Below are positions 1 through 64,000 of a stretch of 64,000 bases of DNA, piece after piece. Numbering within the stretch: position 1 is the first letter of the stretch; the number at the start of each line of letters is the position of its first letter. A program made the position numbers and the translations under genes. The notes below the pieces were generated by a model, which was given only the letters and a program-made list of their open reading frames with translations, searched no databases and was not told the origin of the DNA. Origin of the DNA: Nocardiopsis eucommiae (lineage in GTDB: Bacteria; Actinomycetota; Actinomycetes; Streptosporangiales; Streptosporangiaceae). The DNA lies in assembly GCA_018388625.1 (NCBI GenBank), contig CP074402.1:1736001-1800000 (forward strand), in the 5' to 3' direction.

Positions 1-308
1 CCTGGCTGCTCGGAGCCTCCTTCATCACCGAGGGCGTGATCCCTTTCGCCGCCGTCGATCCCCTGCGGGTCATCCCCTCCATCGTCCTGGGATCGGCCAC
101 CGCGGGCGCCTTGGCGATCGGTTTCGGCAGCACCCTCATGGCACCGCACGGGGGCGTCTTCGTCCTGCCCCTGGTCGGAGGGCCGCTGCTGTACCTGGTC
201 GCCATCCTCATCGGGATCGCGGTCTCCACCTCCGCCGTACTGCTGGCCAAGAGCATCGGCCGCCGCCAACCCACCTCGGCCGGGGCCACCGCCACGGCGG
301 CCGCCTGA
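1..308 (+). CDS. PTS fructose-type transporter subunit IIC, C-terminal part
   Basis: The gene starts before the window; about 101 residues are visible. This is the membrane channel subunit of a phosphotransferase system that imports and phosphorylates a sugar. The sequence [18 protein letters not shown] just after the left edge matches the conserved EIIC-fructose motif (ITEGxIPFAxxDP). It is followed by hydrophobic segments (about residues 25-45 and 52-78) and a short Ala/Thr-rich cytoplasmic tail. The fructose assignment is by family resemblance; the EIIA/EIIB domains, if fused, lie outside the window. The stop is followed by 326 bases without a gene. Confidence 0.8.
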
Positions 309-634
309 CCCCGAGCGGTCGTGATCGTCGATCTCGACCCGGGTCCGATTCGTGTGCGGTAATCGACCATAGTCACGAAGCCCACCTTTCTTGGCAAACA
401 CGGCAATGCGGGAAGGTTCATCAAGGTGGAATAGCCCGATTGGTCCTTTCTGGGTCTTCGGCCTGTCAGAGGGGCCCGCTTGTGGAAAACTCCACGCGCC
501 CAATCGGGGGTGGACTAACGTGACATCCGTCCGCCGCCCCGGTTTCGCCGGGGTGAAATCCACTGCACGTGACACGGGCGGGTGCGACGGCAACGAATCC
601 GCCACCCGCACGGAAAGCCGCGAGGAAACCATTC
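309..634 (+). other. Intergenic region before the conservon
   Basis: No gene is supported here. It must hold the promoter of the cvn operon. A GAGGAA ribosome-binding sequence at about 621-626 precedes the ATG at 635. I see no clear terminator for the PTS gene and no convincing operator. Confidence 0.4.
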
Positions 635-2579
635 ATGGCAGTACACCTGTCCGACCGGAAACGCCCTCTCCCGCGCCCCGGCCAACAGGCACTCGTCGCC
701 CTCCTGGCTGCCTCCGCCCTGACCGCCCCCGCATGGTCCTGGACGGTGATCGAGAGCCCCGAACCGGCCCGACCGGTCATCGCCCTCGTCGGCGGTCTGG
801 CCGCACTGCTGCTGTGCGCCGCCGTGGCCACCGCCGTCTACCACGCGGCCGTGGCGCGCGTCGCCCTCGCCCACGGCGCCAGGGTCAGCTCGGGTGCGCG
901 CACCCTGGAGGAGGAGACGGCGCGGGTCGTGGACGCCCTCCTGCCCGCCCTCGCCCACGCCGCCCGTGAGGGCAGGCCCCTCCCACGCGTGCTCGCCGAC
1001 CACCCCAGGCCCACCCACCCCACCGTCGACCGTCTCGCCCACGCCGTCACCACCCGGCTCGCCGAGGCCGAGCGCAGCGCCACCGAGGCACGCGCGGCGC
1101 GCACGGAGATCGAGAACGAGGTCACCGACCTCGCTGACACCACCCTGCCGTTCATCGTGCACCGCGTCCGCGAGGACCGCACCATCGCGGAGGAGGTCCT
1201 CGCCGGGGAGCTCCGCGAGGTCCACCCGGCCGTGGCCCACCTGCGCACCCGCCTGGTCGAGGAGCTCGTGGTCTCCGAGCGCCGGAGCGCCACAGCGCTG
1301 ATCTCGGCTGCCAACATCGGCGGGCGGATCCAGGCCCACCTCACCACCTTGCTCGCCCAGCTCCGCGACCTGCAGTTCCGTTACGGCGACCGCTCGGACG
1401 TCTTCAACGACCTCCTGCTGGTCGACCACAACGTCTCCCGTACCGGCCGCCTCGCGGACGCGTTCGTGACCCTCGCACGAGGCCGCTCCGGGCGCCGATG
1501 GAACCGTCCCATCGGTATGGAGAGCATCCTGCGCGGAGCCCAGGGCCGCATCACCGCCTACCGCCGGGTCCGCCTGCACTACACCCACAGGTCGGCGGTG
1601 GTCGGCTACGCGGCGGAGGGGTGATCCAGGTGCTCGCGGAGCTCATGGACAACGCCGCCAACTTCTCCGCGAACGGCACCGACGTCAACGTCTACGCGCA
1701 GGAGGAGGACAGCGGGGTCACCGTCACCGTCGAGGACAGCGGCCGGGGACTGCGCCAGCGCGAGCGCCGGGCGGCCGAGGACTACGTCGACCGACCCCGC
1801 ACCCTGGCCACCCTCCCCGGCCTGCGCATGGGGCTGGCCGTGGTGGGAGCCCTGGCGGACAAGTACGGCCTCCAGGTGAGCTTCCGGCCCTCGGCACGGG
1901 GAGGCACCGGAGTGGTCGTGCTCATCCCGCCCCACCTCGTCACCGCGTACGAGGTGCCGTTGCCCCCCGGCTCCAGAGGGAGAGGGAGGAGGAACTCGCG
2001 CGGGAGGAGGAGCGGGCCGAGCTCGCGCGGTGGCCCGAGCCCGGGGAACGGACCTCCGTGAACGGAACGCCCGGTTCCGGGGACCGCGCCGCCGACGTCC
2101 TGGCCGGGGACACCGTGGCCGACACCCCGGCACTCGGCACGACCGCGTCCACTGCGCCGGCGGCCGAGACCCCCGTGTCCGGGACCGGGTCGGCCGCGCG
2201 CGCCTGGACCGGATCCGCGCCGACCCCTCCCGCCCGCCGTTGGCCCGACGGACCACCGGCCGCCGCGAGGTGCCACGGGTCGACCCCTCTCGGACGCCGC
2301 CGACACCCCCGTACCGGGAGCGACCGGGGAACCGGACCCGCCGCCGGACCCGGGGAGGACACCGGGCCCGAGCCCGGCTTCGACATGCCGCAGCGGTTCC
2401 GTGGCCTCACCCTGGCCCAGGCGGTCCGGGAGAACCCGGAGCAGCTCTTCCCCACGCTGCGCCGGGACTTCGACCCCGAGACACGCAGAGAGCTGCCCAC
2501 CAGGCTCGCCGCCTTCCGTGACGACGATGACGACGATCAGGAGAACGGCCCGGGCACCCTCTGGGAGGACGGTCGATGA
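635..2579 (+). CDS. cvnA: Conservon sensor histidine kinase-like ATPase CvnA (two frameshifts as read)
   Basis: First gene of a five-gene conservon, which in Streptomyces forms a membrane-associated complex resembling a eukaryotic G-protein system. Two N-terminal membrane segments (about residues 17-37 and 48-70) are followed by a long helical region and a HATPase_c domain with the N-box ELMDNAANFS, the G1 motif VEDSGRGL and the G2 motif GLRMGLAVVGALADKYG. The C-terminal part is Arg/Glu/Pro-rich and ends in an acidic tail. Reading breaks occur at the GGGG at 1618-1621 and the C6 run at 1963-1968; adding one base at each gives a continuous protein of about 648 residues. The ATG at 635 has a good ribosome-binding site. 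The order cvnA-B-C-D-E makes the family call secure; the exact frame of the low-complexity C-terminal part is less certain. Confidence 0.85.
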
Positions 2580-3096
2580 GCACCGACCCCGCCCCGTACC
2601 ACGACACCCCGAACGAAGAGGAACGGAGGGAGGGGCACCCGGCGTCACGGCGTCGGGACGACCGCCCCGCGATCCCATGACGACCATGGACGCCAGCCTC
2701 GACTGGCTGTTGGAGGACCTGCGACACCGGACACCGGGCATCCGCCACGTCCTGGTGCTGTCCAGGGACGGGCTCAGGATGTGCCACACCCGGGAACTGG
2801 ACGTGGACCGCGCGGACCAGCTCGCCGCCATCTCGGCCGGTGTCCAGAGCCTGTCCCTGAGCGCCTCCGCCGAGTTCGGTGACGGCACCGGATCGGGCCA
2901 GGCCATGCTGGAGTACGGCGGTGGGCTCCTGCTCATCATCGGCGCGGGCCAGGGTGCCCATCTGGCCGTCATCGCCGGATTCGAGGCGAAGGTGGGACTG
3001 GTCGCCCGCCACATGAACGAGCTCGTCGACCGGATCGGCGCGCACCTCACCGCCGGTCCCCGACGCAGGCCCCACGAGGCGGGCCCGTCCCGATGA
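2576..3096 (+). CDS. cvnB: Roadblock/LC7 domain protein CvnB
   Basis: Small roadblock/LC7 protein, which in conservons acts as a regulator of the partner GTPase CvnD. The domain runs from LDWLLEDLRHRTPGIRHVLV through DRADQLAAISAGVQSLS to an AVIAGFEAKVGLV strand, as in the MglB/CvnB group. Two starts are possible. The ATG at 2677 gives 139 residues but has no ribosome-binding site. The ATG at 2576 overlaps the cvnA stop (ATGA) and follows GGGAGG; it needs one missing G in the GGGG near 2628 and gives 173 residues. I favour 2576 because it has both a ribosome-binding site and coupling to cvnA. It ends in an ATGA overlap with cvnC. Confidence 0.85.
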
Positions 3097-3488
3097 ACGC
3101 CGCCTCGCGCCGCGGTGCCCCCGCCCAGGGCGCCCCCTCCGGCCCCGAGGCGCCGGACCGCTTCTACACGGTCACCTCGGGGCGCGCCGACGACCCGGCC
3201 ATGGACGCCGTCACCCTCGTGGTGGCCGAGTCCGGTCCCGCGCCCGACATGCAGTCCGAGCACGCCAGCATCCTCCGGCTGTGCACCCGGCCCACCGCCG
3301 TGGTGGAGCTCTCGGCGGAGCTCAGGGCACCGGTGAGCGTCGTCAAGGTGCTCCTCACCGACCTGCTCGACACCGGCGCCGTGGCCGCTCGGCACCCCGT
3401 ACCCGTACGGTCCCTCCCCTCGCGCGGGGGACCCAGGCACGACCCCGAGACCCTGAAGCAGGTGCTCCTTGCCCTCCAACGGCTCTGA
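3093..3488 (+). CDS. cvnC: DUF742 family protein CvnC
   Basis: A 131-residue DUF742 protein, the third conservon component; its biochemical role is not established. The family pattern is visible: an N-terminal RFYTVTSGRA, a central SEHASILRLCTRPTAVVELSA and VSVVKVLLTDLLDTGAV, which resembles a winged-helix fold, and a closing ETLKQVLLALQRL. It is intact, starts with an ATGA overlap on cvnB and is followed closely by cvnD, so translation is probably coupled through the operon. Confidence 0.9.
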   Translation: MNAASRRGAPAQGAPSGPEAPDRFYTVTSGRADDPAMDAVTLVVAESGPAPDMQSEHASILRLCTRPTAVVELSAELRAPVSVVKVLLTDLLDTGAVAARHPVPVRSLPSRGGPRHDPETLKQVLLALQRL

Positions 3489-3534
3489 CCCACACGGACG
3501 GACGACCACCACGCCGCTGACCCCGCCGCCCCCG

Positions 3535-4145
3535 ATGACGGCGGACGCGACCGCCCCGACCCGCCCGCCACTGGCCAGAACCGCCAGCCAGGCGCTGAAG
3601 ATCGTCATCGTCGGCGGCTTCGGCGTGGGGAAGACGACCCTGGTCGGCTCGGTCAGCGAGATGCGCCCCTGAGCACCGAGGAGGTCATGACGCAGGCCAG
3701 CGACGGGGTCGACGACCTCAGCGCGGTCCGTGACAAGCGCACCACGACGGCCGCCTTCGACTTCGGGCGGATCACCATCGACGACACCCGGGTCCTCTAC
3801 CTCTTCGGCGCCCCCGGGCAGAAACGCTTCTGGTTCCTCTGGGAACAGATCTTCACCGGCAGCCTCGGCGCGGTCGTCCTCGTCGACACGGACCGGGTGC
3901 AGGACTCCTGGTACGCCATCGACCGGCTCGAACACCACCACACCCCGTTCGTCGTCGCGGTCAACCGGTTCGGGCCGGGGCCGAACCTGCACGACGTGCG
4001 CAACGCCCTGGACCTGTCCAACGACGTCCCCCTGCTGGAGTGCGACGCCCGCCGCCGCGAGTCCAGCCGCGACGTCCTGGTCACCCTCGTCCGCCATCTG
4101 TTCCGGCACCGCCCGCCCGTGTCCGCACCGGAGAGGTCATCGTGA
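3535..4145 (+). CDS. cvnD: Conservon GTP-binding protein CvnD (one frameshift as read)
   Basis: Small Ras-like GTPase of the CvnD/MglA-like group and the switch of the conservon. The P-loop GGFGVGKT lies at about residues 27-34. LSTEEVMTQASDGVDDLS is the typical conservon switch region, and FGAPGQKRFWF carries the G3 region. The G4 position reads NRFG instead of NKxD, as often seen in this subfamily. The frame breaks at 3666-3670 (GCGCCCCTGAGC); one extra C joins EMRP to LSTEEV and gives about 203 residues. The ATG at 3535 is used; a TTG at 3469 overlapping cvnC is a less likely alternative. It ends in a GTGA overlap with cvnE. Confidence 0.87.
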
Positions 4146-5434
4146 ACGACAACGTGGGAGCCCCGGGGGCGCTCGTGCCCCCGACCCGGGGACCAGCGCC
4201 CCTGTCGCCCGACCACGAGCACGCCATGCGCTTCTACGGACCCGACATCGCCTGTGACCCGGTGGCCCTCTACGAGGAGATGCGCCGCCACTACGGTCCG
4301 GTCGCCCCCATCCTCCTCGACGGCGACATCCCCGCGTGGTTCGTCCTCGGCTACCGGGAGCTGCACCACGTTTCCGACCGGCCCGAGTGGTTCGCCCGTG
4401 ACTGCCGCCGCTGGAACATGTGGGACCACATCGACGACGCCTGGCCGTTGATGCCGTACGTGATGTGGACCCCCTCGGTGATGTTCGCGGAGGGAGCCGA
4501 ACACCAGCGGCGCGCCGGAGCGATCGGTGACGCCCTCGACGCCACGGACCGCGCCGACCTTCGCACGCTGTGCGAACAGGTCTCGGACGGCCTGATCGAC
4601 CACTTCGCCGGGGACGGCGAGGCCGACCTCGTCAGCCAGTACGCGCACCACATCCCCGCCGGGGTGATCGCCCGGCTGTACGGGCTGCCGCGGCAGGAGG
4701 TCCCCGACCTGGTACGCGACATCCTGGTCTCCCTGGACGTCACCGCCGACGCCGGTCAGGCCCACCAGCGGGTCCAGGAGCGGATGCGGCGGCTCGTCAG
4801 CGAGCGCAGGGCCCACCCGCGCGACGACATCCCCTCACGGCTCCTGCTGCACCCGGCGGGGCTCACCGACGACGAGGTGGTGATCGACCTGCTGGTGATC
4901 ATGTCGGCGGCGCAGGCGCCCACCGGCAACTGGATCGGGAACACCCTGCGGCTGATGCTGATGGACGACCACTTCTCCCTCACGCTCCAGGGCGGACGCA
5001 GCAGCTCCGGTGAGGCGCTCAACGAGGTGCTGTGGAAGAACACCCCCACGCAGAACTTCATCGGCCGGTGGGCGGTGCAGGCCTGTGATCTGGGCGGTCG
5101 CCGGATCAGGCGCGGCGACCTGCTGGTGCTCGGCATGGCCGCCGCCAACGCGGACCCCCGGCTCAACACGGGTGACCTGGGGATCTTCGGCAGCAATCGG
5201 GCCCAGATGTCGTTCGGGCACGGGGAACACGGTTGCCCGTTCCCCGCGCCCGAGGTGGCGGAGGTGATCGCCCGCACCGCCGTGGAGACCCTCCTGGACC
5301 GGTTGCCGGACGTGCGGCTGGGGGTGTCCCCGGACCAGCTGCGGTGGCGTCCGTCCGTGTGGATGCGCGGACTCTACGAGCTCCCCGCGCGGTACAGCCC
5401 CATCGTCGGTCGCGGGCGGCGCCGCCTGGGATAG
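4142..5434 (+). CDS. cvnE: Conservon cytochrome P450-like protein CvnE
   Basis: A 430-residue P450-family protein, the optional fifth conservon member. It starts at a GTG overlapping the cvnD stop. The heme-loop region reads FGHGEHGC near residue 364, keeping the Cys ligand but followed by PFPAPE instead of the usual xG. The K-helix motif ExxR is replaced by EVLW, and the I-helix lacks the acid-alcohol pair (SAAQAPTGNW instead of AGxET/DT). These departures make classical monooxygenase activity doubtful; a sensing or scaffolding role is an inference. The gene is intact and converges on the next P450 with a gap of about 45 bases. Confidence 0.87.
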   Translation: MNDNVGAPGALVPPTRGPAPLSPDHEHAMRFYGPDIACDPVALYEEMRRHYGPVAPILLDGDIPAWFVLGYRELHHVSDRPEWFARDCRRWNMWDHIDDAWPLMPYVMWTPSVMFAEGAEHQRRAGAIGDALDATDRADLRTLCEQVSDGLIDHFAGDGEADLVSQYAHHIPAGVIARLYGLPRQEVPDLVRDILVSLDVTADAGQAHQRVQERMRRLVSERRAHPRDDIPSRLLLHPAGLTDDEVVIDLLVIMSAAQAPTGNWIGNTLRLMLMDDHFSLTLQGGRSSSGEALNEVLWKNTPTQNFIGRWAVQACDLGGRRIRRGDLLVLGMAAANADPRLNTGDLGIFGSNRAQMSFGHGEHGCPFPAPEVAEVIARTAVETLLDRLPDVRLGVSPDQLRWRPSVWMRGLYELPARYSPIVGRGRRRLG

Positions 5435-5479
5435 CCACGCGTCCCGGACGGCGCCGCCCCGCCGGTCCCGGACCGGGCG

Positions 5480-6713
5480 TCAGTCGACGCGCCCGGGGAC
5501 CGGGGAGAACTCCAGGGGAGTTCGCGCAGGCCCCGCGTGAACAGCCCCTCCTCCACCAGGGTGGCGCCCTCGGCGAGGCGTACGTCCGGCATGGCGTCGA
5601 GCAGGTCGTTGACGGCCACCCGTACCTCGGCTTCCGCCAGCAGCGCGCCCACGCAGAAGTGGCGGCCGAGCGCGAAGGCCAGGTGTTCGGCGGCGGCCGA
5701 GAAGGACGTGGCCTCGGACAGCTCCGGCCGGGAGAGGTCGAAGCGGTCCGGGTCCGCGAACCGGTCGGGGTCCCGGTTGGCCGCTCCGATCAGACAGGTG
5801 ACGGTGGCCCCGGCGGGCACCGTCCCGCCGCCGATCTCCACGTCACGGCTGGCCTGGCGCATGATCATCTGCACGGGAGGGAGAGGCGCAGCGACTCCAC
5901 GAAGGCGCGGGGGACGAGGGACCGGTCCTCGCGGACCGCCGCCAGCTGTCCCGGGTGGGTGACCAGGTGGGCGAACAGGCCGGACAGCGCCTTGTCCGTG
6001 GTCTCCCCGCCCGCGGCGAGCAGGAGACTACAGAAGGCCTTGACCTCCTCGTCGGTCATCCGGGTGCCGTCGACCTCGGCGTGGCAGAGGCGGGAGAGCA
6101 GGTCGTCACCGGGCCGTCTCCTGCGTTCGGCGATGATCGGGAGCAGGTACTCCGCGAACTCGTCCCTCGTGCGGAGCCCGTCCTCCGTGACGCCGGGGTC
6201 CTGGGTGAGGTTGCCGAGGAAGGCGATGATCGCGGTGTACCAGTCGTGGAAGCGGTCGTGGTGGCTCTGGTCCAGGCCGAGCATGTCCACGATGACGTTG
6301 ATCGGGAACCGGGTCGCGTACTGGGAGACCAGGTCGACCCGGCCCTCGTCCCGGAAGGCGTCGACGAGGGCCCGGCTGTTGCGCTCGATCACCGGGAGGA
6401 AGCGCTCCCGGAGCTCCCGGCCGCGGAAGGCGGGGGCGACCAGCGCCCGTCTGGTCGCGTGGTCGCGACCGTCCAGCTGGAGGATGGTGCGTCCGTGCAC
6501 CGGCTCCAGCTGCCAGCCGTAGTTGTCCGTGGAGAAGGCTCCCTCGCGGTCCTGGAAGACCCGTCGCACGTCCGCGTACCGGGAGAGGACGTAGCTGGAG
6601 GTGGGTGCGTGCCACAGCAGGGGCTCGTGTTCACGCAGCAGGGAGTAGGCGGCGTACGGGTCGTCGGAGAACTCGGGGGAGAGGAGGTCGGGGATGCTGT
6701 GCGTGCTGGTCAC
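5480..6713 (-). CDS. Cytochrome P450 (two frameshifts as read)
   Basis: Bacterial class I-type P450 of about 411 residues. The motifs are canonical: the I-helix AAGGETTDK, the K-helix ESLR, and the heme loop FALGRHFCVG with the Cys ligand. It starts at a GTG (6713-6711) with GGGAG upstream. Frame breaks lie near 5889 (LRLSLP-VQMIMR) and near 5516 (ELP-LEFSPVPGRVD); one missing C at each restores the protein and moves the stop to 5480-5482. The substrate cannot be told. It is divergent from a PadR-family regulator (start 6979) across 265 bases, which suggests PadR control. No ferredoxin gene is next to it. Confidence 0.85.
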
Positions 6714-6978
6714 GTGGTCGGGCTCCCAACGGTGGTGCGGAGGTCCGGAGGAACCCTCACAGTAGGTAGGGGTTCCGGCACGATCCACCCCTGATCCGGT
6801 CCAGGCACGAAGGGAGGGAGGTCCGCCTTTCCGGAGTCCGAAACGCGCGCGAAGAGAGGGGATTCGGATGTCCGGGATGGGGTTGGCCGCGCCGTTCCGG
6901 GTGGCGCGGTGGTGGGGGCGGCCCGACCGGACCGTCGCCTCCACGTCGGTTTGGGGGTCAGGGTGCTAATTTGTCTGG

Positions 6979-7583
6979 ATGGCACTGGGAGAGGCGGTTC
7001 TGGCGGCGTTGTTGGAGGGGAGGCCTCCGGCTACGACCTGGCCAAACGGTTCGACGCCGGGGTCGCGAACTTCTGGTCCGCCACCCCGCAGCAGCTCTAC
7101 CGCGAACTCGAACGCCTGGAGGGCGAGGGCCTGCTCAGCGCCCGGGTCGTACACCAGGAGCGCAGACCCGACAAGCGCCTGTTCACCGTCACCGAGACCG
7201 GACGCGAGGCGCTGCGCTCCTTCAGCCGACGGCCCGCCCGACCCACCGCCATCCGTGACGACCTGCTCGTCCGGCTCCAGGCCGTGGACGAGACCGACGT
7301 GGACGCGGTGATCAGCGCCGTCGAGGACCGCATGGAGCTGAGCCGCGCCAAACTCGAACGCTACGATCGCATCGCCGCCCGCATGCTCGACGGTCGGGAC
7401 GAGGAACGCTACCTCCGCGAGGCCGAACGGGTTGGCCCCTACCTCACCCTCCAGCGCGGCCGCTCCCACGAGCAGGAGAACCTGCGCTGGGGAGCCAGCA
7501 CCCTGGCCATCCTCGAACGCCGCCGAGCCGACCGGGCTCCGGGCCGGGGCGCCGGGGGCGGACCGGCCGCCGGGCCCGGCTGA
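6979..7583 (+). CDS. PadR family transcriptional regulator (one frameshift as read)
   Basis: About 201 residues with an N-terminal winged-helix DNA-binding domain (GYDLAKRFDAG, LYRELERLEGEGLLSA, then a beta wing ending in RRPDKRLFTVTETGREAL) and a C-terminal helical dimerisation domain, as in PadR subfamily 2. As read, the frame breaks at the GGGG at 7017-7020; one more G joins MALGEAVLAALLEG to EASGYDLAK. It is divergent from the P450 at 5480-6713, and PadR repressors commonly control the adjacent divergent gene and respond to small aromatic or drug-like ligands. The effector is unknown. Confidence 0.83.
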
Positions 7584-7721
7584 CCGGACCCGGACGAGCA
7601 CGCCCGGTCAGCGCCGGGCCAGCACCTCCATGGTCCCCGCGCCGCCGTCGCGTGTGCCGCCCGGCCCGCGGGCACGTGTTCCAGCGCGGAGCGGTCCCCG
7701 GCCAGCCGGCGGCGGTGTCGG

Positions 7722-8062
7722 TTAGTTGAGGAGCCGCTGCCAGTCGGACGGCACCCGCTCGGCCGGGGCGGGAACCGGTTGGTTCAGGGGTGCGAGGTCG
7801 GTGCGGCCAGCTCCGGCCCCTCGCCCATCTGCTGGGTGCGGAAGTCGTAGAACCACTCCTCGCCGGGCTCGAAGCTCTGGACGATCGGGTGGCCGGTGGC
7901 CTCGAAGTGGCGGCTGCCGTGCTGGGACGGGGAACTGTCGCAGCAGCCCACGTGCCCGCAGGCCGCGCATCGGCGCAGGTGCACCCACCACCCGTCCCCG
8001 GTGAGGCACTCCTGGCAGCCGGTGCCGCTGGGCGGCGTGGTCGGGTCGATCTCGTTGCTCAT
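7722..8062 (-). CDS. UBP-type zinc finger domain protein (one frameshift as read)
   Basis: A stand-alone zf-UBP protein of about 113 residues, a family common in actinomycetes with no settled role. Cys/His ligands are visible in GCQECLTGDGWWVHLRRC, CAACGHVGCCDSSPSQH and HFEATGHPIVQSFEPGE, followed by the WFYDF strand. The frame breaks near 7793 (SHP-LNQPVPAPAERVPSDW); one missing C restores the C-terminal tail, and the natural stop is at 7722-7724. It appears to be monocistronic. Confidence 0.85.
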
Positions 8063-8214
8063 GTCGTCACGCTAACCACCGGAGGCGCCGCTGACCGTGA
8101 ACAACGCGCGCCCGGTGACGGCCGGTCACGGCCGCGCCCGATACCCTCGTCGCCGGTCGCACCCGAACAACGGGCCCGCAGCCCCCGGGGCCCGCACTAC
8201 CTGGAAGGCACTCC

Positions 8215-8978
8215 ATGAGCGAGGAGCTGTCCGTACGCGTCGACGGTCACGTCGGTGTCCTGGAGATCCGCCGTCCGCCGAACAACCACTTCGACCTCGA
8301 CGTCCTCACGGCGGTCGCGGACGCCGCCGAGGAGCTGGCGGCCGGTGACTGCCGGGCCCTCGTCCTCTGCTCGGAGGGCCGGAACTTCTGCGCGGGGTGG
8401 ACTTCGCCTCCGGCGGGGTCGGGGACTCGCCGGTCCGGACGCTCAGCGCCATCTACGGTCAGGGGTCGCGCCTGTACTCGCTGCCGATCCCCGTGATCGC
8501 CGCCGTCCAGGGAGCCGCCGTGGGCGGCGGGCTCGGCCTGGCGTGCGCCGCCGACTTCCGGGTGGCCGCCGCCTCCTCCCGGTTCCACGCCAACTTCGGT
8601 CTGCTGGGACTCCACCAGGGGTTCGGCCTGAGCGTCAGCCTGCCCCGCATCGTGGGTGTGCAGAAGGCCGCCGACATGTTCTACACGGCCCGCCGGATCA
8701 CCGGCACCGAGGCCCACGCCATCGGCCTGGCCGACGTCCTCGTGGACGAGGAGCACGTGCGTGAGGAGGCGGTGAGCCAGGCACACCGCATCGCCCGGTC
8801 CGCGCCGCTCGCGGTGCGTTCGATGAAGTCCACCCTGCGCGCGGACCTGCTCGCCGCGCTGCCCTCCGCCCTGGAACGGGAGATCATCGAGCAGACCCGG
8901 CTGTTCGACACCAGGGACAACGAGATCGGGGTCACCGCCTCCCTCGACCGCACCGCGCCCGTCTTCACCGGGGAGTGA
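8215..8978 (+). CDS. Enoyl-CoA hydratase/isomerase family protein (one frameshift as read)
   Basis: Crotonase-fold enzyme of about 254 residues acting on acyl-CoA thioesters. Oxyanion-hole segments are visible: the first around GRNFCAG-VDFAS and the second in AAVQGAAVGGGLGLACAADFRVA. The typical catalytic Glu of hydratases is not clear; the equivalent region reads ANFGLLGLHQGFGLSVSLPR, so isomerase or other crotonase chemistry is equally possible. One missing G in the GGGG at 8395-8398 restores the frame. The ATG at 8215 has GGAAGG upstream. No clear pathway partner is adjacent. Confidence 0.82.
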
Positions 8979-9006
8979 GCCGCGCGGGGCCGCCGGACGG
9001 GCCCGC

Positions 9007-9801
9007 TCAGGGAACGATCGAGTCGACGTAGCCGCCGTCCACCCGGACGGCGGCGCCGGTCGTCGCGGAGGCCAACGGGGAGCTCAGGTAGGCCACCATG
9101 TTGGCGATCTCCTCGGGCTCGATCAGCCGCTGGAGCAGGGACATCGGCCGGTGCCGGACCATGAACTCGCGCTGGGCCTCCTCCCACGGCAGGTCACGGT
9201 CGACCAGCTCGTACACGAACTCCTCCACCCCTCCGGTGTGGGTGGGGCCGGCGATCACCGAGTTGACGGTCACCCCGGTGCCCGCCGCCTGCTTGGCGAA
9301 GCCCCGGGTGACAGCGAGCAGGGCGGTCTTCGAGGTCCCGTAGTGGATCATCTCCGCGGGGATCGCGAGCGCCGAGTCACTGGCGATGTTGAGCACGCGC
9401 CCCCAGCCGCGTTCCGTCATCCCGGGCAGGGTGGCGCGGATCAGCCGAACGGCGGAGAGCACGTTGGTCTCGAAGTAGCGCCGCCACTCGTCGTCGCTGA
9501 TCTCCAGCGCCGGAGCGCTCCCGAACACGCCCAGGCTGTTGACCAGGACGTCCACCTCGGGCACGGCGGAGAGCACGTCGTCGGTGCCCCGATCGGTGGT
9601 GACGTCGCCGGGGGCGGCGACCAGGTCGCGGCCCGGGGCGCGACCTCGCAGGGTGTCGATCGCCTCCGCCACCCGCTCCGGGCGGCGTCCGTTCACCGCG
9701 ACCCGGGCGCCCGCGTCCGCGAGCACGGCCGCGACGGCCATGCCGATCCCCTGGGTCGAACCGGTGACCAGTGCGGTGGTGCCGGACAGATCGATGCGCA
9801 T
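9007..9801 (-). CDS. Short-chain dehydrogenase/reductase (SDR)
   Basis: A 264-residue classical SDR. The cofactor motif TGSTQGIG is at residues 13-20, VNSLG stands in place of NNAG, and the Ser plus Tyr-x3-Lys catalytic set is present (SDSALAIPAEMIHYGTSK). The Arg after GR in the second strand (VNGRRPER) suggests NADP(H). The substrate is unknown. It lies downstream of the gntP operon but is separated from it by a hairpin at 9817-9845, so it is probably transcribed on its own. Confidence 0.88.
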   Translation of the reverse strand: MRIDLSGTTALVTGSTQGIGMAVAAVLADAGARVAVNGRRPERVAEAIDTLRGRAPGRDLVAAPGDVTTDRGTDDVLSAVPEVDVLVNSLGVFGSAPALEISDDEWRRYFETNVLSAVRLIRATLPGMTERGWGRVLNIASDSALAIPAEMIHYGTSKTALLAVTRGFAKQAAGTGVTVNSVIAGPTHTGGVEEFVYELVDRDLPWEEAQREFMVRHRPMSLLQRLIEPEEIANMVAYLSSPLASATTGAAVRVDGGYVDSIVP

Positions 9802-9816
9802 GCGAACACAGTAGAA

Positions 9817-9845
9817 GGACGGGGCGGACCTGGTCCGCCCCGTCC
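9817..9845 (-). terminator. Hairpin after the gntP operon
   Basis: Inverted repeat GGACGGGGCGGACC / GGTCCGCCCCGTCC separated by one base, so about 12 pairs close a 5-base loop. It sits just past the gntP stop on the minus strand and before the SDR gene, fitting a terminator. Confidence 0.6.
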
Positions 9846-9862
9846 GGGGTGTGTCGTCGGGA

Positions 9863-11332
9863 TCAGCCGAGAACCAGCCACAGAAGGCTGACGAGTAGGA
9901 AGCCCGACACGCCCAGCACCGTGGTGAGCACGGTCCACGTCCGCAGGCCGTCGGAGACCGACAGTCCCAGGTAGCGGGTCACCACCCAGAAACCGGAGTC
10001 GTTGACGTGCGACAGGCCGAGCGCCCCGAAGGCGATGGCGAGCGCGATGAGCGCCACCTGGATCGAGGAGTAGTCGCCGGTCAGCGCCATGTCGGCGAGC
10101 AGCTCCGAGGAGGTGAGGATCGCGACGGTCGCCGACCCCTGCGAGGCGCGCAGCGCCAGCGAGAGGACGAACCCGAGCAGAAGGATCGGCAGGCCGGTCC
10201 CGGCGAGGGTGTCGGCCAGCGCCTCGCCCACGCCGCTCTCGGTGAGCACGTTGGCGAACACGCCGCCCGCGCCGGTCACCAGGACGACGATGGCCACCGG
10301 GGGCAGCGCGGCCTCCATGACCTCACCGATGTGGGCGGTCGACCACCCGCGCCGCACCCCGAGCAGGAAGTACGCGAGGACCAGGGCCACCAGCAGCGCG
10401 AAGACCGGAGCGCCCACGAACGAGAGCACGGGCAGCAGCGGGTGGTCCTCGGGCAGGACCGTGGCCGAGGTGGTGCCGACCATGATGAACGCCAGCGGTG
10501 TGAGGATCAGTCCGAGGATGGTCCACACACTGGGCGGGGTCTCGGTGCGGGCGAGCGTCCTGGCGGAGCCGCCGGAACCGGAGCCGCCGGAACCCGAGCC
10601 GCCGGAACCCGCCTGCTCCGCGTCGCCCTCGTCCCCGCCGCCGAACGCCTCGAACTGCGCGCGGGTCGCCGCCAGCATGGGGATCTCGCGGCGGTTGAGC
10701 CACTTCGACACGAAGTGCGCGATCACGGCCAGCGGCGCGCAGACGATCAGGCCCAGGATCAGGATCCAGCCGATGTCGCCCTCAAGCAGCGCGGCGCCGC
10801 CGACGATGCCCGGATGCGGCGGTACGGAGACGTGCACCGCGAGCATGATCCCGGCGACCGGCAGGCCGAACTTGACCGGGTCCACCCCGGCCGCCTTCGC
10901 GAACCCGTAGATGATCGGCACGAGGATGATGAAGCCGACGTCGAAGAACACCGGGACGGCGAGGATCAGCGCGGCGCCGGTGAGGGCGGCCGCGACCCGC
11001 TTGGGCCCCAGCCAGCCGGTGAAGCGCCCGGCCAGGCTCTCGGCCCCGCCGGAGACCTCGATCATGCGACCGAGCATCGCGCCCAGGGCCACCAGCAGCG
11101 CCACCGAGCCCAGGGTCCCGCCCATACCGGCGGTGATGGTGGCGATGATGCCGAGCTGTTCGGGTGTGTCGCCGGTGGCGGGGACGGTGACCAGGGGCAT
11201 GCCCGAGACCAGTCCGACGAGGATGCTCACCAGGAGCAGGGCCACGAACGCGTGGACCTTGAAACGGATGATCAGGACCAGCAGCAGGGCGATGCCGCCC
11301 GCCGCGATGCCCAGAAGGGTGAGGGCGCCCAT
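9863..11332 (-). CDS. GntP family permease (gluconate/sugar-acid:H+ symporter)
   Basis: A 489-residue GntP-family membrane protein with about 12 hydrophobic segments. Family hallmarks are AGMGGTLGSVALLVALGAMLGRMIE in the first half, HVSVPPHPG, and the C-terminal GLSHVNDSGFWVV. A Gly/Ser linker of repeated GSGGS units (about residues 242-255) in the central loop is unusual but harmless. It imports a hydroxy-acid sugar; the two genes upstream (four-carbon sugar-acid dehydrogenase and kinase) suggest threonate or erythronate rather than gluconate. It lies 6 bases after the dehydrogenase gene and is last in the operon. Confidence 0.9.
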   Translation of the reverse strand: MGALTLLGIAAGGIALLLVLIIRFKVHAFVALLLVSILVGLVSGMPLVTVPATGDTPEQLGIIATITAGMGGTLGSVALLVALGAMLGRMIEVSGGAESLAGRFTGWLGPKRVAAALTGAALILAVPVFFDVGFIILVPIIYGFAKAAGVDPVKFGLPVAGIMLAVHVSVPPHPGIVGGAALLEGDIGWILILGLIVCAPLAVIAHFVSKWLNRREIPMLAATRAQFEAFGGGDEGDAEQAGSGGSGSGGSGSGGSARTLARTETPPSVWTILGLILTPLAFIMVGTTSATVLPEDHPLLPVLSFVGAPVFALLVALVLAYFLLGVRRGWSTAHIGEVMEAALPPVAIVVLVTGAGGVFANVLTESGVGEALADTLAGTGLPILLLGFVLSLALRASQGSATVAILTSSELLADMALTGDYSSIQVALIALAIAFGALGLSHVNDSGFWVVTRYLGLSVSDGLRTWTVLTTVLGVSGFLLVSLLWLVLG

Positions 11333-11338
11333 GTGTCG

Positions 11339-12247
11339 CTACTCCTTGTCGGTGGGTTCGGGTGCCACGACGCGGATCACGGCGGAGTCGTCGGCGGAGC
11401 CCAGCCCCTGTCCCTGCCCCAGCAGGTACAGCTGCTCGGCGGTGGCCGCCAACGGTGTCGCCAGTCCGACGGAACGGCTCGCCGAGGCCACGATGCCCAT
11501 GTCCTTGACGAAGATGTCGAGTCGGCTGAGCACCTCGGCGCCCTCCTCCTCGTAGGCCTGGAGCATGCGGGGACCGCGGTTGCCCAGCATGAACGATCCG
11601 GCCGCGCCCGCGCCCAGCGTCTCCAGCGTGGTCTCCGGATCCAGCCCCAGCGACCGGGCGAGGGCCAGCGCCTCGGCGGCGGCCGCGATGTGCACGCCGC
11701 ACAGCAGCTGGTTGACGGTCTTGAACGCCTGGCCGTCTCCGGGACGGTCACCGATCACGCTCAGGGTGGAGGCCAGGCGCCGCAGCACCGGGTCGGCGGC
11801 CTCCCGCGCCTCGGGGGTGGCACCGACCACGATCAGCAGGTCGCCCTCCCCGGCGCGGACCGGGCCCCCACTGAGCGGGGCGTCCACCAGGAGCAGGCCG
11901 CGCGGGTCCAGTTCCTCGGCGGTCGCGGTGACCGTGTCCACCCCGACGGTACTGGTCAGGACCAGCACGGTGCCGGGAGTGAGGGCCTCGACGATGCCGT
12001 GTTCACCGAAGAGCACGTCGCGCAGCTGGGCACCGTCGCGCACCACCAGCACCACGGAGTCGACCCCGGCGACGGCGTCGGCGGCGTGCTCGAAGGGCAC
12101 CACCCCGGCCTCGGCGGCCAGGTCGCGGCGGGCGGCGGCGATGTCACAGCCGTGGGCGGTCATCGTCCCGGCCAGGCGGGTGGCCATCGGGAGACCCATG
12201 GCGCCGAGTCCGATGACGGCGACGCTCGAGACGGGGCTGGTGGTCAT
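11339..12247 (-). CDS. ltnD: NAD-binding 3-hydroxyacid dehydrogenase, L-threonate dehydrogenase-like
   Basis: A 302-residue beta-hydroxyacid dehydrogenase. The Rossmann motif GLGAMG is near residues 13-18. DAPLSGGPVRAGEGDL is the substrate-binding segment, and GDGQAFKTVNQLLCG carries the catalytic Lys. Members paired with a DUF1537 kinase and a permease oxidise C4 acids such as L-threonate at C2. The start overlaps the stop of the kinase gene (ATGA). The specific substrate is an inference from context, and the aldolase and isomerase expected for the full LtnD pathway are not nearby. Confidence 0.82.
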   Translation of the reverse strand: MTTSPVSSVAVIGLGAMGLPMATRLAGTMTAHGCDIAAARRDLAAEAGVVPFEHAADAVAGVDSVVLVVRDGAQLRDVLFGEHGIVEALTPGTVLVLTSTVGVDTVTATAEELDPRGLLLVDAPLSGGPVRAGEGDLLIVVGATPEAREAADPVLRRLASTLSVIGDRPGDGQAFKTVNQLLCGVHIAAAAEALALARSLGLDPETTLETLGAGAAGSFMLGNRGPRMLQAYEEEGAEVLSRLDIFVKDMGIVASASRSVGLATPLAATAEQLYLLGQGQGLGSADDSAVIRVVAPEPTDKE

Positions 12248-13719
12248 GGACGGACTCCGGTGTTCGGGGCTTCGGTGACGGGGGAGCCGTCACCGGGGCG
12301 GGTGGACAGGGTGCTGAGGCGGTCGACGACCTCGGAGAGCGAGTCGTCGGCGCCGACGTTGCCGGCGAAGACGACGTAGGGAATGCCGGTGGCCGGACCG
12401 CCGACCGGCTCCCACAGGGAGACCAGGCCGGGCAGCATCGGGCCGCGCACCAGGGCGCGGTGGATGCCCAGTCCGAGCGAGGCGACGTCGCTGGAGGTGA
12501 TCCCGCCCTTGGCGACCACGAAGCGCGGTGCGCGGCGGGCGAGGGTCTCGGACACGCAGCGCACGAGGGCCGCCGAGACGTCCCGGGCGATGGCCAGGCT
12601 GGTGGCCGGGTCGTCGCTCAGGCGCAGCAGTCGCGAGGTGTGCAGGATGACGTCGTGGTCGGCCAGACCAGCGACGATCGCGTCGACGGTGCGGGCCACG
12701 GCGGCCTCGCGGGCGGCCGGGTCGAGGACCTCGTCCACGGCGAGCTCGATCACCCGGGCCCCGGGGTGCCGGTCCACCAGCACGCCCAGCTGGCGGGTGG
12801 TGAGCGCGACGTGGGAGCCGACCACCACGAGCCCGCCGGGGGCGTCCGTGCTGGTCCGGATCTCGTCCTCGCCCAGGGGCGCGCGGGCCTCCAGACCGAT
12901 GCGGGCGCGCACGAACGGCGGGCCGACCCGGTAGACGAACCTGTGGCCCCGGCGTTCGGCGGCGATCAGGGCCAGGGCGAGGACGCGCAGGTCCTCCTCC
13001 GACTCGGCGTCCACCACGACCGGCGCGGCGTCGTGCTGTTCGAGGAGGCGGGCGGTGACGGCGTCGGTGTCGCTGCCGCGCAGCAGGGCGAGGTCGATGA
13101 CGGTGACCTCGCTGGCGGGGACGGCGCCCTCGGTCTTCTCCTCGACCCAGGCCCGGAGGTCGGAGTTGCGGTAGCCGAACGTGGCGTCGCGGGCGAACTC
13201 GGTCTCCGCGACGGGGGTGAACCCGGTGTCGGAGCGCGTGTAGTGGACACCGCCGACCGTGACGCGCCCGGCGTCGGGGAAGGCCGGGACGATGACGACC
13301 CCGTCGACGCCGGGGTCGCCCAGCTCCTGGAGGGTGGTGTCGATGACCCGGGGTTCGAGCGGGTAGTGGCCGCGCAGGGTGGAGTCGCCTCGGCTGGCGA
13401 AGACCAGCGGTCGGTCCCCGGCGGCGGCGCGGGCGTTGCGTACCACCTCGGCGTTGCGGGCCCCGGCCTCGGCCGGGTCCAGGCTGCGGGTGTTGGTGAG
13501 GACGTAGACGGCGAGCGTGTCCTGCGCGAAGGCCCACCGCAGGTCGTCGACGGACCAGCGGGTGAGCACGGGCAGGCCGTGCACCGACTGCGTGCCGGTC
13601 GGGTCGTCGTCGAGGACGACGATGACGGAACCGGCGGCGGTGGCCTCCCGCGCCACGGCGGACGCGGAGACGGGGCTCGGTGCCCCGGCGGAGGTGAGGA
13701 CTGCGTGGGGATCGACCAT
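12244..13719 (-). CDS. Four-carbon acid sugar kinase family protein (DUF1537)
   Basis: A 491-residue OtnK/DenK-type kinase that phosphorylates a 3-keto four-carbon acid, the step after the dehydrogenase encoded downstream. The N-terminal signature is LDDDPTGTQSVHGLPVLTRW, with FASRGDSTLRGHYPLE further in. The C-terminal nucleotide-binding domain has VAKGGITSSDVAS and ends with YVVFAGNVG. The ATG at 13719 with AAGGGAG upstream is preferred over an in-frame ATG further upstream. It is first in the operon kinase-dehydrogenase-permease. A 19-bp imperfect palindrome lies just upstream at 13733-13751. Confidence 0.85.
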   Translation of the reverse strand: MVDPHAVLTSAGAPSPVSASAVAREATAAGSVIVVLDDDPTGTQSVHGLPVLTRWSVDDLRWAFAQDTLAVYVLTNTRSLDPAEAGARNAEVVRNARAAAGDRPLVFASRGDSTLRGHYPLEPRVIDTTLQELGDPGVDGVVIVPAFPDAGRVTVGGVHYTRSDTGFTPVAETEFARDATFGYRNSDLRAWVEEKTEGAVPASEVTVIDLALLRGSDTDAVTARLLEQHDAAPVVVDAESEEDLRVLALALIAAERRGHRFVYRVGPPFVRARIGLEARAPLGEDEIRTSTDAPGGLVVVGSHVALTTRQLGVLVDRHPGARVIELAVDEVLDPAAREAAVARTVDAIVAGLADHDVILHTSRLLRLSDDPATSLAIARDVSAALVRCVSETLARRAPRFVVAKGGITSSDVASLGLGIHRALVRGPMLPGLVSLWEPVGGPATGIPYVVFAGNVGADDSLSEVVDRLSTLSTRPGDGSPVTEAPNTGVRP

Positions 13720-13732
13720 GGAAACTCCCTTG

Positions 13733-13751
13733 TAAGACATCAGACATCTTA
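13733..13751. promoter_or_regulatory. Candidate GntR operator before the sugar-acid operon
   Basis: TAAGACATCAGACATCTTA: the two 9-base halves match in 7 positions as an inverted repeat with TAAGA/TCTTA ends. It lies 14 bases upstream of the kinase start in an otherwise GC-rich gap, next to the GntR gene. The binding protein is inferred. Confidence 0.45.
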
Positions 13752-13812
13752 TGTTAAACGGCGTGGTCGTCAACCGTGATGTCACAGGAGTTACCAGGTG
13801 GGGGCGGCAAGG

Positions 13813-13841
13813 AGCCCGAGCGCGGAGGGATCGCTCGGGCT
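13813..13841 (-). terminator. Hairpin after the GntR gene
   Basis: AGCCCGAGCG and CGCTCGGGCT form a perfect 10-base-pair stem with a 9-base loop, 87 bases past the gntR stop and upstream of the kinase operon. Confidence 0.55.
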
Positions 13842-13927
13842 GGTCAGCGGTGAGTGGCGGTGTGCGGGGTCGTTCGGGCCGTGGTGTGACCGGTGTGCGC
13901 GCCGGTCTCGCTCAGTGCCTCAGTGCC

Positions 13928-14635
13928 TCAGTCGGTCAGGCCGAAGACGTGCTCGCGCAGATCGCGGGAGGTCTGCGCCATGTGACTCTCCATCGCGAGC
14001 CGGGCGCTCTCGGGGTTCCCGGACCGGATCGCCTCCAGTACCCTGCCGTGCTCCTCGATCGCGTGGATCTGGATGGCCGGGATGGACGAGGTCTGGCGGC
14101 GTTTCTCGCGCATCACCCGCGACAACGGCTCGAACAGCACGGCCACGAACACGTTCCCGGTCGCTGACAGGATCACGTCGTGGAAGCGGATGTCGTGCTC
14201 CACGAACCCCGCGAGGTCACCCCGCGCGTGGGCGTCGCGCATACCCCGGAGGGCCTCCTCCAGTGCGGCGAGGTCGGCCTCGTCCCGGTGCTCGGCGGCC
14301 AGCGCGGCCGCACCGGTCTCGATCATCCGACGCACCTGGATGAGCTGGAGCGAGGCGGTGAGGTCGTCGCCCCCGCGCACCGTGGCGCGCAGCACCGCCT
14401 CCAGCCCGGTCCACTCCTCCACGGGACGCACCAGCGTGCCTCGTCCCCGCACCACCTCGACCACGTTCTGGGCCTGGAGCGTCCGGATCGCCTCACGCAC
14501 GGTCAGGCGGCTGACGTCGAACTCCTGGCCCAGCTCGTTCTCGGAGGGCAGCCTGCCCCCGGAGGGCGGGGCGCCGTCGACGATGCGGTCCAGGAGCGAC
14601 TGGGCGATCTCGTCGGCGAGCAGCGGCCTCGGCAC
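13928..14635 (-). CDS. GntR family regulator, FCD (FadR) subfamily
   Basis: A 235-residue regulator. The N-terminal winged helix (RLPSENELGQEFDVSRLTVR, then REAIRTLQAQNVVEVVRGRG) is followed by a helical FCD ligand-binding domain with likely metal ligands in VEHDIRFHDVILSATGN and IEEHGRVLEAIRSGN. The GTG at 14635 has GAGGAAG upstream and places the start at the domain; the frame stays open upstream but shows no coding character. It is most likely the regulator of the sugar-acid operon downstream, with the acid or a derivative as effector (inference). Confidence 0.88.
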   Translation of the reverse strand: MPRPLLADEIAQSLLDRIVDGAPPSGGRLPSENELGQEFDVSRLTVREAIRTLQAQNVVEVVRGRGTLVRPVEEWTGLEAVLRATVRGGDDLTASLQLIQVRRMIETGAAALAAEHRDEADLAALEEALRGMRDAHARGDLAGFVEHDIRFHDVILSATGNVFVAVLFEPLSRVMREKRRQTSSIPAIQIHAIEEHGRVLEAIRSGNPESARLAMESHMAQTSRDLREHVFGLTD

Positions 14636-15141
14636 GACACTTCCTCTCGGGCGGGGAGACGGCGGGGTCGCGGCGCCGGCGGTGCGCGCCGACCCCCGTG
14701 CGCCCACGGGGCGCACGGCAAGCAACCCTATCGCCGCCGCCCGACCCCGGCTCCCGGCCTGGCGCGAGGTCGCGGGAGCCGGGGCGTTCTCAGGAGGGGG
14801 CGGTGCGGTCGGCTGGTCCGAAGGGGGATCTGCTCGTTCCCATGGAATGCCTTTCGCGTCGGAGTAGCGAGGTTGCCCCGGTCGGGCGCGGAATTCACGG
14901 CCCTTTCCGTTGTCGGTCGTCAGGGCATCATTGCTGGTGGAAGCGGTGGCTTCGGGGTCGCCATCCCGGTTCGGGGTACCCAACAGAGTGCGGTACGGGA
15001 AATCGAAAGAGCAAGCGCATTCCCCGAACTCGTCAGGGGGTGAGGCCATTCTGGGGGAGGAATGTCGGGAATTCTCCGCAAAGGGGTGGGAGGGAGTTCC
15101 GTTCGATCCCGGGTTTCGGTCCGGTCGGCGAGGGGGAACGG
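14636..15141. other. Intergenic region without a supported gene
   Basis: Between the start of GntR and the end of a LacI gene. The stretch 14820-15080 is lower in G+C than its surroundings. Open frames on both strands have no recognisable protein character. I see no RNA gene, repeat or hairpin worth naming. Confidence 0.4.
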
Positions 15142-16127
15142 TCACGTCGTACGGGGCGGTGCCAGCGAGTCCGTGAGCAGGACGGTCGTCGGCAGCCGTC
15201 GTCCCCTCGGCCGGTCGTCGCGGCCCCCGTCCACCATCGCGGTCAGCGCGTTCACCGCCGCGCGGCCCAGCTCGTCGGCGGGGGTGCGAACGGCGGTGAT
15301 CGGCGGTCCCGGCAGGTCGGCCAGGGCGATGTCGTCGGCCGCCGCGACACTGATGTCCTCCGGCACCCGCACACCGAGGCGGCCGAACTCGAACATCACG
15401 CCCAGCAGGAGCAGGCTGTTGTAGACCAGCACCGCCGTGCAGCCGGAGTCGATGATCCCCCGCGCGGCGGCGACCCCTCGGCGAACGCCGGGCGGACCGG
15501 ACCGTGCACCCGTACCCGGAGGCCGGACCGGGCCGCGTGTTCGACCAGTTCCGCGCGCCGGTGCCGGTCCATCCACGAACTCGGCGGCCCCGCGAGGTAG
15601 GCGACCTCGCGGTGCCCGAGCTCCACCAGGCGGTCGTAGACCGCGCCCAGGCCGCCGGGGGTGTCGACCGTGAAGGAGGTCAGCCCGGGAACGCGGCGGT
15701 TGATCGCCACCACCGGCTTGCGTTCGTGTGCCTCCTTCAGATCGGCGGCCGAGCTCACGGGGGACTGCACGGCGAACCCGTCCACCTGGCCCTCCAACTC
15801 GTGCAGGGCCTCCGCCTCGCGGGTCGGGTCCCCGCCGGTGACGGCGATGATCACCCGGCGTCCGCTCTCGGCGGCGAGGTCCTGGGCGGCCGTGGCGGTG
15901 GTCGAGTAGAAGGGGTTGTCCAGGTCGGGGACGAGCATGGCGAAGAAGCCGCTGCGGCCGGTGGTGAGCGCCCGGGCGGCCGGGTTGGCGCGGAACCCCA
16001 GGCGATCGGCGGCGGCCCGCACCCGCACCAGGGTGGACGCGGCGACCATGGACGGCCGCGACATCGCCCGCGACACTGTGGACGCGGAGACGCCCGCCTC
16101 CCTGGCCACGTCGTCCAAGCTCGCCAT
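15142..16127 (-). CDS. LacI family regulator of the purine/nucleoside operon (one frameshift as read)
   Basis: About 328 residues: an N-terminal LacI helix-turn-helix (ASLDDVAREAGVSASTVSRA), a hinge (ARALTTGRSG), and a periplasmic-binding-like effector domain (LVPDLDNPFY, VAINRRVPG, ISVAAADDIALA). The frame breaks near 15488 (FAEG-VAAARGI); one missing G in GGGG restores it. The ATG is at 16127. It is divergent from the ABC transporter, nucleoside hydrolase and adenine deaminase operon, and two operator-like palindromes lie between them, so it probably represses that operon and itself. Effector unknown, perhaps a purine or nucleoside. Confidence 0.87.
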
Positions 16128-16210
16128 TCCGACTCCTCGCAGGTCACGGTGCCCCCGGTCACAATCGTGGCCGTGGGCTTGGCTCGGTGCCCAGACAAAG
16201 GTTACGGTGT

Positions 16211-16233
16211 TGCAAGCGCTTGCAGAAGCGCTT
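16211..16233. promoter_or_regulatory. Tandem LacI-type operators
   Basis: TGCAAGCGCTTGCA (16211-16224) is a perfect 14-bp palindrome of LacI/PurR type (AAGCGCTT core). A second AAGCGCTT core follows at 16226-16233, with centres 12 bp apart. They lie between the divergent lacI (16127) and permease (16250) starts. Confidence 0.75.
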
Positions 16234-16249
16234 GCAGGTGTCGTCGCAG

Positions 16250-17179
16250 ATGAGACACCACAACAAACCCCGAAACACCCGCCGACAGCGACCGGGAGTG
16301 GAATTGTCCCGCCCGTCACCCACCGCAGAGGCCGCCCGAGTCGCTTCGCGCCGCCGTCTCCTCCCACGCCCTCCCGTCACGGTCCTGCTCGTCCCCGGGC
16401 TGGCCCTGATGCTCTTCGCCTTCTGCTATCCCGTGGTCGCCACCCTGGCCTGGCCGCCGGACGGCGACCCCGCCACGGTCGCGCGCGAGACCGGGAGCCT
16501 GCTCACCGACCCCTACCTGCTCCCGGTGATCGCCCGCACCGTCCGAGTCGCCGTCCTGACCACCGCGCTCTGCCTGCTCATGGGCTTCCCGGTGGCCTAC
16601 CTCATCTCACGGGCACCCGGCCCCTGGCCCGGTCGGCTCCTCGCCCTGGCGATCTTCCCGCTCCTGCTCAACACCGTGGTACGGACCTACGGCTGGATCG
16701 TGGTCCTCGGCGGCAACGGCCTGATCAGCAAGGTCAGCGAGGCCGTGGGCCTGGGCCGGGTCCAGCTCCTCTACACCGAGACCGCGATCGTGCTCGGTCT
16801 GGTCCAGTTGTTCCTGCCCCTGATGATCCTGTCCGCCTACTCCAGCCTCTCCCAGCAGGACCACCGGCTGGAGGAGGCCGCCCGAGGCCTGGGCGCCTCA
16901 CCCGGCCGTGCCTTCCGCGACGTGGTCTTCCCCCTGGCCCTGCCCGGGGCACTGGTCGGGTGCACCCTGGTCTTCGCGGGCGCGGTGACCGCCTTCACCA
17001 CTCCCCAGCTGCTCGGCGGACCCCGCGAGCGGCTCCTGTCCACCCTGCTCTACAGCCGCGTCAACGTCAGCCTCGACTGGCCCTCCGCGAGTGCCATCGC
17101 CCTGGTGATGACCGCCCTGGTGCTGGTGGTCGGTGCGCTGTCCGGTCGGCTCGGCAAGATCGGGAGCACCACCTCATGA
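16250..17179 (+). CDS. ABC transporter permease (PotB-like)
   Basis: A 309-residue inner-membrane permease of the spermidine/putrescine-type (PotB) family. A basic N-terminus is followed by about six membrane segments, and the ATPase-coupling EAA loop is visible ([21 protein letters not shown]). The ATG at 16250 is preferred since the frame upstream lies in the operator region. It overlaps the second permease by an ATGA. The transported compound is not polyamine by necessity: the downstream nucleoside hydrolase and adenine deaminase suggest a nucleoside or purine. Confidence 0.88.
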   Translation: MRHHNKPRNTRRQRPGVELSRPSPTAEAARVASRRRLLPRPPVTVLLVPGLALMLFAFCYPVVATLAWPPDGDPATVARETGSLLTDPYLLPVIARTVRVAVLTTALCLLMGFPVAYLISRAPGPWPGRLLALAIFPLLLNTVVRTYGWIVVLGGNGLISKVSEAVGLGRVQLLYTETAIVLGLVQLFLPLMILSAYSSLSQQDHRLEEAARGLGASPGRAFRDVVFPLALPGALVGCTLVFAGAVTAFTTPQLLGGPRERLLSTLLYSRVNVSLDWPSASAIALVMTALVLVVGALSGRLGKIGSTTS

Positions 17180-17964
17180 TCCTGAGACGCCCGTTCCTCT
17201 CCCTGCTCGCGGCCGCCGCCTTCGTGCTGATGCTCGGCCCCGTGGTGATCCTGGTCGGGGTCGCCTTCACGGCCGGAAGCACCCTCGCCTTCCCGCCGGA
17301 GGGCCTCTCCCTGCGCTGGTTCTCCGCCGCGCTGGAGTACGGCCCCTTCGTCGACTCCTTCGGTACCAGCATGGTCGTCGCCGCGGTCTCGACCGTGATC
17401 GCGCTGGCCCTGGGAGTCCCCGCGACCCTGGCGCTGCACCGGGGCAACCCGCGCGGACGCCGGATCATGGAGAACCTGTTCTTCGCGCCGATCGTGGTCC
17501 CCGAGCTGGTCCTGGGCCTGGCCCTGTTCCAGCAGCTCATGGTCGGCATGCGGGTGACCGCGCTCGGCGCGTTGATCATCGGCCACACCGTCCTGCTGCT
17601 CCCGTACACCGTGCGGGTGGTCGGGGCCTCGCTGGCGCTGGCCGACGCGCGCCTGGAGGAGGCCGCTCGCGGGCTGGGCGCGGGTCCGGTCCGCACCTTC
17701 CTCACGGTGACCCTGCCGGTGATGGCGCCGGGCATCCTCTCGGCCACCATCCTCGCCTTCATCACCTCCCTCAACAACGTTCCGCTGTCCCTCCTGCTGA
17801 CCGGCCCGGGCGTGGCCACCCTGCCGGTGGAGATGCTCAACTACGTCCAGTCCTCGTTCGACCCGGTGGTCGCGGCGGTCAGCGTGCTGCTCCTGGCGCT
17901 CAGCGTCGTGGTCGCGTTCACCACCGAACGCCTGGTCGGTTTCACGAAGGTCTTCGGCCGATGA
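17176..17964 (+). CDS. ABC transporter permease (PotC-like)
   Basis: A 262-residue second permease subunit with about six membrane segments and the EAA loop [21 protein letters not shown]. It starts at an ATG overlapping the stop of the first permease and is intact. It pairs with the PotB-like subunit to form the translocation pore. Confidence 0.88.
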
Positions 17965-18002
17965 CCGGGAAGCCCGCCCTCCGGGAAGAAGGAGACACCC
18001 AG

Positions 18003-19032
18003 ATGACACCCGTCGTCGAACTCGACCGCGTCAGCCACCTCTTCGGGGCGCGGGGCGGAAAGGGCGGCACCACCGCCGTCGCCGACCTGGACCTCACCGT
18101 GCGCCCGGGGAGTTCACCACCCTGCTCGGGCCCAGCGGCTGCGGCAAGACCACCACTCTGCGGATGATCGCCGGGTTCCTCCAGCCCACCTCCGGGCGGA
18201 TCCTCCTGGAAGGCGTGGACGCCACCCGTACCCCGCCGGAGAAGCGCAACATCGGCATGGTCTTCCAGTCCTACGCGCTCTTCCCGCACATGACCCTGCG
18301 CGACAACGTCGGCTACGGCCTGCGCACCCGCAAGGTGGCCTCCGCCGAGGCGAAGCGGCGCGCGGAGGAGGCACTCGACCTGGTCGGCCTCGTCCACCTG
18401 GCCGACCGCAAGCCGGCCGAGCTCTCCGGCGGCCAGCAGCAGCGCGTGGCCCTGGCCCGCGCCGTGGCCATCCGTCCCTCGGTGCTGCTCCTGGACGAGC
18501 CGCTGTCCAACCTGGACGCCCAGCTCCGGGTGCAGATGCGTCGCGAGCTCCTGCGGGTCCAGCGCGAGACCGGTCTGACCGCCGTTCTGGTCACCCACGA
18601 CCAGGACGAGGCACTGGAGCTGTCCGACACGATGGTGATCCTCAACAACGGGCGCCTGGAGCAGCAGGGGTCGCCCCGGGACGTCTTCCCCGTCCCGCCA
18701 ACCGTTTCGTGGCCGAGTTCCTGGGCTACGACAACTTCCCGGAGGTACCCGGGCACGGACCGGTCACCGTCCGGCCCGAACACGTGCGGCTGCTCTCCGG
18801 CGACGTCCGCGAGGACGCCGGGGAGACCGGCCTCGACGGCACCGTCGCGGCGGTCACCTTCCAGGGCAGCAACTGCCTGGTCGAGACGGCCATCGACGGG
18901 GTCGAGGGTCCGGGGTCGGTCCTGCGGGTCCTGCACCCCGGCGACGACCTGCGCCCCGGTGACCCCGTCCGTATCGCCCTGCCCCACCGCCACCTGGTGG
19001 ACCTGCCCGCCGACGAGGTGACGACCGGATGA
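18003..19032 (+). CDS. ABC transporter ATPase (PotA-like; two frameshifts as read)
   Basis: About 343 residues. After correction it contains a Walker [11 protein letters not shown], the Q-loop [12 protein letters not shown], the signature [14 protein letters not shown], a Walker [12 protein letters not shown] and the H-loop VTHDQDE, followed by a TOBE-like C-terminal domain ([10 protein letters not shown]). Frame breaks: the GGGG at 18110-18113 ([11 protein letters not shown]) and the CCCC near 18690 ([14 protein letters not shown]). The ATG at 18003 has AAGGAG upstream. It ends in an ATGA overlap with the binding-protein gene. Confidence 0.87.
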
Positions 19033-20090
19033 ACCGTCCCGCACGCGGAGCGCGGCGCACCGCCGCCCTCGCCGGGGTCCTGGCCCTGGCCACCGTCACG
19101 GCCTCCTGCGCGCCCGTCCGCGAGGACGACCCCGACACCCTGGTGGTGAGCACCTTCGCGTTCGCCACCGAGGAGTTCACCCAGGTCGTCGCGGAGCCCT
19201 TCGAGGCCGAGACCGGTATCCGGGTGGTCCTGGACACCGGGAACAACGCCGGGCGCCTCACCAAGCTGAGGATCAACTCCGAGCGACCCGACACCGACGT
19301 CGTGCTGATCTCCGACTACTACGCGCAGATCGGCAAGGACATGGGGCTGTTCGCCCCCGTCAGCGCCGACGACGTGCCCAACCTCGACGCCATCCAGCCC
19401 TGGGCCGTGGATCCCGACGGCTACGGCCCCGCCTACACCTTCCAGCTCCTCGGCCTGATGTACCGGACCGACCTGGTGGACGAGGCTCCCGAGTCCTGGG
19501 ACGACCTCTGGGCGGAGCCCGAGGGCGGCTACGCGCTCCCCGACATCTCCGTGTCGGCGGGCCCGATGTTCGTCCTCGCCGCCGGGGAGCACTTCGGGTC
19601 CGGCCCCTCCGACGCCGACGCCGGGTTCGAGGCGCTGGCGGAGATCGGCCCCGACGCGCTCCAGTTCTACACCGGCTCCACCGAGCTCACCAGCCTCCTG
19701 GAACGCGGCGAGATCGCCATGGCACCCGGTCTGGACAACTTCGCCATGGGCTCGGTGGAGGCCGACCAGCCCGTCGGCTTCGCCGTGCCCGACGAGGGAA
19801 GGGTGATGACCGCCAACACCGTGCAGGTGGTGGAGGGAGCCCCCAACCCGGCCGGTGCGCTGGCCTTCACCGACTTCCTGCTGCGCCCCGAGATCCAGGA
19901 GGGCATGGCCGAGGCCCTCTACGACAAGCCCGTGGCGCTGGGAGCCGAACCCACCCCGCTCATGGAGCAGGTCTCCCGGGAGGCGGCCACGGACCCCGTC
20001 GCCAACGGGTACCACCAGGGTGACCTCGCACTGCTCGCGAACGAGCGGTCGGCCTGGCTCGACCGCTTCACCGAGGAGGTGGCCAGGTGA
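19029..20090 (+). CDS. ABC transporter substrate-binding lipoprotein (PotD-like)
   Basis: A 353-residue exported lipoprotein. The basic N-terminus and hydrophobic core end in a lipobox with Cys at about residue 27 (TVTASC). The rest is a PotD/iron-type binding fold (TLVVSTFAFATEEF, FEAETGIRVV, GLMYRTDLVDEAPESWDDLW). It would be anchored outside the membrane and capture the substrate for the two permeases. It is coupled to the ATPase gene (ATGA) and to the nucleoside hydrolase gene (GTGA). Confidence 0.88.
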   Translation: MNRPARGARRTAALAGVLALATVTASCAPVREDDPDTLVVSTFAFATEEFTQVVAEPFEAETGIRVVLDTGNNAGRLTKLRINSERPDTDVVLISDYYAQIGKDMGLFAPVSADDVPNLDAIQPWAVDPDGYGPAYTFQLLGLMYRTDLVDEAPESWDDLWAEPEGGYALPDISVSAGPMFVLAAGEHFGSGPSDADAGFEALAEIGPDALQFYTGSTELTSLLERGEIAMAPGLDNFAMGSVEADQPVGFAVPDEGRVMTANTVQVVEGAPNPAGALAFTDFLLRPEIQEGMAEALYDKPVALGAEPTPLMEQVSREAATDPVANGYHQGDLALLANERSAWLDRFTEEVAR

Positions 20091-21067
20091 GCGGCCACCC
20101 CGTCAACGGAGGAGGACCGTTGCCCACACCCGTCGTGATCGACTGCGACCCCGGCGTCGACGACGCCGTCGCCCTGCTGCTCGCCCTGGCCTCACCGGAC
20201 CTGGACGTGCGCGGGGTGACCACGGTCGCGGGCAACGTCTCACTCACCGACGTGAACCGCAACGCCGCCCACGTGCTGGACCTGGCCGGGGCGCCCGCCG
20301 ACCTCCCGCTGGTCTCCGGACTCGCGGGGCCGATCGCCCGCACCTCCCGCATCCGGGACGAACCCATGCACGGCGCCGGGGGCCTGGGCGGACTGGTGCC
20401 GGACTCCCCGCCCCGGCCCCTGACCCCCGGCCACGCAGTGGACTGGCTGGCCGAACGGGCCCTGGAGTCCCCGGGCGAACTCACCCTCGTGGCGATCGGC
20501 CCGCTGTCCAACGTCGCCGCCATGCTCGCCCGCCACCCCGAGGCCGGACCCGCGCTCCGGGAGATCGTCGTCATGGGCGGGGCCGCCTTCGCCCAGGGCA
20601 ACGTCACCCCGGCGGCGGAGTTCAACTTCCACGCCGATCCCGAGGCCGCCCGCTATGTGCTGGAGTCCGGCCTCCCGGTGCGGATCGTGGGCCTGGACGT
20701 CACCCGCGCCGCGCTGTACCCGCTCACCGAGGCCGAGTACCTGGCCACCCTGCCCGGCACCGCCGGGATCGCCGGGGACCTCCTGCGCGCCTACGCCCAG
20801 CGCTACCTGGACCGGTTCGGCGTCCCCGCCGTCCCCGTGCACGACGCCCTGGCGGTGGCCGCCGTCAGCCACCCCGACCTCGTCGGCTGGGAGGAGGGCA
20901 CCGCGTCCGTGGAGTGCTCCGGCGAACTCACCCGGGGCGCCCTCGTCGCGGACCTGCGCACACCCGACCGCACGCGTCACGTACGCGTGGGACGTACCGT
21001 CGACGCCGACGCGTTCTCCGCCCTCCTCACCGAGGGCATCGCCCGCCACGCGCACCCCACCGCCTGA
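20087..21067 (+). CDS. Nucleoside hydrolase (IunH/RihB family)
   Basis: A 326-residue ribonucleoside hydrolase that splits nucleosides into base and ribose. The calcium-binding signature CDPGVDDAVALLLA is near residues 20-33, and further motifs are LTLVAIGPLSNVAAML, VVMGGAAFAQGNVTPAAEFN and VHDALAVAA. The GTG start overlaps the stop of the binding-protein gene; a TTG at 20120 is an alternative. The link to a transporter and to adenine deaminase supports a purine-nucleoside role. Confidence 0.92.
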   Translation: MSGHPVNGGGPLPTPVVIDCDPGVDDAVALLLALASPDLDVRGVTTVAGNVSLTDVNRNAAHVLDLAGAPADLPLVSGLAGPIARTSRIRDEPMHGAGGLGGLVPDSPPRPLTPGHAVDWLAERALESPGELTLVAIGPLSNVAAMLARHPEAGPALREIVVMGGAAFAQGNVTPAAEFNFHADPEAARYVLESGLPVRIVGLDVTRAALYPLTEAEYLATLPGTAGIAGDLLRAYAQRYLDRFGVPAVPVHDALAVAAVSHPDLVGWEEGTASVECSGELTRGALVADLRTPDRTRHVRVGRTVDADAFSALLTEGIARHAHPTA

Positions 21068-21101
21068 ACCCGGCGGGCCCCGTCGCCCGAGGGGGCCGAC
21101 A

Positions 21102-21175
21102 CCCCGCCCCCGGACCAGGCAGGCAGCCCGCCCCTGAACCAGGCACCCGCACCCGCCCCTGAACCAGGCACCCGC
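21102..21175. repeat. Short tandem repeat, 25-bp period
   Basis: CCCGCCCCTGAACCAGGCA with its continuation is repeated exactly over 24 bases at 21127-21150 and 21152-21175. A diverged first copy is at about 21102-21126. It lies in the gap between the nucleoside hydrolase and adenine deaminase genes. Confidence 0.7.
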
Positions 21176-21199
21176 CCACTCGAAGGGAACCCGACACCG

Positions 21200-22924
21200 A
21201 TGTCCCACGCCCAGCTCAGCGCCGACCTGCTCATCCGAGGCGGGGAGGTCGTCTCCGTGCACACCGGCCAGGTGTGGCGGGCCGACGTCGCCGTGACCGG
21301 TGACCGCGTCCGCGCGGTGCTGCCCCCGGGGACCCCGGTGGAGGCCGCCCGGACCCTCGACGCCACCGGGCTCGTGGTCGCGCCCGGCTACGTGGACGCG
21401 CACATGCACATCGAGAGCTCGCTGCTGGCACCGGCCGAGTTCGCCCGGGTCACGCTGGCGCGCGGCACCACCACCGTGCTCGCTGACGCCCACGAGATCG
21501 TCAACGTCGCCGGACGCGACGGGCAGGCCTGGATGATCGAGCAGGGACGGGACACCGCGCAGTCCATGCGCTGGGCGGTGCCCTCCTGCGTCCCCGCGCT
21601 GGACGGGTTCGAGACGGCGGGAGCACGGCTCGACGACACCGACATCGCGGAGATGCTGGAGTGGGAGGGCGTCACCACCCTCGGTGAGGTCATGGACTAC
21701 CGGGCGGTGGTCGACGGCGACCCCCGCATGCACGCCATCATCGACGCGGCCCGGCGCCGGGGCGTGCGCCTGGACGGGCACTGCCCCAACCTCTCCGGGG
21801 CCGAACTGGGCGAGTACCTGTGGGCCGGGATCGACTCCGACCACTGCAAGAACACCGCCGAGGTCGCGGTGGAGAAGGCCAGCCTGGGCATGCTCCTCAT
21901 GCTCCAGGAGAAGTGCCTGACCCCGGAGGTGGTGCGGGCGCTCCTCGACCTGCCGCACCTGCCCGACTTCTGCCTGGTCACCGACGACATCGTGGTGGAC
22001 GCCATCGTGACCACCGGCCACCTGGACCGGGTGGGCGCGGTGGCGCTGGAGCGCGGGCTGCCCCCGCTCGCGGTGCTCCGGGCCCTCACCCTCCAGCCCG
22101 CCCGCAGGCTCGGCCTGGACGACCGGGGGACCGTCACCCCCGGCAAGCGCGCCGACCTGGTGCTGCTGCGCTCGCTCACCGAACTCACCCCCGTCGTGAC
22201 CATCGCGGGCGGTGACGTGGTCGGCCGCGGCGGCGCCCCGGTCGAGGGCCCCGGCTCCGCCCCCGAGCACCCGTTCGGCGGGACGGTCCGGATCAGTGCC
22301 CCCGAGGCCGCGACGGCGCGCTGGCGGGTGGACCTGCCCGACGGCGAGCACGCCTTCCGCGCCATGAGGGTCAACGGCGTGGACACCTACACCGAAGCGG
22401 ACGAGGTGGTGCTCCCGGTCCGCGACGGGGTGGTGGACTGGCAGGGGAGGACCGCCGTGGTGGCGGTCTTCGAGCGCCACACCGGCAGGGGCGGGGTGAC
22501 CTTCGCGCCGGTCGTCGGCCAGGACCTCGGGACGGGTGCCTTCGCCACCACCTACGCCCACGACAGCCACAACCTCACCGTGGTCGCCACGACCGAGGAG
22601 GCCCTGCTCACCGCAGCCGCCGACGTGGTGGCCTGGGGAGGCGGCATGCGGCTGGTCCGCGAGGACCGGGCCGGAGCCGGGCTGCCCCTGCCCATCGGCG
22701 GGGTCATGTCCGAGCGGCCCGCCGACGAGGTGGCCGAGGCCTCCCGGCGGCTCCGCGCGGAGCTCGCCGCCTGGGGCTGGGACAACCGCAACGCGTTCAT
22801 GAGCCTGTCCACCCTCACCCTGGCGGTGTCCCCGAGCGTGAAGATCACCGACCGGGGACTGGTCCGCGTGGTGGCACGGGACTGGGAACCGGCGACCATT
22901 GCCAGAGTGACCCCCGCGACGTAG
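21200..22924 (+). CDS. ade: Adenine deaminase
   Basis: A 574-residue amidohydrolase-superfamily enzyme converting adenine to hypoxanthine plus ammonia. Motifs include VVAPGYVDAHMHIESSLL (metal-binding HxH), TTVLADAHEIVNVAG, LDGHCPNLSG, PDFCLVTDD, ALTLQPARRLGLDDRGTVTP and the C-terminal ADDE-type LSTLTLAVSPSVKITDRG. The length is typical for Ade. It is last in the LacI-controlled operon and completes nucleoside import, base release and deamination. A strong hairpin follows. Confidence 0.93.
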   Translation: MSHAQLSADLLIRGGEVVSVHTGQVWRADVAVTGDRVRAVLPPGTPVEAARTLDATGLVVAPGYVDAHMHIESSLLAPAEFARVTLARGTTTVLADAHEIVNVAGRDGQAWMIEQGRDTAQSMRWAVPSCVPALDGFETAGARLDDTDIAEMLEWEGVTTLGEVMDYRAVVDGDPRMHAIIDAARRRGVRLDGHCPNLSGAELGEYLWAGIDSDHCKNTAEVAVEKASLGMLLMLQEKCLTPEVVRALLDLPHLPDFCLVTDDIVVDAIVTTGHLDRVGAVALERGLPPLAVLRALTLQPARRLGLDDRGTVTPGKRADLVLLRSLTELTPVVTIAGGDVVGRGGAPVEGPGSAPEHPFGGTVRISAPEAATARWRVDLPDGEHAFRAMRVNGVDTYTEADEVVLPVRDGVVDWQGRTAVVAVFERHTGRGGVTFAPVVGQDLGTGAFATTYAHDSHNLTVVATTEEALLTAAADVVAWGGGMRLVREDRAGAGLPLPIGGVMSERPADEVAEASRRLRAELAAWGWDNRNAFMSLSTLTLAVSPSVKITDRGLVRVVARDWEPATIARVTPAT

Positions 22925-22930
22925 AACGAA

Positions 22931-22966
22931 GGGGCGACCGGCCGCATCCGGCGGCCGGGTCGCCCC
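22931..22966 (+). terminator. Terminator after adenine deaminase
   Basis: GGGGCGACCGGCCGC pairs with GCGGCCGGGTCGCCCC (one bulged base) around a 5-base loop, seven bases past the ade stop. Confidence 0.75.
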
Positions 22967-22981
22967 TTCCCCGCAGGAGGC

Positions 22982-24209
22982 CGTCATCACACCCCCGACT
23001 CCGGCTGTCCGTACCGGCTGCGCACCGACGGGACCACCTTCCACGAGGAGGTCGCGGACCTGCGCCAGCGTGAACCCGCCGTCCGTGTGGAACTCCCCGG
23101 GAACCTGGTCGCCTGGGCGATCACCCGACACGAACTCCTCCGCGAACTGCTGGGCGACCCGAGGGTCTCCCGGGACTTCCGCGCGCACTGGCCCGACCAC
23201 GACCGGGTCGGGCACGACTGGCCGCTGTCCGCCCTGGTCTTCCTGGAGAGCTTCCTCAACCGCTATGGGGAGGAGCACCGGAGGCTGCGGCGCAAGGTCA
23301 CCCCCGCCTTCACCCCCGGTCGCATCCGCCGGATGGAGGACACCGTCCGCGAACGGGCCCGCGCGCTCGTCGCGGACATCGCCGCCGCCGCACCCGGCCG
23401 GGAGGTGGACCTCCGGGCGGCCCTGGCCCGCCCGCTCACCATGTGGGTGATCTGCGAACTCTTCGGGGTCCCCGAGGACCTGCGGGAGCGGCTCGGCACG
23501 GTGATGGACGCGGTGGTCGACACCACGGTCGAACCGGAGGAGGTCCTGGCCCAGCAGATGGAGCTGCTGACCTGCCTGGAGCTGCTCGCGGAGCACAAAC
23601 GCGCCCACCCCGCCGAGGACCTCACCGGCGACCTGCTCCTCCCGAGCGACGGTGAGCCGCTGCCCCACGCAGACCTCATCGGCACGCTCCTCCTCATGAT
23701 CGGCGCGGGGTACGAGACGACCGTCAACCTCATCGCCAACGCGGTGCACGCGTTGCTCGCCCACCCGGGTACCGCGACCGTCTGGTCGCGGGGTCGCTGG
23801 CGGCCGAGGAGGTGGTGGAGGAGTCGCTGCGTCTGGACCCGCCCGCCAAGTACGTCCCGCTGCGCTACGCGGTCGAGGACATCGATCTCGAAGGGGTGCT
23901 GATCCGCAAGGGGAGCCCATCCTGGTCGCCTTCGGAGCGCCCGGCCGGGACCCGGACCTGAACCCGGACCGACCGGAGGCCTTCGACCCGGACCGGGCGT
24001 CGAAGGAGCACCTGGCCTTCGGCCACGGCGCGCACTTCTGCGTGGGAGCGCACCTGGGGCGGATGGAGGCCCGGGTGGCCCTGGAGGAGCTGTTCACGGC
24101 CCTGCCCGAGCTCGCCCTCTCCGAGGAGGGCCGGGAGCCGGACCGGATCCCGTCCTTCCTGATCAACGGCCCCCTGCGGGTCCCGGCCGTCCCCCACCCG
24201 ACCGGCTGA
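22982..24209 (+). CDS. Cytochrome P450 (two or three frameshifts, start unclear)
   Basis: A P450 of about 408 residues. The I-helix is GAGYETTVN, the K-helix ESLR, and the heme loop FGHGAHFCVG with the Cys ligand. Frame breaks occur near 23772 (HPGT-RDRLVAGS) and near 23912 (IRKG-EPILVAFG). The start is a problem: coding similarity (CPYRLRTDGTTFHEE) reaches back to about 22997. An AGGAGG sits at 22975-22980, but no ATG, GTG or TTG stands at the right distance. An ATC at 22986, with one C missing from the C5 run at 22992-22996, is one possibility. Substrate unknown. Confidence 0.8.
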
Positions 24210-24229
24210 CCCGGCCACCTGAGGCGACG

Positions 24230-24291
24230 GGGGCAGCCGTAGACCGACGCGCGTCGAGGCGCGTCGAGGCCCCGCCCGGTTCGGCTGCCCC
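24230..24291 (+). terminator. Inverted repeat after the P450
   Basis: GGGGCAGCCG (24230-24239) and CGGCTGCCCC (24282-24291) form a perfect 10-bp stem around a 42-base loop that itself holds a duplicated GCGCGTCGAG. A weak candidate terminator; the rest of the gap to 24599 shows no gene. Confidence 0.35.
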
Positions 24292-24599
24292 GGGTCGTGC
24301 CCCGCGTTCACCTGCACATGTGGCGCGTTCTCGCCCGGCCCGACACGTGGAGAGTGGAGTCCCGTGTGCCGCGAACGCGGGTGTTGGTGTGATGAGGGCC
24401 GATCGGTGTTCTTGGATGTGCCGGTGCGGGCAATCGCCAGCCATGTCGAGCGATCCGCCCCTGTGCTGTACGTGTCGCGTCTACGCTCGTGTCACAGGCT
24501 CCGGTACGTCCGCTCGCCCCGGGGCCCGGCCGTGCACGGCGGGTCCTCGCGGGAGGGCCCGAACCATCCTCCTGCCAGACCTCAACCCCAAGGAGCACG

Positions 24600-25088
24600 G
24601 TGAACTCCACGCCATCCGGCCTCGTGTGCGTCTTCTGCGAGATCGTGGCGGGTGAGGCGCCCGCCCACCGGATCTGGGAGGACGAGACGCACCTGGCCTT
24701 CCTGTCGATCTTCCCGAACACCGAGGGGTTCTCCGTGGTGATCCCCAAGGCCCATCGCACCAGTTACGTGGTGGACCTGGACCCGCAGGAGTACACGGCC
24801 CTGCACCTGGCCGCACGCGAGGTCGCGCGCCGCCTGGACGCGACCTTCCCCGACGTGGCGCGCACCGGGATCATGTACGAGGGCTACGGGGTCGACCACG
24901 CGCACGCGAAGCTCTTCCCGATGCACGGGACCGTGGGCAACGCGGGGGAGGACTGGCGCGAGGTGGCTTCCCGCATCGACGGCTACTTCGAGAGGTACCA
25001 GGGGTACCTGTCGTCCCATGACCACCAGCGCGCCGATGACTCCTGGCTCGCCGACGTCGCCAAGCGTGTCAGGGACGCGCGCTCCTGA
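24600..25088 (+). CDS. HIT family protein
   Basis: A 162-residue histidine-triad nucleotide-binding hydrolase. The N-terminal CVFCEIVAGEAPAHRIWED carries the CxxC of zinc-binding HIT proteins. The active-site region reads GVDHAHAKLFPMHG: the first two His are present but the third is Lys, a variant seen in a branch of bacterial HIT proteins. It probably acts on nucleoside phosphoramidates or similar. The GTG at 24600 has AAGGAG upstream. It converges on the XRE gene with an 11-base gap. Confidence 0.9.
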   Translation: MNSTPSGLVCVFCEIVAGEAPAHRIWEDETHLAFLSIFPNTEGFSVVIPKAHRTSYVVDLDPQEYTALHLAAREVARRLDATFPDVARTGIMYEGYGVDHAHAKLFPMHGTVGNAGEDWREVASRIDGYFERYQGYLSSHDHQRADDSWLADVAKRVRDARS

Positions 25089-25099
25089 CCCGCCAGAGA

Positions 25100-25972
25100 T
25101 CACCTCCGCGTGAGCTGGTGATACTCCTCCGCGATGCGCTCCAGATGCTCGACCGCCTCATCTCCGAAGCAGGCCAGTTTCTCCAGTTCACCGAAGAGGT
25201 CAATGTAGGTCGCGATGTCAGCGGCGCCGGTCAGGGTCGCCGTCGCTGTCTCGGTAGCCACGACGACAGCGTCTTCGTCGTACACGTCAAAGGCATGGCC
25301 AGGGAAGACATGTACAGGTTGCGTCCAAGGGATGATGCCAACCTCGGTATTTCCGCCCCGAGCCGCAATCGTGGCGATCTGTTCGATCTGCTTCGCCATG
25401 ATCGACGCAGAACCCACATGCCATCGCAAGGCGCCTTCCGGCATAATCAACACATACCGGGTCGCGCCCGCTCTGAGAGCGCGGTGCCGCTCTTGCCGAG
25501 CCTCGATGGCAGCCTCGACTTCATCTGCCGAAACCTTGTCTCGGGGGTCATCAAAGATGCAGCGTGTGTACTCACGAGTCTGCAACGCTCCCAGCACCAG
25601 CGCGGGTTCATATGAGCGCACCACGGCGGCGGCAGCTTCCAGCTGCGTCACCCTGCTCTGGAACTGGGACACTCCCCGGGCCATGATCACCCGTGCTGAG
25701 GCCTCCTCACGTAGGGATTCAGCCAAGAGCAGCAGCTTGGTGCGCTCGGTTTTGGGGATTTCGTAGACCCGGCAGAGCTCGACCACGTCATCCACAGAGG
25801 GCAAGAGCAGGGATCGTTCGATCTTGGAGATCTTGGACTGCGACATGCCCGCAGCCTGACCTGCTCGCACTCCGCTCAGCTTTGCGCGCCCACGGGCCTC
25901 TCTCAGGGCGCGAGCGAGCCGATCGCGGGCTTGTGGCCCGCGATCGGTCGAAGCTCTAGGGGAGCCTGTCAT
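25100..25972 (-). CDS. XRE family regulator with DUF5753 domain
   Basis: A 290-residue regulator. The N-terminal helix-turn-helix (LREARGRAKLSGVRAGQAAG, then MSQSKISKIERSLLLP) is followed by the DUF5753 sensor-like domain (SYEPALVLGALQTREYTRCI, MPEGALRWHVGS, VGIIPWTQPVHVFPGHAFDV). The ATG at 25972 overlaps the stop of the upstream gene (ATGA). Such regulators in actinomycetes usually sit with small partner proteins, here DUF6879, and control nearby small operons. It is the likely reader of the two palindromes at 26726 and 26780. Confidence 0.9.
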   Translation of the reverse strand: MTGSPRASTDRGPQARDRLARALREARGRAKLSGVRAGQAAGMSQSKISKIERSLLLPSVDDVVELCRVYEIPKTERTKLLLLAESLREEASARVIMARGVSQFQSRVTQLEAAAAVVRSYEPALVLGALQTREYTRCIFDDPRDKVSADEVEAAIEARQERHRALRAGATRYVLIMPEGALRWHVGSASIMAKQIEQIATIAARGGNTEVGIIPWTQPVHVFPGHAFDVYDEDAVVVATETATATLTGAADIATYIDLFGELEKLACFGDEAVEHLERIAEEYHQLTRR

Positions 25973-26499
25973 GCGGTCCGGTTTGCTCTCCACTCTTCGG
26001 GACGACGTGCCCACCACCGCTCGAACGGTTCGGCTGCGGCCAACGCGGCGTCCCTGGCCTTCTGGTAGAGCTCCACGTTATCGACCAGGTCGGCCCCGAC
26101 AAACTCGCCGGTCTCGCTGTAGTGCATACGCAGCGGGTACTTGTCGTCAATCAGCCAGAAGTCGTGGTCAACCAGGACGGTGGGGAGATCACGTTCGGCC
26201 AGATCGAGGACATGGATTTCTTCTCCGGCCCCACTGTTGGGCACATACCCCCACTCACACTCGTAGCGGATGTAGTCGTTGAGTGGAGATCTGAGTACAC
26301 GCACCCGGTGTTCCAGGATCCCGGCTTCCTTCTCCGCTCGCAGGACGTCCAGCCACTGGTTCTTGCGTTCCCAGTCGGGCTCTGGCTCTCCGGCCTTGAA
26401 ACGGGCGAAGTCGTCTCCATCCGAGTCGACCTCATAGTGGTCCAACATCTCCAGTCGGAAGGCTGACTTGGTCAGGTGGTCATCGAAGAACTTCTCCAT
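25969..26499 (-). CDS. DUF6879 family protein
   Basis: A 176-residue protein of a family usually found next to XRE-DUF5753 regulators. Visible family features are SAFRLEMLDHYEV near the N-terminus, HRVRVLRSPLNDYIRYECEW in the middle and DFWLIDD further on. It is rich in acidic and aromatic residues with no membrane segment. The ATG at 26499 lies one base past the stop of the upstream gene; a GTG at 26517 overlapping that gene is an alternative. Function is unknown; partnership with the XRE protein is inferred from the ATGA overlap. Confidence 0.83.
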   Translation of the reverse strand: MEKFFDDHLTKSAFRLEMLDHYEVDSDGDDFARFKAGEPEPDWERKNQWLDVLRAEKEAGILEHRVRVLRSPLNDYIRYECEWGYVPNSGAGEEIHVLDLAERDLPTVLVDHDFWLIDDKYPLRMHYSETGEFVGADLVDNVELYQKARDAALAAAEPFERWWARRPEEWRANRTA

Positions 26500-26500
26500 C

Positions 26501-26704
26501 TCAGCTTCCGTGAGCACGAGCCACCTCTTGGAGCAGAGCGAGAGGAATCTCCACGACACTCTCCCCATCGGGGATGTTGATCCCGGTGATGTCTTTGTCA
26601 GCAAGGATGTAGCCCTGCACGACGAGTGTTCCGCGGTCGGTGGCGTAGACGGTCGGGCAGGTGCGCCGATTGCCGCATTCACTGGCGATCCAGGTCAGCT
26701 TCAC
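26501..26704 (-). CDS. Small hypothetical protein in the XRE operon
   Basis: A 67-residue protein starting at a GTG (26704) with GGAGG five to six bases upstream. It contains ECGNRRTCPTVYATDRGTLV followed by VQGYILADKDI and PDGESVVEIPLALLQEVA. I recognise the pattern as a small protein that often precedes DUF6879-XRE gene pairs in actinomycetes; no function is known. Two Cys in the CxxxxxC segment could bind a metal, but this is a guess. It is first gene of the XRE operon and divergent from the peptide-methyltransferase pair. Confidence 0.7.
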   Translation of the reverse strand: MKLTWIASECGNRRTCPTVYATDRGTLVVQGYILADKDITGINIPDGESVVEIPLALLQEVARAHGS

Positions 26705-26725
26705 AGGTCCTCCAGGGGGTCGAGG

Positions 26726-26747
26726 TGATTCCATCATGACAGGAATA
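26726..26747. promoter_or_regulatory. Candidate XRE operator, copy 1
   Basis: TGATTCCA-N8-GGAATA with the exact inverted repeat ATTCC-N9-GGAAT. It lies 22 bases upstream of the GTG that starts the XRE operon. The same 22-bp arrangement recurs at 26780. Confidence 0.55.
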
Positions 26748-26765
26748 CTCCTTTGCGTCACCCCC

Positions 26766-26794
26766 TTGTCGCACGCAGATGATTCCACTATTAA
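26766..26794 (+). promoter_or_regulatory. Predicted sigma-70-type promoter of the peptide gene
   Basis: TTGTCG (26766-26771) and TATTAA (26789-26794) are separated by exactly 17 bases, 49 bases upstream of the peptide ATG. The -10 element falls inside the second palindrome. Confidence 0.5.
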
Positions 26795-26801
26795 TGGAAT
26801 A
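26780..26801. promoter_or_regulatory. Candidate XRE operator, copy 2
   Basis: TGATTCCA-N8-GGAATA, the same pattern as copy 1 and 54 bp from it, with ATTCC-N9-GGAAT at 26782-26800. It overlaps the predicted -10 box, so binding would block transcription of the peptide gene. Confidence 0.55.
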
Positions 26802-26842
26802 GGTGGCGGATCGCCATCACGGACTCCCTCAAGGAGCAGCCC

Positions 26843-26986
26843 ATGCGGGTTCCCGGAAGCGTCGTGTACAACAAGCACGAGGACAACTCGACTTCGGACG
26901 GGCACAAGCCCGACCGGCCGATCCCTCCGCCCACCCCCAACGACGGGGGCTCCGGCGGTGGCAAGCACGAGAGGGACGACAAGTAG
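26843..26986 (+). CDS. Small peptide, candidate RiPP precursor (imiditide-like)
   Basis: A 47-residue hydrophilic peptide with AAGGAG seven bases before the ATG. The N-terminal MRVPGSVVYNK is followed by an Asp/Lys/His-rich middle, a Pro stretch (RPIPPPTP) and a Gly-rich, charged tail. It has no Cys and no signal peptide or membrane segment. Two Asp-Gly pairs (residues 19-20 and 34-35) and an Asn-Ser (15-16) are the residue pairs most prone to succinimide formation. Its TAG stop shares its last base with the GTG of a protein-isoaspartate methyltransferase homologue, so the two are translationally coupled. In imiditides and related RiPPs such a methyltransferase turns a precursor Asp into an aspartimide. 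The precursor role is inferred from size and context, not from sequence similarity I can cite. Confidence 0.65.
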   Translation: MRVPGSVVYNKHEDNSTSDGHKPDRPIPPPTPNDGGSGGGKHERDDK

Positions 26987-28124
26987 TGCTTCTCCCACAC
27001 GAAGAGCTGGTCGCCCGCCTCGTGCGGGTGGGCGACCTGCCCCCGCACCTGCGCCCCTCCTTCGAAAGGGTCGAGCGGCACCGGTTCCTCCCGGACCGGA
27101 TCACCACCCCGGACGGGACCACCGTGGACCGTGCCCGGGACGAGGCCCGGTGGTTCGAGCTGGCCTATGCCGACATCCCGATCGTCACCCAGAGGGACGA
27201 CGGGGCCGAGCATGGCCCCGGGTATCCGACCAGCTCCGCCTCCCAGCCCACGATCGTCGCGGACATGCTCCGGCGCCTGGACGTCCTCCCCGGCATGCGC
27301 GTGCTGGAGGTCGGGACCGGCACCGGGTACAACGCCGCCCTCCTTTCGCACCTGCTGGGTGACGACGAGGTGACCAGTGTCGAGGTGGACGCTGAGCTGG
27401 CCGAGACCGCCCGGGTTCGGCTGATGTCAGCCGGGTTCACGCCCCTGGTGGTCACCGGCGACGGGATGCAGGGCTGGCCAGCCCGCGCCCCCTACGACCG
27501 GGTGATCAGTACCGCCGCCGTCCAACGGGTGCCCTACCACTGGGTCGCCCAGTCCCGTCCGGGCGGGAGGATCCTCACTCCCTGGGGCAACGCTTTCCAC
27601 AACGGGGTGCTGGCCGAACTCCGGGTCGGCCCGGACGGTACGGCGCACGGGCGCTTCGGAGGTGACGTGGCGTTCATGTGGGTGCGTGACCAGCGCGTGC
27701 CGAGGAGAGTGGTCGAGACCTACGTCCACCCTGAGACGCAGGAGTTCACGACCACGCGGACGGAGCTGTACCCGTACGAGCCGATCAGCGACTTCGGCGC
27801 GAGCTTCGCCATCGGGCTGCGGATGCCCACCGTGCTGAACCGGGTCGAGTCCAGTGAGTCCGACGGCCCTCGGTTCACGGTCCACCTGGTCGACCCCGAC
27901 ACCGGCTCGTGGGCGTCGTGGCACATCGACCCCGGCCAGCGGGGGACGGGGTACGAGGTCCGCCAGCACGGTCCGCGCGAGCTGTTCACCGAACTGGAGG
28001 CCGCCCACGCGTGGTGGCTGGGGAGGGCCGCCCCGAGCACTCCCGGTTCGGTCTCACGGTGTCCGCCGATCACCAACGGGTCTGGCTGGACGAGGAGTCC
28101 CACCTGGTCGCCTCCGCGCCCTGA
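26986..28124 (+). CDS. Protein-L-isoaspartate O-methyltransferase homologue, RiPP-type (one frameshift as read)
   Basis: About 379 residues, much longer than housekeeping PIMT (about 210). The N-terminal ERHRFLPDRI and the SAM-binding motif VLEVGTGTGYNAALLSHLLG are typical, followed by GDGMQGWPARAPYDRVISTA and PGGRILTPWG. A C-terminal extension of about 150 residues (TELYPYEPISDFGASFAIG, GYEVRQHGPRELFTELEAA) resembles that of methyltransferases found in peptide-maturation loci. A break in GGGG near 28022 (WWLG-EGRPEHSRF) is fixed by one G and leads to the stop at 28122-28124. No ATP-grasp, LanB or LanC partner is present, so the methyltransferase would be the only maturation enzyme here. A strong hairpin follows. 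Confidence 0.83.
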
Positions 28125-28165
28125 ACCTGGGGCAGGAACCGGCGGCGCGGTTCCGTCAGCGACGC

Positions 28166-28201
28166 GGGAGGGCCCGGGGCGCGCACGCCCCGGGCCCTCC
28201 C
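28166..28201. terminator. Bidirectional terminator hairpin
   Basis: A perfect 16-bp stem (GGGAGGGCCCGGGGCG / CGCCCCGGGCCCTCCC) with a 4-base loop lies between the convergent methyltransferase and ribose-type transporter genes. Confidence 0.85.
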
Positions 28202-28219
28202 ACCGTCATGCTCACCAGG

Positions 28220-30171
28220 TCAGGAGAAGTCCTCGACGTTCTCCTCGGTGACCACCTCGACGGGGACCATCACGGTCTCCTCCAGGGCCTCGCCGTTCGC
28301 GGCGGCGATGGCGTTGCGCACCGCCGTCCTGCCGAGCTCGGCGGGCTGTTGGGCGATCGACGCGTGCAGCACGCCGTCCGCCACCGCCTCCAGGCCCTCG
28401 GGGGTGCCGTCGAAACCGATCACCACGGCCTCCTCGCCACGCGAGGACAGGGCTGCCGCCGCGCCCAGTGCCATCTCGTCGTTCTCCGCGAACACGCCGT
28501 CGATGTCCCCGTTGCCCTGCAGCATGTTGGTCATCACGTCGAGCCCCTTGGAGCGGTCGAAGTCGGCGGGCTGTTGGGCCACGACCTCGATGTCCGGGTA
28601 CTCCGCGATCCCCTCCTCGAAACCGGCGCCGCGCTCACGGCTGGCGGAGGTGCCCGGGGTCCCCTGGAGGACCACGATCCGGCTCTCCTCACCGAGTGCC
28701 TCGGCCATGGTCCGGGCCGCCAGGCGTCCCCCTCGACGTTGTCGGAGGCCACCAGGGTCGCCACCTCGGCGTCGGTGACCCCGCGGTCGGCCGCGATCAC
28801 CGGGATGTCCGCGTTGTTGGCACCCACCACCGGGGGACCGGCGGCGTCGGAGTCCACCGGGTTGATCACCATCGCGTCCACGCCGGTGCTGATGAAGTTC
28901 TGGATCTGGTCGGCCTGCTGGGAGGCGTCGTCCTGGGCGTCGGTGACCACCAGGTTCACGCCCGCCTCGTCGGCCTCGGCCTGGGCGCCGTCCCTCATCT
29001 GGATGAAGAACGGGTTGTTGAGCGTGGACACCGACATCCCCACGCGGGGACCGTCGGAGGAGGAGTTCGGGACGAGGAAGGACAGCGCGCCCACCACCAC
29101 GGCCGTGGCCGCGGCGGCGATGACGAGCTGGATCCCGCGTCGGCCCCTGCTCACCGAAGCTCCGGCCCCGGTGCCGCCACCGGCCCCGGTGCCGCCACCG
29201 GCACTGCCGGAGCGGCGGCGCAGCGTGTCGAACAGGACCGCGAGGGCGATGACCACACCGATCACGACCTGCTGCCAGAAGGCGGAGACCGACAGGAGGT
29301 TGAGCCCGTTGCGCAGCACCGCGAGGATGAGCGCGCCGATCAGCGTGCCGAAGGCGGTACCCACGCCACCGGCCAGGCTGGCGCCGCCGATGACGACTGC
29401 CGCGATGGCGTCCAGCTCGTACCCCTGCGCGGCCTGCGGCTGCGCGGAGGCCAGACGGGAGGCGAGGATGACACCCGCGACGGCGGCGAACAGGCCGGAC
29501 AGGGCGTAGATGCCGAGCTTCTGACGCTTGACCCGGATGCCGGAGAGGCGTGCGGCCTCCTCGTTGCCGCCGATCGCGTACATCGCGCGCCCGGTGAAGG
29601 TCCGGCGCAGGATCACGGCGGTGATCAGGCCCATCACGACCATGATCAGCACGGGAACGGGCAGCCAACCGCCGATCGAACCGCCCAGGGCGGCCACGGA
29701 GTCGGGCAGGGCGATGGGGCTCCCCTCGGAGATCACCAGGGAGAGGCCGCGCCCCACGGAGAGCATCGCCAGCGTGGCGATGAACGGCGGGAGCTTGCCG
29801 TAGGCGATCAGCGCGCCGTTGACCAGACCGGCGGCGGTGCCCGTGGCGGCGGCCAGCGGCAGCGCCAACCAGACCGGCACCCCCTCGACCGTGGCCAGGA
29901 ACGCCAGCACCGTCGCGGACAGCGCCGCGACCGAACCCACGGACAGGTCGATCCCGCCCGCGATGATCACGAAGGTCACGCCGAAGGCCAGGACCGCGAT
30001 CACGGCCGCCTGGACACCCACGTTCAGCAGGTTCTGCGCCGTGAGGAAGTCGTCGGACAGCAGCGACATGACCACGACCAGGAGGGCCAGGGCGGTCAGC
30101 GCGCCGTTCTCCAGCAGGAAGCGCCGCACGGCGGGCCAGGCGCCGCCGCTCTTGTCAGTGTCAGTGGCCAT
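28220..30171 (-). CDS. Ribose-type ABC transporter permease fused to substrate-binding domain (one frameshift as read)
   Basis: About 650 residues. The first 320 or so form an RbsC-type permease (VTFVIIAGGIDLSVGSVAAL, GKLPPFIATLAMLSVGRG, RRTFTGRAMYAIGGNEEAA, GASLAGGVGT). A Gly-rich linker and one further membrane segment (about residues 355-375) then lead into an RbsB-type binding domain (VGMSVSTLNNPFFIQMRDGA, MVINPVDSDAAGPPVVGAN, VVIGFDGTPEGLEAVADG). The fusion keeps the binding protein tethered to its permease, an arrangement known in some actinomycetes. The break in GGGGG near 28734 (DNVEG-GRLAARTM) is fixed by one G. The ATG is at 30171. Confidence 0.83.
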
Positions 30172-31696
30172 GGGGGCCCTCCACTCCGTTCTGTTCCGTG
30201 TCGGTTCGGGGGCGGCGGCCAGCGCCAGGGACATCACGGCGTCCTGCGTGGCGTCCTCGGCGGCCAGCTCCCCGGTGATGCGGCCCTGGGCCATGACGAG
30301 CACGCGGTCGCTCATCCCCAGCACCTCGGGGAGGTCGCTGGAGATCATCAGCACCGCGTGACCGGAGGCGGTCAGTTCGTTGACCAGGCGGTAGATCTCC
30401 ACCTTGGCGCCCGCGTCCACACCGCGCGTGGGTTCGTCGAGGATCAGCACCCGGGAGTCGGCCAGCAGCCACTTGCCGATGACGACCTTCTGCTGGTTGC
30501 CGCCGGAGAGGGTGCGCACGTGCTGGTCGATGCCGGACATGCGGACCCCCAGCTCACCGGCGATCCGGCGCGCGGAGGCCCGCTGGCCGGAACGGTCCAC
30601 GAACCCGGCCCGGCTGGTCGGACCGAGGGTGACCAGCCCGAGGTTCTCCTCCACGGAGGCGTCCAGGACCAGGCCCTGACCCTTGCGGTCCTCGGGGACC
30701 AGGCCGAGCCCGGCCCGCATGGCGGCGTTGACGTCGCCACCGGGCAGGGCCCGGCCGAGCACCTCGACCTCGCCGTCGTCGTAGGGGTCGGCACCGAACA
30801 CCGAGCGTGCCACCTCGGTGCGGCCCGCGCCGACCAGTCCGGCGAGGCCGACCACCTCGCCCGCGTGCACGACGAGGTCCACGTCCCGGAACCGGCCGTG
30901 GCGGGTCAGACCGCGCACCCGCAGCAGGGGCTCCCCGGGTGCGGGGCGCTCGCGCGGGTACTGCTCGTCGATGCTGCGGCCCACCATCAGGCGCACGAGT
31001 TCGTCCTCGGGGGTGTCGGCGGCCACGTGCGCCACCGAACGGCCGTCCCGCAGGACCGTCACCCGGTCGGCGAGCGCGCCGATCTCCTCCAGGTGGTGGG
31101 TGATGAAGACGATCCCCACCCCTCGTCGCGCAGGCGCCGGGCGATCTCGAAGAGCCGCTCGATCTCCCCGGTGGTGAGCACGGCCGTGGGCTCGTCCATG
31201 ATCAGCACGCGGGCGTCCAGGCTCAGCGCCTTGGCGATCTCCACCATCTGGAGCTGGGCGATGCCCAGGCCGCGCACCTTGGCGCGGGGGACACGTTCAC
31301 GCCCACCCGGTCCAGTAGCAGCGCGGCGTCGTTTTCCATGCGCCGGTGGTCGATCAGACCGAACCGGCGGGGCTGACGGCCCAGGAAGATGTTCTCGGCC
31401 ACCGTCACGTCCGGGACCAGGTTGAACTCCTGGTAGATGGTGGCGATCCCCAGTCGCGCGGCGTCCTGGGCGTCACGGATGACGACCTCCTCGCCGTCCA
31501 CGAGGACGCGCCCCCGGTCGGGGCGGTGGGCCCCGGAGAGCACCTTGATGAGCGTGCTCTTCCCGGCCCCGTTCTCACCGAGGAGGGCGTGGACCTCGCC
31601 CCGGCGGAGGTCGAAGCCGACCTCGTCGAGGGCCACCACCCCCGGAAAGGCCTTGCGTACGCCCTCGATGCGCAGCAGTTCGTGCGGGCTACTCAC
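30161..31696 (-). CDS. Sugar ABC transporter ATPase, RbsA type (frameshifts as read)
   Basis: A two-domain ATPase of about 512 residues. The first domain has Walker [20 protein letters not shown], the Q-loop [19 protein letters not shown] and Walker [12 protein letters not shown]; the second has [16 protein letters not shown], the signature [15 protein letters not shown] and DEPTRGVD. Breaks near 31293 ([13 protein letters not shown]) and 31119 ([12 protein letters not shown]) are each fixed by one base. As read the C-terminus runs on into the permease. One missing C near 30213 would give a natural stop at 30161 overlapping the permease start, which I consider more likely than a true fusion. 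The GTG at 31696 has AGGAGG upstream. Confidence 0.82.
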
Positions 31697-32714
31697 GTGC
31701 GGCTCCTCCTGTCTGGGGTGGAGTGGCGGGCTCGCCGCAGGAGCGGCGGACGACCAGGTGGGCGGGGAGGACGGTCGAGGTGGCCGGTTCGCCCGCGATG
31801 AGCGCGGCCAGGGCCCGGACCGCGACCCGCCCGAGTTCGGCGGTGGGCTGGGCGATCGTGGTGATCGGCGGGTCGGTGTGGGAGAACCAGGGGATGTCGT
31901 CGAAGGCGGCGAGCCCGATGTCGTCGGGCACGCGCAGACCCCGCGCGGAGATCGCGTCGAGGGCGCCCAGCGCCATGAGGTTGTCGGTGGCGAAGACGAC
32001 GTCGGGGGTTCGGGCAGGTCGAGGAAGCGTTCGGTGGCCAGACGGCCGCTCTCGGCCTGGAAGTCACCGCGCCCCACGTACTCCTCGCGGAGGGGAGGCC
32101 GTGCGCGGCCAGGGCCGCGCGGAAGGCGTCCAGCCGTTCCCGGCCTGTGGTCGTGGCGGCCGGGCCGGTGATGACGGCGATCCGGCGGCGGCCCAGGGCG
32201 TGCAGGTGGTCGACCAGGTCGCGGATGGCGCCCCGGCCGTCGGCTCGCACCACGGGGGAGTCGGACCCGGCGATCCAGCGGTCCACGAAGACGACGGGGG
32301 TGGGCCCGGCGGCGGCTTCGAGGGTGCTGGGGGAGTGGCCGTCGGCGGGGAGACCAGCAGCCCGTCGATGCGGCGTTCCAGCAGGTTGCGGACGTGGTGG
32401 TCCTCCAGGTCCGCGCGTTCGTCGGCATTGCCGATGATCACGCTGAAGCCCAGCGCGCGGGCCTCCTCCTCCACGGCCCTGGCGAGCTCGGTGAAGTAGG
32501 GGTTGAGGACGTCGCTGATCACCAGGCCGATGGTGCCGGTCCGGTCGGTGCGCAGGGAGCGTGCCACGACGTTGGGTCGGTAGCCCAGGGTGTCGACCGC
32601 CGCCAGCACCTTCTGTCGGGCGCCGTCGCTGACGGACGGGTGCCCGTTGAGGGCCCGGGAGACCGTGGCCACGGACAGCCCCGACGTGGCGGCGACATCC
32701 TTGATACTCACCAC
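31689..32714 (-). CDS. LacI family regulator of the ribose-type operon (three frameshifts as read)
   Basis: About 342 residues after correction. The helix-turn-helix SIKDVAATSGLSVATVSRAL is followed by a sugar-binding effector domain (IGLVISDVLNPYFTELARAV, VVFVDRWIAGSDSPVVRAD, IGLAAFDDIPWFSH). Frame breaks lie near 32351, 32094 and 32009, each fixed by one C. The start is one of two adjacent GTG codons (32714 or 32711) with only a weak ribosome-binding site. The stop overlaps the GTG start of the ATPase gene, so regulator and transporter form one operon. A LacI-type palindrome lies 59 bases upstream. Confidence 0.82.
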
Positions 32715-32772
32715 CGAGGACCACCGCCCCGGCCGGGTTCCGGCGCGCGGCGGCCAGGGCTGGCCGCCCGCG

Positions 32773-32786
32773 TGGAAACGTTTACA
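32773..32786. promoter_or_regulatory. Candidate LacI operator, ribose-type operon
   Basis: TGGAAACGTTTACA: halves match 6 of 7 around an AACGTT centre, typical of LacI-family sites. It is upstream of the lacI-ATPase-permease operon and points to autoregulation. Confidence 0.6.
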
Positions 32787-33166
32787 TGTGCGATCACGTT
32801 GACATGATGCGTCATCGACACACGAATTCACAAATCGGATCGTTCGGGATGGGAGGGGAGGTCGGGCCGAGTCGGCGGACGTCCATAGGGGGACAGGGTG
32901 ACGCAAGTCCGCCGATGTCCGCCCGCAGCGGGGATGTGGTCGCGCTCGACGCGCCCACGCACGTTGCGTGCCCCCTGACCAGCGGCGCCGTATTCTGACC
33001 GGGCCCGCCCTCGACCCCCGCGACCGGTGTCACGAACCCTGGACGGAGTCCGGTGCGCCCCCAGCAGCTCCGGGCGGTTTCCCAGTCGTCACGGAACGTG
33101 TCCGAACGTGATCCGAATACGGGTGGAGACCGCGGGCCACGGTGAAGACGACACAAGGAGTTGACC
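32787..33166. other. Intergenic region between divergent genes
   Basis: No gene is supported. It holds the divergent promoter regions of the lacI operon and the ABM gene. An AAGGAG at 33155-33160 serves the ABM start. Nothing else stands out. Confidence 0.35.
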
Positions 33167-33487
33167 ATGGCCGTCATCGGTACCGACCGCGATCTCGTCG
33201 CGCTCGTCAACACGTTCACAGTCGAACCCCGCGACCAGGAGAGGCTGGTGGAACTCCTGCACGAGGCGACGGAGGACGTCATGCGCCACTTCCCCGGGTT
33301 CGTCTCGGCCAACGTGCACGTCAGCCTCGACGGCACCAAGGTGTGCAACTACGCGCAGTGGGAGAGCGAGGAGCACTTCACCAAGGCGATCGAGCACCCG
33401 GACTCCCAGCCGCACTTCACCCAGTGCAGGGCGATCGCGACCTCCGTGTCCGCGCTGTACCGGCTGCGGTTCACCGAGGGCGGTTGA
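33167..33487 (+). CDS. Antibiotic biosynthesis monooxygenase (ABM) family protein
   Basis: A 106-residue ferredoxin-like alpha+beta protein. Features are LVNTFTVEPRDQERLVELLH, MRHFPGFVSANVHVSLDGTK and NYAQWESEEHFTKAIEHPD, the standard pattern of ABM-domain proteins, which act as cofactor-free oxygenases, heme-degrading enzymes or simple binding proteins. The ATG at 33167 is preferred over a TTG two codons earlier because AAGGAG is at the right distance. It is monocistronic; function cannot be narrowed. Confidence 0.86.
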   Translation: MAVIGTDRDLVALVNTFTVEPRDQERLVELLHEATEDVMRHFPGFVSANVHVSLDGTKVCNYAQWESEEHFTKAIEHPDSQPHFTQCRAIATSVSALYRLRFTEGG

Positions 33488-33552
33488 TCCAGGGGCCTCC
33501 GGGCACAGGCCCGGAGGCCTCCGTTCGGGCGTCGTCCCCCGCCGGAGCCTCG

Positions 33553-33715
33553 CCCGTGCCGGGCGTTGCCTACGCGGAAGAGTGGCCCGTGCTGGGAGTT
33601 ACCCATGTCGGGCGTTGCCTGCGCGGGAAGTGTGGCCCGTGCCGGGCGTGGCCCGTGCCGGGTGGTCGCCCCCGCCGGGCGTCGCCCATCTGAGAAGTGA
33701 TCCACGTGAGCGACG
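33553..33715. repeat. Degenerate tandem repeat, about 50-bp period
   Basis: Units starting at 33553, 33602 and 33652 share CCCGTGCCGGGCGTTGCC-like openings and a GAAGTGTGGCC-like middle. Copies 1 and 2 align over their full length with several mismatches, and copy 3 is more diverged. It lies in the gap between convergent genes. Confidence 0.55.
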
Positions 33716-33775
33716 TTCCGGTCGGGCGTCGCGGCGGCCCGAGCTCGCACGGCGCGTGTTCCCCCGGGTCGCGTC

Positions 33776-34198
33776 CTACCGCCCGCCCGCCCCCGAGGCC
33801 GCGTTGGTGCGGTCCTGGTTCGCGCTGATCTCGTCGTGGTGCTCCAGGGCCCAGTCGACCAGCGGCGCGACGATCTCCAGGAGGCCGCGGCTCAGTGGAG
33901 TGAGGGCGTACTCCACGCGGGGCGGTACCTCCGCGTGCGCGGTCCTCGTCACCAGTCCGTCCTCGTGCAGCCGCCGCAGCGTGAGGGTGAGCATGCGCTG
34001 GGAGATGCCGGGGATCGCGCGCTGGAGGTCCGTGTAGCGCCGGGGTCCGTCGCGCAGGGTGACGACCACGAGCATCGTCCACTTGTCACCGACGCGGTCC
34101 AGGACCTTCCTGACGGTGTCCGCGTGCTCGGTCGGCAGGTAGGAGCAGGGCCCCAGGAGCCGGTCGTCGGTCGGTCGGGCTGTGTCCACTGAGCACAT
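33776..34198 (-). CDS. HxlR family transcriptional regulator
   Basis: A 140-residue MarR/HxlR-type winged-helix protein (KVLDRVGDKWTMLVVVTLRD, YTDLQRAIPGISQRMLTLTL, RRLHEDGLVTRTAHAEVPPR, VEYALTPLSRGLLEIVAPLV). The Cys in GPCSYLP near the N-terminus is at the position used for aldehyde or redox sensing in some members. It is divergent from an SDR gene across 96 bases, so it probably controls it. Confidence 0.9.
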   Translation of the reverse strand: MCSVDTARPTDDRLLGPCSYLPTEHADTVRKVLDRVGDKWTMLVVVTLRDGPRRYTDLQRAIPGISQRMLTLTLRRLHEDGLVTRTAHAEVPPRVEYALTPLSRGLLEIVAPLVDWALEHHDEISANQDRTNAASGAGGR

Positions 34199-34294
34199 CT
34201 CCCTTCGTGGCGAACACGGATGTGCCTTTTGTACACCCTTCCTTACCGGTCCATCATGGCGTTACGCACAAGTAGTAGGAATTGGAGCCAGCCC

Positions 34295-35038
34295 ATGTCG
34301 AAAGTGATCGCCGTCCTCGGAGCCGGTACCGGCCTCGGCGTGTCCGTGGCCCGGCGCTTCGGGCGCGAGGGCTTCCGGGTCGCCCTGGTCGCGCGCCGCC
34401 GGGACCGTCTCGACGCGCTCGTCGAGAGCCTCGCGGGCGAGGGCGTCGAGGCGGCCGCCTTCTCGGCCGACCTGTCCGAGCCCGCCGAGGTGCCCGCGCT
34501 GGTCGCGGCCGTTCGCGACCGCTTCGACCGGATCGACGTGGTCGAGTACGGGCCGATCGGCGGCGCCATGCCCTTCACCCCGGCCGCCGAACTGGACGCG
34601 GCCACCCTGGAGGGACTCTCGCGCCTGCTGCTGCTCACCCCCGTGGAGGTCTTCCGGGCCGTGCTGCCGGAGATGACCGAGCGCGGGGACGGGGCCCTCC
34701 TGATGACCACCGGGTACTCGGCGGTTCGGCCGATGCCCCACCTCAGCGGTGTCGGTCCGGTGATGGCGGCCGCCCGCAACTACCTGTACTCCCTGAACGG
34801 TGAGCTCGACGGGACCGGCGTCTACGCGGGGACGCTGTCCGTCAGGGCCGGTATCGCTCGCAGCGAGATGATCGAGGGCCAGATGGGCGGGACGGCGGCT
34901 GGCTCCGCGCTGCTCGACGCGTTCCCGGTCGTCGATCCGGACGAACTCGCGGAGCACTACTGGGACATGTACACCGAACGGGGCGGGGTCGAGCGGATCC
35001 ACCCCGAGGCGCCGGCCCCGGAGCTCCTCGTCGGGTAG
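34295..35038 (+). CDS. SDR-family protein lacking the catalytic Tyr/Lys
   Basis: A 247-residue Rossmann-fold protein with the cofactor motif GAGTGLG (residues 9-15), an Arg-rich NADP-type second strand (ALVARRRDRL), and ADLSEP. The region where Tyr-x3-Lys should stand reads HLSGVGPVMAAARNYLYSL, so both catalytic residues appear to be replaced; the NNAG element also reads VEYGPIGG. It may be a non-catalytic or atypical SDR. The ATG has GGAG upstream. It is divergent from HxlR and ends at a strong hairpin. Confidence 0.82.
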   Translation: MSKVIAVLGAGTGLGVSVARRFGREGFRVALVARRRDRLDALVESLAGEGVEAAAFSADLSEPAEVPALVAAVRDRFDRIDVVEYGPIGGAMPFTPAAELDAATLEGLSRLLLLTPVEVFRAVLPEMTERGDGALLMTTGYSAVRPMPHLSGVGPVMAAARNYLYSLNGELDGTGVYAGTLSVRAGIARSEMIEGQMGGTAAGSALLDAFPVVDPDELAEHYWDMYTERGGVERIHPEAPAPELLVG

Positions 35039-35073
35039 CCGCCCCCGTCGGAGGTCAACCGCCCGTCACGAGC

Positions 35074-35110
35074 ATCCACGAGGTACGTCCTCAGGGCGTA
35101 CCTCGTGGAT
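35074..35110 (+). terminator. Terminator after the SDR gene
   Basis: ATCCACGAGGTACG and CGTACCTCGTGGAT form a perfect 14-bp stem with a 9-base loop 35 bases past the stop. The rest of the gap up to 35334 shows no gene I can support. Confidence 0.7.
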
Positions 35111-35334
35111 CATTCCTCCCACCTGTCGCCCGCCACCACCCTCAACGGACGCCTTCGGCGCGGTGTCCTCGCGTTTTCGCCACGCCGCGCCGATGAGGCT
35201 CGGGCAGCCGGAACCCGGCCGGGCCCCCGTGTGCGAGGCCGCGGAGCTCGCGAAGCAGCGCACAGTAGGGGAGAGTGCCGCTCGCATCGGTGGCGGCTCC
35301 ACCATCACCGGCGAAAGCATCCACGGAAACCGCC

Positions 35335-36017
35335 CTAGTCGGAGCCTTGCTCCCCGGGAGCGGCGAGGATGTGCTCGGCCATGAGGCGCTCGGCCTCGGT
35401 CCCGTCCCCCTGTGCGAAGGCGCCGAGCATCCGCCCGTGCGCGTCGAGGTACAGGCTGACCCTGGCCGGGTCCTTCCACCGCGAGACGGTCTCCAGGATG
35501 GGGTTGTTGCGCCGGAGCGAGCGGACGTGCCCGCCCAGGAACGCGGGACCGCCGATGTCCGCGACCATCTGGTGGAACAGGCGGCTGTCCTGGGCCAGAT
35601 CCTGTGATGCACCGGAGTCACGCGCGGCGACCATGCGGTCGTGCACCTCCGTGAGCTCGGCCAGCTGGGCGTCGGTGATCCGCTGGGCCGCCAGCCGCGC
35701 GCTCAGACCCTCGACCGCCGCGCGCAGCTGTCGGAGTTCCTCGGCCGCTTCGACGCCGAGCGCGGAGACGGTGGCGCCGTGGTGCGCGCGGTAGGTGACC
35801 AGGCCGTCGCTCTCCAGACGGCGCAGCGCCTCGCGCACGGGGGTGATGGAGACCCCGAGGCGGGTGGCGACCTCGTCCTGGTTCACGGAGGCACCGGGGG
35901 ATGGACCCCGTTCACGATCTCGTGTCGCAGCGTCTCGTGGACGTACTCGGCCTTGCTCGTCGGGGGACGACCGGTACGCGGAAGCCCCGCCGTCTCCCCG
36001 CTACCAGAGGCGGACAA
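35335..36017 (-). CDS. GntR family regulator, FCD subfamily (one frameshift as read)
   Basis: About 227 residues: a winged helix (KAEYVHETLRHEIVNGV, VNQDEVATRLGVSITPVREA, LRRLESDGLVTYRAHHGATV) then a short helical FCD domain (LRAAVEGLSARLAAQRI, DSRLFHQMVADIGG, LDAHGRMLGAFAQGD). The break at the C5 run near 35899 (HPP-GASVNQDE) is fixed by one C. The start is uncertain: a TTG at 36017 with GGGGAGG upstream is used; an ATG further upstream would need another correction. It is divergent from the CoA transferase operon, and an AT-rich palindrome lies between them. Confidence 0.8.
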
Positions 36018-36138
36018 GAGCGGACCTCCCCGTCGACGCGATGTTCATGGAACCAAGCTTAGGGGGCCGGTGCCGGTGTCCCGCAGGGGCTGACGGGACC
36101 TCAGGGGTGTGGTGGTTCACAAGGACCCCCTTGCGCCT

Positions 36139-36157
36139 ACTTATATATCTTATAAGT
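36139..36157. promoter_or_regulatory. Candidate GntR operator before the CoA transferase operon
   Basis: ACTTATA-N5-TATAAGT, a perfect 7-bp inverted repeat, stands out as an AT island in GC-rich DNA. It ends 8 bases before the CoA transferase ATG, so binding would block initiation. Confidence 0.65.
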
Positions 36158-36165
36158 TGTTTGTT

Positions 36166-37348
36166 ATGAGATCACTGAGCAACCTGAAGGTCGTCGACGC
36201 GGCCACGCTCTTCGCCGGTCCGATGGCCGCCACCTACCTGGGCGACTTCGGGGCCGACGTCGTCAAGGTCGAGCACCCCCGTCGCGGCGACCCTGCCCGG
36301 GGCCACGGGCCCACCAAGGACGGGGTCGGGCTCTGGTGGAAGATGCTGGCCCGCAACAAGCGCACGACCACGCTCGACCTGTCCCAGCCCGAGGGGCAGG
36401 AGGTCGCGCTGCGTTTGCTGGACGAGGCCGACGTCCTCATCGAGAACTTCCGACCCGGCACCCTCGAACGCTGGAACCTCTCCCCTGAGACGCTCCTCGA
36501 ACGCAACCCCCGGCTCATCATCGCCCGCGTCACCGGGTTCGGGCAGAAGGGGCCGATGGCCCACCGTCCCGGCTTCGGGACCCTCGCCGAGGCCATGAGC
36601 GGCTTCGCCTCCATGACCGGACAGCCGGACGGACCCCCACGCTCCCGCCCCTGGCCCTGGCCGACGGGATCGCGGCGCTGGCCGTGGCCTACGCCGTCAT
36701 GGTCGCCGTGCACAACCGGGAGGAGACCGGTAGGGGGCAGGTGATCGACCTGGCCATCATCGAGCCCATCCTCACGGTCCTCGGCCCCCAGCTCACCGCC
36801 TACCACGCGACCGGAGCGATCCCGGAGCGGACCGGCAACCGGTCCACCAGCAACGCCCCCGCAACACCTACCGGACCCGGGACGGTCGCTGGCTGGCGAT
36901 CTCCACGAGCGCCCAGTCCATCGCCGAACGGGTGATGCGCCTGGTGGGGCGCGAGGACCTGGTGGACGAGCCCTGGTTCGCCTCCGGCCGCACCCGCTAC
37001 GAGCACGCCGACGAACTCGACGAGGCCGTGGGTTCCTGGATCGCCGCGCGCGACGCGGAAGAGGTGATCGAGGAGTTCGACCGGGCACAGGCGGCCATCG
37101 CGCCGATCTACGACGCGTCCGACATCGCCACCGACCCGCAGTACCGGGCCTTGGAGACGATCGTGCACGTGCCGGACGACGAGCTCGGGAGCGTGGCGAT
37201 CCAGAACGTGCCCTTCCGGATGTCCGAGAGTCCCGGCGAGATCCGCTGGGTGGGACCGCCCAAGGGCCGCCACACCGACGAGGTGCTGGCGGAACTCGGC
37301 TACTCCGAGGCTGCCCGGTCCGGGCTGCGCGAAGCGGGGGTCATCTGA
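36166..37348 (+). CDS. CaiB/BaiF (family III) CoA transferase (two frameshifts as read)
   Basis: About 394 residues. Family III CoA transferases move CoA between carboxylic acids. Features are LKVVDAATLFAGPMAATYLG, DFGADVVKVEHPRRGDPAR, the segment ARNKRTTTLDLSQPEGQEV, DVLIENFRPGTLERW, and VTGFGQKGPMAHRPGFGTLA carrying the region of the catalytic Asp. Breaks at the C5 runs near 36637 (DGPP-TLPPLALADG) and 36860 (NAP-RNTYRTRDGRW) are each fixed by one C. It overlaps the lyase gene by one base; together they suggest activation and cleavage of a branched hydroxy-dicarboxylic acid such as citramalate. Confidence 0.86.
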
Positions 37349-38226
37349 TGAGCGCCGTCCAGGCGCCCCTGGTCACCTGGCTCTACGTGCCCGGCGACCG
37401 GCCCGAGCGCTTCTCCAAGGCGATCGCCTCCGGGGCGGACGCGGTGATCCTGGACCTGGAGGACGCCGTCCTGCCCTCGGCCAAGGACACGGCCCGGCGC
37501 CACGTACGGGACTTCCTCGACGCCCGCCACGCGGAGTCGGTCAACGACGGGGTACGGGTGCACGTCCGCGTCAACGCGCCGCACACCGAGTGGTTCGCGC
37601 TCGACGCCGCCGCCGTGGCGGCCGGGGGTGCGGACGGGGTGCGGGTGCCCAAGATCGAGTCGGCGGAGGACGTGGACCTCGTCGTCGGCGCCGTCGGTGA
37701 GGGCGTGCCCGTGGACTGCCTCCTGGAGTCCGCGCGGGGTGTGGAGAACGCCTCGGAGATCGCGGCACACCCCGCCGTGCGGTCGTTGGCCCTGGGTGAG
37801 GCGGACCTGACCGCCGAGCTGGGGCTCCGGGGGGACGAGGCCTTCTCCTGGCTGCGGACCCGCATCGTCGTCGCCTCGGCCGCCGCGGGGCTGGCGGCGC
37901 CGGGGATGGCGGCCTACATCGACGTCAGGGACACGGAGGGTCTGTACCGCTCCTGCCTGCGCGGGCGCGACACCGGACTCTTCGGCCGGTCCGCGATCCA
38001 TCCCCGCCAGGTGCCGGTGATCCGCCGCGCCTTCACCCCCTCTGAGGAGGAGGTGTCCCGTGCCCGCCAGATCGCGGAGGCGGCCGAGGGCGCGTTCGCG
38101 GAGTCGGTCCGTGGGGGCGGCGCGATCGCCCTGGCCGACGGCCGCTTCATCGACGCGCCGGTGGTGACGGCGGCCCTGCGCACGCTCGCCCTGGCCCAGA
38201 GCATCGCCGAACGGGGGTCGGACTGA
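37348..38226 (+). CDS. CitE/HpcH-type CoA ester lyase
   Basis: A 292-residue TIM-barrel lyase of the citrate lyase beta-subunit-like family that cleaves 3-hydroxyacyl-CoA esters (malyl-CoA, citramalyl-CoA). Typical segments are TWLYVPGDRPERFSKAIASG, AVILDLEDAVLPSAK, VHVRVNAPHTEW, VRVPKIESAEDVD, LLESARGVENASEIAAHP, LALGEADLTAELG and GRSAIHPRQVPVI. The conserved Arg, Glu and Asp of the family are present. It starts at an ATG overlapping the transferase stop (TGATG). A hairpin follows. Confidence 0.88.
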   Translation: MSAVQAPLVTWLYVPGDRPERFSKAIASGADAVILDLEDAVLPSAKDTARRHVRDFLDARHAESVNDGVRVHVRVNAPHTEWFALDAAAVAAGGADGVRVPKIESAEDVDLVVGAVGEGVPVDCLLESARGVENASEIAAHPAVRSLALGEADLTAELGLRGDEAFSWLRTRIVVASAAAGLAAPGMAAYIDVRDTEGLYRSCLRGRDTGLFGRSAIHPRQVPVIRRAFTPSEEEVSRARQIAEAAEGAFAESVRGGGAIALADGRFIDAPVVTAALRTLALAQSIAERGSD

Positions 38227-38239
38227 GGTCCGGCCCCCA

Positions 38240-38278
38240 CCCTGAGGCGGGCCGGTCCGTTCCCGTCCCGCCTCAGGG
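38240..38278 (+). terminator. Terminator after the CitE-type gene
   Basis: CCCTGAGGCGGG and CCCGCCTCAGGG form a perfect 12-bp stem with a 15-base loop, 14 bases past the stop. Confidence 0.75.
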
Positions 38279-38608
38279 CCTCCGAGCCGCCCCGCCGGTC
38301 GAACGTGGCGGGGTGCCCGTCACGCGTGCCTGGGGCGTGCCCTGGGGCATGTGCGTGGTGTGACTGCTCCATTGCAGGTCAGGAGATTCCTGGCCAACGG
38401 TTGACGTTCGACGTAACCTGGGACACACTTCACACAGCGAACTTACACTTCACTGTTTGAAACGTTGTTTCGTCCAGGTGAAAAGTGTCGACACGTGGGC
38501 GAGGAGACCTCCCCACCGGGCCGACCGTTCGATTCCTCCGAGCGGTGCGCGCCACCGCCGGCGTACTCCGCGACGCCGTCCCCACATCACCGAGCTCGGG
38601 AGCCTCCC
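38279..38608. other. Regulatory gap before the TRAP permease gene
   Basis: No gene is supported. An inverted repeat GAAAC-GTT-GTTTC lies at 38459-38471 in a less GC-rich stretch. It is a candidate operator, possibly for the IclR-family regulator encoded at 41115-41882, since TGAAA-Y-GTTG recurs upstream of the RraA-like gene at about 40421. Confidence 0.35.
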
Positions 38609-39952
38609 ATGCCCTCTGCACTCTTGGCCCTGGCCGCCTTCATCGCGGTCATCATCGTCTGGAGCGCCGTCTTCAAGAGGAACATGGGCGAGGCCATGTT
38701 CCTCGGCTTCATCGCCACCTGCCTGTTCGCGGGAGGGGACTTCTTCGGAGCGATGGTCTCCGGTCTCGTGAACACCACCTCCAACGAGGTCATCTACGCC
38801 GCGCTGGCCTTCGTGTTCATGGCGTACATGATCGAGCGCACCGGCCTCATCAACAAGATCCTGGACATCCTCAACGCCGCCCTGGGGCGCCTGCGCGGCG
38901 GTCCCGCCTACGTGGACGTCGTGGCCTCCGGAGTGATGGGGGCGCTGTCGGGTTCCAACTCGGGCAACGTCGCCTCCACCGGTTCGGTCACCGGACCCTG
39001 GATGGTGCGCAACGGCTTCAGCCGGGCGCGCGCGGCCACGATCCTCGCGGGCAACGGCGGCATGGGCGCCGCCCTGCCGCCCAGCTCATCCATGGTGATC
39101 ATGCTCGGCTTCGCGGGCGCGGCGGTCTCGACCGGGGACATCTACCTCGCCCTGCTGGTCACGGGTCTGTACCAGGTCCTGCACCGGCTGGTGATGGCCT
39201 TCGTCTTCGTCCGGGTGGACGGCGTGCGAGTGGCCGAGGACCAGGCCCGGCTGCCGTTCGGCCGGGTGTGGCGCGCCGGTTGGCCCGCCACCCTCATCTA
39301 CCTCGGGGCCCTCATCCCGATCGCGGTGACCACCGGTCCGCTCTCGGACTACCTGGGCTCGCCGGACCGCCTCGGGGACGCGCTCGGGGACATCTCGCTC
39401 ATCACGTGGATCCCGATCCTGATCATCCTCATCGCCGCCATCGTCGGCCGCCGTGAGCTGCCGGGGAGCGCGCGCCAGTGGTACGACTTCGTGCTCGCGG
39501 CGATGCCGCGCCTGGGCACCATCGGGGCGCTGCTGATCTTCGCGATGGCCGCCAGCGGTGTGCTCGCGGACCTCGGCCTGGCCGAGGACGTCGAGCAGGT
39601 GCTGGGCTACTTCAACGCCGGGCCCTTCCTCATGGTGGCGCTGACCGTCCTCCTGGTCGCGATCGTCTCGATCCCGCTGACCTCCACCGCCGCGCTGACC
39701 GCCGTGGGCCAGGTATCCTTCCTCAGCCTCGTCGCCGTCGGAGTGGATCCGGTGATCGCGCTGGTCGTGCCGCTGGTGGCCGCCTCCACCGAGGGGTCCT
39801 CCCCGCCCTCCGCGCCGATCTTCATCGCGTCGGGGATCGTGCAGGTCAAGGCGGAGAAGACCTTCGTGCCGCTGATCCTGTTCTACCTCGTGCCCATCAT
39901 CCTCCTGGCCTGCCTCGTGGGCTGGGGCATCCTGCCCATCTTCGTCGTCTGA
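38609..39952 (+). CDS. TRAP transporter large permease subunit (DctM family)
   Basis: A 447-residue membrane protein with about 12 hydrophobic segments. DctM hallmarks are VVASGVMGALSGSNSGNVAS, ILAGNGGMGAALPPSSSMVI and VPLVAASTEGSSPPSAPIF. TRAP transporters carry C4-dicarboxylates, keto acids and sialic acid. No DctP binding protein is encoded nearby, and the only small membrane partner is the 88-residue protein downstream. The ATG at 38609 has a GGGAG upstream. Confidence 0.83.
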   Translation: MPSALLALAAFIAVIIVWSAVFKRNMGEAMFLGFIATCLFAGGDFFGAMVSGLVNTTSNEVIYAALAFVFMAYMIERTGLINKILDILNAALGRLRGGPAYVDVVASGVMGALSGSNSGNVASTGSVTGPWMVRNGFSRARAATILAGNGGMGAALPPSSSMVIMLGFAGAAVSTGDIYLALLVTGLYQVLHRLVMAFVFVRVDGVRVAEDQARLPFGRVWRAGWPATLIYLGALIPIAVTTGPLSDYLGSPDRLGDALGDISLITWIPILIILIAAIVGRRELPGSARQWYDFVLAAMPRLGTIGALLIFAMAASGVLADLGLAEDVEQVLGYFNAGPFLMVALTVLLVAIVSIPLTSTAALTAVGQVSFLSLVAVGVDPVIALVVPLVAASTEGSSPPSAPIFIASGIVQVKAEKTFVPLILFYLVPIILLACLVGWGILPIFVV

Positions 39953-39965
39953 TCCATCGCGGTCC

Positions 39966-39992
39966 CGGGCGGGCGGCACGGCCGCCCGCCCG
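39966..39992 (+). terminator. Hairpin between the TRAP permease and small membrane gene
   Basis: CGGGCGGGCGGC and GCCGCCCGCCCG form a perfect 12-bp stem with a 3-base loop. It may stabilise the upstream message or partly terminate, setting a permease excess. Confidence 0.55.
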
Positions 39993-40010
39993 AACAGAAA
40001 GGGGCACCTG

Positions 40011-40277
40011 ATGTCCGAACGCAAACAGTCGCCGCGCCAGCTCGCGCTGAGCATCCTCCGGGTCCTCTTCGTCGCGACCTTCGCCGCGTTCTTCCTCGTC
40101 GCGATCCTCATGGTGCTGGGACAGCTGGTGGGGACCGTCCTGTCGCAGCCCGGGCTCGTCAGCGCGGCGTCCGACCACCTGCTGGTCCCCTCCGTGACCC
40201 TCGCGTCCACCTTCGGCGTCATCGCGTTCCTGGCCTCGTACCTCCAGAACGACGACGAGGAGACCCCGGCGGCCTGA
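40011..40277 (+). CDS. Small two-segment membrane protein next to the TRAP permease
   Basis: An 88-residue protein with two predicted membrane segments (about residues 17-40 and 53-76) and an acidic C-terminus (DDEE). The ATG at 40011 follows AAAGGGG. I do not recognise a family. Position suggests a small subunit of the TRAP system, but canonical DctQ has about 160 residues and four segments, so this would be a reduced or unrelated partner. A terminator follows at 40302. Confidence 0.65.
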   Translation: MSERKQSPRQLALSILRVLFVATFAAFFLVAILMVLGQLVGTVLSQPGLVSAASDHLLVPSVTLASTFGVIAFLASYLQNDDEETPAA

Positions 40278-40301
40278 CCCTTCCGGTCTCCCGCCCTTCG
40301 G

Positions 40302-40338
40302 AGGCGGGGCCCGGCCCGAACCGGGCTGAGCCCCGCCT
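40302..40338 (+). terminator. Terminator after the small membrane protein gene
   Basis: AGGCGGGGC and GCCCCGCCT enclose an inner CCGG-rich pairing; it lies 25 bases past the stop. Confidence 0.65.
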
Positions 40339-40473
40339 TCTCCTGTCGCTCAGGGTCACACGGCAAGCGCGAAGTGCCGCGAAAATTTCATGCATTGACA
40401 ACAAGCTTCGCTAGGTGAAATGTTGGACTCGTCGCCGAACGCACCGGCGGCTCGCGCCCTCGAAAGGAATCCC

Positions 40474-41072
40474 ATGACGGGACAGACCACACCCCTCCCC
40501 GAAGACCTGCACCGACGCCTGGGAGCGCTGCCCGCGGCCAACGTCGGTGACGTGCTCGACCGCCTGTACGTGGCCGAGGCCGCCATCTCGACCGTCTGGA
40601 AGGGCGCGAAGGTGGTGGGACCGGCCTTCACCGTGATGACCGCCGGGGGCGACAACAAGCTCATCCACGAGGCGATCGACACCGCCGCGCCCGGTGACGT
40701 GCTCGTGATCGACGGCCAGGCGGTCACGCACCGGGCCCTGCTCGGTGACCTCATGGGCAGGCGCGCCAAGGCCCGGGGCTCGCCGGATTCGTCGTGGACG
40801 GCGCCATTCGCGACGCCGACGACCTCGGTGCCATCGGCTTCCCGACCTGGGCCCGGGCCGTCACCCCGGCCGGTCCCTACCGCAACGGCCCCGGCCTGCT
40901 CCAGGTCCCTGTCTCCGTGGGCCGCGTGGTGGTCAACCCCGGAGACGTGATCGTGGGTGACGACGACGGGGTCACCGTCATCCCCCGGCACCGTCTGGAG
41001 GAGATCGTCGCCGCCGCCGAGGGCAAGCACGCCAACGAGGAGGAGGCCCGGGCCAGGATCGCCGCCCTGTAG
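40474..41072 (+). CDS. RraA-like aldolase/decarboxylase family protein (one frameshift as read)
   Basis: About 199 residues of the RraA/HMG aldolase fold (ANVGDVLDRLYV, GPAFTVMTAGGDN, GDVLVIDGQAVTHRALLGDL, then the metal-site motif VDGAIRDADDLGAIGFP). The Asp-Gly-x2-Arg-Asp signature of class II 4-hydroxy-4-methyl-2-oxoglutarate/oxaloacetate lyases is kept, so enzymatic activity on a pyruvate-releasing C5-C6 acid is likely rather than RNase E inhibition. The break in GGGG near 40778 (KARG-LAGFVVDG) is fixed by one G. The ATG has AAAGGAA upstream. It precedes an IclR regulator. Confidence 0.85.
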
Positions 41073-41114
41073 CATTTGCGGGACATCCAGCTCCACAGTC
41101 TGAGGGGTTCCGCA

Positions 41115-41882
41115 GTGGCCGCAGAGTCGTCGGGTCAGCCCACGGTACGCAGTGTGGAGCGTGCCCTTGACGTCCTGGAGGCCCTGGAACGCAGCGAGAC
41201 CCCGCTGCGCCTGGTGGACCTGTGCCGCCTGGTGGACCTGCACCCGGCGACCGTGCTCCGGTCGCTGGCGGTACTCCAGCGCAGAGGTCTCGTGGTCGCG
41301 GAGAACCAGACCTACCGCCTGGGTGTGGCCGTGCTGCGCATGGCCCACGGGTTCCTGGTCAACGACCAGCTCACCCAGCAGGCCCGTCCCGTCATGCAGA
41401 GCCTGACCTCGGTCACCGGGCTGACCTCCTCCCTCTACGTGCGCAGCGGTTTCGAGCGCGTGCTCGCGGTGCGGGTCGACGGCAGCCCCCAGTTGCACTA
41501 CCAGGTTCCGATCGGCCGCTGGTTCCCCCTCTACGTGGGGTCCGGCAAGGTCATCGCGGCCCACCTGCCCAAGGACGAGCGGGACGCCGTGGCGGCGATG
41601 TCGGAAGGCTGCACGAACGCCTCGGGGGAACTGCTCGACCCCGAGCGGGTGCGCCGGGAACTGGAGGACATCGACAGGGACGGCCACAGCCTGACCATCG
41701 GTGAGCGCGACGTCGCCGTCGCCGCCGCAGCCGTCGCCGTCACCGGCCCGACGGGGGAGCCGCTCGCCGCCCTCTCCGTCTCCGGGCCCTCCGAACACAC
41801 CTCCCAGGACCGCCTGCGTCAGGCCGTCCCCGAACTCCGAAGAGCAGCCTCCGCCCTCAGCGGGCGGCACTCCCTCTCGTGA
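41115..41882 (+). CDS. IclR family transcriptional regulator
   Basis: A 255-residue regulator: an N-terminal winged helix (SVERALDVLEALERSETPLR, LVDLCRLVDLHPATVLRSLA, LQRRGLVVAENQTYRLG) and an IclR effector domain (RPVMQSLTSVTGLTSSLYVR, PLYVGSGKVIAAHLP, GEPLAALSVSGPSEH). The GTG at 41115 follows GAGGGG; a TTG at 41076 is possible. It probably controls the surrounding TRAP, RraA-like and dehydrogenase genes. Confidence 0.9.
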   Translation: MAAESSGQPTVRSVERALDVLEALERSETPLRLVDLCRLVDLHPATVLRSLAVLQRRGLVVAENQTYRLGVAVLRMAHGFLVNDQLTQQARPVMQSLTSVTGLTSSLYVRSGFERVLAVRVDGSPQLHYQVPIGRWFPLYVGSGKVIAAHLPKDERDAVAAMSEGCTNASGELLDPERVRRELEDIDRDGHSLTIGERDVAVAAAAVAVTGPTGEPLAALSVSGPSEHTSQDRLRQAVPELRRAASALSGRHSLS

Positions 41883-42012
41883 TCCGGCCCCGCGCCTGAC
41901 CCGTACCGGGAACGCCGCCCGCCGTACCACGGCGGAGCGGCGACCGGACGGAGCGGGCACACCCGTGCGCCGTACCGGACCGTCGTCGGCTCCCACACGA
42001 CGAAAGGTCACC

Positions 42013-42785
42013 ATGCGTATCACCGTCATCGGTCTCGGTGAGGCCGGAACCATCTACGCCACCGCGCTCACCGGGGCGGGCCACGAGGTCACCGGCTTCG
42101 ACCCCGGCCCCGCGGACACCCCCGAGGGCGTCCGGCGCGCGGAGTCCGCCCACGAGGCCGTGGCCGGAGCGGAGATGGTCCTGGTGCTCACCTCCGCCTC
42201 CGTCGCCCCGGCCGTCGCGGACAGCGTGCTCGGGGCGCTCACCCCGGACACCGTCTACGCCGACCTCACCTCCGCCACCCCCGACGTCATGAGGTCGCTC
42301 AGCGAGAGGGTCCAGGCCACCGGGGCCCGGTTCGCCGACGTGGCCATCCTCGGCCCGATGACCATCGGGGGAGCCGCCACCGACCTCATCGCCAGTGGTC
42401 CGGGAGCCCCCGAGGTCGCCCGCGTGTGCGCGTCCCTGGGCGCCGAGGTGGAGGCCCTGCCCGGGGAGCCGGGGAGGCCACGGCGCGCAAGCTCCTGCGC
42501 AGCTCCCTGATGAAGCCCCTCGCCTCGGTGGTGTGCGAGGCCGTCGTGGCGGGCAGGGCCGCCGGAGCGGAGGAGTGGGTGCGCGAGCAGATCGCCTCCC
42601 AGCTCACGGGCGGAGCGGAGCTGGTCGACCGCTTCCTCAGCGGGACCGTCAAGCACGCCTCCCGGCGCAGCGAGGAGGTGCGGGCCACCGCCGACTTCCT
42701 CGCCTCCCTCGGCGTCCCGAACGAGATGACGACCGCCTCGGAACTGACCCTGCGCAGGCTCGCCGTCAACGGCGTGCAGGGCTGA
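42013..42785 (+). CDS. NAD(P)-binding beta-hydroxyacid dehydrogenase-like protein, DUF1932 type (one frameshift as read)
   Basis: About 257 residues. The N-terminal Rossmann motif MRITVIGLGEAGTIYATAL is followed by the substrate-binding segment DVAILGPMTIGGA. A C-terminal helical DUF1932 domain contains the Lys-bearing helix RKLLRSSLMKPLASVVCEA. The break in GGGG near 42476 (GEPG-EATARKL) is fixed by one G. The ATG has GAAAGG upstream. It likely oxidises a 3-hydroxyacid within the same pathway as the RraA-like and CitE-like enzymes. A terminator follows. Confidence 0.82.
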
Positions 42786-42792
42786 CGGAGGT

Positions 42793-42819
42793 CGCCCCCG
42801 GCCAGTTCGACCGGGGGCG
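42793..42819 (+). terminator. Terminator after the dehydrogenase gene
   Basis: CGCCCCCGG and CCGGGGGCG form a perfect 9-bp stem with a 9-base loop, seven bases past the stop. Confidence 0.65.
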
Positions 42820-42935
42820 GTTCCGACGGTGCGGGCCGGGCCAGCCCTCCCCGGGCTCCGGGGCGGGCGCTCACGGAGGGGCGTTCCGATGTGCACGCGT
42901 CGCTGTCCTGGCCGTCCGGGAACGATACGTCGACG

Positions 42936-44047
42936 TCAGCGGGACGCCTCTACGCGTACGCGGTCGCTGTCCCGGTCGGTCAGGAACAGGGCCAGCAGCC
43001 GTCCCCGCTCCGCCACCTCCTCCCGGTCGTCCCGGGACAGCGGGCGGAGCGGGGTGACCACCACGGTGCCCTCCTCGGTGCGCCAGGTCGCGGAGACGCG
43101 GCCGTCCACGAGCACCACGCGTTCACCGGCCACCGACAGCCCCCGGTGCTCGTCGTCGATGAACCGGTTCCGGTAGTGGTAGCCGAGGATGGCGTTGTCG
43201 AAGGCGGGCAGGAAGCGCACGGGGGCCGCGGTGTCGGGGTCCGGTCGCGGCGCGTCGGGCAGGTCCAGCAGTTCCCGGCCGCGCTCGTCGCGGAAGGACA
43301 CCAGCTCGTCCCGCACGGCGGCCACCGCCGCGGGAGCCCGGCCAGCCCGCACCAGGAGCGCAGGTCGGTGGAGGTCGCGGGGCCGTAGGCGGCGAGGTAG
43401 CGGCGGACCAGGGCCTGACCGGCCGGGTCGGAGCCGTCGGCGGGGAGTGGATCGACCTCCTGACCGAGCCAGGAGGACAGCAGAACGTTGCGGACCCCGC
43501 CCCGGGTACGCCACAGCCCGCGCGGCGGGGCCTGCACGACCGGCAGCAGGGCCGAGACCAGCATCTCGCCCAGCGGCCGCCGCCCCGGCTCCGGCCAGCG
43601 GTGGGAGAGCGCTTCGACCAGTTCGGTCATGGTGCGCGGCTGGCCGTCGGACATCACGGCCAGCCCCGCCTCGGCCAGCTCGTCCAGGTCCACCCCGCGC
43701 AGGTCGTCCCGGTAGACCCCCATGACCTTCTGGCGCAGCATGGCGTCGAACCGGGACCGCCAGGCGAGGGCGTCCTCGGCGGTCACCAGGTGCACGGTGC
43801 GCCGCATGAGGTGGACCCGCACGACGCGTCGCTCGGTCAGCAGCTCGGACAGCGTGGCGGCCTCGAAGGCCCGTATCCGGGTCCAGAGCCCGACGAACGG
43901 TTCCTGGGGCTCCTGGGCCTGGAGCCCGCCCAGGTGGGAGACGGTCTCCAGCGCCGACCTCCCGGTCGGTTCGAGCAGCGCCTGCCGGGCCAGGGCGGCA
44001 CGGTTGAGCGCCCGGTCGTCCAGCACGGTCGCGTTCTTCGTGGGCAT
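42936..44047 (-). CDS. Winged-helix DNA-binding domain protein, HTH_42/YcaQ-like (one frameshift as read)
   Basis: About 370 residues of the HTH_42 (DUF1006) family, which includes AlkX/YcaQ-type DNA glycosylases acting on crosslinks. Visible are LARQALLEPTGRSALETVSH, GGLQAQEPQEPFVGLWTRI with the QxQ motif of that family, VRVHLMRRTVHLVTAEDALA and FLPAFDNAILGYHYRNRFI, then VLVDGRVSATWRTEEGTV. The break near 43338 (AGLP-AAVAAVRDEL) is fixed by one base. Glycosylase function is an inference from the QAQ motif. Confidence 0.82.
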
Positions 44048-44310
44048 GGTCTGTTCCCCTGTTCCTCTCGTACCCGGGAACCCTCCCAGGGGTCGAGGTC
44101 AGGTTCTGTCCTCCTTCGCCGGGGCGACCGGTGGCGCTCCTCACGGACCGGGCCGTCCCCACGTGCCGACCGCGTCGCGTTCCTCCGTGGTCACCGCCAG
44201 GCCCCCGGTTCCGTGGGGGCCACCGCCGTCCCGGCGCCGGTCGCCCCGACGTCCCCCACCGGGCCGCGGTCCGTGGGCAGGGCGGTCCGGGCGGTCTTCC
44301 CGGGGCGCTG

Positions 44311-46463
44311 TCAGGGGGCGTCGGCGCGCCCGTACCGGTCCAGGAGCAGCCGGGAGCGGGCCACGACCCCCTCCTGGGGCACCGGCACCGGCGGCGCTCC
44401 CTCGGCCAGGAAGCGCTCCGCGATCCCGGTCAGCTCGCGGTCGAGCTCCGCCGACGCCGCCGACCGGTCCGAGAGGGCGCGGGGCAGCCCCCGTGACCAG
44501 GCCGCCCAACGGGGCCGGTGGTAGCCGCCGACCAGCCCGGACCACAGCCGGGCGGCGTAGTCGTCGAGCACGGTGTCCTCGGTCGTGGTCCACACGGTGA
44601 GGATGCGGCGGGCATTGTCCCGCAGGACCCGCCGCTCGTCGTCGTCCGTGGCCCACGCCTCCGCCCGGGCCTCCCAGGTCGCGTACCGGTACTCGGGACG
44701 GGTGGCCAGCAGCGCGTCGAGGTCGTCGAACACGCGCAGGAACCGCGCGACCCCCTCCTCCGGGACCTCACCGCGCCCCGCCGCCGCCTCCACCAGCTCC
44801 GCGTACCGGTGGTCGCAGACCCTGGACAGGACGGCCATGGCCACGTCGACGAGGTCGCCGCCGAGGGGGCCGTCCGCGAGTGCCGGGTGCCGCTCGGCCG
44901 CGCCCACCAGCGCCTCCCAGGCTCCGACGAGGTCCGCCCAGTCGTACCAGACCAGACCGGCGGCGTCCGTCCGGACGCGGTCGGGGAAAGCGAGGTCCGC
45001 GTAGCCGGGTCGCGCGGTCAGCACCCCGTGGAACTGCTCGGGGAAGATCCGCACGTCGGAAGCGCCGTAGACGGTGGCGTTCAGCCCCCGCCAGGCGGCG
45101 AGCAGGGCCGGGTCGGCGTCCGCGCCGTAGCGCCCCCGGACGAACCCGGGCAGCCAGTCCCGGCGCACGTCCTCCGTCCGGGTCCACGCCTGGTCGGCCA
45201 CGAGGTGGAAGAAGGCGGGGTTGTTCCGGGTGCCCTCCATGGCCAGCCCGAGCCCGACGGGCCGGTTTCCCGTGGCCTTGGCCGCGTTGATCCCGTCCAC
45301 GGCGCCCTGGAGGTCCCCGATCGGGTCGGTGCGGCCGCCGAAGTTGAGCAGCGCGCACCAGATCCAGGCCTTGGAGCCGAACGAGTCCAACCGGGACCAC
45401 TGCGGGTCCTCCTCCGCCCACAGGTCCAGGACCAGCACCCGATCGTCGGGGATCGCGTCCAGGAAGGCGTTCACCCGGGAGTCGGACCAGAAGTCCCGCT
45501 GGTACGAGAACGGCCAGGCCTGGAGGACCCACACCGCGTCCGGGTCGGCCCCGGTCAGGCCGTCCAGGGTGGCCCGGGCCACCGCACCGGGGAAGGCGGG
45601 GTCGGCGTCCACCGGCACCATCTCGATGAAGGGGTCGATCGCGTACAGGTGGTCGGTGCCCAGCAGGCGGGCCTGGACGCCCGCGACCTCCTCCGCCGCG
45701 CGCGCGTACAGGGGGTCGGCGGGGTCCAGGACGTGGGTCCGGAAGCCCTGCCAGTCGCGGGTGCGGGTCCGGCCCGGGGCGAGTTCGGCGGGGACGTGGC
45801 CGGTGAATCCGGGGAGCACCGGGGTCATGCCGAACGAGCGCTGGCGTTCGAGCACCCTCCGGGCCAGGTCCAGGTGGGCGTCGATCCACGAGGAGGGCAT
45901 CGGGTCCGGGAAGCCGTCCAGGTTGCCCATGTACTGCCAGGGCAGGTAGCCGGGACCGCCCAGGAACCGCAGCACGGTGGACTCGTCCAGACCGAGCCCG
46001 GTGAGGGCCTCGCGCAGCACCGCCTCGTGGCCGAGCAGGGTGAGCGGCATGGTGACGCCGTGCAGCGCCATCCAGTCGGTCTCACGCTCCCAGTCGTCCC
46101 AGCCCCAGTAGGCGGACGTGTACCCCTGCGTGCAGAAGTTCAGGTAGTAGAGGTGCTCGGTCTCGGCGGTCCCCCGGGTGGGCGGGGCGTCAGGGAACTC
46201 CGTGACGGGCAGGGGCCGGGGGTGTCCCAGCCGACCGCGACCGCGCAGACGGTCCGCAGGTAGGTGTGCACCCCGACGGCGGCGGCGAGGGCGTCGGTGG
46301 CGGCGACAGTGAGGACGCCCGCCTCGGCGCCGAACTCGAAGGACCTCTCCCGCGCGTCGAGTGACAGGAAGTGGACATCCGGATGGCCTCGGCCGAGAAT
46401 CCTGGTGACCAACCCGGTCACCACTGAATCCCAAATTGGAGGATCTGTTGCTATAGCGGACAT
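44311..46463 (-). CDS. Alpha-N-acetylglucosaminidase, GH89 (NAGLU-like; one frameshift as read)
   Basis: About 717 residues. GH89 enzymes remove terminal alpha-linked GlcNAc. Segments match human NAGLU: YYLNFCTQGYTSAYWGWDDW, the stretch GYLPWQYMGNLDGF, DPFIEMVP (first catalytic Glu), SKAWIWCALLNFGGRTDP and GLAMEGTRNNPAFF (second catalytic Glu). The break near 46223 (VGWDTP-RPLPVTEFP) is fixed by one C. No signal peptide is visible, so it probably works on imported sugar. The ATG at 46463 has no clear ribosome-binding site. It is divergent from a CUT1 sugar transporter operon. Confidence 0.88.
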
Positions 46464-46711
46464 TTAGGTTATCCAAGTTGCGTCGTGAGAATTCAGTTAC
46501 GTACAGTACATAATTGATCTGAGGCCGGACAAGCCTTGGGGTACCAGGCTCCGGTTCCGGCTTCGGGGTGGGGAGCGCGGTGTCGGATCCCGTGCGACCT
46601 GCGAATTCCGCTCCGGAGTTTCCTTCGTTGACCCGCCGTTCCGGGGGTTGGGAAGTCGGTTTCCCCAGGACGCCCGGCACCCCCGACAAAAAGGATCAAC
46701 GGAGAATCAGG

Positions 46712-48042
46712 ATGCCCCCAAGGAAAAGGTTCTGCGCCCCGCCGCGTTCTCGCTGGCGGGCGCGGCGGCCGTGCTCACGCTCACGGCCTGCGCCGCCCTC
46801 TCCGGCGGTTCCGCCCAGGACAACACACCGGACGACGTCTCCACCGACATCAGTGACACGGAGGCCACCCTGACCCTGGCCTTCGCGGACGACCCTCCCA
46901 CCCACGAACTGGTGGAGGGGTTCACGGCCATGTACCCCAACGTGAACATCGAGCTCCAGCAGACCCAGTTCACGGACTACGTGAAGACCATCAGCCTGTC
47001 GATGACCTCGGACGACGCCCCCGACATCGCCCAGTACAACCCCGGCGCGATGCGCTCGCTCATCCCCGGCGGCCACATCCTCAACCTCGACCCCTACGCC
47101 GAGGCCTACGCCTGGGACGAGACCTTTCCGGAGGCGACCCTGGAGCCGCTCCAGTCCAACGAGGAGGCCACCGAGTTCGCCACGGGCAGCCTCTACGCGG
47201 CACCCGGAGCCCTCTCCGTCCTGGGCGTCTTCCACAACACCGAGGTCATGGAGGAGGCCGGGGTCCCCGAACCGCCCGCCACCCTGGAGGACTTCGAGGC
47301 CGCCCTCGAACTCGCCCACCAGGCCGACATCGCCCCCATGAGCGTGGGCGGCCTCGAAGTGGGCGGCTTCCAGATCTGGAACGCCCTGCTCAACGGCCTC
47401 GGAGACCGCGACGACTACAAGGACTGGGTGTACGGAGCGGAGGGCGCCACGATCGAGACCGAGGCGGCGGCCGAGGCCACCGAGACCTTCCACCGCTGGG
47501 TCGAGGCGGGGTACGTCCCCGAGAGCGCCAACGCGACCTCGGACAACGACGCCCGCGCCGAGTTCGTCGACGGCGACAGCATGTTCCTGGTGACCGGGAA
47601 CTGGGCCGCCTTCGAACTGGAGGCGGAGATGGGCGACGACGTGGGCTTCCTGCTCATGCCGGGGACCGCCGTCGACCAGGCCCCGGTCGCCTCCGGCGGC
47701 AGCGTCGCCTACGCCGTCTCCTCCCACACCGAGCACCCGGACGTGGCCGCCGCGTTCCTCAACTACCTCAGCAGCGTGGAGGCGGCCGAGATCCAGCTGG
47801 CCACCGGCTTCATGCCCGTCGACACCCAGGCACCGACCGAGAGCTACGGCCTGCTGAACGAGGTCAACTTCGGCTTCTCGACGGTCGCTGACAACGAGGG
47901 GATCGTCCCGTTCCCCGACCACGCCGCACCCGGCATGATCGACCAGCTCACCCCCGGGATCCAGGGGCTCATCTCGGGGAGCGCCACCCCGGAGGAGTTC
48001 CTCGCCTCCTTGCAGGCCGAATGGGAAAGCCACCATGAGTGA
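46712..48042 (+). CDS. Sugar ABC transporter substrate-binding lipoprotein (CUT1; one frameshift as read)
   Basis: About 443 residues. A short signal peptide ends in a lipobox with Cys (AVLTLTAC, about residue 25), followed by a family 1 sugar-binding fold (TLTLAFADDPPTHELVEGF, MYPNVNIELQQTQFTDYV, GFQIWNALLNGLGD, MFLVTGNWAAFELEAEMGDD). The ATG at 46712 has GGAGA upstream and needs one more C in the C5 run at 46715-46719 to join the body of the gene. It is divergent from the GH89 gene and leads a three-gene operon without its own ATPase, as is usual for CUT1 systems sharing MsiK. Confidence 0.87.
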
Positions 48043-48985
48043 CGGCGCGCCAGCGCACCCGCACACCACGCCCGCCCCCGCGCCGACCCACGGTGCCGGG
48101 GGCGGGCGCCCGCGTCGGTGGCGGCGGGTCCGGACCGGGCTCAAGGGGTGGCTCTACCTGCTGCCCGCCCTGGCCGTCTACGGCGGCTTCGCGATCTACC
48201 CGGCCCTGAGCACCTTCTCCTTCTCCTTCCTGGACTGGGACGGCGTCCAACCGCCGACCTGGGCCGGAGTGGAGAACTACACGCGGGTCGTCACGGACCC
48301 GCTCCTGGCCGGGGCGATCGGCAACGGGCTCGTGCTCATCGTCTTCTTCTCCTTCGTCCCCATCGCGGTGGGTTTGCTCATGACCGGGCTGCTCACCGCC
48401 CGGGGCGGCCGGGGGACCACCTTCTACCGGACGGTCTACTTCCTGCCCCAGGTGCTGCCCCTGGTGGCGGTGGGCACCACCTGGCGCTGGCTCTACAGCG
48501 GCGACGGCGCCGTCAACGAGTTCCTGGGAGCGGTGGGCCTGGACGGGCTGACCCGCTCCTGGCTGGCCGACTACCACTTCGCGCTGATCGCCCTCGGCCT
48601 GATCGGCACGTGGTGCATGAGCGGCCTCTGCATGGTCCTGTTCATGAGCGGTGCCCAGAAGATCGACCCCGCGCTGCACGAGGCCGCCGCCCTCGACGGG
48701 GCCGGACGGATGCGCCGGTTCCGCCACGTCACGCTGCCCGGGCTCCGCAAGGAGATCAGCATCGCGGGCGTCATCACCACCATCGCCGCGCTGGCCAGCT
48801 TCGACCTCGTGTACGTCACCACCAACGGCGGCCCCGCCGGACAGACCAACGTCCCGGCGCTGCTCGTCTACCGGCTCGCCTTCAACGAGGGAGACATCGG
48901 CGCCGCCAGCGCGCTCGCCGTGGTCCTGACCCTGCTGGTCGTCGCCCTGGTCAGCGTCATCCGACTGCTCGCGAGGGAGAAGTGA
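48035..48985 (+). CDS. Sugar ABC transporter permease (MalF/UgpA type)
   Basis: A 316-residue permease with six membrane segments after a Pro/Arg-rich N-terminus. The EAA loop reads HEAAALDGAGRMRRFRHVTLP. It overlaps the binding-protein gene by 8 bases and the second permease by one base (TGATG). It is intact. Confidence 0.9.
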   Translation: MSDGAPAHPHTTPAPAPTHGAGGGRPRRWRRVRTGLKGWLYLLPALAVYGGFAIYPALSTFSFSFLDWDGVQPPTWAGVENYTRVVTDPLLAGAIGNGLVLIVFFSFVPIAVGLLMTGLLTARGGRGTTFYRTVYFLPQVLPLVAVGTTWRWLYSGDGAVNEFLGAVGLDGLTRSWLADYHFALIALGLIGTWCMSGLCMVLFMSGAQKIDPALHEAAALDGAGRMRRFRHVTLPGLRKEISIAGVITTIAALASFDLVYVTTNGGPAGQTNVPALLVYRLAFNEGDIGAASALAVVLTLLVVALVSVIRLLAREK

Positions 48986-49809
48986 TGCGTCAAGACGTCC
49001 CCGTCTCGGTCCTGCGCCACGGCGTGCTGGCGCTGATCGCCGTGCTCGTGCTGTTCCCCTTCCTCGGGATCGTCCTGGCCGCCCTCCACCCCACCGGGAG
49101 CGCGGTCGGCGGCCTGAGTGTGCCGCAGCAGTGGTCGTGGGAGAACTTCCGGCTGGCCTGGGAGGCGGGGCGCTTCGACCAACTGACCAGGTCCGGCTTC
49201 GTCATCGCCGTGTGCGTCGTGCCGCTGACGGTCTGCTTCGCGACCCTGGCCGGGTACGCGCTCTCGATCCTCGGCGTGTGGGGCGGCCGGGTGCTCTCCC
49301 TGGGCTTCGTCCTGGGCCTCACGCTCCCGGTGGAACTGCTGGTCATCGCCCTGTACCTCAACCTGCGGGAGGTGGGGCTGACCAACACCTACACGGGGGT
49401 GGTCCTGGCCGAGGTCGCCCTGTTCCTGCCGTTCGGCGTGTACTGGATGCAGTCCCACTTCGCCGGGGTCCCCAGGGAACTGGTGGAGGCGGCGCGGGTG
49501 GACGGCGCCCGCGACAGCGTCGTGCTCGCCCGGGTGCTGCTCCCGATCTCGTGGCCCGCCGTCACCACGCTGTCGGTGCTGGTGTTCATGTGGTCGTGGA
49601 ACCAGTTCCTGCTCATCCTCGTGATGATGCAGACCCCGGCCCTGCGCACCGCGCCCACGGGCCTGGGACTGTTCGTCGGCCAGTACGGGACCGACATCCC
49701 CCTGCTCTCGGCGGCCAGCCTGATCGTGATCGCTCCCATCGTGGTCGTCTACCTGGCCTTCCAGCGCAGCTTCGTCAACGGCATCACGCGGGGCGCCGTG
49801 AAGGGGTGA
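48985..49809 (+). CDS. Sugar ABC transporter permease (MalG/UgpE type)
   Basis: A 274-residue second permease with six membrane segments; the EAA loop reads VEAARVDGARDSVVLARVLLP. It is intact and ends at a very strong hairpin. With the binding protein it forms an importer for a sugar that is likely the GH89 substrate or a related amino-sugar oligosaccharide (inference from divergence with the GH89 gene). Confidence 0.9.
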   Translation: MRQDVPVSVLRHGVLALIAVLVLFPFLGIVLAALHPTGSAVGGLSVPQQWSWENFRLAWEAGRFDQLTRSGFVIAVCVVPLTVCFATLAGYALSILGVWGGRVLSLGFVLGLTLPVELLVIALYLNLREVGLTNTYTGVVLAEVALFLPFGVYWMQSHFAGVPRELVEAARVDGARDSVVLARVLLPISWPAVTTLSVLVFMWSWNQFLLILVMMQTPALRTAPTGLGLFVGQYGTDIPLLSAASLIVIAPIVVVYLAFQRSFVNGITRGAVKG

Positions 49810-49815
49810 GACAGG

Positions 49816-49856
49816 GTGACGGCGGGGCGGAGGTCCCACCTCCGCCCCGCCGTCAC
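49816..49856. terminator. Strong bidirectional terminator
   Basis: A perfect 19-bp stem (GTGACGGCGGGGCGGAGGT and its complement) with a 3-base loop lies between the convergent permease and ferric-reductase-like genes. Confidence 0.88.
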
Positions 49857-49866
49857 GCCGACTCCG

Positions 49867-50916
49867 CTAGCTGGCTTCCCGGCCCGCGGCCCGGACCGCG
49901 AGGCCGACCGCGCCCATGACGGTCAGCAGGACGGCCAGCCCGCCCCACACCATCGGCTGGGTGACCAGCATGTCCCCGGACGCCTGCCCCGGGGTGCGTC
50001 CGCCGTCGCGGCCGGTCACCGTGACAAGCAGCAGGACGACCACGCCGACGGCGGCCAGGAGGCGGCCGCAGAGCCGGGCCGGACCGGCGAGCGCCGGCCC
50101 CCGGGTGAGGTCGGCGCGGGTGAGACGCTCCTCCGGGCGCAGCGGGGCGAGCAGCCGGGCCAGGAACAGCAGGGCCACGGGGAGCTGGAGCGCCCAGACG
50201 AAGGTGCGGAACGCTCCGTCGAACCACACGTTCGTGCCGTACAGCAGGGTGTGCCACACGCTCAGCACGTAGACGACGATGACGAAGCGGTGCAGGACAC
50301 GCCACAGCCGGGACCCGGTCCAGGCGCGCACGTAGAACGACAGGCTGAGCGGGATCGCCAGGTAGAGGGCGATCAGACCCAGCAGGATGGCGACCTGGCC
50401 GGTCCCCGTGGAGTAACCGCCCGGCACGAACACGTCGACGAACGCCGAGAACAGGAGCGGGAACGCGCCGAGGCCGTCGGCGTTCTCCCGGAGGAGTTCG
50501 AGGAAGAACGCGAGGGCGTGGCCGAACATCAGCCCGATGGTGGTGACGCTGGTGACCCGGTGCCAGCGCTCCAGCCGGGAGAGGTTGACGGGCGACGAGG
50601 GCAGCGGCCTGGTGGCGCGCAGCAGGCCGAGCATCACGGTGATCCACGCCCACAGCAGCGCGGACCAGCCGAAGGCCTGGCAGGCCCAGTACAGCCAGTA
50701 CCGCTGGGCGTCGGCGAGGTGGGGCATCACCTCCAGCGTCCGCGAGGTTCCGCCCTCGACGCGCAGGTACAGGACCACGAACATCACGAAGGTCACGGCG
50801 AGGGCGGCGGTCGCGTCGAAGAGCAGGTGACGCAGGTCGGATCTGAGGGTGCGGCGGTCGAGCCGGGGTCTTCTCCCGGCGCCGGCGGAGCGTTCGGGGG
50901 ACGGGGAGGGGTTCAT
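49867..50916 (-). CDS. Ferric reductase-like heme membrane protein
   Basis: A 349-residue protein with about eight membrane segments. Paired His residues in neighbouring helices (RWHRVTSVTTIGLMFGHALA and VLHRFVIVVYVLSVWHTLLY) match the heme ligands of the ferric reductase/NOX-type transmembrane domain. It lacks the FAD and NAD domains of full reductases, so it needs a partner or serves as a heme-containing membrane component. The basic N-terminus and a further C-terminal segment pair are unassigned. It is monocistronic and ends at the hairpin shared with the sugar transporter. Confidence 0.78.
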   Translation of the reverse strand: MNPSPSPERSAGAGRRPRLDRRTLRSDLRHLLFDATAALAVTFVMFVVLYLRVEGGTSRTLEVMPHLADAQRYWLYWACQAFGWSALLWAWITVMLGLLRATRPLPSSPVNLSRLERWHRVTSVTTIGLMFGHALAFFLELLRENADGLGAFPLLFSAFVDVFVPGGYSTGTGQVAILLGLIALYLAIPLSLSFYVRAWTGSRLWRVLHRFVIVVYVLSVWHTLLYGTNVWFDGAFRTFVWALQLPVALLFLARLLAPLRPEERLTRADLTRGPALAGPARLCGRLLAAVGVVVLLLVTVTGRDGGRTPGQASGDMLVTQPMVWGGLAVLLTVMGAVGLAVRAAGREAS

Positions 50917-51049
50917 GTGGGGTCTCCCAGAGGGGGTGGGGGGACGGGACGACGCCGCGGCGTGCGAGGGGTTTCCCCACGGCGATCACAGTGAACCGGA
51001 GCGGTCCGTCCGCCGTCCATCCCCCTGGGAGCGGTCCGACGCACGGACG

Positions 51050-51085
51050 CCGACGGGCCCCTTCCGTGTGGGAGGGGCCCGTCGG
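51050..51085 (-). terminator. Terminator after the BCCT gene
   Basis: CCGACGGGCCCCTTCC pairs with GGAGGGGCCCGTCGG (one bulge) around a 5-base loop, just past the BCCT stop on the minus strand. Confidence 0.7.
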
Positions 51086-51113
51086 TGCGCGTCGGCGAAT
51101 CCGGTACCGGCGG

Positions 51114-52672
51114 TCAGCCCGCCGGGGACGGCTCCTCCGCCTGGGTGGCCACGTGGTGCCCGGACGAGGAGGTGTCGGGTTCGGTGCGCAGGTCACGCAG
51201 GAAGCTGACCACCACGCCCACGATGACCACGAGGAAGGGCGCCGAGGCCACGATCACCGTCTGCTGGAGGGCGTTGAGGCCCCCGGAGAGCAGCAGGATG
51301 ATCGCCAGGGCACCGGTCACCGCGCCCCACAGCAGCAGGATCGGCGTGCGGGGCCGGATGGACCCGTGGGTGGTGAGCATGCCCAGCACGTACGTGTTGG
51401 CGTCGGCCCCGGAGACGAAGAAGAGCACCGCCAGGATCACCACCAGCGTCGCCGTCACCATGGGCAGCGGGAACTCGGCCAGGGTGACGAAGAAGGCGCT
51501 GTTCAGGTCCGCCGCTGTGGCCCCGGCGATGTCCGTGCCGTGGTTCAGGTCCAGGTCGATGGCCGCGCCGCCGAACACGGAGAACCACGCGAAGAAGGCG
51601 AGGCTGGGCATCCCGAGGACGACCAGGATGAACTGGCGGATCGTGCGGCCGCGCGAGATGCGGGCCAGGAACACACCGACGAAGGCGCCCCAGGACACCC
51701 ACCAGGCCATCATGAAGTAGGTCCACATCTGGAGCCAGTCGGTGTCACCGAAGGCCGGGCCGCGCAGGCTCATCAGCAGGAACTCGCCGCCGTACTGGCC
51801 CAGGGACTCCAGGAAGAGGGAGACGAGGAAGGCCGTCGGGCCCAGGAACAGCACGAAGACGAAGAGCACCGAGGCCACCGACAGGTTGATCTCGCTGGTG
51901 TAGCGGATGCCCCGCTTGACGCCCGAGGCCGCCGAGAGGCTGAAGAGCACCGTGACCACGACCACGATGACGACCTGGGTGGTGGCTCCGGTGGGCGTGC
52001 CCAGGATGCGGTTCAGGCCGTTGTCGATCTGGAGCGCGCCCAGCCCGAGCGAGGTGGTGGTGCCGAACAGGGTCGCGAAGACCGTGAAGACGTCGATGGC
52101 CTTGCCCGCCGGGCCGTCGGCGTGCCGTCCCAGCAGCGGCCGGAACAGCGCGCTGACCAGGCCGGGCCGCTGCTTGCGGTACATCGAGTAGCCCAGGGCC
52201 AGGCCGAAGACCGCGAAGATGGCCCAGGCGTGCAGGCCCCAGTCGTAGAAGGAGTACTGGAGCGCGAGGACGGCGGCCTGGGGGTTCCCGGCTCTGCCAG
52301 GTCGTGCGGGGGAGCCGCGAAGTGCGAGATCGGCTCGGCGATGCCGTAGGAGACCAGGCCGATGCCCATGACCGCGCAGAGGATCATGGCGATCCAGGTG
52401 TGCGTGGCGAACTCGGGGCGGTCCTCGTCGGCGCCCAGCCGGACGCGGCCGTAGCGGCTGAGGGCCAGCCAGACCAGGAGCCCGATCAGGAGGAGGGGGA
52501 GCAGCAGGTACGCCCAGCCGAAGCTGGAGGTGATCCCGTTCAGGGCGGTGTTCATCGTGGACATCTGGTGTTCCGGAGCGACCACGCCCCAGACCACGAA
52601 CAGGGCGGAGATCGCGAGGGAGGCCCAGAAGACCACCCCGACGGTTCTTCGCCCGGCCGGAGCGTCATTCAT
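51114..52672 (-). CDS. BCCT family transporter (betaine/choline/carnitine type; one frameshift as read)
   Basis: About 519 residues with 12 membrane segments. The family signature is clear in WLQMWTYFMMAWWVSWGAFV; GIGLVSYGIAEPISHF and SFYDWGLHAWAIFAVFGLAL are further conserved elements. The break in GGG near 52286 (DLAEPG-NPQAAVLALQ) is fixed by one G. It imports a quaternary ammonium compound for osmoprotection or catabolism. The ATG at 52672 has AAAGG at a slightly long distance. No catabolic partner is adjacent. Confidence 0.87.
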
Positions 52673-53512
52673 GTGTCGACACCTTTCGAGCGATCCGCGC
52701 CGCGGTCACGGGGGACACACGGGGTGGGGCGTCGCACGGCGGTGGGCAGTGGAGTACGACCGTTCTGGGGTCGAGTGGACGTCGCACGGGAGTGGACCGC
52801 CTGTTCGTCGGTGGAAGATCGGAACCCGGAGGACCGTCCCGGAGCGCGCATGGCGACGGGCGCCCTTCGACGCCGAACGGAACAGCGGGACGGTCGGTGT
52901 CGAGGCGAGTGGGACGGAGTCCGGGAGAACGAGAACAGCGTCGCGAAGGGTCCGCGACGCGGGTGCCGGTGGCGGCCACGGCTGGGACGGCCCCTGACCG
53001 AGTCGGCGCCCGGCGAGGTCGACAGCACGGCTGCGCACTGACTCGAAAGGCCTTCGCGCAGCTCCGGACCGGAGTGCGGACCGGCCACCGCTCGTGGTCC
53101 GACCTTCGCGTACCGACCTCGTTGGGCGGTGTGAGAGCGGTCGAGCCCCACGGGGCCGAAGAGCTGGAAAAGGCCTCCGGACGAGCGTACTCGCATGTGG
53201 GAGCGGGGACGCCACCCCCGGTGGCGCGGAGCTCGGGGCCGACACGGGGGTGGGGAGGGAGCGGACGACGGCCCGTCCGGAGTCAGGAGGAGGCGGGGCG
53301 GGTCCTCCGGCGTCGACCACGGCCGACCACGCGGGTGGGGTGTCGGACCTACCGGCGGGGGCCGGGGAGACCGGGCGTCGGTGGGACCGGGGAGGGCGCC
53401 AGGCCCTGCCCCTCGGGCGTTCGGGGAGAAGGGGGTCCGGCGTGGCGCCGCGTGGCGGGGGCGCCACGCCGCGCCCACCGGAGGGTGTGCTCGGGCCCCG
53501 GAGCGGTGCGCG
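52673..53512. other. Long gap without a supported gene
   Basis: About 840 bases between the BCCT start and the terminator of the amidohydrolase gene. Open frames exist on both strands but have the Arg/Pro/Gly composition of noncoding GC-rich DNA and no family features. CGTCGCACGG occurs twice near 52730 and 52785. The part next to 52672 must hold the BCCT promoter. Confidence 0.4.
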
Positions 53513-53559
53513 CCACGGCCCCGGGACGGGTCGGGACCTGACCGTCTCCGGGGCCGTGG
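53513..53559 (-). terminator. Terminator after the amidohydrolase gene
   Basis: CCACGGCCCCGG and CCGGGGCCGTGG form a perfect 12-bp stem with a 23-base loop, 34 bases past the stop. Confidence 0.6.
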
Positions 53560-53593
53560 ACGGGAGTGGAACCGGGGTTCGTACTCCGCTCGG

Positions 53594-54839
53594 CTACGCG
53601 CGGGTGCGTCGTGTCACACCGCCGCGCAGCACCGCGCGCACGCCCCGCTCGGGCTCGGCCAGCAGGGAGAGGTCGGAGAGCGGGTCACCGTCGACGACGA
53701 CCAGGTCGGCGCGGGCCCCCGTGCGCAGGGTGCCGATCTCGCCCTCCAGCCCGAGCAGCGCGGCCGCCTCGCTGGTGGCCGAACGCACCACGTCGGCCGC
53801 GGGCTGGACCTCGCCGCGAATGGCGAACTCGGCGCTCTGGTGCGACTGCATGCCGCCGAGCAGGTCCGTGCCGAACACCAGGCGCACGCCGCCCTCGTGC
53901 GCCATTCGCAGGGCCTCCAGCCCCTTGTGGAGCACCGTGTCCACCTTGGCCTGGCTCTCGGCGGGAAGTCCGTTGCGCGCGCCCTGGCGCGAGAGCTCGC
54001 GGTAGGTGACCAGGGTCGGCACCAGGAACGCCCCGTGCTCCACGAACAGTTCGACGCTGCTCTGGTCGATGAGGTTGCCGTGCTCGATGCAGCGCACACC
54101 CAGGCGCAGGCCGCGGTTGACCGCCCGCGCGGTGTAGGCGTGCCCGGTGACGTACCGGTTGGCGGCCTCGGCCTCCTCGACGACCGCCCGCAGCTCGTCC
54201 TCCGAGGACTGGGTGGAGTCGATCCGGTCGGTGGGGAGGCCACTCCGCCCGAGAGCATCACCTTGACGTGGTGGGCACCGGTGCGGAGCTGTTCGCGCGC
54301 GGCCTTGCGGAACTCGACGGGTCCGTCGCAGACCAGGCCCGCGCCGGGGCAGCACCCGTGCTGGTCCGTGCCGTGTCGCCCGCGCGGCCGGAAGTCGCCG
54401 TGCCCTCCGGTCTGGGAGAGCGCCTTGCCACCGAACACGAGGCGGGGGCCGTCCACGAGCCCGTCGTCCACGGCCTCGGCCAGACCCCAGTCGGCGCCGC
54501 CCACGTCGCGCACCGTGGTGAAGCCGCGGCCGAGCATGTCGGACAGGGACCTGGCGGCGAAGGCCGCGACGTAGGAGGGGAGTGGTCACCGACCGCACCG
54601 AGGTCGGCGCTGAGCGCGGTGACGTGCACGTGGGCGTCGATGAGGCCGGGCATGAGGGTGGCCTCGCCGAGGTCGACCGTCTCCGCGCGGTCGGTGACGG
54701 AGACCGGCACCTCGCCCGTGCCGCGCGCCGCGATGACGCCGTCCTCGACGAGCAGCCAGGACCCGGGGGTCCGGGTGCCGGTCTCGGGGTCGAGCAGGGC
54801 CGTGTTCGTGTAGGCGGTGGGCCGGGGGCCGTCGGTCAC
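53594..54839 (-). CDS. Amidohydrolase family protein (two frameshifts as read)
   Basis: A metal-dependent hydrolase of about 415 residues in the imidazolonepropionase/Xaa-Pro dipeptidase-like group. Features are MPGLIDAHVHV (first metal HxH), GFTTVRDVGGADWG, HHVKVMLSGGV (metal-bridging Lys), VTGHAYTARAVNRGLRLGVR, CIEHGNLID and VRLVFGTDLLGGM (Asp ligand). Breaks near 54581 (DHSP-YVAAFAARSL) and 54245 (GGVASP-TDRIDSTQ) are each fixed by one C. The GTG at 54839 has GGAGG upstream. It is divergent from an RpiR regulator with an operator-like repeat between. Substrate unknown, probably an amide, dipeptide or cyclic ureide. Confidence 0.84.
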
Positions 54840-54896
54840 GGGGAACCTCCAGGGTCGGGTGCGCGGTCCGTCGCGGGGCGATCCGCCGCGACCAGA

Positions 54897-54912
54897 TGCA
54901 ATATACGTTGCA
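54897..54912. promoter_or_regulatory. Candidate RpiR operator, copy 1
   Basis: TGCAA-TATACG-TTGCA, an inverted repeat with 5-bp arms and a 6-bp spacer between the divergent amidohydrolase and RpiR genes. The same layout recurs at 55849-55864. Confidence 0.65.
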
Positions 54913-54996
54913 ACGGGCCTCGGATGTCGAGCGGGGGTGGTATCGCTGGATGGGCGCGACCCGGGTGGTCCGGACCGCTCGAACGGAGGAGGACCG

Positions 54997-55828
54997 ATGG
55001 CGGACTGGATCGAGGAGACGCTCGCGCGGGGGCGCCTGGGCAGGGCCAGCGAGAGGGTCCTGCACGTCCTGCGGGACGAACCCCGGTTCGCCTCCTACGC
55101 GACCGCCGCCGAGGTGGCCGCCAGGGCCGAGGTCAACGTCGCCACCGTGGTCCGCGCGGCCCAGCAGCTCGGCTTCACCGGGTGGCCCGCCCTGCGCGTC
55201 GAGCTGCGTTCGCGGTACCTGGCCTCGCTCAGTGCGGGGAGGTGCTGGCCGAGCACGCGGGCTCCGACACCGACCCGGTGCGCGCGGCGGTGCGCTCGGA
55301 CCGGGAGAACCTGCGGCTGCTGGAGCGGACGCTCGAACCCGAGCGGGTGCGGGCCGTGGCCGCCGCCATCCACGGAGCACGGAACACCCTGGTCCTGGGC
55401 TCGGGCACCTTCGCGGCCCCGGGTGTGCAGCTCTCCCACGCCGCCGGGATCATGGGCTACGAGGTGCGCCTCCACGACTCCGGGGGACCGCGCTGGTCAA
55501 CGCCCTGGCCCGGATGGGAGAGGGCGACCTGCTCGTGGTCTGTGACCTGTGGATGCTCCCGGTCGGGCTGCGCCGCGCGGTGGAGATCGCCGCCGAGGAG
55601 TCGGTGGCGATCGCCCTCATCACCGACCGGCGGGACTCGCCCCTGGGGGTGCTCGCCGACCACGTCGTGGCCGTGCCCAGTGAGGGGGTGGGCATGTTCC
55701 CGTCCCTGACGGCGGCGATGACGGTCGTGCACGCGGTGCTGGCGGAACTGGCCAGGATCGGGGGTGACGCGGCGCTGGAGTCGGTCAGGCGGGCCGAGGA
55801 GTTCTGGCGGCGAGCTGACCTCTTCTAG
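54997..55828 (+). CDS. MurR/RpiR family transcriptional regulator (two frameshifts as read)
   Basis: About 277 residues: an N-terminal HTH_6 domain (SERVLHVLRDEPRFASYATA, AEVAARAEVNVATVVRAAQQ, LGFTGWPALRVELRSRYL) and a C-terminal SIS domain (NTLVLGSGTFAAPGVQLSHA, EGDLLVVCDLWMLPVGLRRA, VAIALITDRRDSPLGVLADH). SIS domains bind phosphosugars or similar ligands, though members of this family also regulate amino-acid and amide catabolism. Breaks at 55239 (SAG-EVLAEHAG) and 55486 (DSGG-TALVNALA) are each fixed by one G. The ATG has GGAGGAGG upstream. It probably controls the divergent amidohydrolase and the symporter downstream. Confidence 0.87.
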
Positions 55829-55848
55829 GTGATCTGGGTCACACCACG

Positions 55849-55864
55849 TGCAACAAGCATTGCA
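55849..55864. promoter_or_regulatory. Candidate RpiR operator, copy 2
   Basis: TGCAA-CAAGCA-TTGCA, identical arms and spacing to the copy at 54897. It lies 74 bases before the symporter ATG and just past the rpiR stop. Confidence 0.65.
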
Positions 55865-55938
55865 TTCGGGACATCGTTGCTGGTTACATCGGGCTTCACC
55901 CGCCGTTCACCCCATCGTGTCCCCTCCTGAGGCAGCTC

Positions 55939-57348
55939 ATGCAAACGACCCACCTGGTCCTCATCACCACCTATCTGCTGGTGATGGTCGGGATCGGCCT
56001 GTACTACTCCCGCTCCTCCAAGGTCCGCACCGGTGAGGACTTCCTCTTCGCCGGGCGGAGCCTGTCCACACCCGTCATGATCGCGACGCTCATCGTGACC
56101 TGGGTCGGCTCGGGCACGATCATCGGTGGCGCGAACTTCGCCTACAACTACGGCCCCATGGCCGGAATGATCTTCTTCGCCGGAACGCCGCTGGGCATCC
56201 TGGTGCTGCTGTTCGCCGCGCGCCGCATCCGCAGGGCGGCCCGGCACACCGTGCCCGAACTGCTCGAGGCCCGCTTCGGCAGCGGAGTGCGCACCGTGGC
56301 GGCGGTGGTCACCACCATCGCCTACGTCGGTCTGGTCGCCTCGCAGTTCGTCGGCGGCGGCTACGTCCTCTCCCTGATCACACCGCTCACCACGACCCAG
56401 GGCGCGCTGATCGTCGCCGCCGTCGTGACGATCCTGACCGTCACCGGCGGTCTGTTCTCCGTCGCCTACACCGACTTCGTCTCGGCCATCCTCGTCTTCG
56501 GCGCGCTGATCGTGGCGGTGCCGCTGATCCTGGTCGCGGTCGGCGGCCTTCCGGTCTACTGGGAGGGGCTGCCCGAGGCGGCCCGCACCCCCAGCGGCGG
56601 CCTCAGCCCGCTCCAGCTGCTCGGCTACTTCCTCCCGCTCTTCCTGCTCCTGCTGGCCGACCAGAACCTCTACCAGCGGCTGGCCGCGGCCAAGGACGAG
56701 CGCGCCGCGCGCAACTCCACGCTGGGCATGCTCATCGCGAGCTTCTTCGTGTTCGTCCCCGTCATCATGCTGGCCACCTCCGCGGCCGTGCTCATGCCCG
56801 GGATCAACGGCGACGAGTCGGTCCTGCGCCTGGCCACCGACGGCCACCTGCCCACGCTCATCGGCGGGCTGCTGCTGGCCGGTGCCGTCGCGTTCGTCGT
56901 CACCACGGGTTCGTCGTTCATGCTCTCCGGCGCCTCCAACATCGCCTTCGACCTGTTCGCCAGGTTCAGCGGGGGCAAGGTGGGCGAACGGGGCACCCTG
57001 GTCGTGCAGCGCCTGTCCGTCGTCGCCATCGCCCTGGTCGCGGTCGCCCTGGGCCTGTACTTCCCGACCGTCCTCGACCTCCAGATGTACTCGTACACGA
57101 TCTACGGCGCGGCGATCACCCCCGCCGTGCTGGCGGTCCTGTTCTGGAAGCGCGCCACCACGGCGGGCGCCGTGGCCGCCCTGATCACGGGTACCGGCGT
57201 CACCATCGGTTGGGAGATCGCCGGAGCCCCGGGCGGCTTCAACGGTGTGATCGTCGCGCTGCCCGCCGCCGTCCTGGCCCTCGTGGTCGCGAGCCTGCTC
57301 ACCAAGGCGCCCGACCGCCGGACCCTGGAGGCGGCGGGCGTGGACTGA
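55939..57348 (+). CDS. Sodium:solute symporter (SSS family)
   Basis: A 469-residue protein with 12-13 membrane segments. Family features are EDFLFAGRSLSTPVMIATLI, TWVGSGTIIGGANFAYNYG, ARHTVPELLEARFG, FSVAYTDFVSAILVFGALI and VTTGSSFMLSGASNIAFDLF (Na+-site Ser/Thr). It is intact. Members carry sugars, proline, pantothenate or similar solutes. Its upstream operator matches that of the amidohydrolase, so it probably imports that enzyme's substrate. A strong terminator follows. Confidence 0.9.
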   Translation: MQTTHLVLITTYLLVMVGIGLYYSRSSKVRTGEDFLFAGRSLSTPVMIATLIVTWVGSGTIIGGANFAYNYGPMAGMIFFAGTPLGILVLLFAARRIRRAARHTVPELLEARFGSGVRTVAAVVTTIAYVGLVASQFVGGGYVLSLITPLTTTQGALIVAAVVTILTVTGGLFSVAYTDFVSAILVFGALIVAVPLILVAVGGLPVYWEGLPEAARTPSGGLSPLQLLGYFLPLFLLLLADQNLYQRLAAAKDERAARNSTLGMLIASFFVFVPVIMLATSAAVLMPGINGDESVLRLATDGHLPTLIGGLLLAGAVAFVVTTGSSFMLSGASNIAFDLFARFSGGKVGERGTLVVQRLSVVAIALVAVALGLYFPTVLDLQMYSYTIYGAAITPAVLAVLFWKRATTAGAVAALITGTGVTIGWEIAGAPGGFNGVIVALPAAVLALVVASLLTKAPDRRTLEAAGVD

Positions 57349-57368
57349 CGCCGAGAGGTACGCACGCG

Positions 57369-57407
57369 GGCGACGCGCCGCCGGGGATCCCCCGGCGGCG
57401 CGTCGCC
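57369..57407. terminator. Strong terminator between convergent genes
   Basis: A perfect 18-bp stem (GGCGACGCGCCGCCGGGG and complement) with a 3-base loop lies between the symporter and the minus-strand binding-protein gene. Confidence 0.85.
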
Positions 57408-57460
57408 GTCTTCCCGGCGGGCCACCCGAGGGCGCCGCCCCGGGTGTCCCGCCCCCGGCC

Positions 57461-58604
57461 TCACACCGCGCAGGCCTCCTCGTCGGCCGCGCGGTCGAAG
57501 GTGTGGTCGGGCGTGATCCGGGCCGAGTCGGGGACCTCGGGCAGGTCGTCGAACAGCTCGGGGTGGTCCTCCTGGACCGCGAGGACGAACGAGGGGTCCA
57601 CCACCGAGTCGACGTCGATGTCGGCCCCGGTGACACCCTGCTCCGACAGGAGCCGGGAGACGGTGTCCAGCGCCAGGTAGTTGCAGGCGGAGAAGCGGCC
57701 GTCCAGCTGGGCGAGGTTGTGCTCCATGGCGGCCCGGGCGATGTCGGGATCGGTGCCGGTCAACCAGCGTGTGGCGGAGTCGGCCGCGTCCTCCGGGTGG
57801 TGCCGGATCCACTGGTCGGACTCGGCGCGGGCGGTCAGGAACGCCCGAACCGTCTCCCCGTTCCCCGCCAGGTACTCCGGCGTGGTCATGACGTAGCCGA
57901 CGTAGGGGAGGTAGCCGCCGCCGCGGACCACCTCCCACGCGCTCTCGACCTGGTCGGTGACGGTGAGGGGCCACGGGTCCCAGGCGACGGCCGCGTCGGC
58001 GCCGCCGGTCTCCAGGGCCACGGGCATGTCCGGTGGCGCGGTGTTGACGAGGTCGACGTCCTCGGGATCGACACCCTCCTCCTCCAGCAGGGCGAGCAGG
58101 TAGAGGTGGTTGATCGTGCCGAGGCTGGTGGCGATCGTCCTCCCTCCAGAGTGGTCAGGTCCTCGGGGTCGATGTCCGCGTCCTCGACGGCGACGAGGGA
58201 CATGGTGTCGTCGACGTTGCGCTGGGCCGCCGACCCGCTGTAGTGACCGACGATGACGAGGTCCACGCCGCTGTCGAGCGCGGCGAGGCCCGGGACGCCG
58301 ACCTGGATGACGTCGACGTCGCCCGCCTCCAGCGCGTTGATCGCGTCGACGCCCGTGGGGAACGGGGCGGCCAGGGTCACGTCGAGGCCGTGGTCCTCGA
58401 ACGTGCCGGTCTCGGCGGCGATGGGCAGGCCGAGCTGGTCGATGCTGCCGACGTAGCCGGCCGACAGGGACCCGGACCCGGCGGCGGAGGCTTCCTCCAC
58501 ACCGTCGTCGACGGTGGAGGCGCCGGTACAGGCGGTGAGGGACAGGACGAGCGCGGTGCCGCTCGCGGCGAGGGGCGCCCGCGAGCGCCGTTCACAGGGG
58601 GCAT
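57461..58604 (-). CDS. NrtA/SsuA/TauA-like ABC substrate-binding lipoprotein (two frameshifts as read)
   Basis: About 381 residues. The signal peptide ends in a lipobox Cys (LVLSLTAC). The body is an NMT1/SsuA-type fold (LSAGYVGSIDQLGLPIAAET, FEDHGLDVTLAAPFPTGVDA, INALEAGDVDVIQVGVPGLA, GGADAAVAWDPWPLTVTDQV). Ligands of this family include nitrate, sulfonates, taurine and pyrimidines. Breaks near 58143 (LEG-RTIATSLGTIN) and in the C5 run just after the ATG at 58604 are each fixed by one base. No permease or ATPase gene is adjacent. It is divergent from the nitrate operon, so a nitrogen-source ligand is plausible. Confidence 0.82.
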
Positions 58605-58913
58605 GGTGCTGACTCTCTCCGTGTTGGGGGGTGGCCTGGGAGGGGCTACCCGGGGCACCGGAGGTCGAACCGTCGCGGCCGTGGGGGCGGCCCGACGCGG
58701 GCGGAGGGTGATTCCTCCCACAAACAGCGGATCCCCCTTGTCGACGCGTAGCCGGGCCACTACCTTCCACCAGCGTCGACGGATGTTCTCACCACGGCCG
58801 CGCCCTCCGAGTGAGCCGACTGTTCCCCCGTGTGTCACCGTCGGACACCTCCCGGCAACGCGGCCTTCCTACCTTCGGTTCCGTCGACCCCGTCAATCAG
58901 GAAGGCACCAGCC
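58605..58913. other. Divergent promoter region before the nitrate operon
   Basis: No gene is supported. It holds the promoters of the binding-protein gene and narK-type gene. GGAAGG at about 58901-58906 serves the GTG at 58914. I looked for a GlnR box (GTnAC-N6-GnAAC) and found only a poor match near 58837, so none is claimed. Confidence 0.35.
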
Positions 58914-60295
58914 GTGACCGGAACAGGCCAACGCGCGCCGCGCACAGGCAGGAGCTGGATCTCCCGCTGGGACCCGGAGGACGAGGCGTTCTGGAACGAC
59001 GGGGGCGCCGGGTGGCCCGCCGCAACCTGTGGGCCTCCATCGCCTCCGAGCACATCGGCTTCTCGGTGTGGAGCATCTGGTCGGTGCTCGTGCTGTTCAT
59101 GACGCCCGAGCACGGCTTCTCCACCACCCCCGAGCAGAAGTTCCTGCTGTTGTCGGTGGTGACCCTGGTCGGCGCCGTCCTGCGCGTGCCCTACACCCTG
59201 GCCGTGCCGATCTTCGGCGGACGCAACTGGACCGTCGTCGCCACCCTGGCGCTCATCGTCCCGACCGTGGCCGCCTTCTTCCTGGTCCGCGACCCCGACA
59301 CCCCCTTCTGGCTGCTGCTGGTCCTGGCCGCCACCGCGGGTGTGGGCGGCGGCAACTTCTCCTCCTCCATGGCCAACATCAACTCCTACTTCCCCGAACG
59401 GGAGAAGGGGTGGGCACTGGGCCTGAACGCGGGCGGCGGCAACATCGGCGTCGCCACCGTCCAGCTGGTCGGACTGGCCGTCATCGCCCTGTTCACCACC
59501 TCCTCCGGCTACCTGGTCCCGCTCTTCTACGCGCCGCTGATCCTGCTGTCGGCCTGGTGGGCGTACCGGTCCATGAACAACCTCGTCCACGTGCGCGCCG
59601 ACGCGGCCGCGCAGCTGTCGGCCACCCGCGACCGCCACTTCTGGATCATGTCGCTGCTGTACGTGGGCACCTTCGGCTCCTTCATCGGTACCGGGTTCGC
59701 CTTCGGCCTGCTGCTCCAGGCCCAGTTCGGACTGGAGCCCGTGCAGGCCGCGGGGATCGCCGTCCTGGGTCCGGTCCTCGGCTCGCTCATCCGGCCCGTC
59801 GGCGGCAGGCTGGCCGACTCCCTGGGCGGGGCCCGCGTCACCCTGTGGGTCTTCACCGCCATGGCCGTCTGCTCCGCCGTGCTCGTCCTGGCCGTCCAGG
59901 CCAGCCAGCTGGGCCTGTTCATCGGCGCGTTCGCGGTGATGTTCGTCCTCACCGGCCTGGGCAACGGCTCCACGTACAAGATGATCCCCTCCATCTACGC
60001 GGCCCGGGCGGAGGACGCCATCGCCGCCGGAGAACCCCGAGAACAGGCCCTGGCACGCACCAAGCGCGTGGCCTCCTCCATGCTCGGCCTGATCGGCGCG
60101 GTCGGCGCGCTGGGCGGCGTGGGCATCAACGTCGGCTTCCGCGAGTCGTTCGCCGCGACCGGTTCCACCGCTCCCGCCTTCGTCGCCTTCGGCGCGTTCT
60201 ACCTGCTCTGCGCCGGGGTCACCTGGGCGGTGTACCTGCGTCGCCCCGCGCGTTCCGCCTCCGCCGACGAGCCCCTCCCGGTGACGGCCCGATGA
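58914..60295 (+). CDS. Nitrate/nitrite transporter, NarK/NasA-type MFS (one frameshift as read)
   Basis: An MFS protein of about 460 residues with 12 membrane segments. The nitrate signature is visible in GVGGGNFSSSMANINSYFP and again in GLGNGSTYKMIPSIY, with FSVWSIWSVLVLFM in the first helix. The N-terminal WISRWDPEDEAFWNDGG is typical of actinomycete assimilatory NarK2-like transporters. The break in GGG near 59010 (GAG-VARRNLWASIA) is fixed by one G. The GTG at 58914 is the start. It overlaps the reductase gene by an ATGA, forming a nitrate assimilation operon. Confidence 0.88.
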
Positions 60296-62419
60296 CCACG
60301 ACCCACTGTCCCTACTGCGCGCTCCAGTGCGCCATGAGCCTGGAATCCGGACCGGACGGGCGCCTGGCCGCCCGTCCGGCCCCCTTCCCCACCAACCGGG
60401 GCGGCCTGTGCCGCAAGGGCTGGACCTCCGCCGAGCTCCTCACCGTGCCCGACCGCCTCACCCGCCCCCTGCTGCGCGAGAGGCGCGGCGGCGAGCTGGT
60501 CGAGACGGACTGGGACACCGCCCTGGACCACGTCGCGGAACGCCTGGCGTCCCTGCGCGCCGAGTCCGGCCCCGACGCCGTCGCGGTCTTCGGCGGTGGC
60601 GGCCTGACCAACGAGAAGTCCTACGCCCTGGGCAAGTTCGCCCGCCTGGCCCTGGCCAGCTCCCAGATCGACTACAACGGCCGCTTCTGTATGTCCTCGG
60701 CCGCTGCCGCGGCACGCGCGCCTTCGGCCTGGACCGGGGCATGCCCTTCCCCCTGACCGACGTGGCCGAGGCGGAGGTGGTCCTACTCGCCGGGGCCAAC
60801 CCCGCCGAGACCATGCCGCCGATGATGGGGCACCTCTCCGCGCCCACCCTCATCGTCATCGACCCGCGCCGGTCGGCCACCGCACGTGTCGCCCTCGACC
60901 GGGGCGGCCTCCACCTGGCTCCCCGGCCCGGCACCGACCTCGCCCTGGCCCTGGGGCTGCTGCACGCGGCACGCGTGCGGGGCTGGTGCGACGAACCGTT
61001 CGTCGCCGCACGCACCACCGGGTTCGACGCCGCCTGGGAGCACGCCGCCGCCTGGTGGCCCGAACGCACCGAACGGGTCACCGGCGTACCCGCCGCGAGC
61101 ATCCGCGCCGCCGCCGACCTGCTGGGCCGGGCCGCCGGGAACCGCTCCGCCTACGTCCTCACCGGGCGCGGCACCGAACAGCACTCCAAGGGCACCGACA
61201 CGGTGTCGGCCTGGATCAACCTGGCCCTGGCCCTGGGGCTGCCCGGCCGCCACGGTTCGGGCTACGGGTGCATCACCGGTCAGGGCAACGGCCAGGGCGG
61301 ACGCGAGCACGGCCAGAAGGCCGACCAGCTGCCCGGGTACCGCCGTATCGACGATCCGGACGCACGTGAACACGTGGCCCGGGTGTGGGGGTGGACCCTG
61401 CCGCCCTGCCCGGTCCGGGCCGCTCGGCCTTCGAACTCCTCGACGCCCTGGGCACCCCCGACGGGCCGCGCGCCCTCCTGCTGTTCGGCTCCAACCCCTG
61501 GTGTCGGCCCCCACACCGCACGGGTCCGCGACCGCCTGGACTCCCTGGACCTGCTGGTGGCGGCCGACTTCGTGCTTTCGGAGACCGCCGCCACGGCCGA
61601 CGTGGTGCTGCCCGTGGCCCAGTGGGCCGAGGAGGGCGGCACCATGACCAACCTGGAGGGCCGCGTCCTCCGCCGGGCAAGGGCGACCGCCCCGCCGGAG
61701 GGGGTGCGGACCGACCTGGAGGTCCTCTCCGCCCTGGCCGTGCGGCTGGGGCAACCCGCCGAGCGGTTCCCGACGGATCCCGACGCCGTCCTGGCCGAAC
61801 TCGGCCGCGCCTCCGCCGGAGGCCCGGCCGACTACTCCGGCGTCACCCCCGGCGCCTGGCCGACGGCCAGGCGCTGTACTGGCCGGTCCGGACCCCCACC
61901 GGGTCCACGCCCCGCCTGTTCCTGGACACCTTCGCCCACCCCGACGGTCGCGCCCGCCTCGTCCCGGTCTCCCACCGCGCCCCCGCCGAGACCACTGACA
62001 CCGAGTACCCCCTGGTGGCCACCACCGGCAGACTGATGGGCCACTACCAGTCCGGAGCCCAGACCCGCCGCGTGGCCGAGCTGGAGGGCGCCGAACCCGA
62101 GGCGTACGTGGAGGTGCACCCCGCCACGGCCGCGCGCTCCGGACTCGCCGCAGGGGACTGGGCCCGCGTCACCTCCCGCCGTGGCCACACCCGCGCCCGG
62201 GTGCGCCTGGAGCCCACCGCCCGTCTGGACACGGTGTTCCTGCCCTTCCACTTCGCCGGTGAGCAGTCCGCCAACAACCTCACCCACCCGGCACTGGACC
62301 CCGTCAGCCGCATGCCCGAGTTCAAGGTCAGCGCCGTACGCCTGGAACCCGATCCGCCCGGCCGGGGTCGAGGAACCCGGGGCCCGGCCAGCGCACCCAT
62401 GCCAGGAGGCACCAGTTGA
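60292..62419 (+). CDS. Assimilatory nitrate reductase, molybdopterin catalytic subunit (five frameshifts as read)
   Basis: About 710 residues of the NasA/NarB branch of the DMSO reductase family, reducing nitrate to nitrite in the cytoplasm. The N-terminal Cys set CPYCALQC...GLCRKGW binds a 4Fe-4S cluster. Molybdopterin segments include QIDYNGRFCMSSAAAA, VLLAGANPAETMPPMMGHL, SGYGCITGQGNGQGGREHGQ, ADFVLSETAATADVVLPVAQ and the C-terminal LVATTGRLMGHYQSGAQTRR. Five single-base losses (near 60708, 61389, 61497, 61506 and 61858) interrupt it as read. No signal peptide, as expected for an assimilatory enzyme. It overlaps the downstream flavoprotein gene by 4 bases. Confidence 0.87.
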
Positions 62420-63857
62420 ACACCGCGCAGAGAACGTCCCCGCGCCGGATCGTGGTCGTCGGGAACGGTATGGTCGGCGCCCGATTCGCGGAGGAGACGG
62501 CCCGGCTGGACCCGGCGGGGGACCGCGTGCGCGTGAGCGTGGTCGGCGCCGAACGGCACCCCGCCTACAACCGCGTTCTCCTCTCGGGCGTGCTCGCCGG
62601 GGACTACGGCCCCGACCAGATCCGGCTACCGGCCCCCGGAGGAGCGGGGATCACCGTGCGCACCGGTGTGGCCGCCACCGCCCTGGACGCCCGGCGGCGG
62701 GTCCTCTCCCTGGACGACGGAACGCACCTCACCTACGACGAACTCGTCCTGGCCACCGGAGCGCGCGCCGCGCTCCCGCCGGTTCCCGGAGTGCGCGCCC
62801 CGGACGGAGGACCGGGGAGGGGGTGCACACCCTGCGCGACCTGGAGGACTGCCAGCACCTCCTCTCCCAGACCCGGCCCGGCGCCCCCGTGGTGGTCCTG
62901 GGCGGAGGCGTCCTGGGCCTGGAGGCCGCACGCGGCCTGGTGGGCCGTGGGGCACGGGTGTCCGTCGTGGAGTCCGCGCCCTGGATCATGTGCCGTCAGA
63001 TCGACCAGGGCGCCGCGCGGGTCCTGGCCGACAGCTACGCCGCGGTGGGCGTGGCGGTGCACGCGCGCCGCTCGGCCGCCCGCTGGATCCCCGGTACCGG
63101 TCTGGAAGTGGACGACGGCACCGTCCTGCCCGGCGACGCCCTGGTGGTCGCGGCCGGGGTACGCGCCAACACCGAACTGGCCGCCCGGGCCGGGATCGTG
63201 GTCGACCACGGGGTGGTCGTGGACGACGGCCTGGCCACCTCCGACCCCCGGGTGCACGCCGTCGGTGACTGCGCCCAGCACCCCGGCGGCGGTGCCGGAC
63301 TCGTCCAGCCGGGCTGGGAACAGGCCGCCGTGCTGGCCCGGCGCCTGACCGGTTCCGCGCCGCACGCCTCCTACACCGGAGCCCGACCGCTGACCCGGCT
63401 CAAGGCCGAGGGCATCGAACTGACCGCGTTCGGGCGGGTCCACGAGGACGACGACGCCCCGGGACTGGAGACCCTGACCATCAGCGACCGCCACGGCGGC
63501 CGTTACGCCAAGCTCGCGGTACGCCGGGAACGGGTGGTGGGCGCCGTGCTGCTGGGCTTCCCCGAGGCCGCCGCCACCCTGTCCCAGCTCTACGACACCG
63601 GCGCCCCGGTGCCCTCCGACCGCCTCGCCCTCCTCCAGGGGCCGCCCACCACCGTCCCCGAGGCCCAGGGGGCGGCGGAGGCACCGGTGTGCCGCTGCAA
63701 CGCGGTCAGCCGCGCCGACATCGAGAAGGCGTGGCTGGACGGGGCCCGCACCCGCGAGGCCGTCGCCGAACGCACCCGCGCCACCACCGGCTGCGGCGGG
63801 TGCGTACGCGACGTGGGGGCCCTGCTGTCGGGGATGCGGCCCGCCCCGGTGGGGTGA
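62416..63857 (+). CDS. FAD-dependent oxidoreductase with BFD [2Fe-2S] domain, nitrate reductase electron-transfer partner (one frameshift as read)
   Basis: About 480 residues. The N-terminal FAD motif VVVGNGMVGARFAEE and the mid NAD(P) motif VVVLGGGVLGLEAARG define a NirB-like pyridine nucleotide reductase module, with VHAVGDCAQHPGG binding FAD. The C-terminal BFD-like domain has Cys ligands in CRCNAVS and TGCGGC. It lacks the siroheme domain of NirB, so it is not a nitrite reductase; by position it feeds electrons from NAD(P)H to the nitrate reductase, as NasB does elsewhere. The break near 62819 (DGGP-GEGVHTLRD) is fixed by one G. The TTG at 62416 has GGAGG upstream and overlaps the reductase stop. 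Confidence 0.87.
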
Positions 63858-64000
63858 CCGGGCCCGTCGGTCGGCCGCTCCACCCCGGTCCGCGCATCAC
63901 CCCGCCCCCACCTGCGGTGGCAGCACAACGAAACAACCGCGACACGGTCGTCTGACCCGAGGGAAACACCCGCGAGGTTGCCTGGACGCAGTCCGCACCC

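Follow-up and report, generated by a model that had tools for sequence, protein, structure and literature searches.

A candidate imiditide locus of Nocardiopsis eucommiae and an adjoining regulator cassette with paired palindromes

Introduction

A 47-codon gene and the methyltransferase gene that follows it raise the question of whether the two form an aspartimide-type peptide, and what controls the pair. They lie in the window, a 64,000-nucleotide stretch of Nocardiopsis eucommiae contig CP074402.1. The imiditide class of RiPPs was published in 2023 (JACS 2023, 145, 18834, as cited in PMC10787088), and a 2026 review of aspartimide RiPPs sees the larger challenge in connecting them with a biological function (PMC13001092). 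Their regulation would reveal the conditions of peptide production and any feedback of the peptide on its own control, so that the function of aspartimide peptides becomes testable. Taken together, an imiditide-kind locus, a modification most likely at Asp19 and control by a neighbouring cassette through two palindromes make up a probable account of this DNA.

Results and Discussion

The precursor peptide

The 47-codon gene has the make-up of a published imiditide precursor. The open reading frame at 26843..26986 (plus strand) translates to MRVPGSVVYNKHEDNSTSDGHKPDRPIPPPTPNDGGSGGGKHERDDK, a Cys-free peptide of 47 residues with 14.9% Gly, 14.9% Pro and 12.8% Asp and a net charge of -1. Published type I precursors have mean Gly, Pro and Asp contents of 17.3, 16.8 and 10.2% (PMC10787088), and the expected type I form, about 45 residues, rich in Gly, Pro and Asp and free of the type II Cys motif, is found here. 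The peptide matches no family in Pfam or NCBIfam, the lasso leader included, and the paired CXXCXGXG motif of type II pamtides does not occur in it. The original prediction had seen a Cys-free peptide gene of this length with a precursor that it did not recognise; the gene is as described, while the precursor can be placed by its composition.

The signals around the gene are of unequal quality. A ribosome-binding site, AAGGAG, is read from the sequence at 26831..26836 (plus strand), 6 nt before the ATG, and the TAG stop codon (26984-26986) overlaps the GTG of the enzyme gene (26986-26988) by one G, both as predicted. The claim that the gene has its own promoter holds only in part. TTGTCG-N17-TATTAA at 26766..26794 (plus strand) is a putative promoter found by eye as a weak match, and identical spacing of the elements can be read by eye in four related loci (L164-L167), but a strict promoter scan of the locus gave no hits.

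Conservation points to Asp19, in the sequence S-D-G-H, as the candidate modified residue. In an alignment of 11 upstream peptides Asp19, Pro26, Pro28, Gly36, Gly40, Glu43 and Arg44 are invariant, giving the highly conserved Asp near a conserved Pro or Gly that is typical of the class. Judged by eye, the Asp is kept in all 28 relatives from the protein database and is followed by Gly in 27; those relatives that carry an organism name come from Nocardiopsis, Streptomonospora or Marinactinospora. Asp34-Gly35, present in at least 90% of the 11 aligned rows, is a second candidate site.

The methyltransferase and its broken frame

The enzyme is an extended homologue of protein isoaspartate methyltransferase (a PAMT) encoded at 26986..28124 (plus strand) from a GTG start. 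It had been described as a PIMT homologue of about 379 residues. The homology is borne out (PF01135, 115 bits), but in the assembly the protein is not one frame: the frame breaks near 28017 and the homologous reading goes on in another, up to a stop at 28124. An orthologue from Nocardiopsis sp. NPDC058789 (P0030) is 97% identical, 379 residues long and encoded in a single intact frame. The best NCBIfam model for both is TIGR04188, with 313 bits for the window enzyme and 330 for the intact orthologue against a cut-off of 380, and neither protein reaches any NCBIfam cut-off. The predicted structure of P0030 aligns with 1DL5 over model residues 4-370, which gives it the C-terminal extension of more than 100 residues seen in the Thermotoga maritima PIMT; the window copy is frame-broken. 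Among solved structures, where only PIMTs were considered, several including 1JG1 and 2YXE match the catalytic domain, and the match of the C-terminal domain depends on 1DL5 alone, at an rmsd of 6.7. The WXXXGXP motif characteristic of these enzymes is found in 33 of 36 orthologues, P0030 among them, and is missing from the broken frame of the window.

The broken frame bears on whether the system is alive in this strain. A locus of the imiditide kind in which the enzyme gene is a real pseudogene would explain the break, which falls in the WXXXGXP region and costs the enzyme its motif, and broken copies do occur in relatives (the enzyme of L053, the peptide of L017). This is decidedly unlikely, because the 97%-identical copy is intact and the assembly itself is suspect: its completeness score is 84% despite a 6.0-Mb contig, and the neighbouring genes for a sugar-binding protein and a P450 are also split, the former into two open reading frames while the latter matches only one fifth of its model. 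The split neighbours suggest indel errors in the assembly. For these reasons an assembly error is likelier than a dead gene as the source of the break. In the wider neighbourhood the P450 gene (23087-23902), the sugar-binding protein/ABC operon (28220-31119) and a CoA-transferase gene (36109-36744) appear split or shortened across frames.

A GC-rich hairpin with a 16-bp stem (28166..28201, plus strand), recognised by folding, lies between convergent genes and is a likely terminator. The segment 28160-28215 folds at -47.5 kcal/mol (z -7.5), with the main stem at 28166-28201. The strong terminator that had been said to close the unit is thus a strong hairpin, but it has no T-run, and a strict terminator scan found none.

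Linkage of peptide and enzyme

The peptide and enzyme genes are linked in relatives. Among 40 genus genomes a profile of 11 peptides matches 18 places, spread over 16 genomes, at E <=0.01, and an enzyme homologue lies directly 3' in 16 of these (in L048 it is read in two frames). The other two places are L053, which has enzyme fragments, and the weakest match (E 0.0058), which has no enzyme. Put in terms of strong matches, 16 of 17 are followed by a homologous enzyme and the seventeenth by fragments. In a sample of the taxonomic class the peptide matched 25 of 394 genomes, and all nine matches at E 1e-6 or better have an adjoining enzyme. More broadly, of the 80 nearest enzymes found, 61 have a type-I-like peptide upstream; among 2357 control windows, 17 do. 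The original prediction would have fallen had the peptide not been conserved beside the methyltransferase in relatives, and the linkage at 16 of 18 places speaks for it.

The peptide is also under purifying selection. In 11 of 12 pairwise comparisons its dN was 0.06-0.18 and its dS at least 0.47; the exception was L168 (dN 0.42, dS 0.68). The test used 14 loci, from which a motif filter removed L175 and L177, and included the near-copies L165 and L166. In eight of the 12 pairs the peptide showed at most half the nonsynonymous change per site of its enzyme. A peptide that is often better conserved than its enzyme appears unlike a fast-changing weapon peptide.

In the enzyme tree, built from 80 loci minus L139 and L153 and containing two pairs of identical rows, the window enzyme falls in a set of 20 rows, 18 of them with DG-core peptides (SH-aLRT 99). 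Some Nocardiopsis enzymes that are 59-65% identical to that of the window (L018, L020-L023 and L025) lack a DGHKP peptide; a conserved VTST... stretch precedes the enzyme start in these loci and is possibly another type of precursor. In L164 (G032:C3) a second, partial PAMT-like match with 40% identity lies directly behind the imiditide enzyme, at 10170-10649.

These results bear on the simplest alternative, in which the enzyme is an ordinary repair PIMT acting on damaged proteins and the 47-codon frame is there by chance and encodes no substrate. The catalytic domain is indeed of the PIMT type (PF01135, with 1JG1, 2YXE and others among the structural matches). The repair model TIGR00080, though, scores only 98.9 bits with the window enzyme and 95.2 with the intact orthologue, far under its cut-off of 159, the enzyme carries an additional C-terminal domain, and the peptide is selected and linked to the enzyme. 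On these family scores, the extra domain and the conservation, the repair explanation was rejected as very improbable.

Class assignment

The gene arrangement, the composition of the precursor, and the clade and predicted fold of the enzyme support assignment of the pair as an imiditide (type I pamtide) locus. Every class feature that can be examined at the level of sequence agrees with the minimal aspartimide-forming pair of the original prediction. A scan of 20 neighbouring open reading frames (12.2-41.9 kb) found no ATP-grasp, LanB, LanC, radical SAM or peptidase family and no Asn_synthase (lasso cyclase), in keeping with the predicted lack of ATP-grasp, LanB, LanC and protease genes; precursor and PAMT form a two-gene system with no other primary RiPP enzyme among these neighbours. 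Three other classes were considered for the pair. Membership of the graspetides (group 13) was rejected for lack of an ATP-grasp gene among the 20 neighbours, that of the lasso peptides (lassimiditides) for lack of a lasso leader match and of a neighbouring Asn_synthase, and that of the type II pamtides (cysimiditides) because the peptide has no Cys.

The known imiditide pairs NmaA-NmaM of Nonomuraea maritima and SpaA-SpaM of Streptomyces sparsogenes likewise consist of two genes (PMC13001092, PMC10787088). They share with the window pair a short, Cys-free precursor rich in Gly, Pro and Asp with a conserved Asp, and a PIMT homologue with a C-terminal domain, the WXXXGXP motif (in intact orthologues) and an acidic loop in the C-terminal domain (33 of 36 orthologues). 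The review of aspartimide RiPPs stresses a strongly positive precursor charge (PMC13001092), and here the window precursor, at -1, differs from the published ones as they are described. The residue after the candidate Asp is Gly in the window peptide and His in NmaA. Unlike NmaA and SpaA, again compared by description, the window peptide has a conserved DGHKPxRPxPPP core, and unlike those pairs the window pair adjoins a regulator cassette with paired palindromes. As a member of its class the locus is new but ordinary.

The proposed chemistry follows that of the class. The extended PIMT homologue would transfer a methyl group to a single Asp of the peptide, probably Asp19, and the methylated Asp would close to an aspartimide that mostly hydrolyses to isoaspartate. 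That the enzyme acts on this peptide, and which Asp it chooses, are suggested by the sequences. The product would remain linear.

The regulator cassette and its palindromes

A divergent set of regulator genes, overlooked in the original prediction, likely belongs with the locus. Its first gene is a small open reading frame of 78 residues without a Pfam family (26501..26737, minus strand). It is followed on the same strand by a DUF6879 protein of 202 residues from the start used here (25969..26577; PF21806, 141.9 bits, cut-off 23.9) and a 305-residue XRE-DUF5753 regulator (25100..26017; PF19054, 126.5 bits; PF13560, 51.2 bits). Reading the antisense frame 26501-26998 as one gene was unsupported, as only the 78-codon part has homologues. 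The cassette has the XRE-DUF5753 half (PF13560, PF19054) of an XRE-DUF397 (WhiJ/BldB-type) pair; no DUF397 partner was found in it, the partners being DUF6879 and the 78-residue protein without a Pfam match.

Two palindromes of the form ATTCC-N9-GGAAT, found by pattern search, lie 54 bp apart between the cassette and the peptide gene. The first (26728..26746, no strand assigned) is toward the divergent regulator genes, and the second (26782..26800, no strand assigned) is over the putative -10 element of the precursor gene. The pattern occurs nowhere else in the 6.1-Mb genome, and a reversed control pattern does not occur at all. At least one match exists somewhere in 27 of 40 genus genomes, and a pair within 100 bp in six of the 40 (spaced by 54 bp in five and by 79 bp in G021). 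These are exactly the six genomes with a full-length match to the regulator at E 1e-50, which are 65-76% identical apart from the window itself; a seventh genus genome has a 104-residue remnant of the regulator. The palindrome can be tied to the regulator because the pair co-occurs with a full-length orthologue of it. From these sequences we infer that the regulator binds the palindromes and gates both divergent promoters, so that the XRE-DUF5753/DUF6879 cassette likely controls the peptide-enzyme pair through the two sites. Among 19 upstream regions of relatives, four (L164-L167) have both palindromes at equal spacing and 15 have neither, which shows that the cassette is dispensable for the pair.

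RiPP classes opposite the cassette in other genomes

In other genomes, too, orthologous cassettes lie opposite RiPP genes. When 298 family genomes were searched with the regulator, nine matched at E 1e-60, of which three belong to other genera. In eight of the nine, site and cassette face RiPP genes: imiditide genes in five, aspartimide-type lasso genes in two (one decayed) and graspetide genes in one (decayed). G538, whose regulator is a far relative (38% identical), has no palindrome.

Two of these loci resemble those of lassimiditides, the DTAD lasso peptides with cellulonodin-2 and lihuanodin among them (PMC13001092), which are modified by a PAMT, as predicted for the window peptide. Lassimiditide loci have a lasso cyclase, PqqD and B2, and the window has none of these; the cassette with ATTCC-N9-GGAAT is common to the window and to G437 and G021. 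In G437 (XRE 50% and DUF6879 65% identical; an exact palindrome, plus another with a single mismatch seen by eye) the cassette faces a complete lasso cluster. This comprises a precursor frame with a D-S-M-D stretch, seen by eye and without a family match, a cyclase (NF033561, 329 bits, cut-off 300), PqqD (PF05402, 42.7 bits, cut-off 23.4), B2 (79 bits, cut-off 33) and a PCMT protein. In G021 the cassette (64, 79 and 75% identical for small ORF, DUF6879 and XRE) lies opposite the gene of a DTAD-core lasso precursor (NF033521, 19.9 bits, cut-off 19). What follows this precursor reads like the beginning of a lasso cyclase before breaking off, and no PAMT was found in the stretch. The cyclase-like frame has no Pfam or NCBIfam match; the name comes from a tblastn match between its first 117 residues and the stretch that follows the lasso precursor in eight of 13 DTAD loci, a stretch that in L216 holds an Asn_synthase frame. 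At this locus (L184, G021:C64, 16311-16817, minus strand) the DTAD precursor is kept beside an intact cassette while the cyclase-like reading ends after about 117 residues. In G428 (XRE 59%, one exact palindrome) the cassette faces a 117-codon frame followed by the N-terminal portion of an ATP-grasp ligase gene of the graspetide kind (L324, G428:C12, 6172-7136, minus strand). The ligase scores 124 bits with TIGR04187, over model positions 1-141 of 312 (cut-off 350), and no PAMT was found in the 13 kb around this locus.

More distant cassettes accompany other lasso loci. The G021 lasso precursor matches 18 of the 298 family genomes, and the 17 others comprise 13 with a DTAD core and four without. 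A full but diverged cassette (XRE 31-37% and DUF6879 31-44% identical to the window) stands directly upstream, in the same direction, in nine of the 13 DTAD loci. Of the other four, one has only the regulator and three have neither gene. A PAMT match is present in 12 of the 13, and the four non-DTAD loci have neither regulator nor DUF6879. ATTCC-N9-GGAAT was not found upstream of the nine diverged cassettes, which is neutral for our reading, as their regulators are just 31-37% identical.

Relation to described regulators

The unique palindrome pair, together with a cassette that faces three RiPP classes, is apparently undescribed as a regulated, class-hopping module. According to the accessible parts of PMC13097080 and PMC8939145, XRE-DUF5753 regulators near graspetide clusters (groups 11 and 13) had already been noted; in those parts the partners are named as DUF397 and no operator is given, while the partner in the window is DUF6879. 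Graspetide clusters also have an ATP-grasp gene, which the window lacks. A further parallel is WhiJ9 of Streptomyces venezuelae, which, in the accessible text of PMC10294661, binds direct repeats (CGXXCTCAAC) between its own gene and the divergent iosA and activates. As that text describes the system, both have an XRE regulator gene beside a target, a candidate one in the window, and repeated elements in the common intergenic region; the WhiJ9 sites are direct repeats, whereas the candidate sites of the window are palindromes and the partner is DUF6879. The words XRE, DUF, helix-turn-helix and transcription are missing from the main text of PMC13001092 and PMC10787088. The titles and opening lines of the searchable literature, which leaves out most subscription papers, hold no report that links such a cassette to aspartimide RiPPs, and DUF6879 is unnamed in that literature, from which the primary imiditide paper is also absent. 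The absence of the link is a weak argument because most subscription papers lie outside the search.

A dedicated regulator with candidate sites common to imiditide, lasso and graspetide loci would be a direct way into peptide function. One extension is that small ORF, DUF6879 and XRE-DUF5753 form a portable sensor-regulator unit that commonly controls aspartimide-type RiPPs of different classes, with the modified peptide as its cognate intracellular or pheromone-like ligand; the aspartimide or isoaspartate would move the regulator off the paired sites, and the peptides would be signals rather than antibiotics. In keeping with such a signal, the peptide is strongly conserved, the scanned neighbours include no recognised RiPP protease or peptide exporter, and cassettes face imiditide, lasso and graspetide genes; we nonetheless regard this extension as unlikely.

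DUF6879 genes and the cassette as a neighbour

DUF6879 genes are enriched near PAMT genes, and the cassette may therefore serve as a search aid. Among the first 70 genus DUF6879 genes in listing order 21 have a PAMT within 4 kb, where about 1% would be expected, given 266 PAMT matches over the roughly 230 Mb of 37 genus genomes; three PAMTs each have two DUF6879 neighbours and so count twice, and several flanks fall short of 4 kb. The wider count is 31 of 86 examined rows; the first 70 are quoted because later rows were partly preselected as RiPP loci. In 14 of 80 imiditide-type loci DUF6879 occurs in the 2.5 kb that precede the enzyme, against two occurrences in the remaining 785 kb or so.

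The same counts allow the cassette to be a mere neighbour, with palindromes that serve its autoregulation and a peptide gene that is targeted only weakly or incidentally. Cassettes of the XRE-DUF5753/DUF6879 type are widespread, and 49 of those first 70 genes lack a PAMT in the surrounding 4 kb, so that the family is not exclusive to aspartimide peptides; close relatives also keep the peptide-enzyme pair without a cassette. Against this, palindrome 2 covers the putative -10 of the peptide gene, the five genomes in which an orthologous cassette faces the peptide keep both palindromes 54 bp apart, and orthologous cassettes elsewhere face RiPP genes too, which makes a mere neighbour unlikely and favours control of the pair by the cassette. 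The genome has two other DUF6879 genes (L195 and L196, at 4.29 and 3.65 Mb), around which tblastn gave no PAMT or XRE match. In G014 a 39-position remnant of DUF6879 (G014:C1:5533945-5534067) lies beside the imiditide pair L012, which is now without a cassette.
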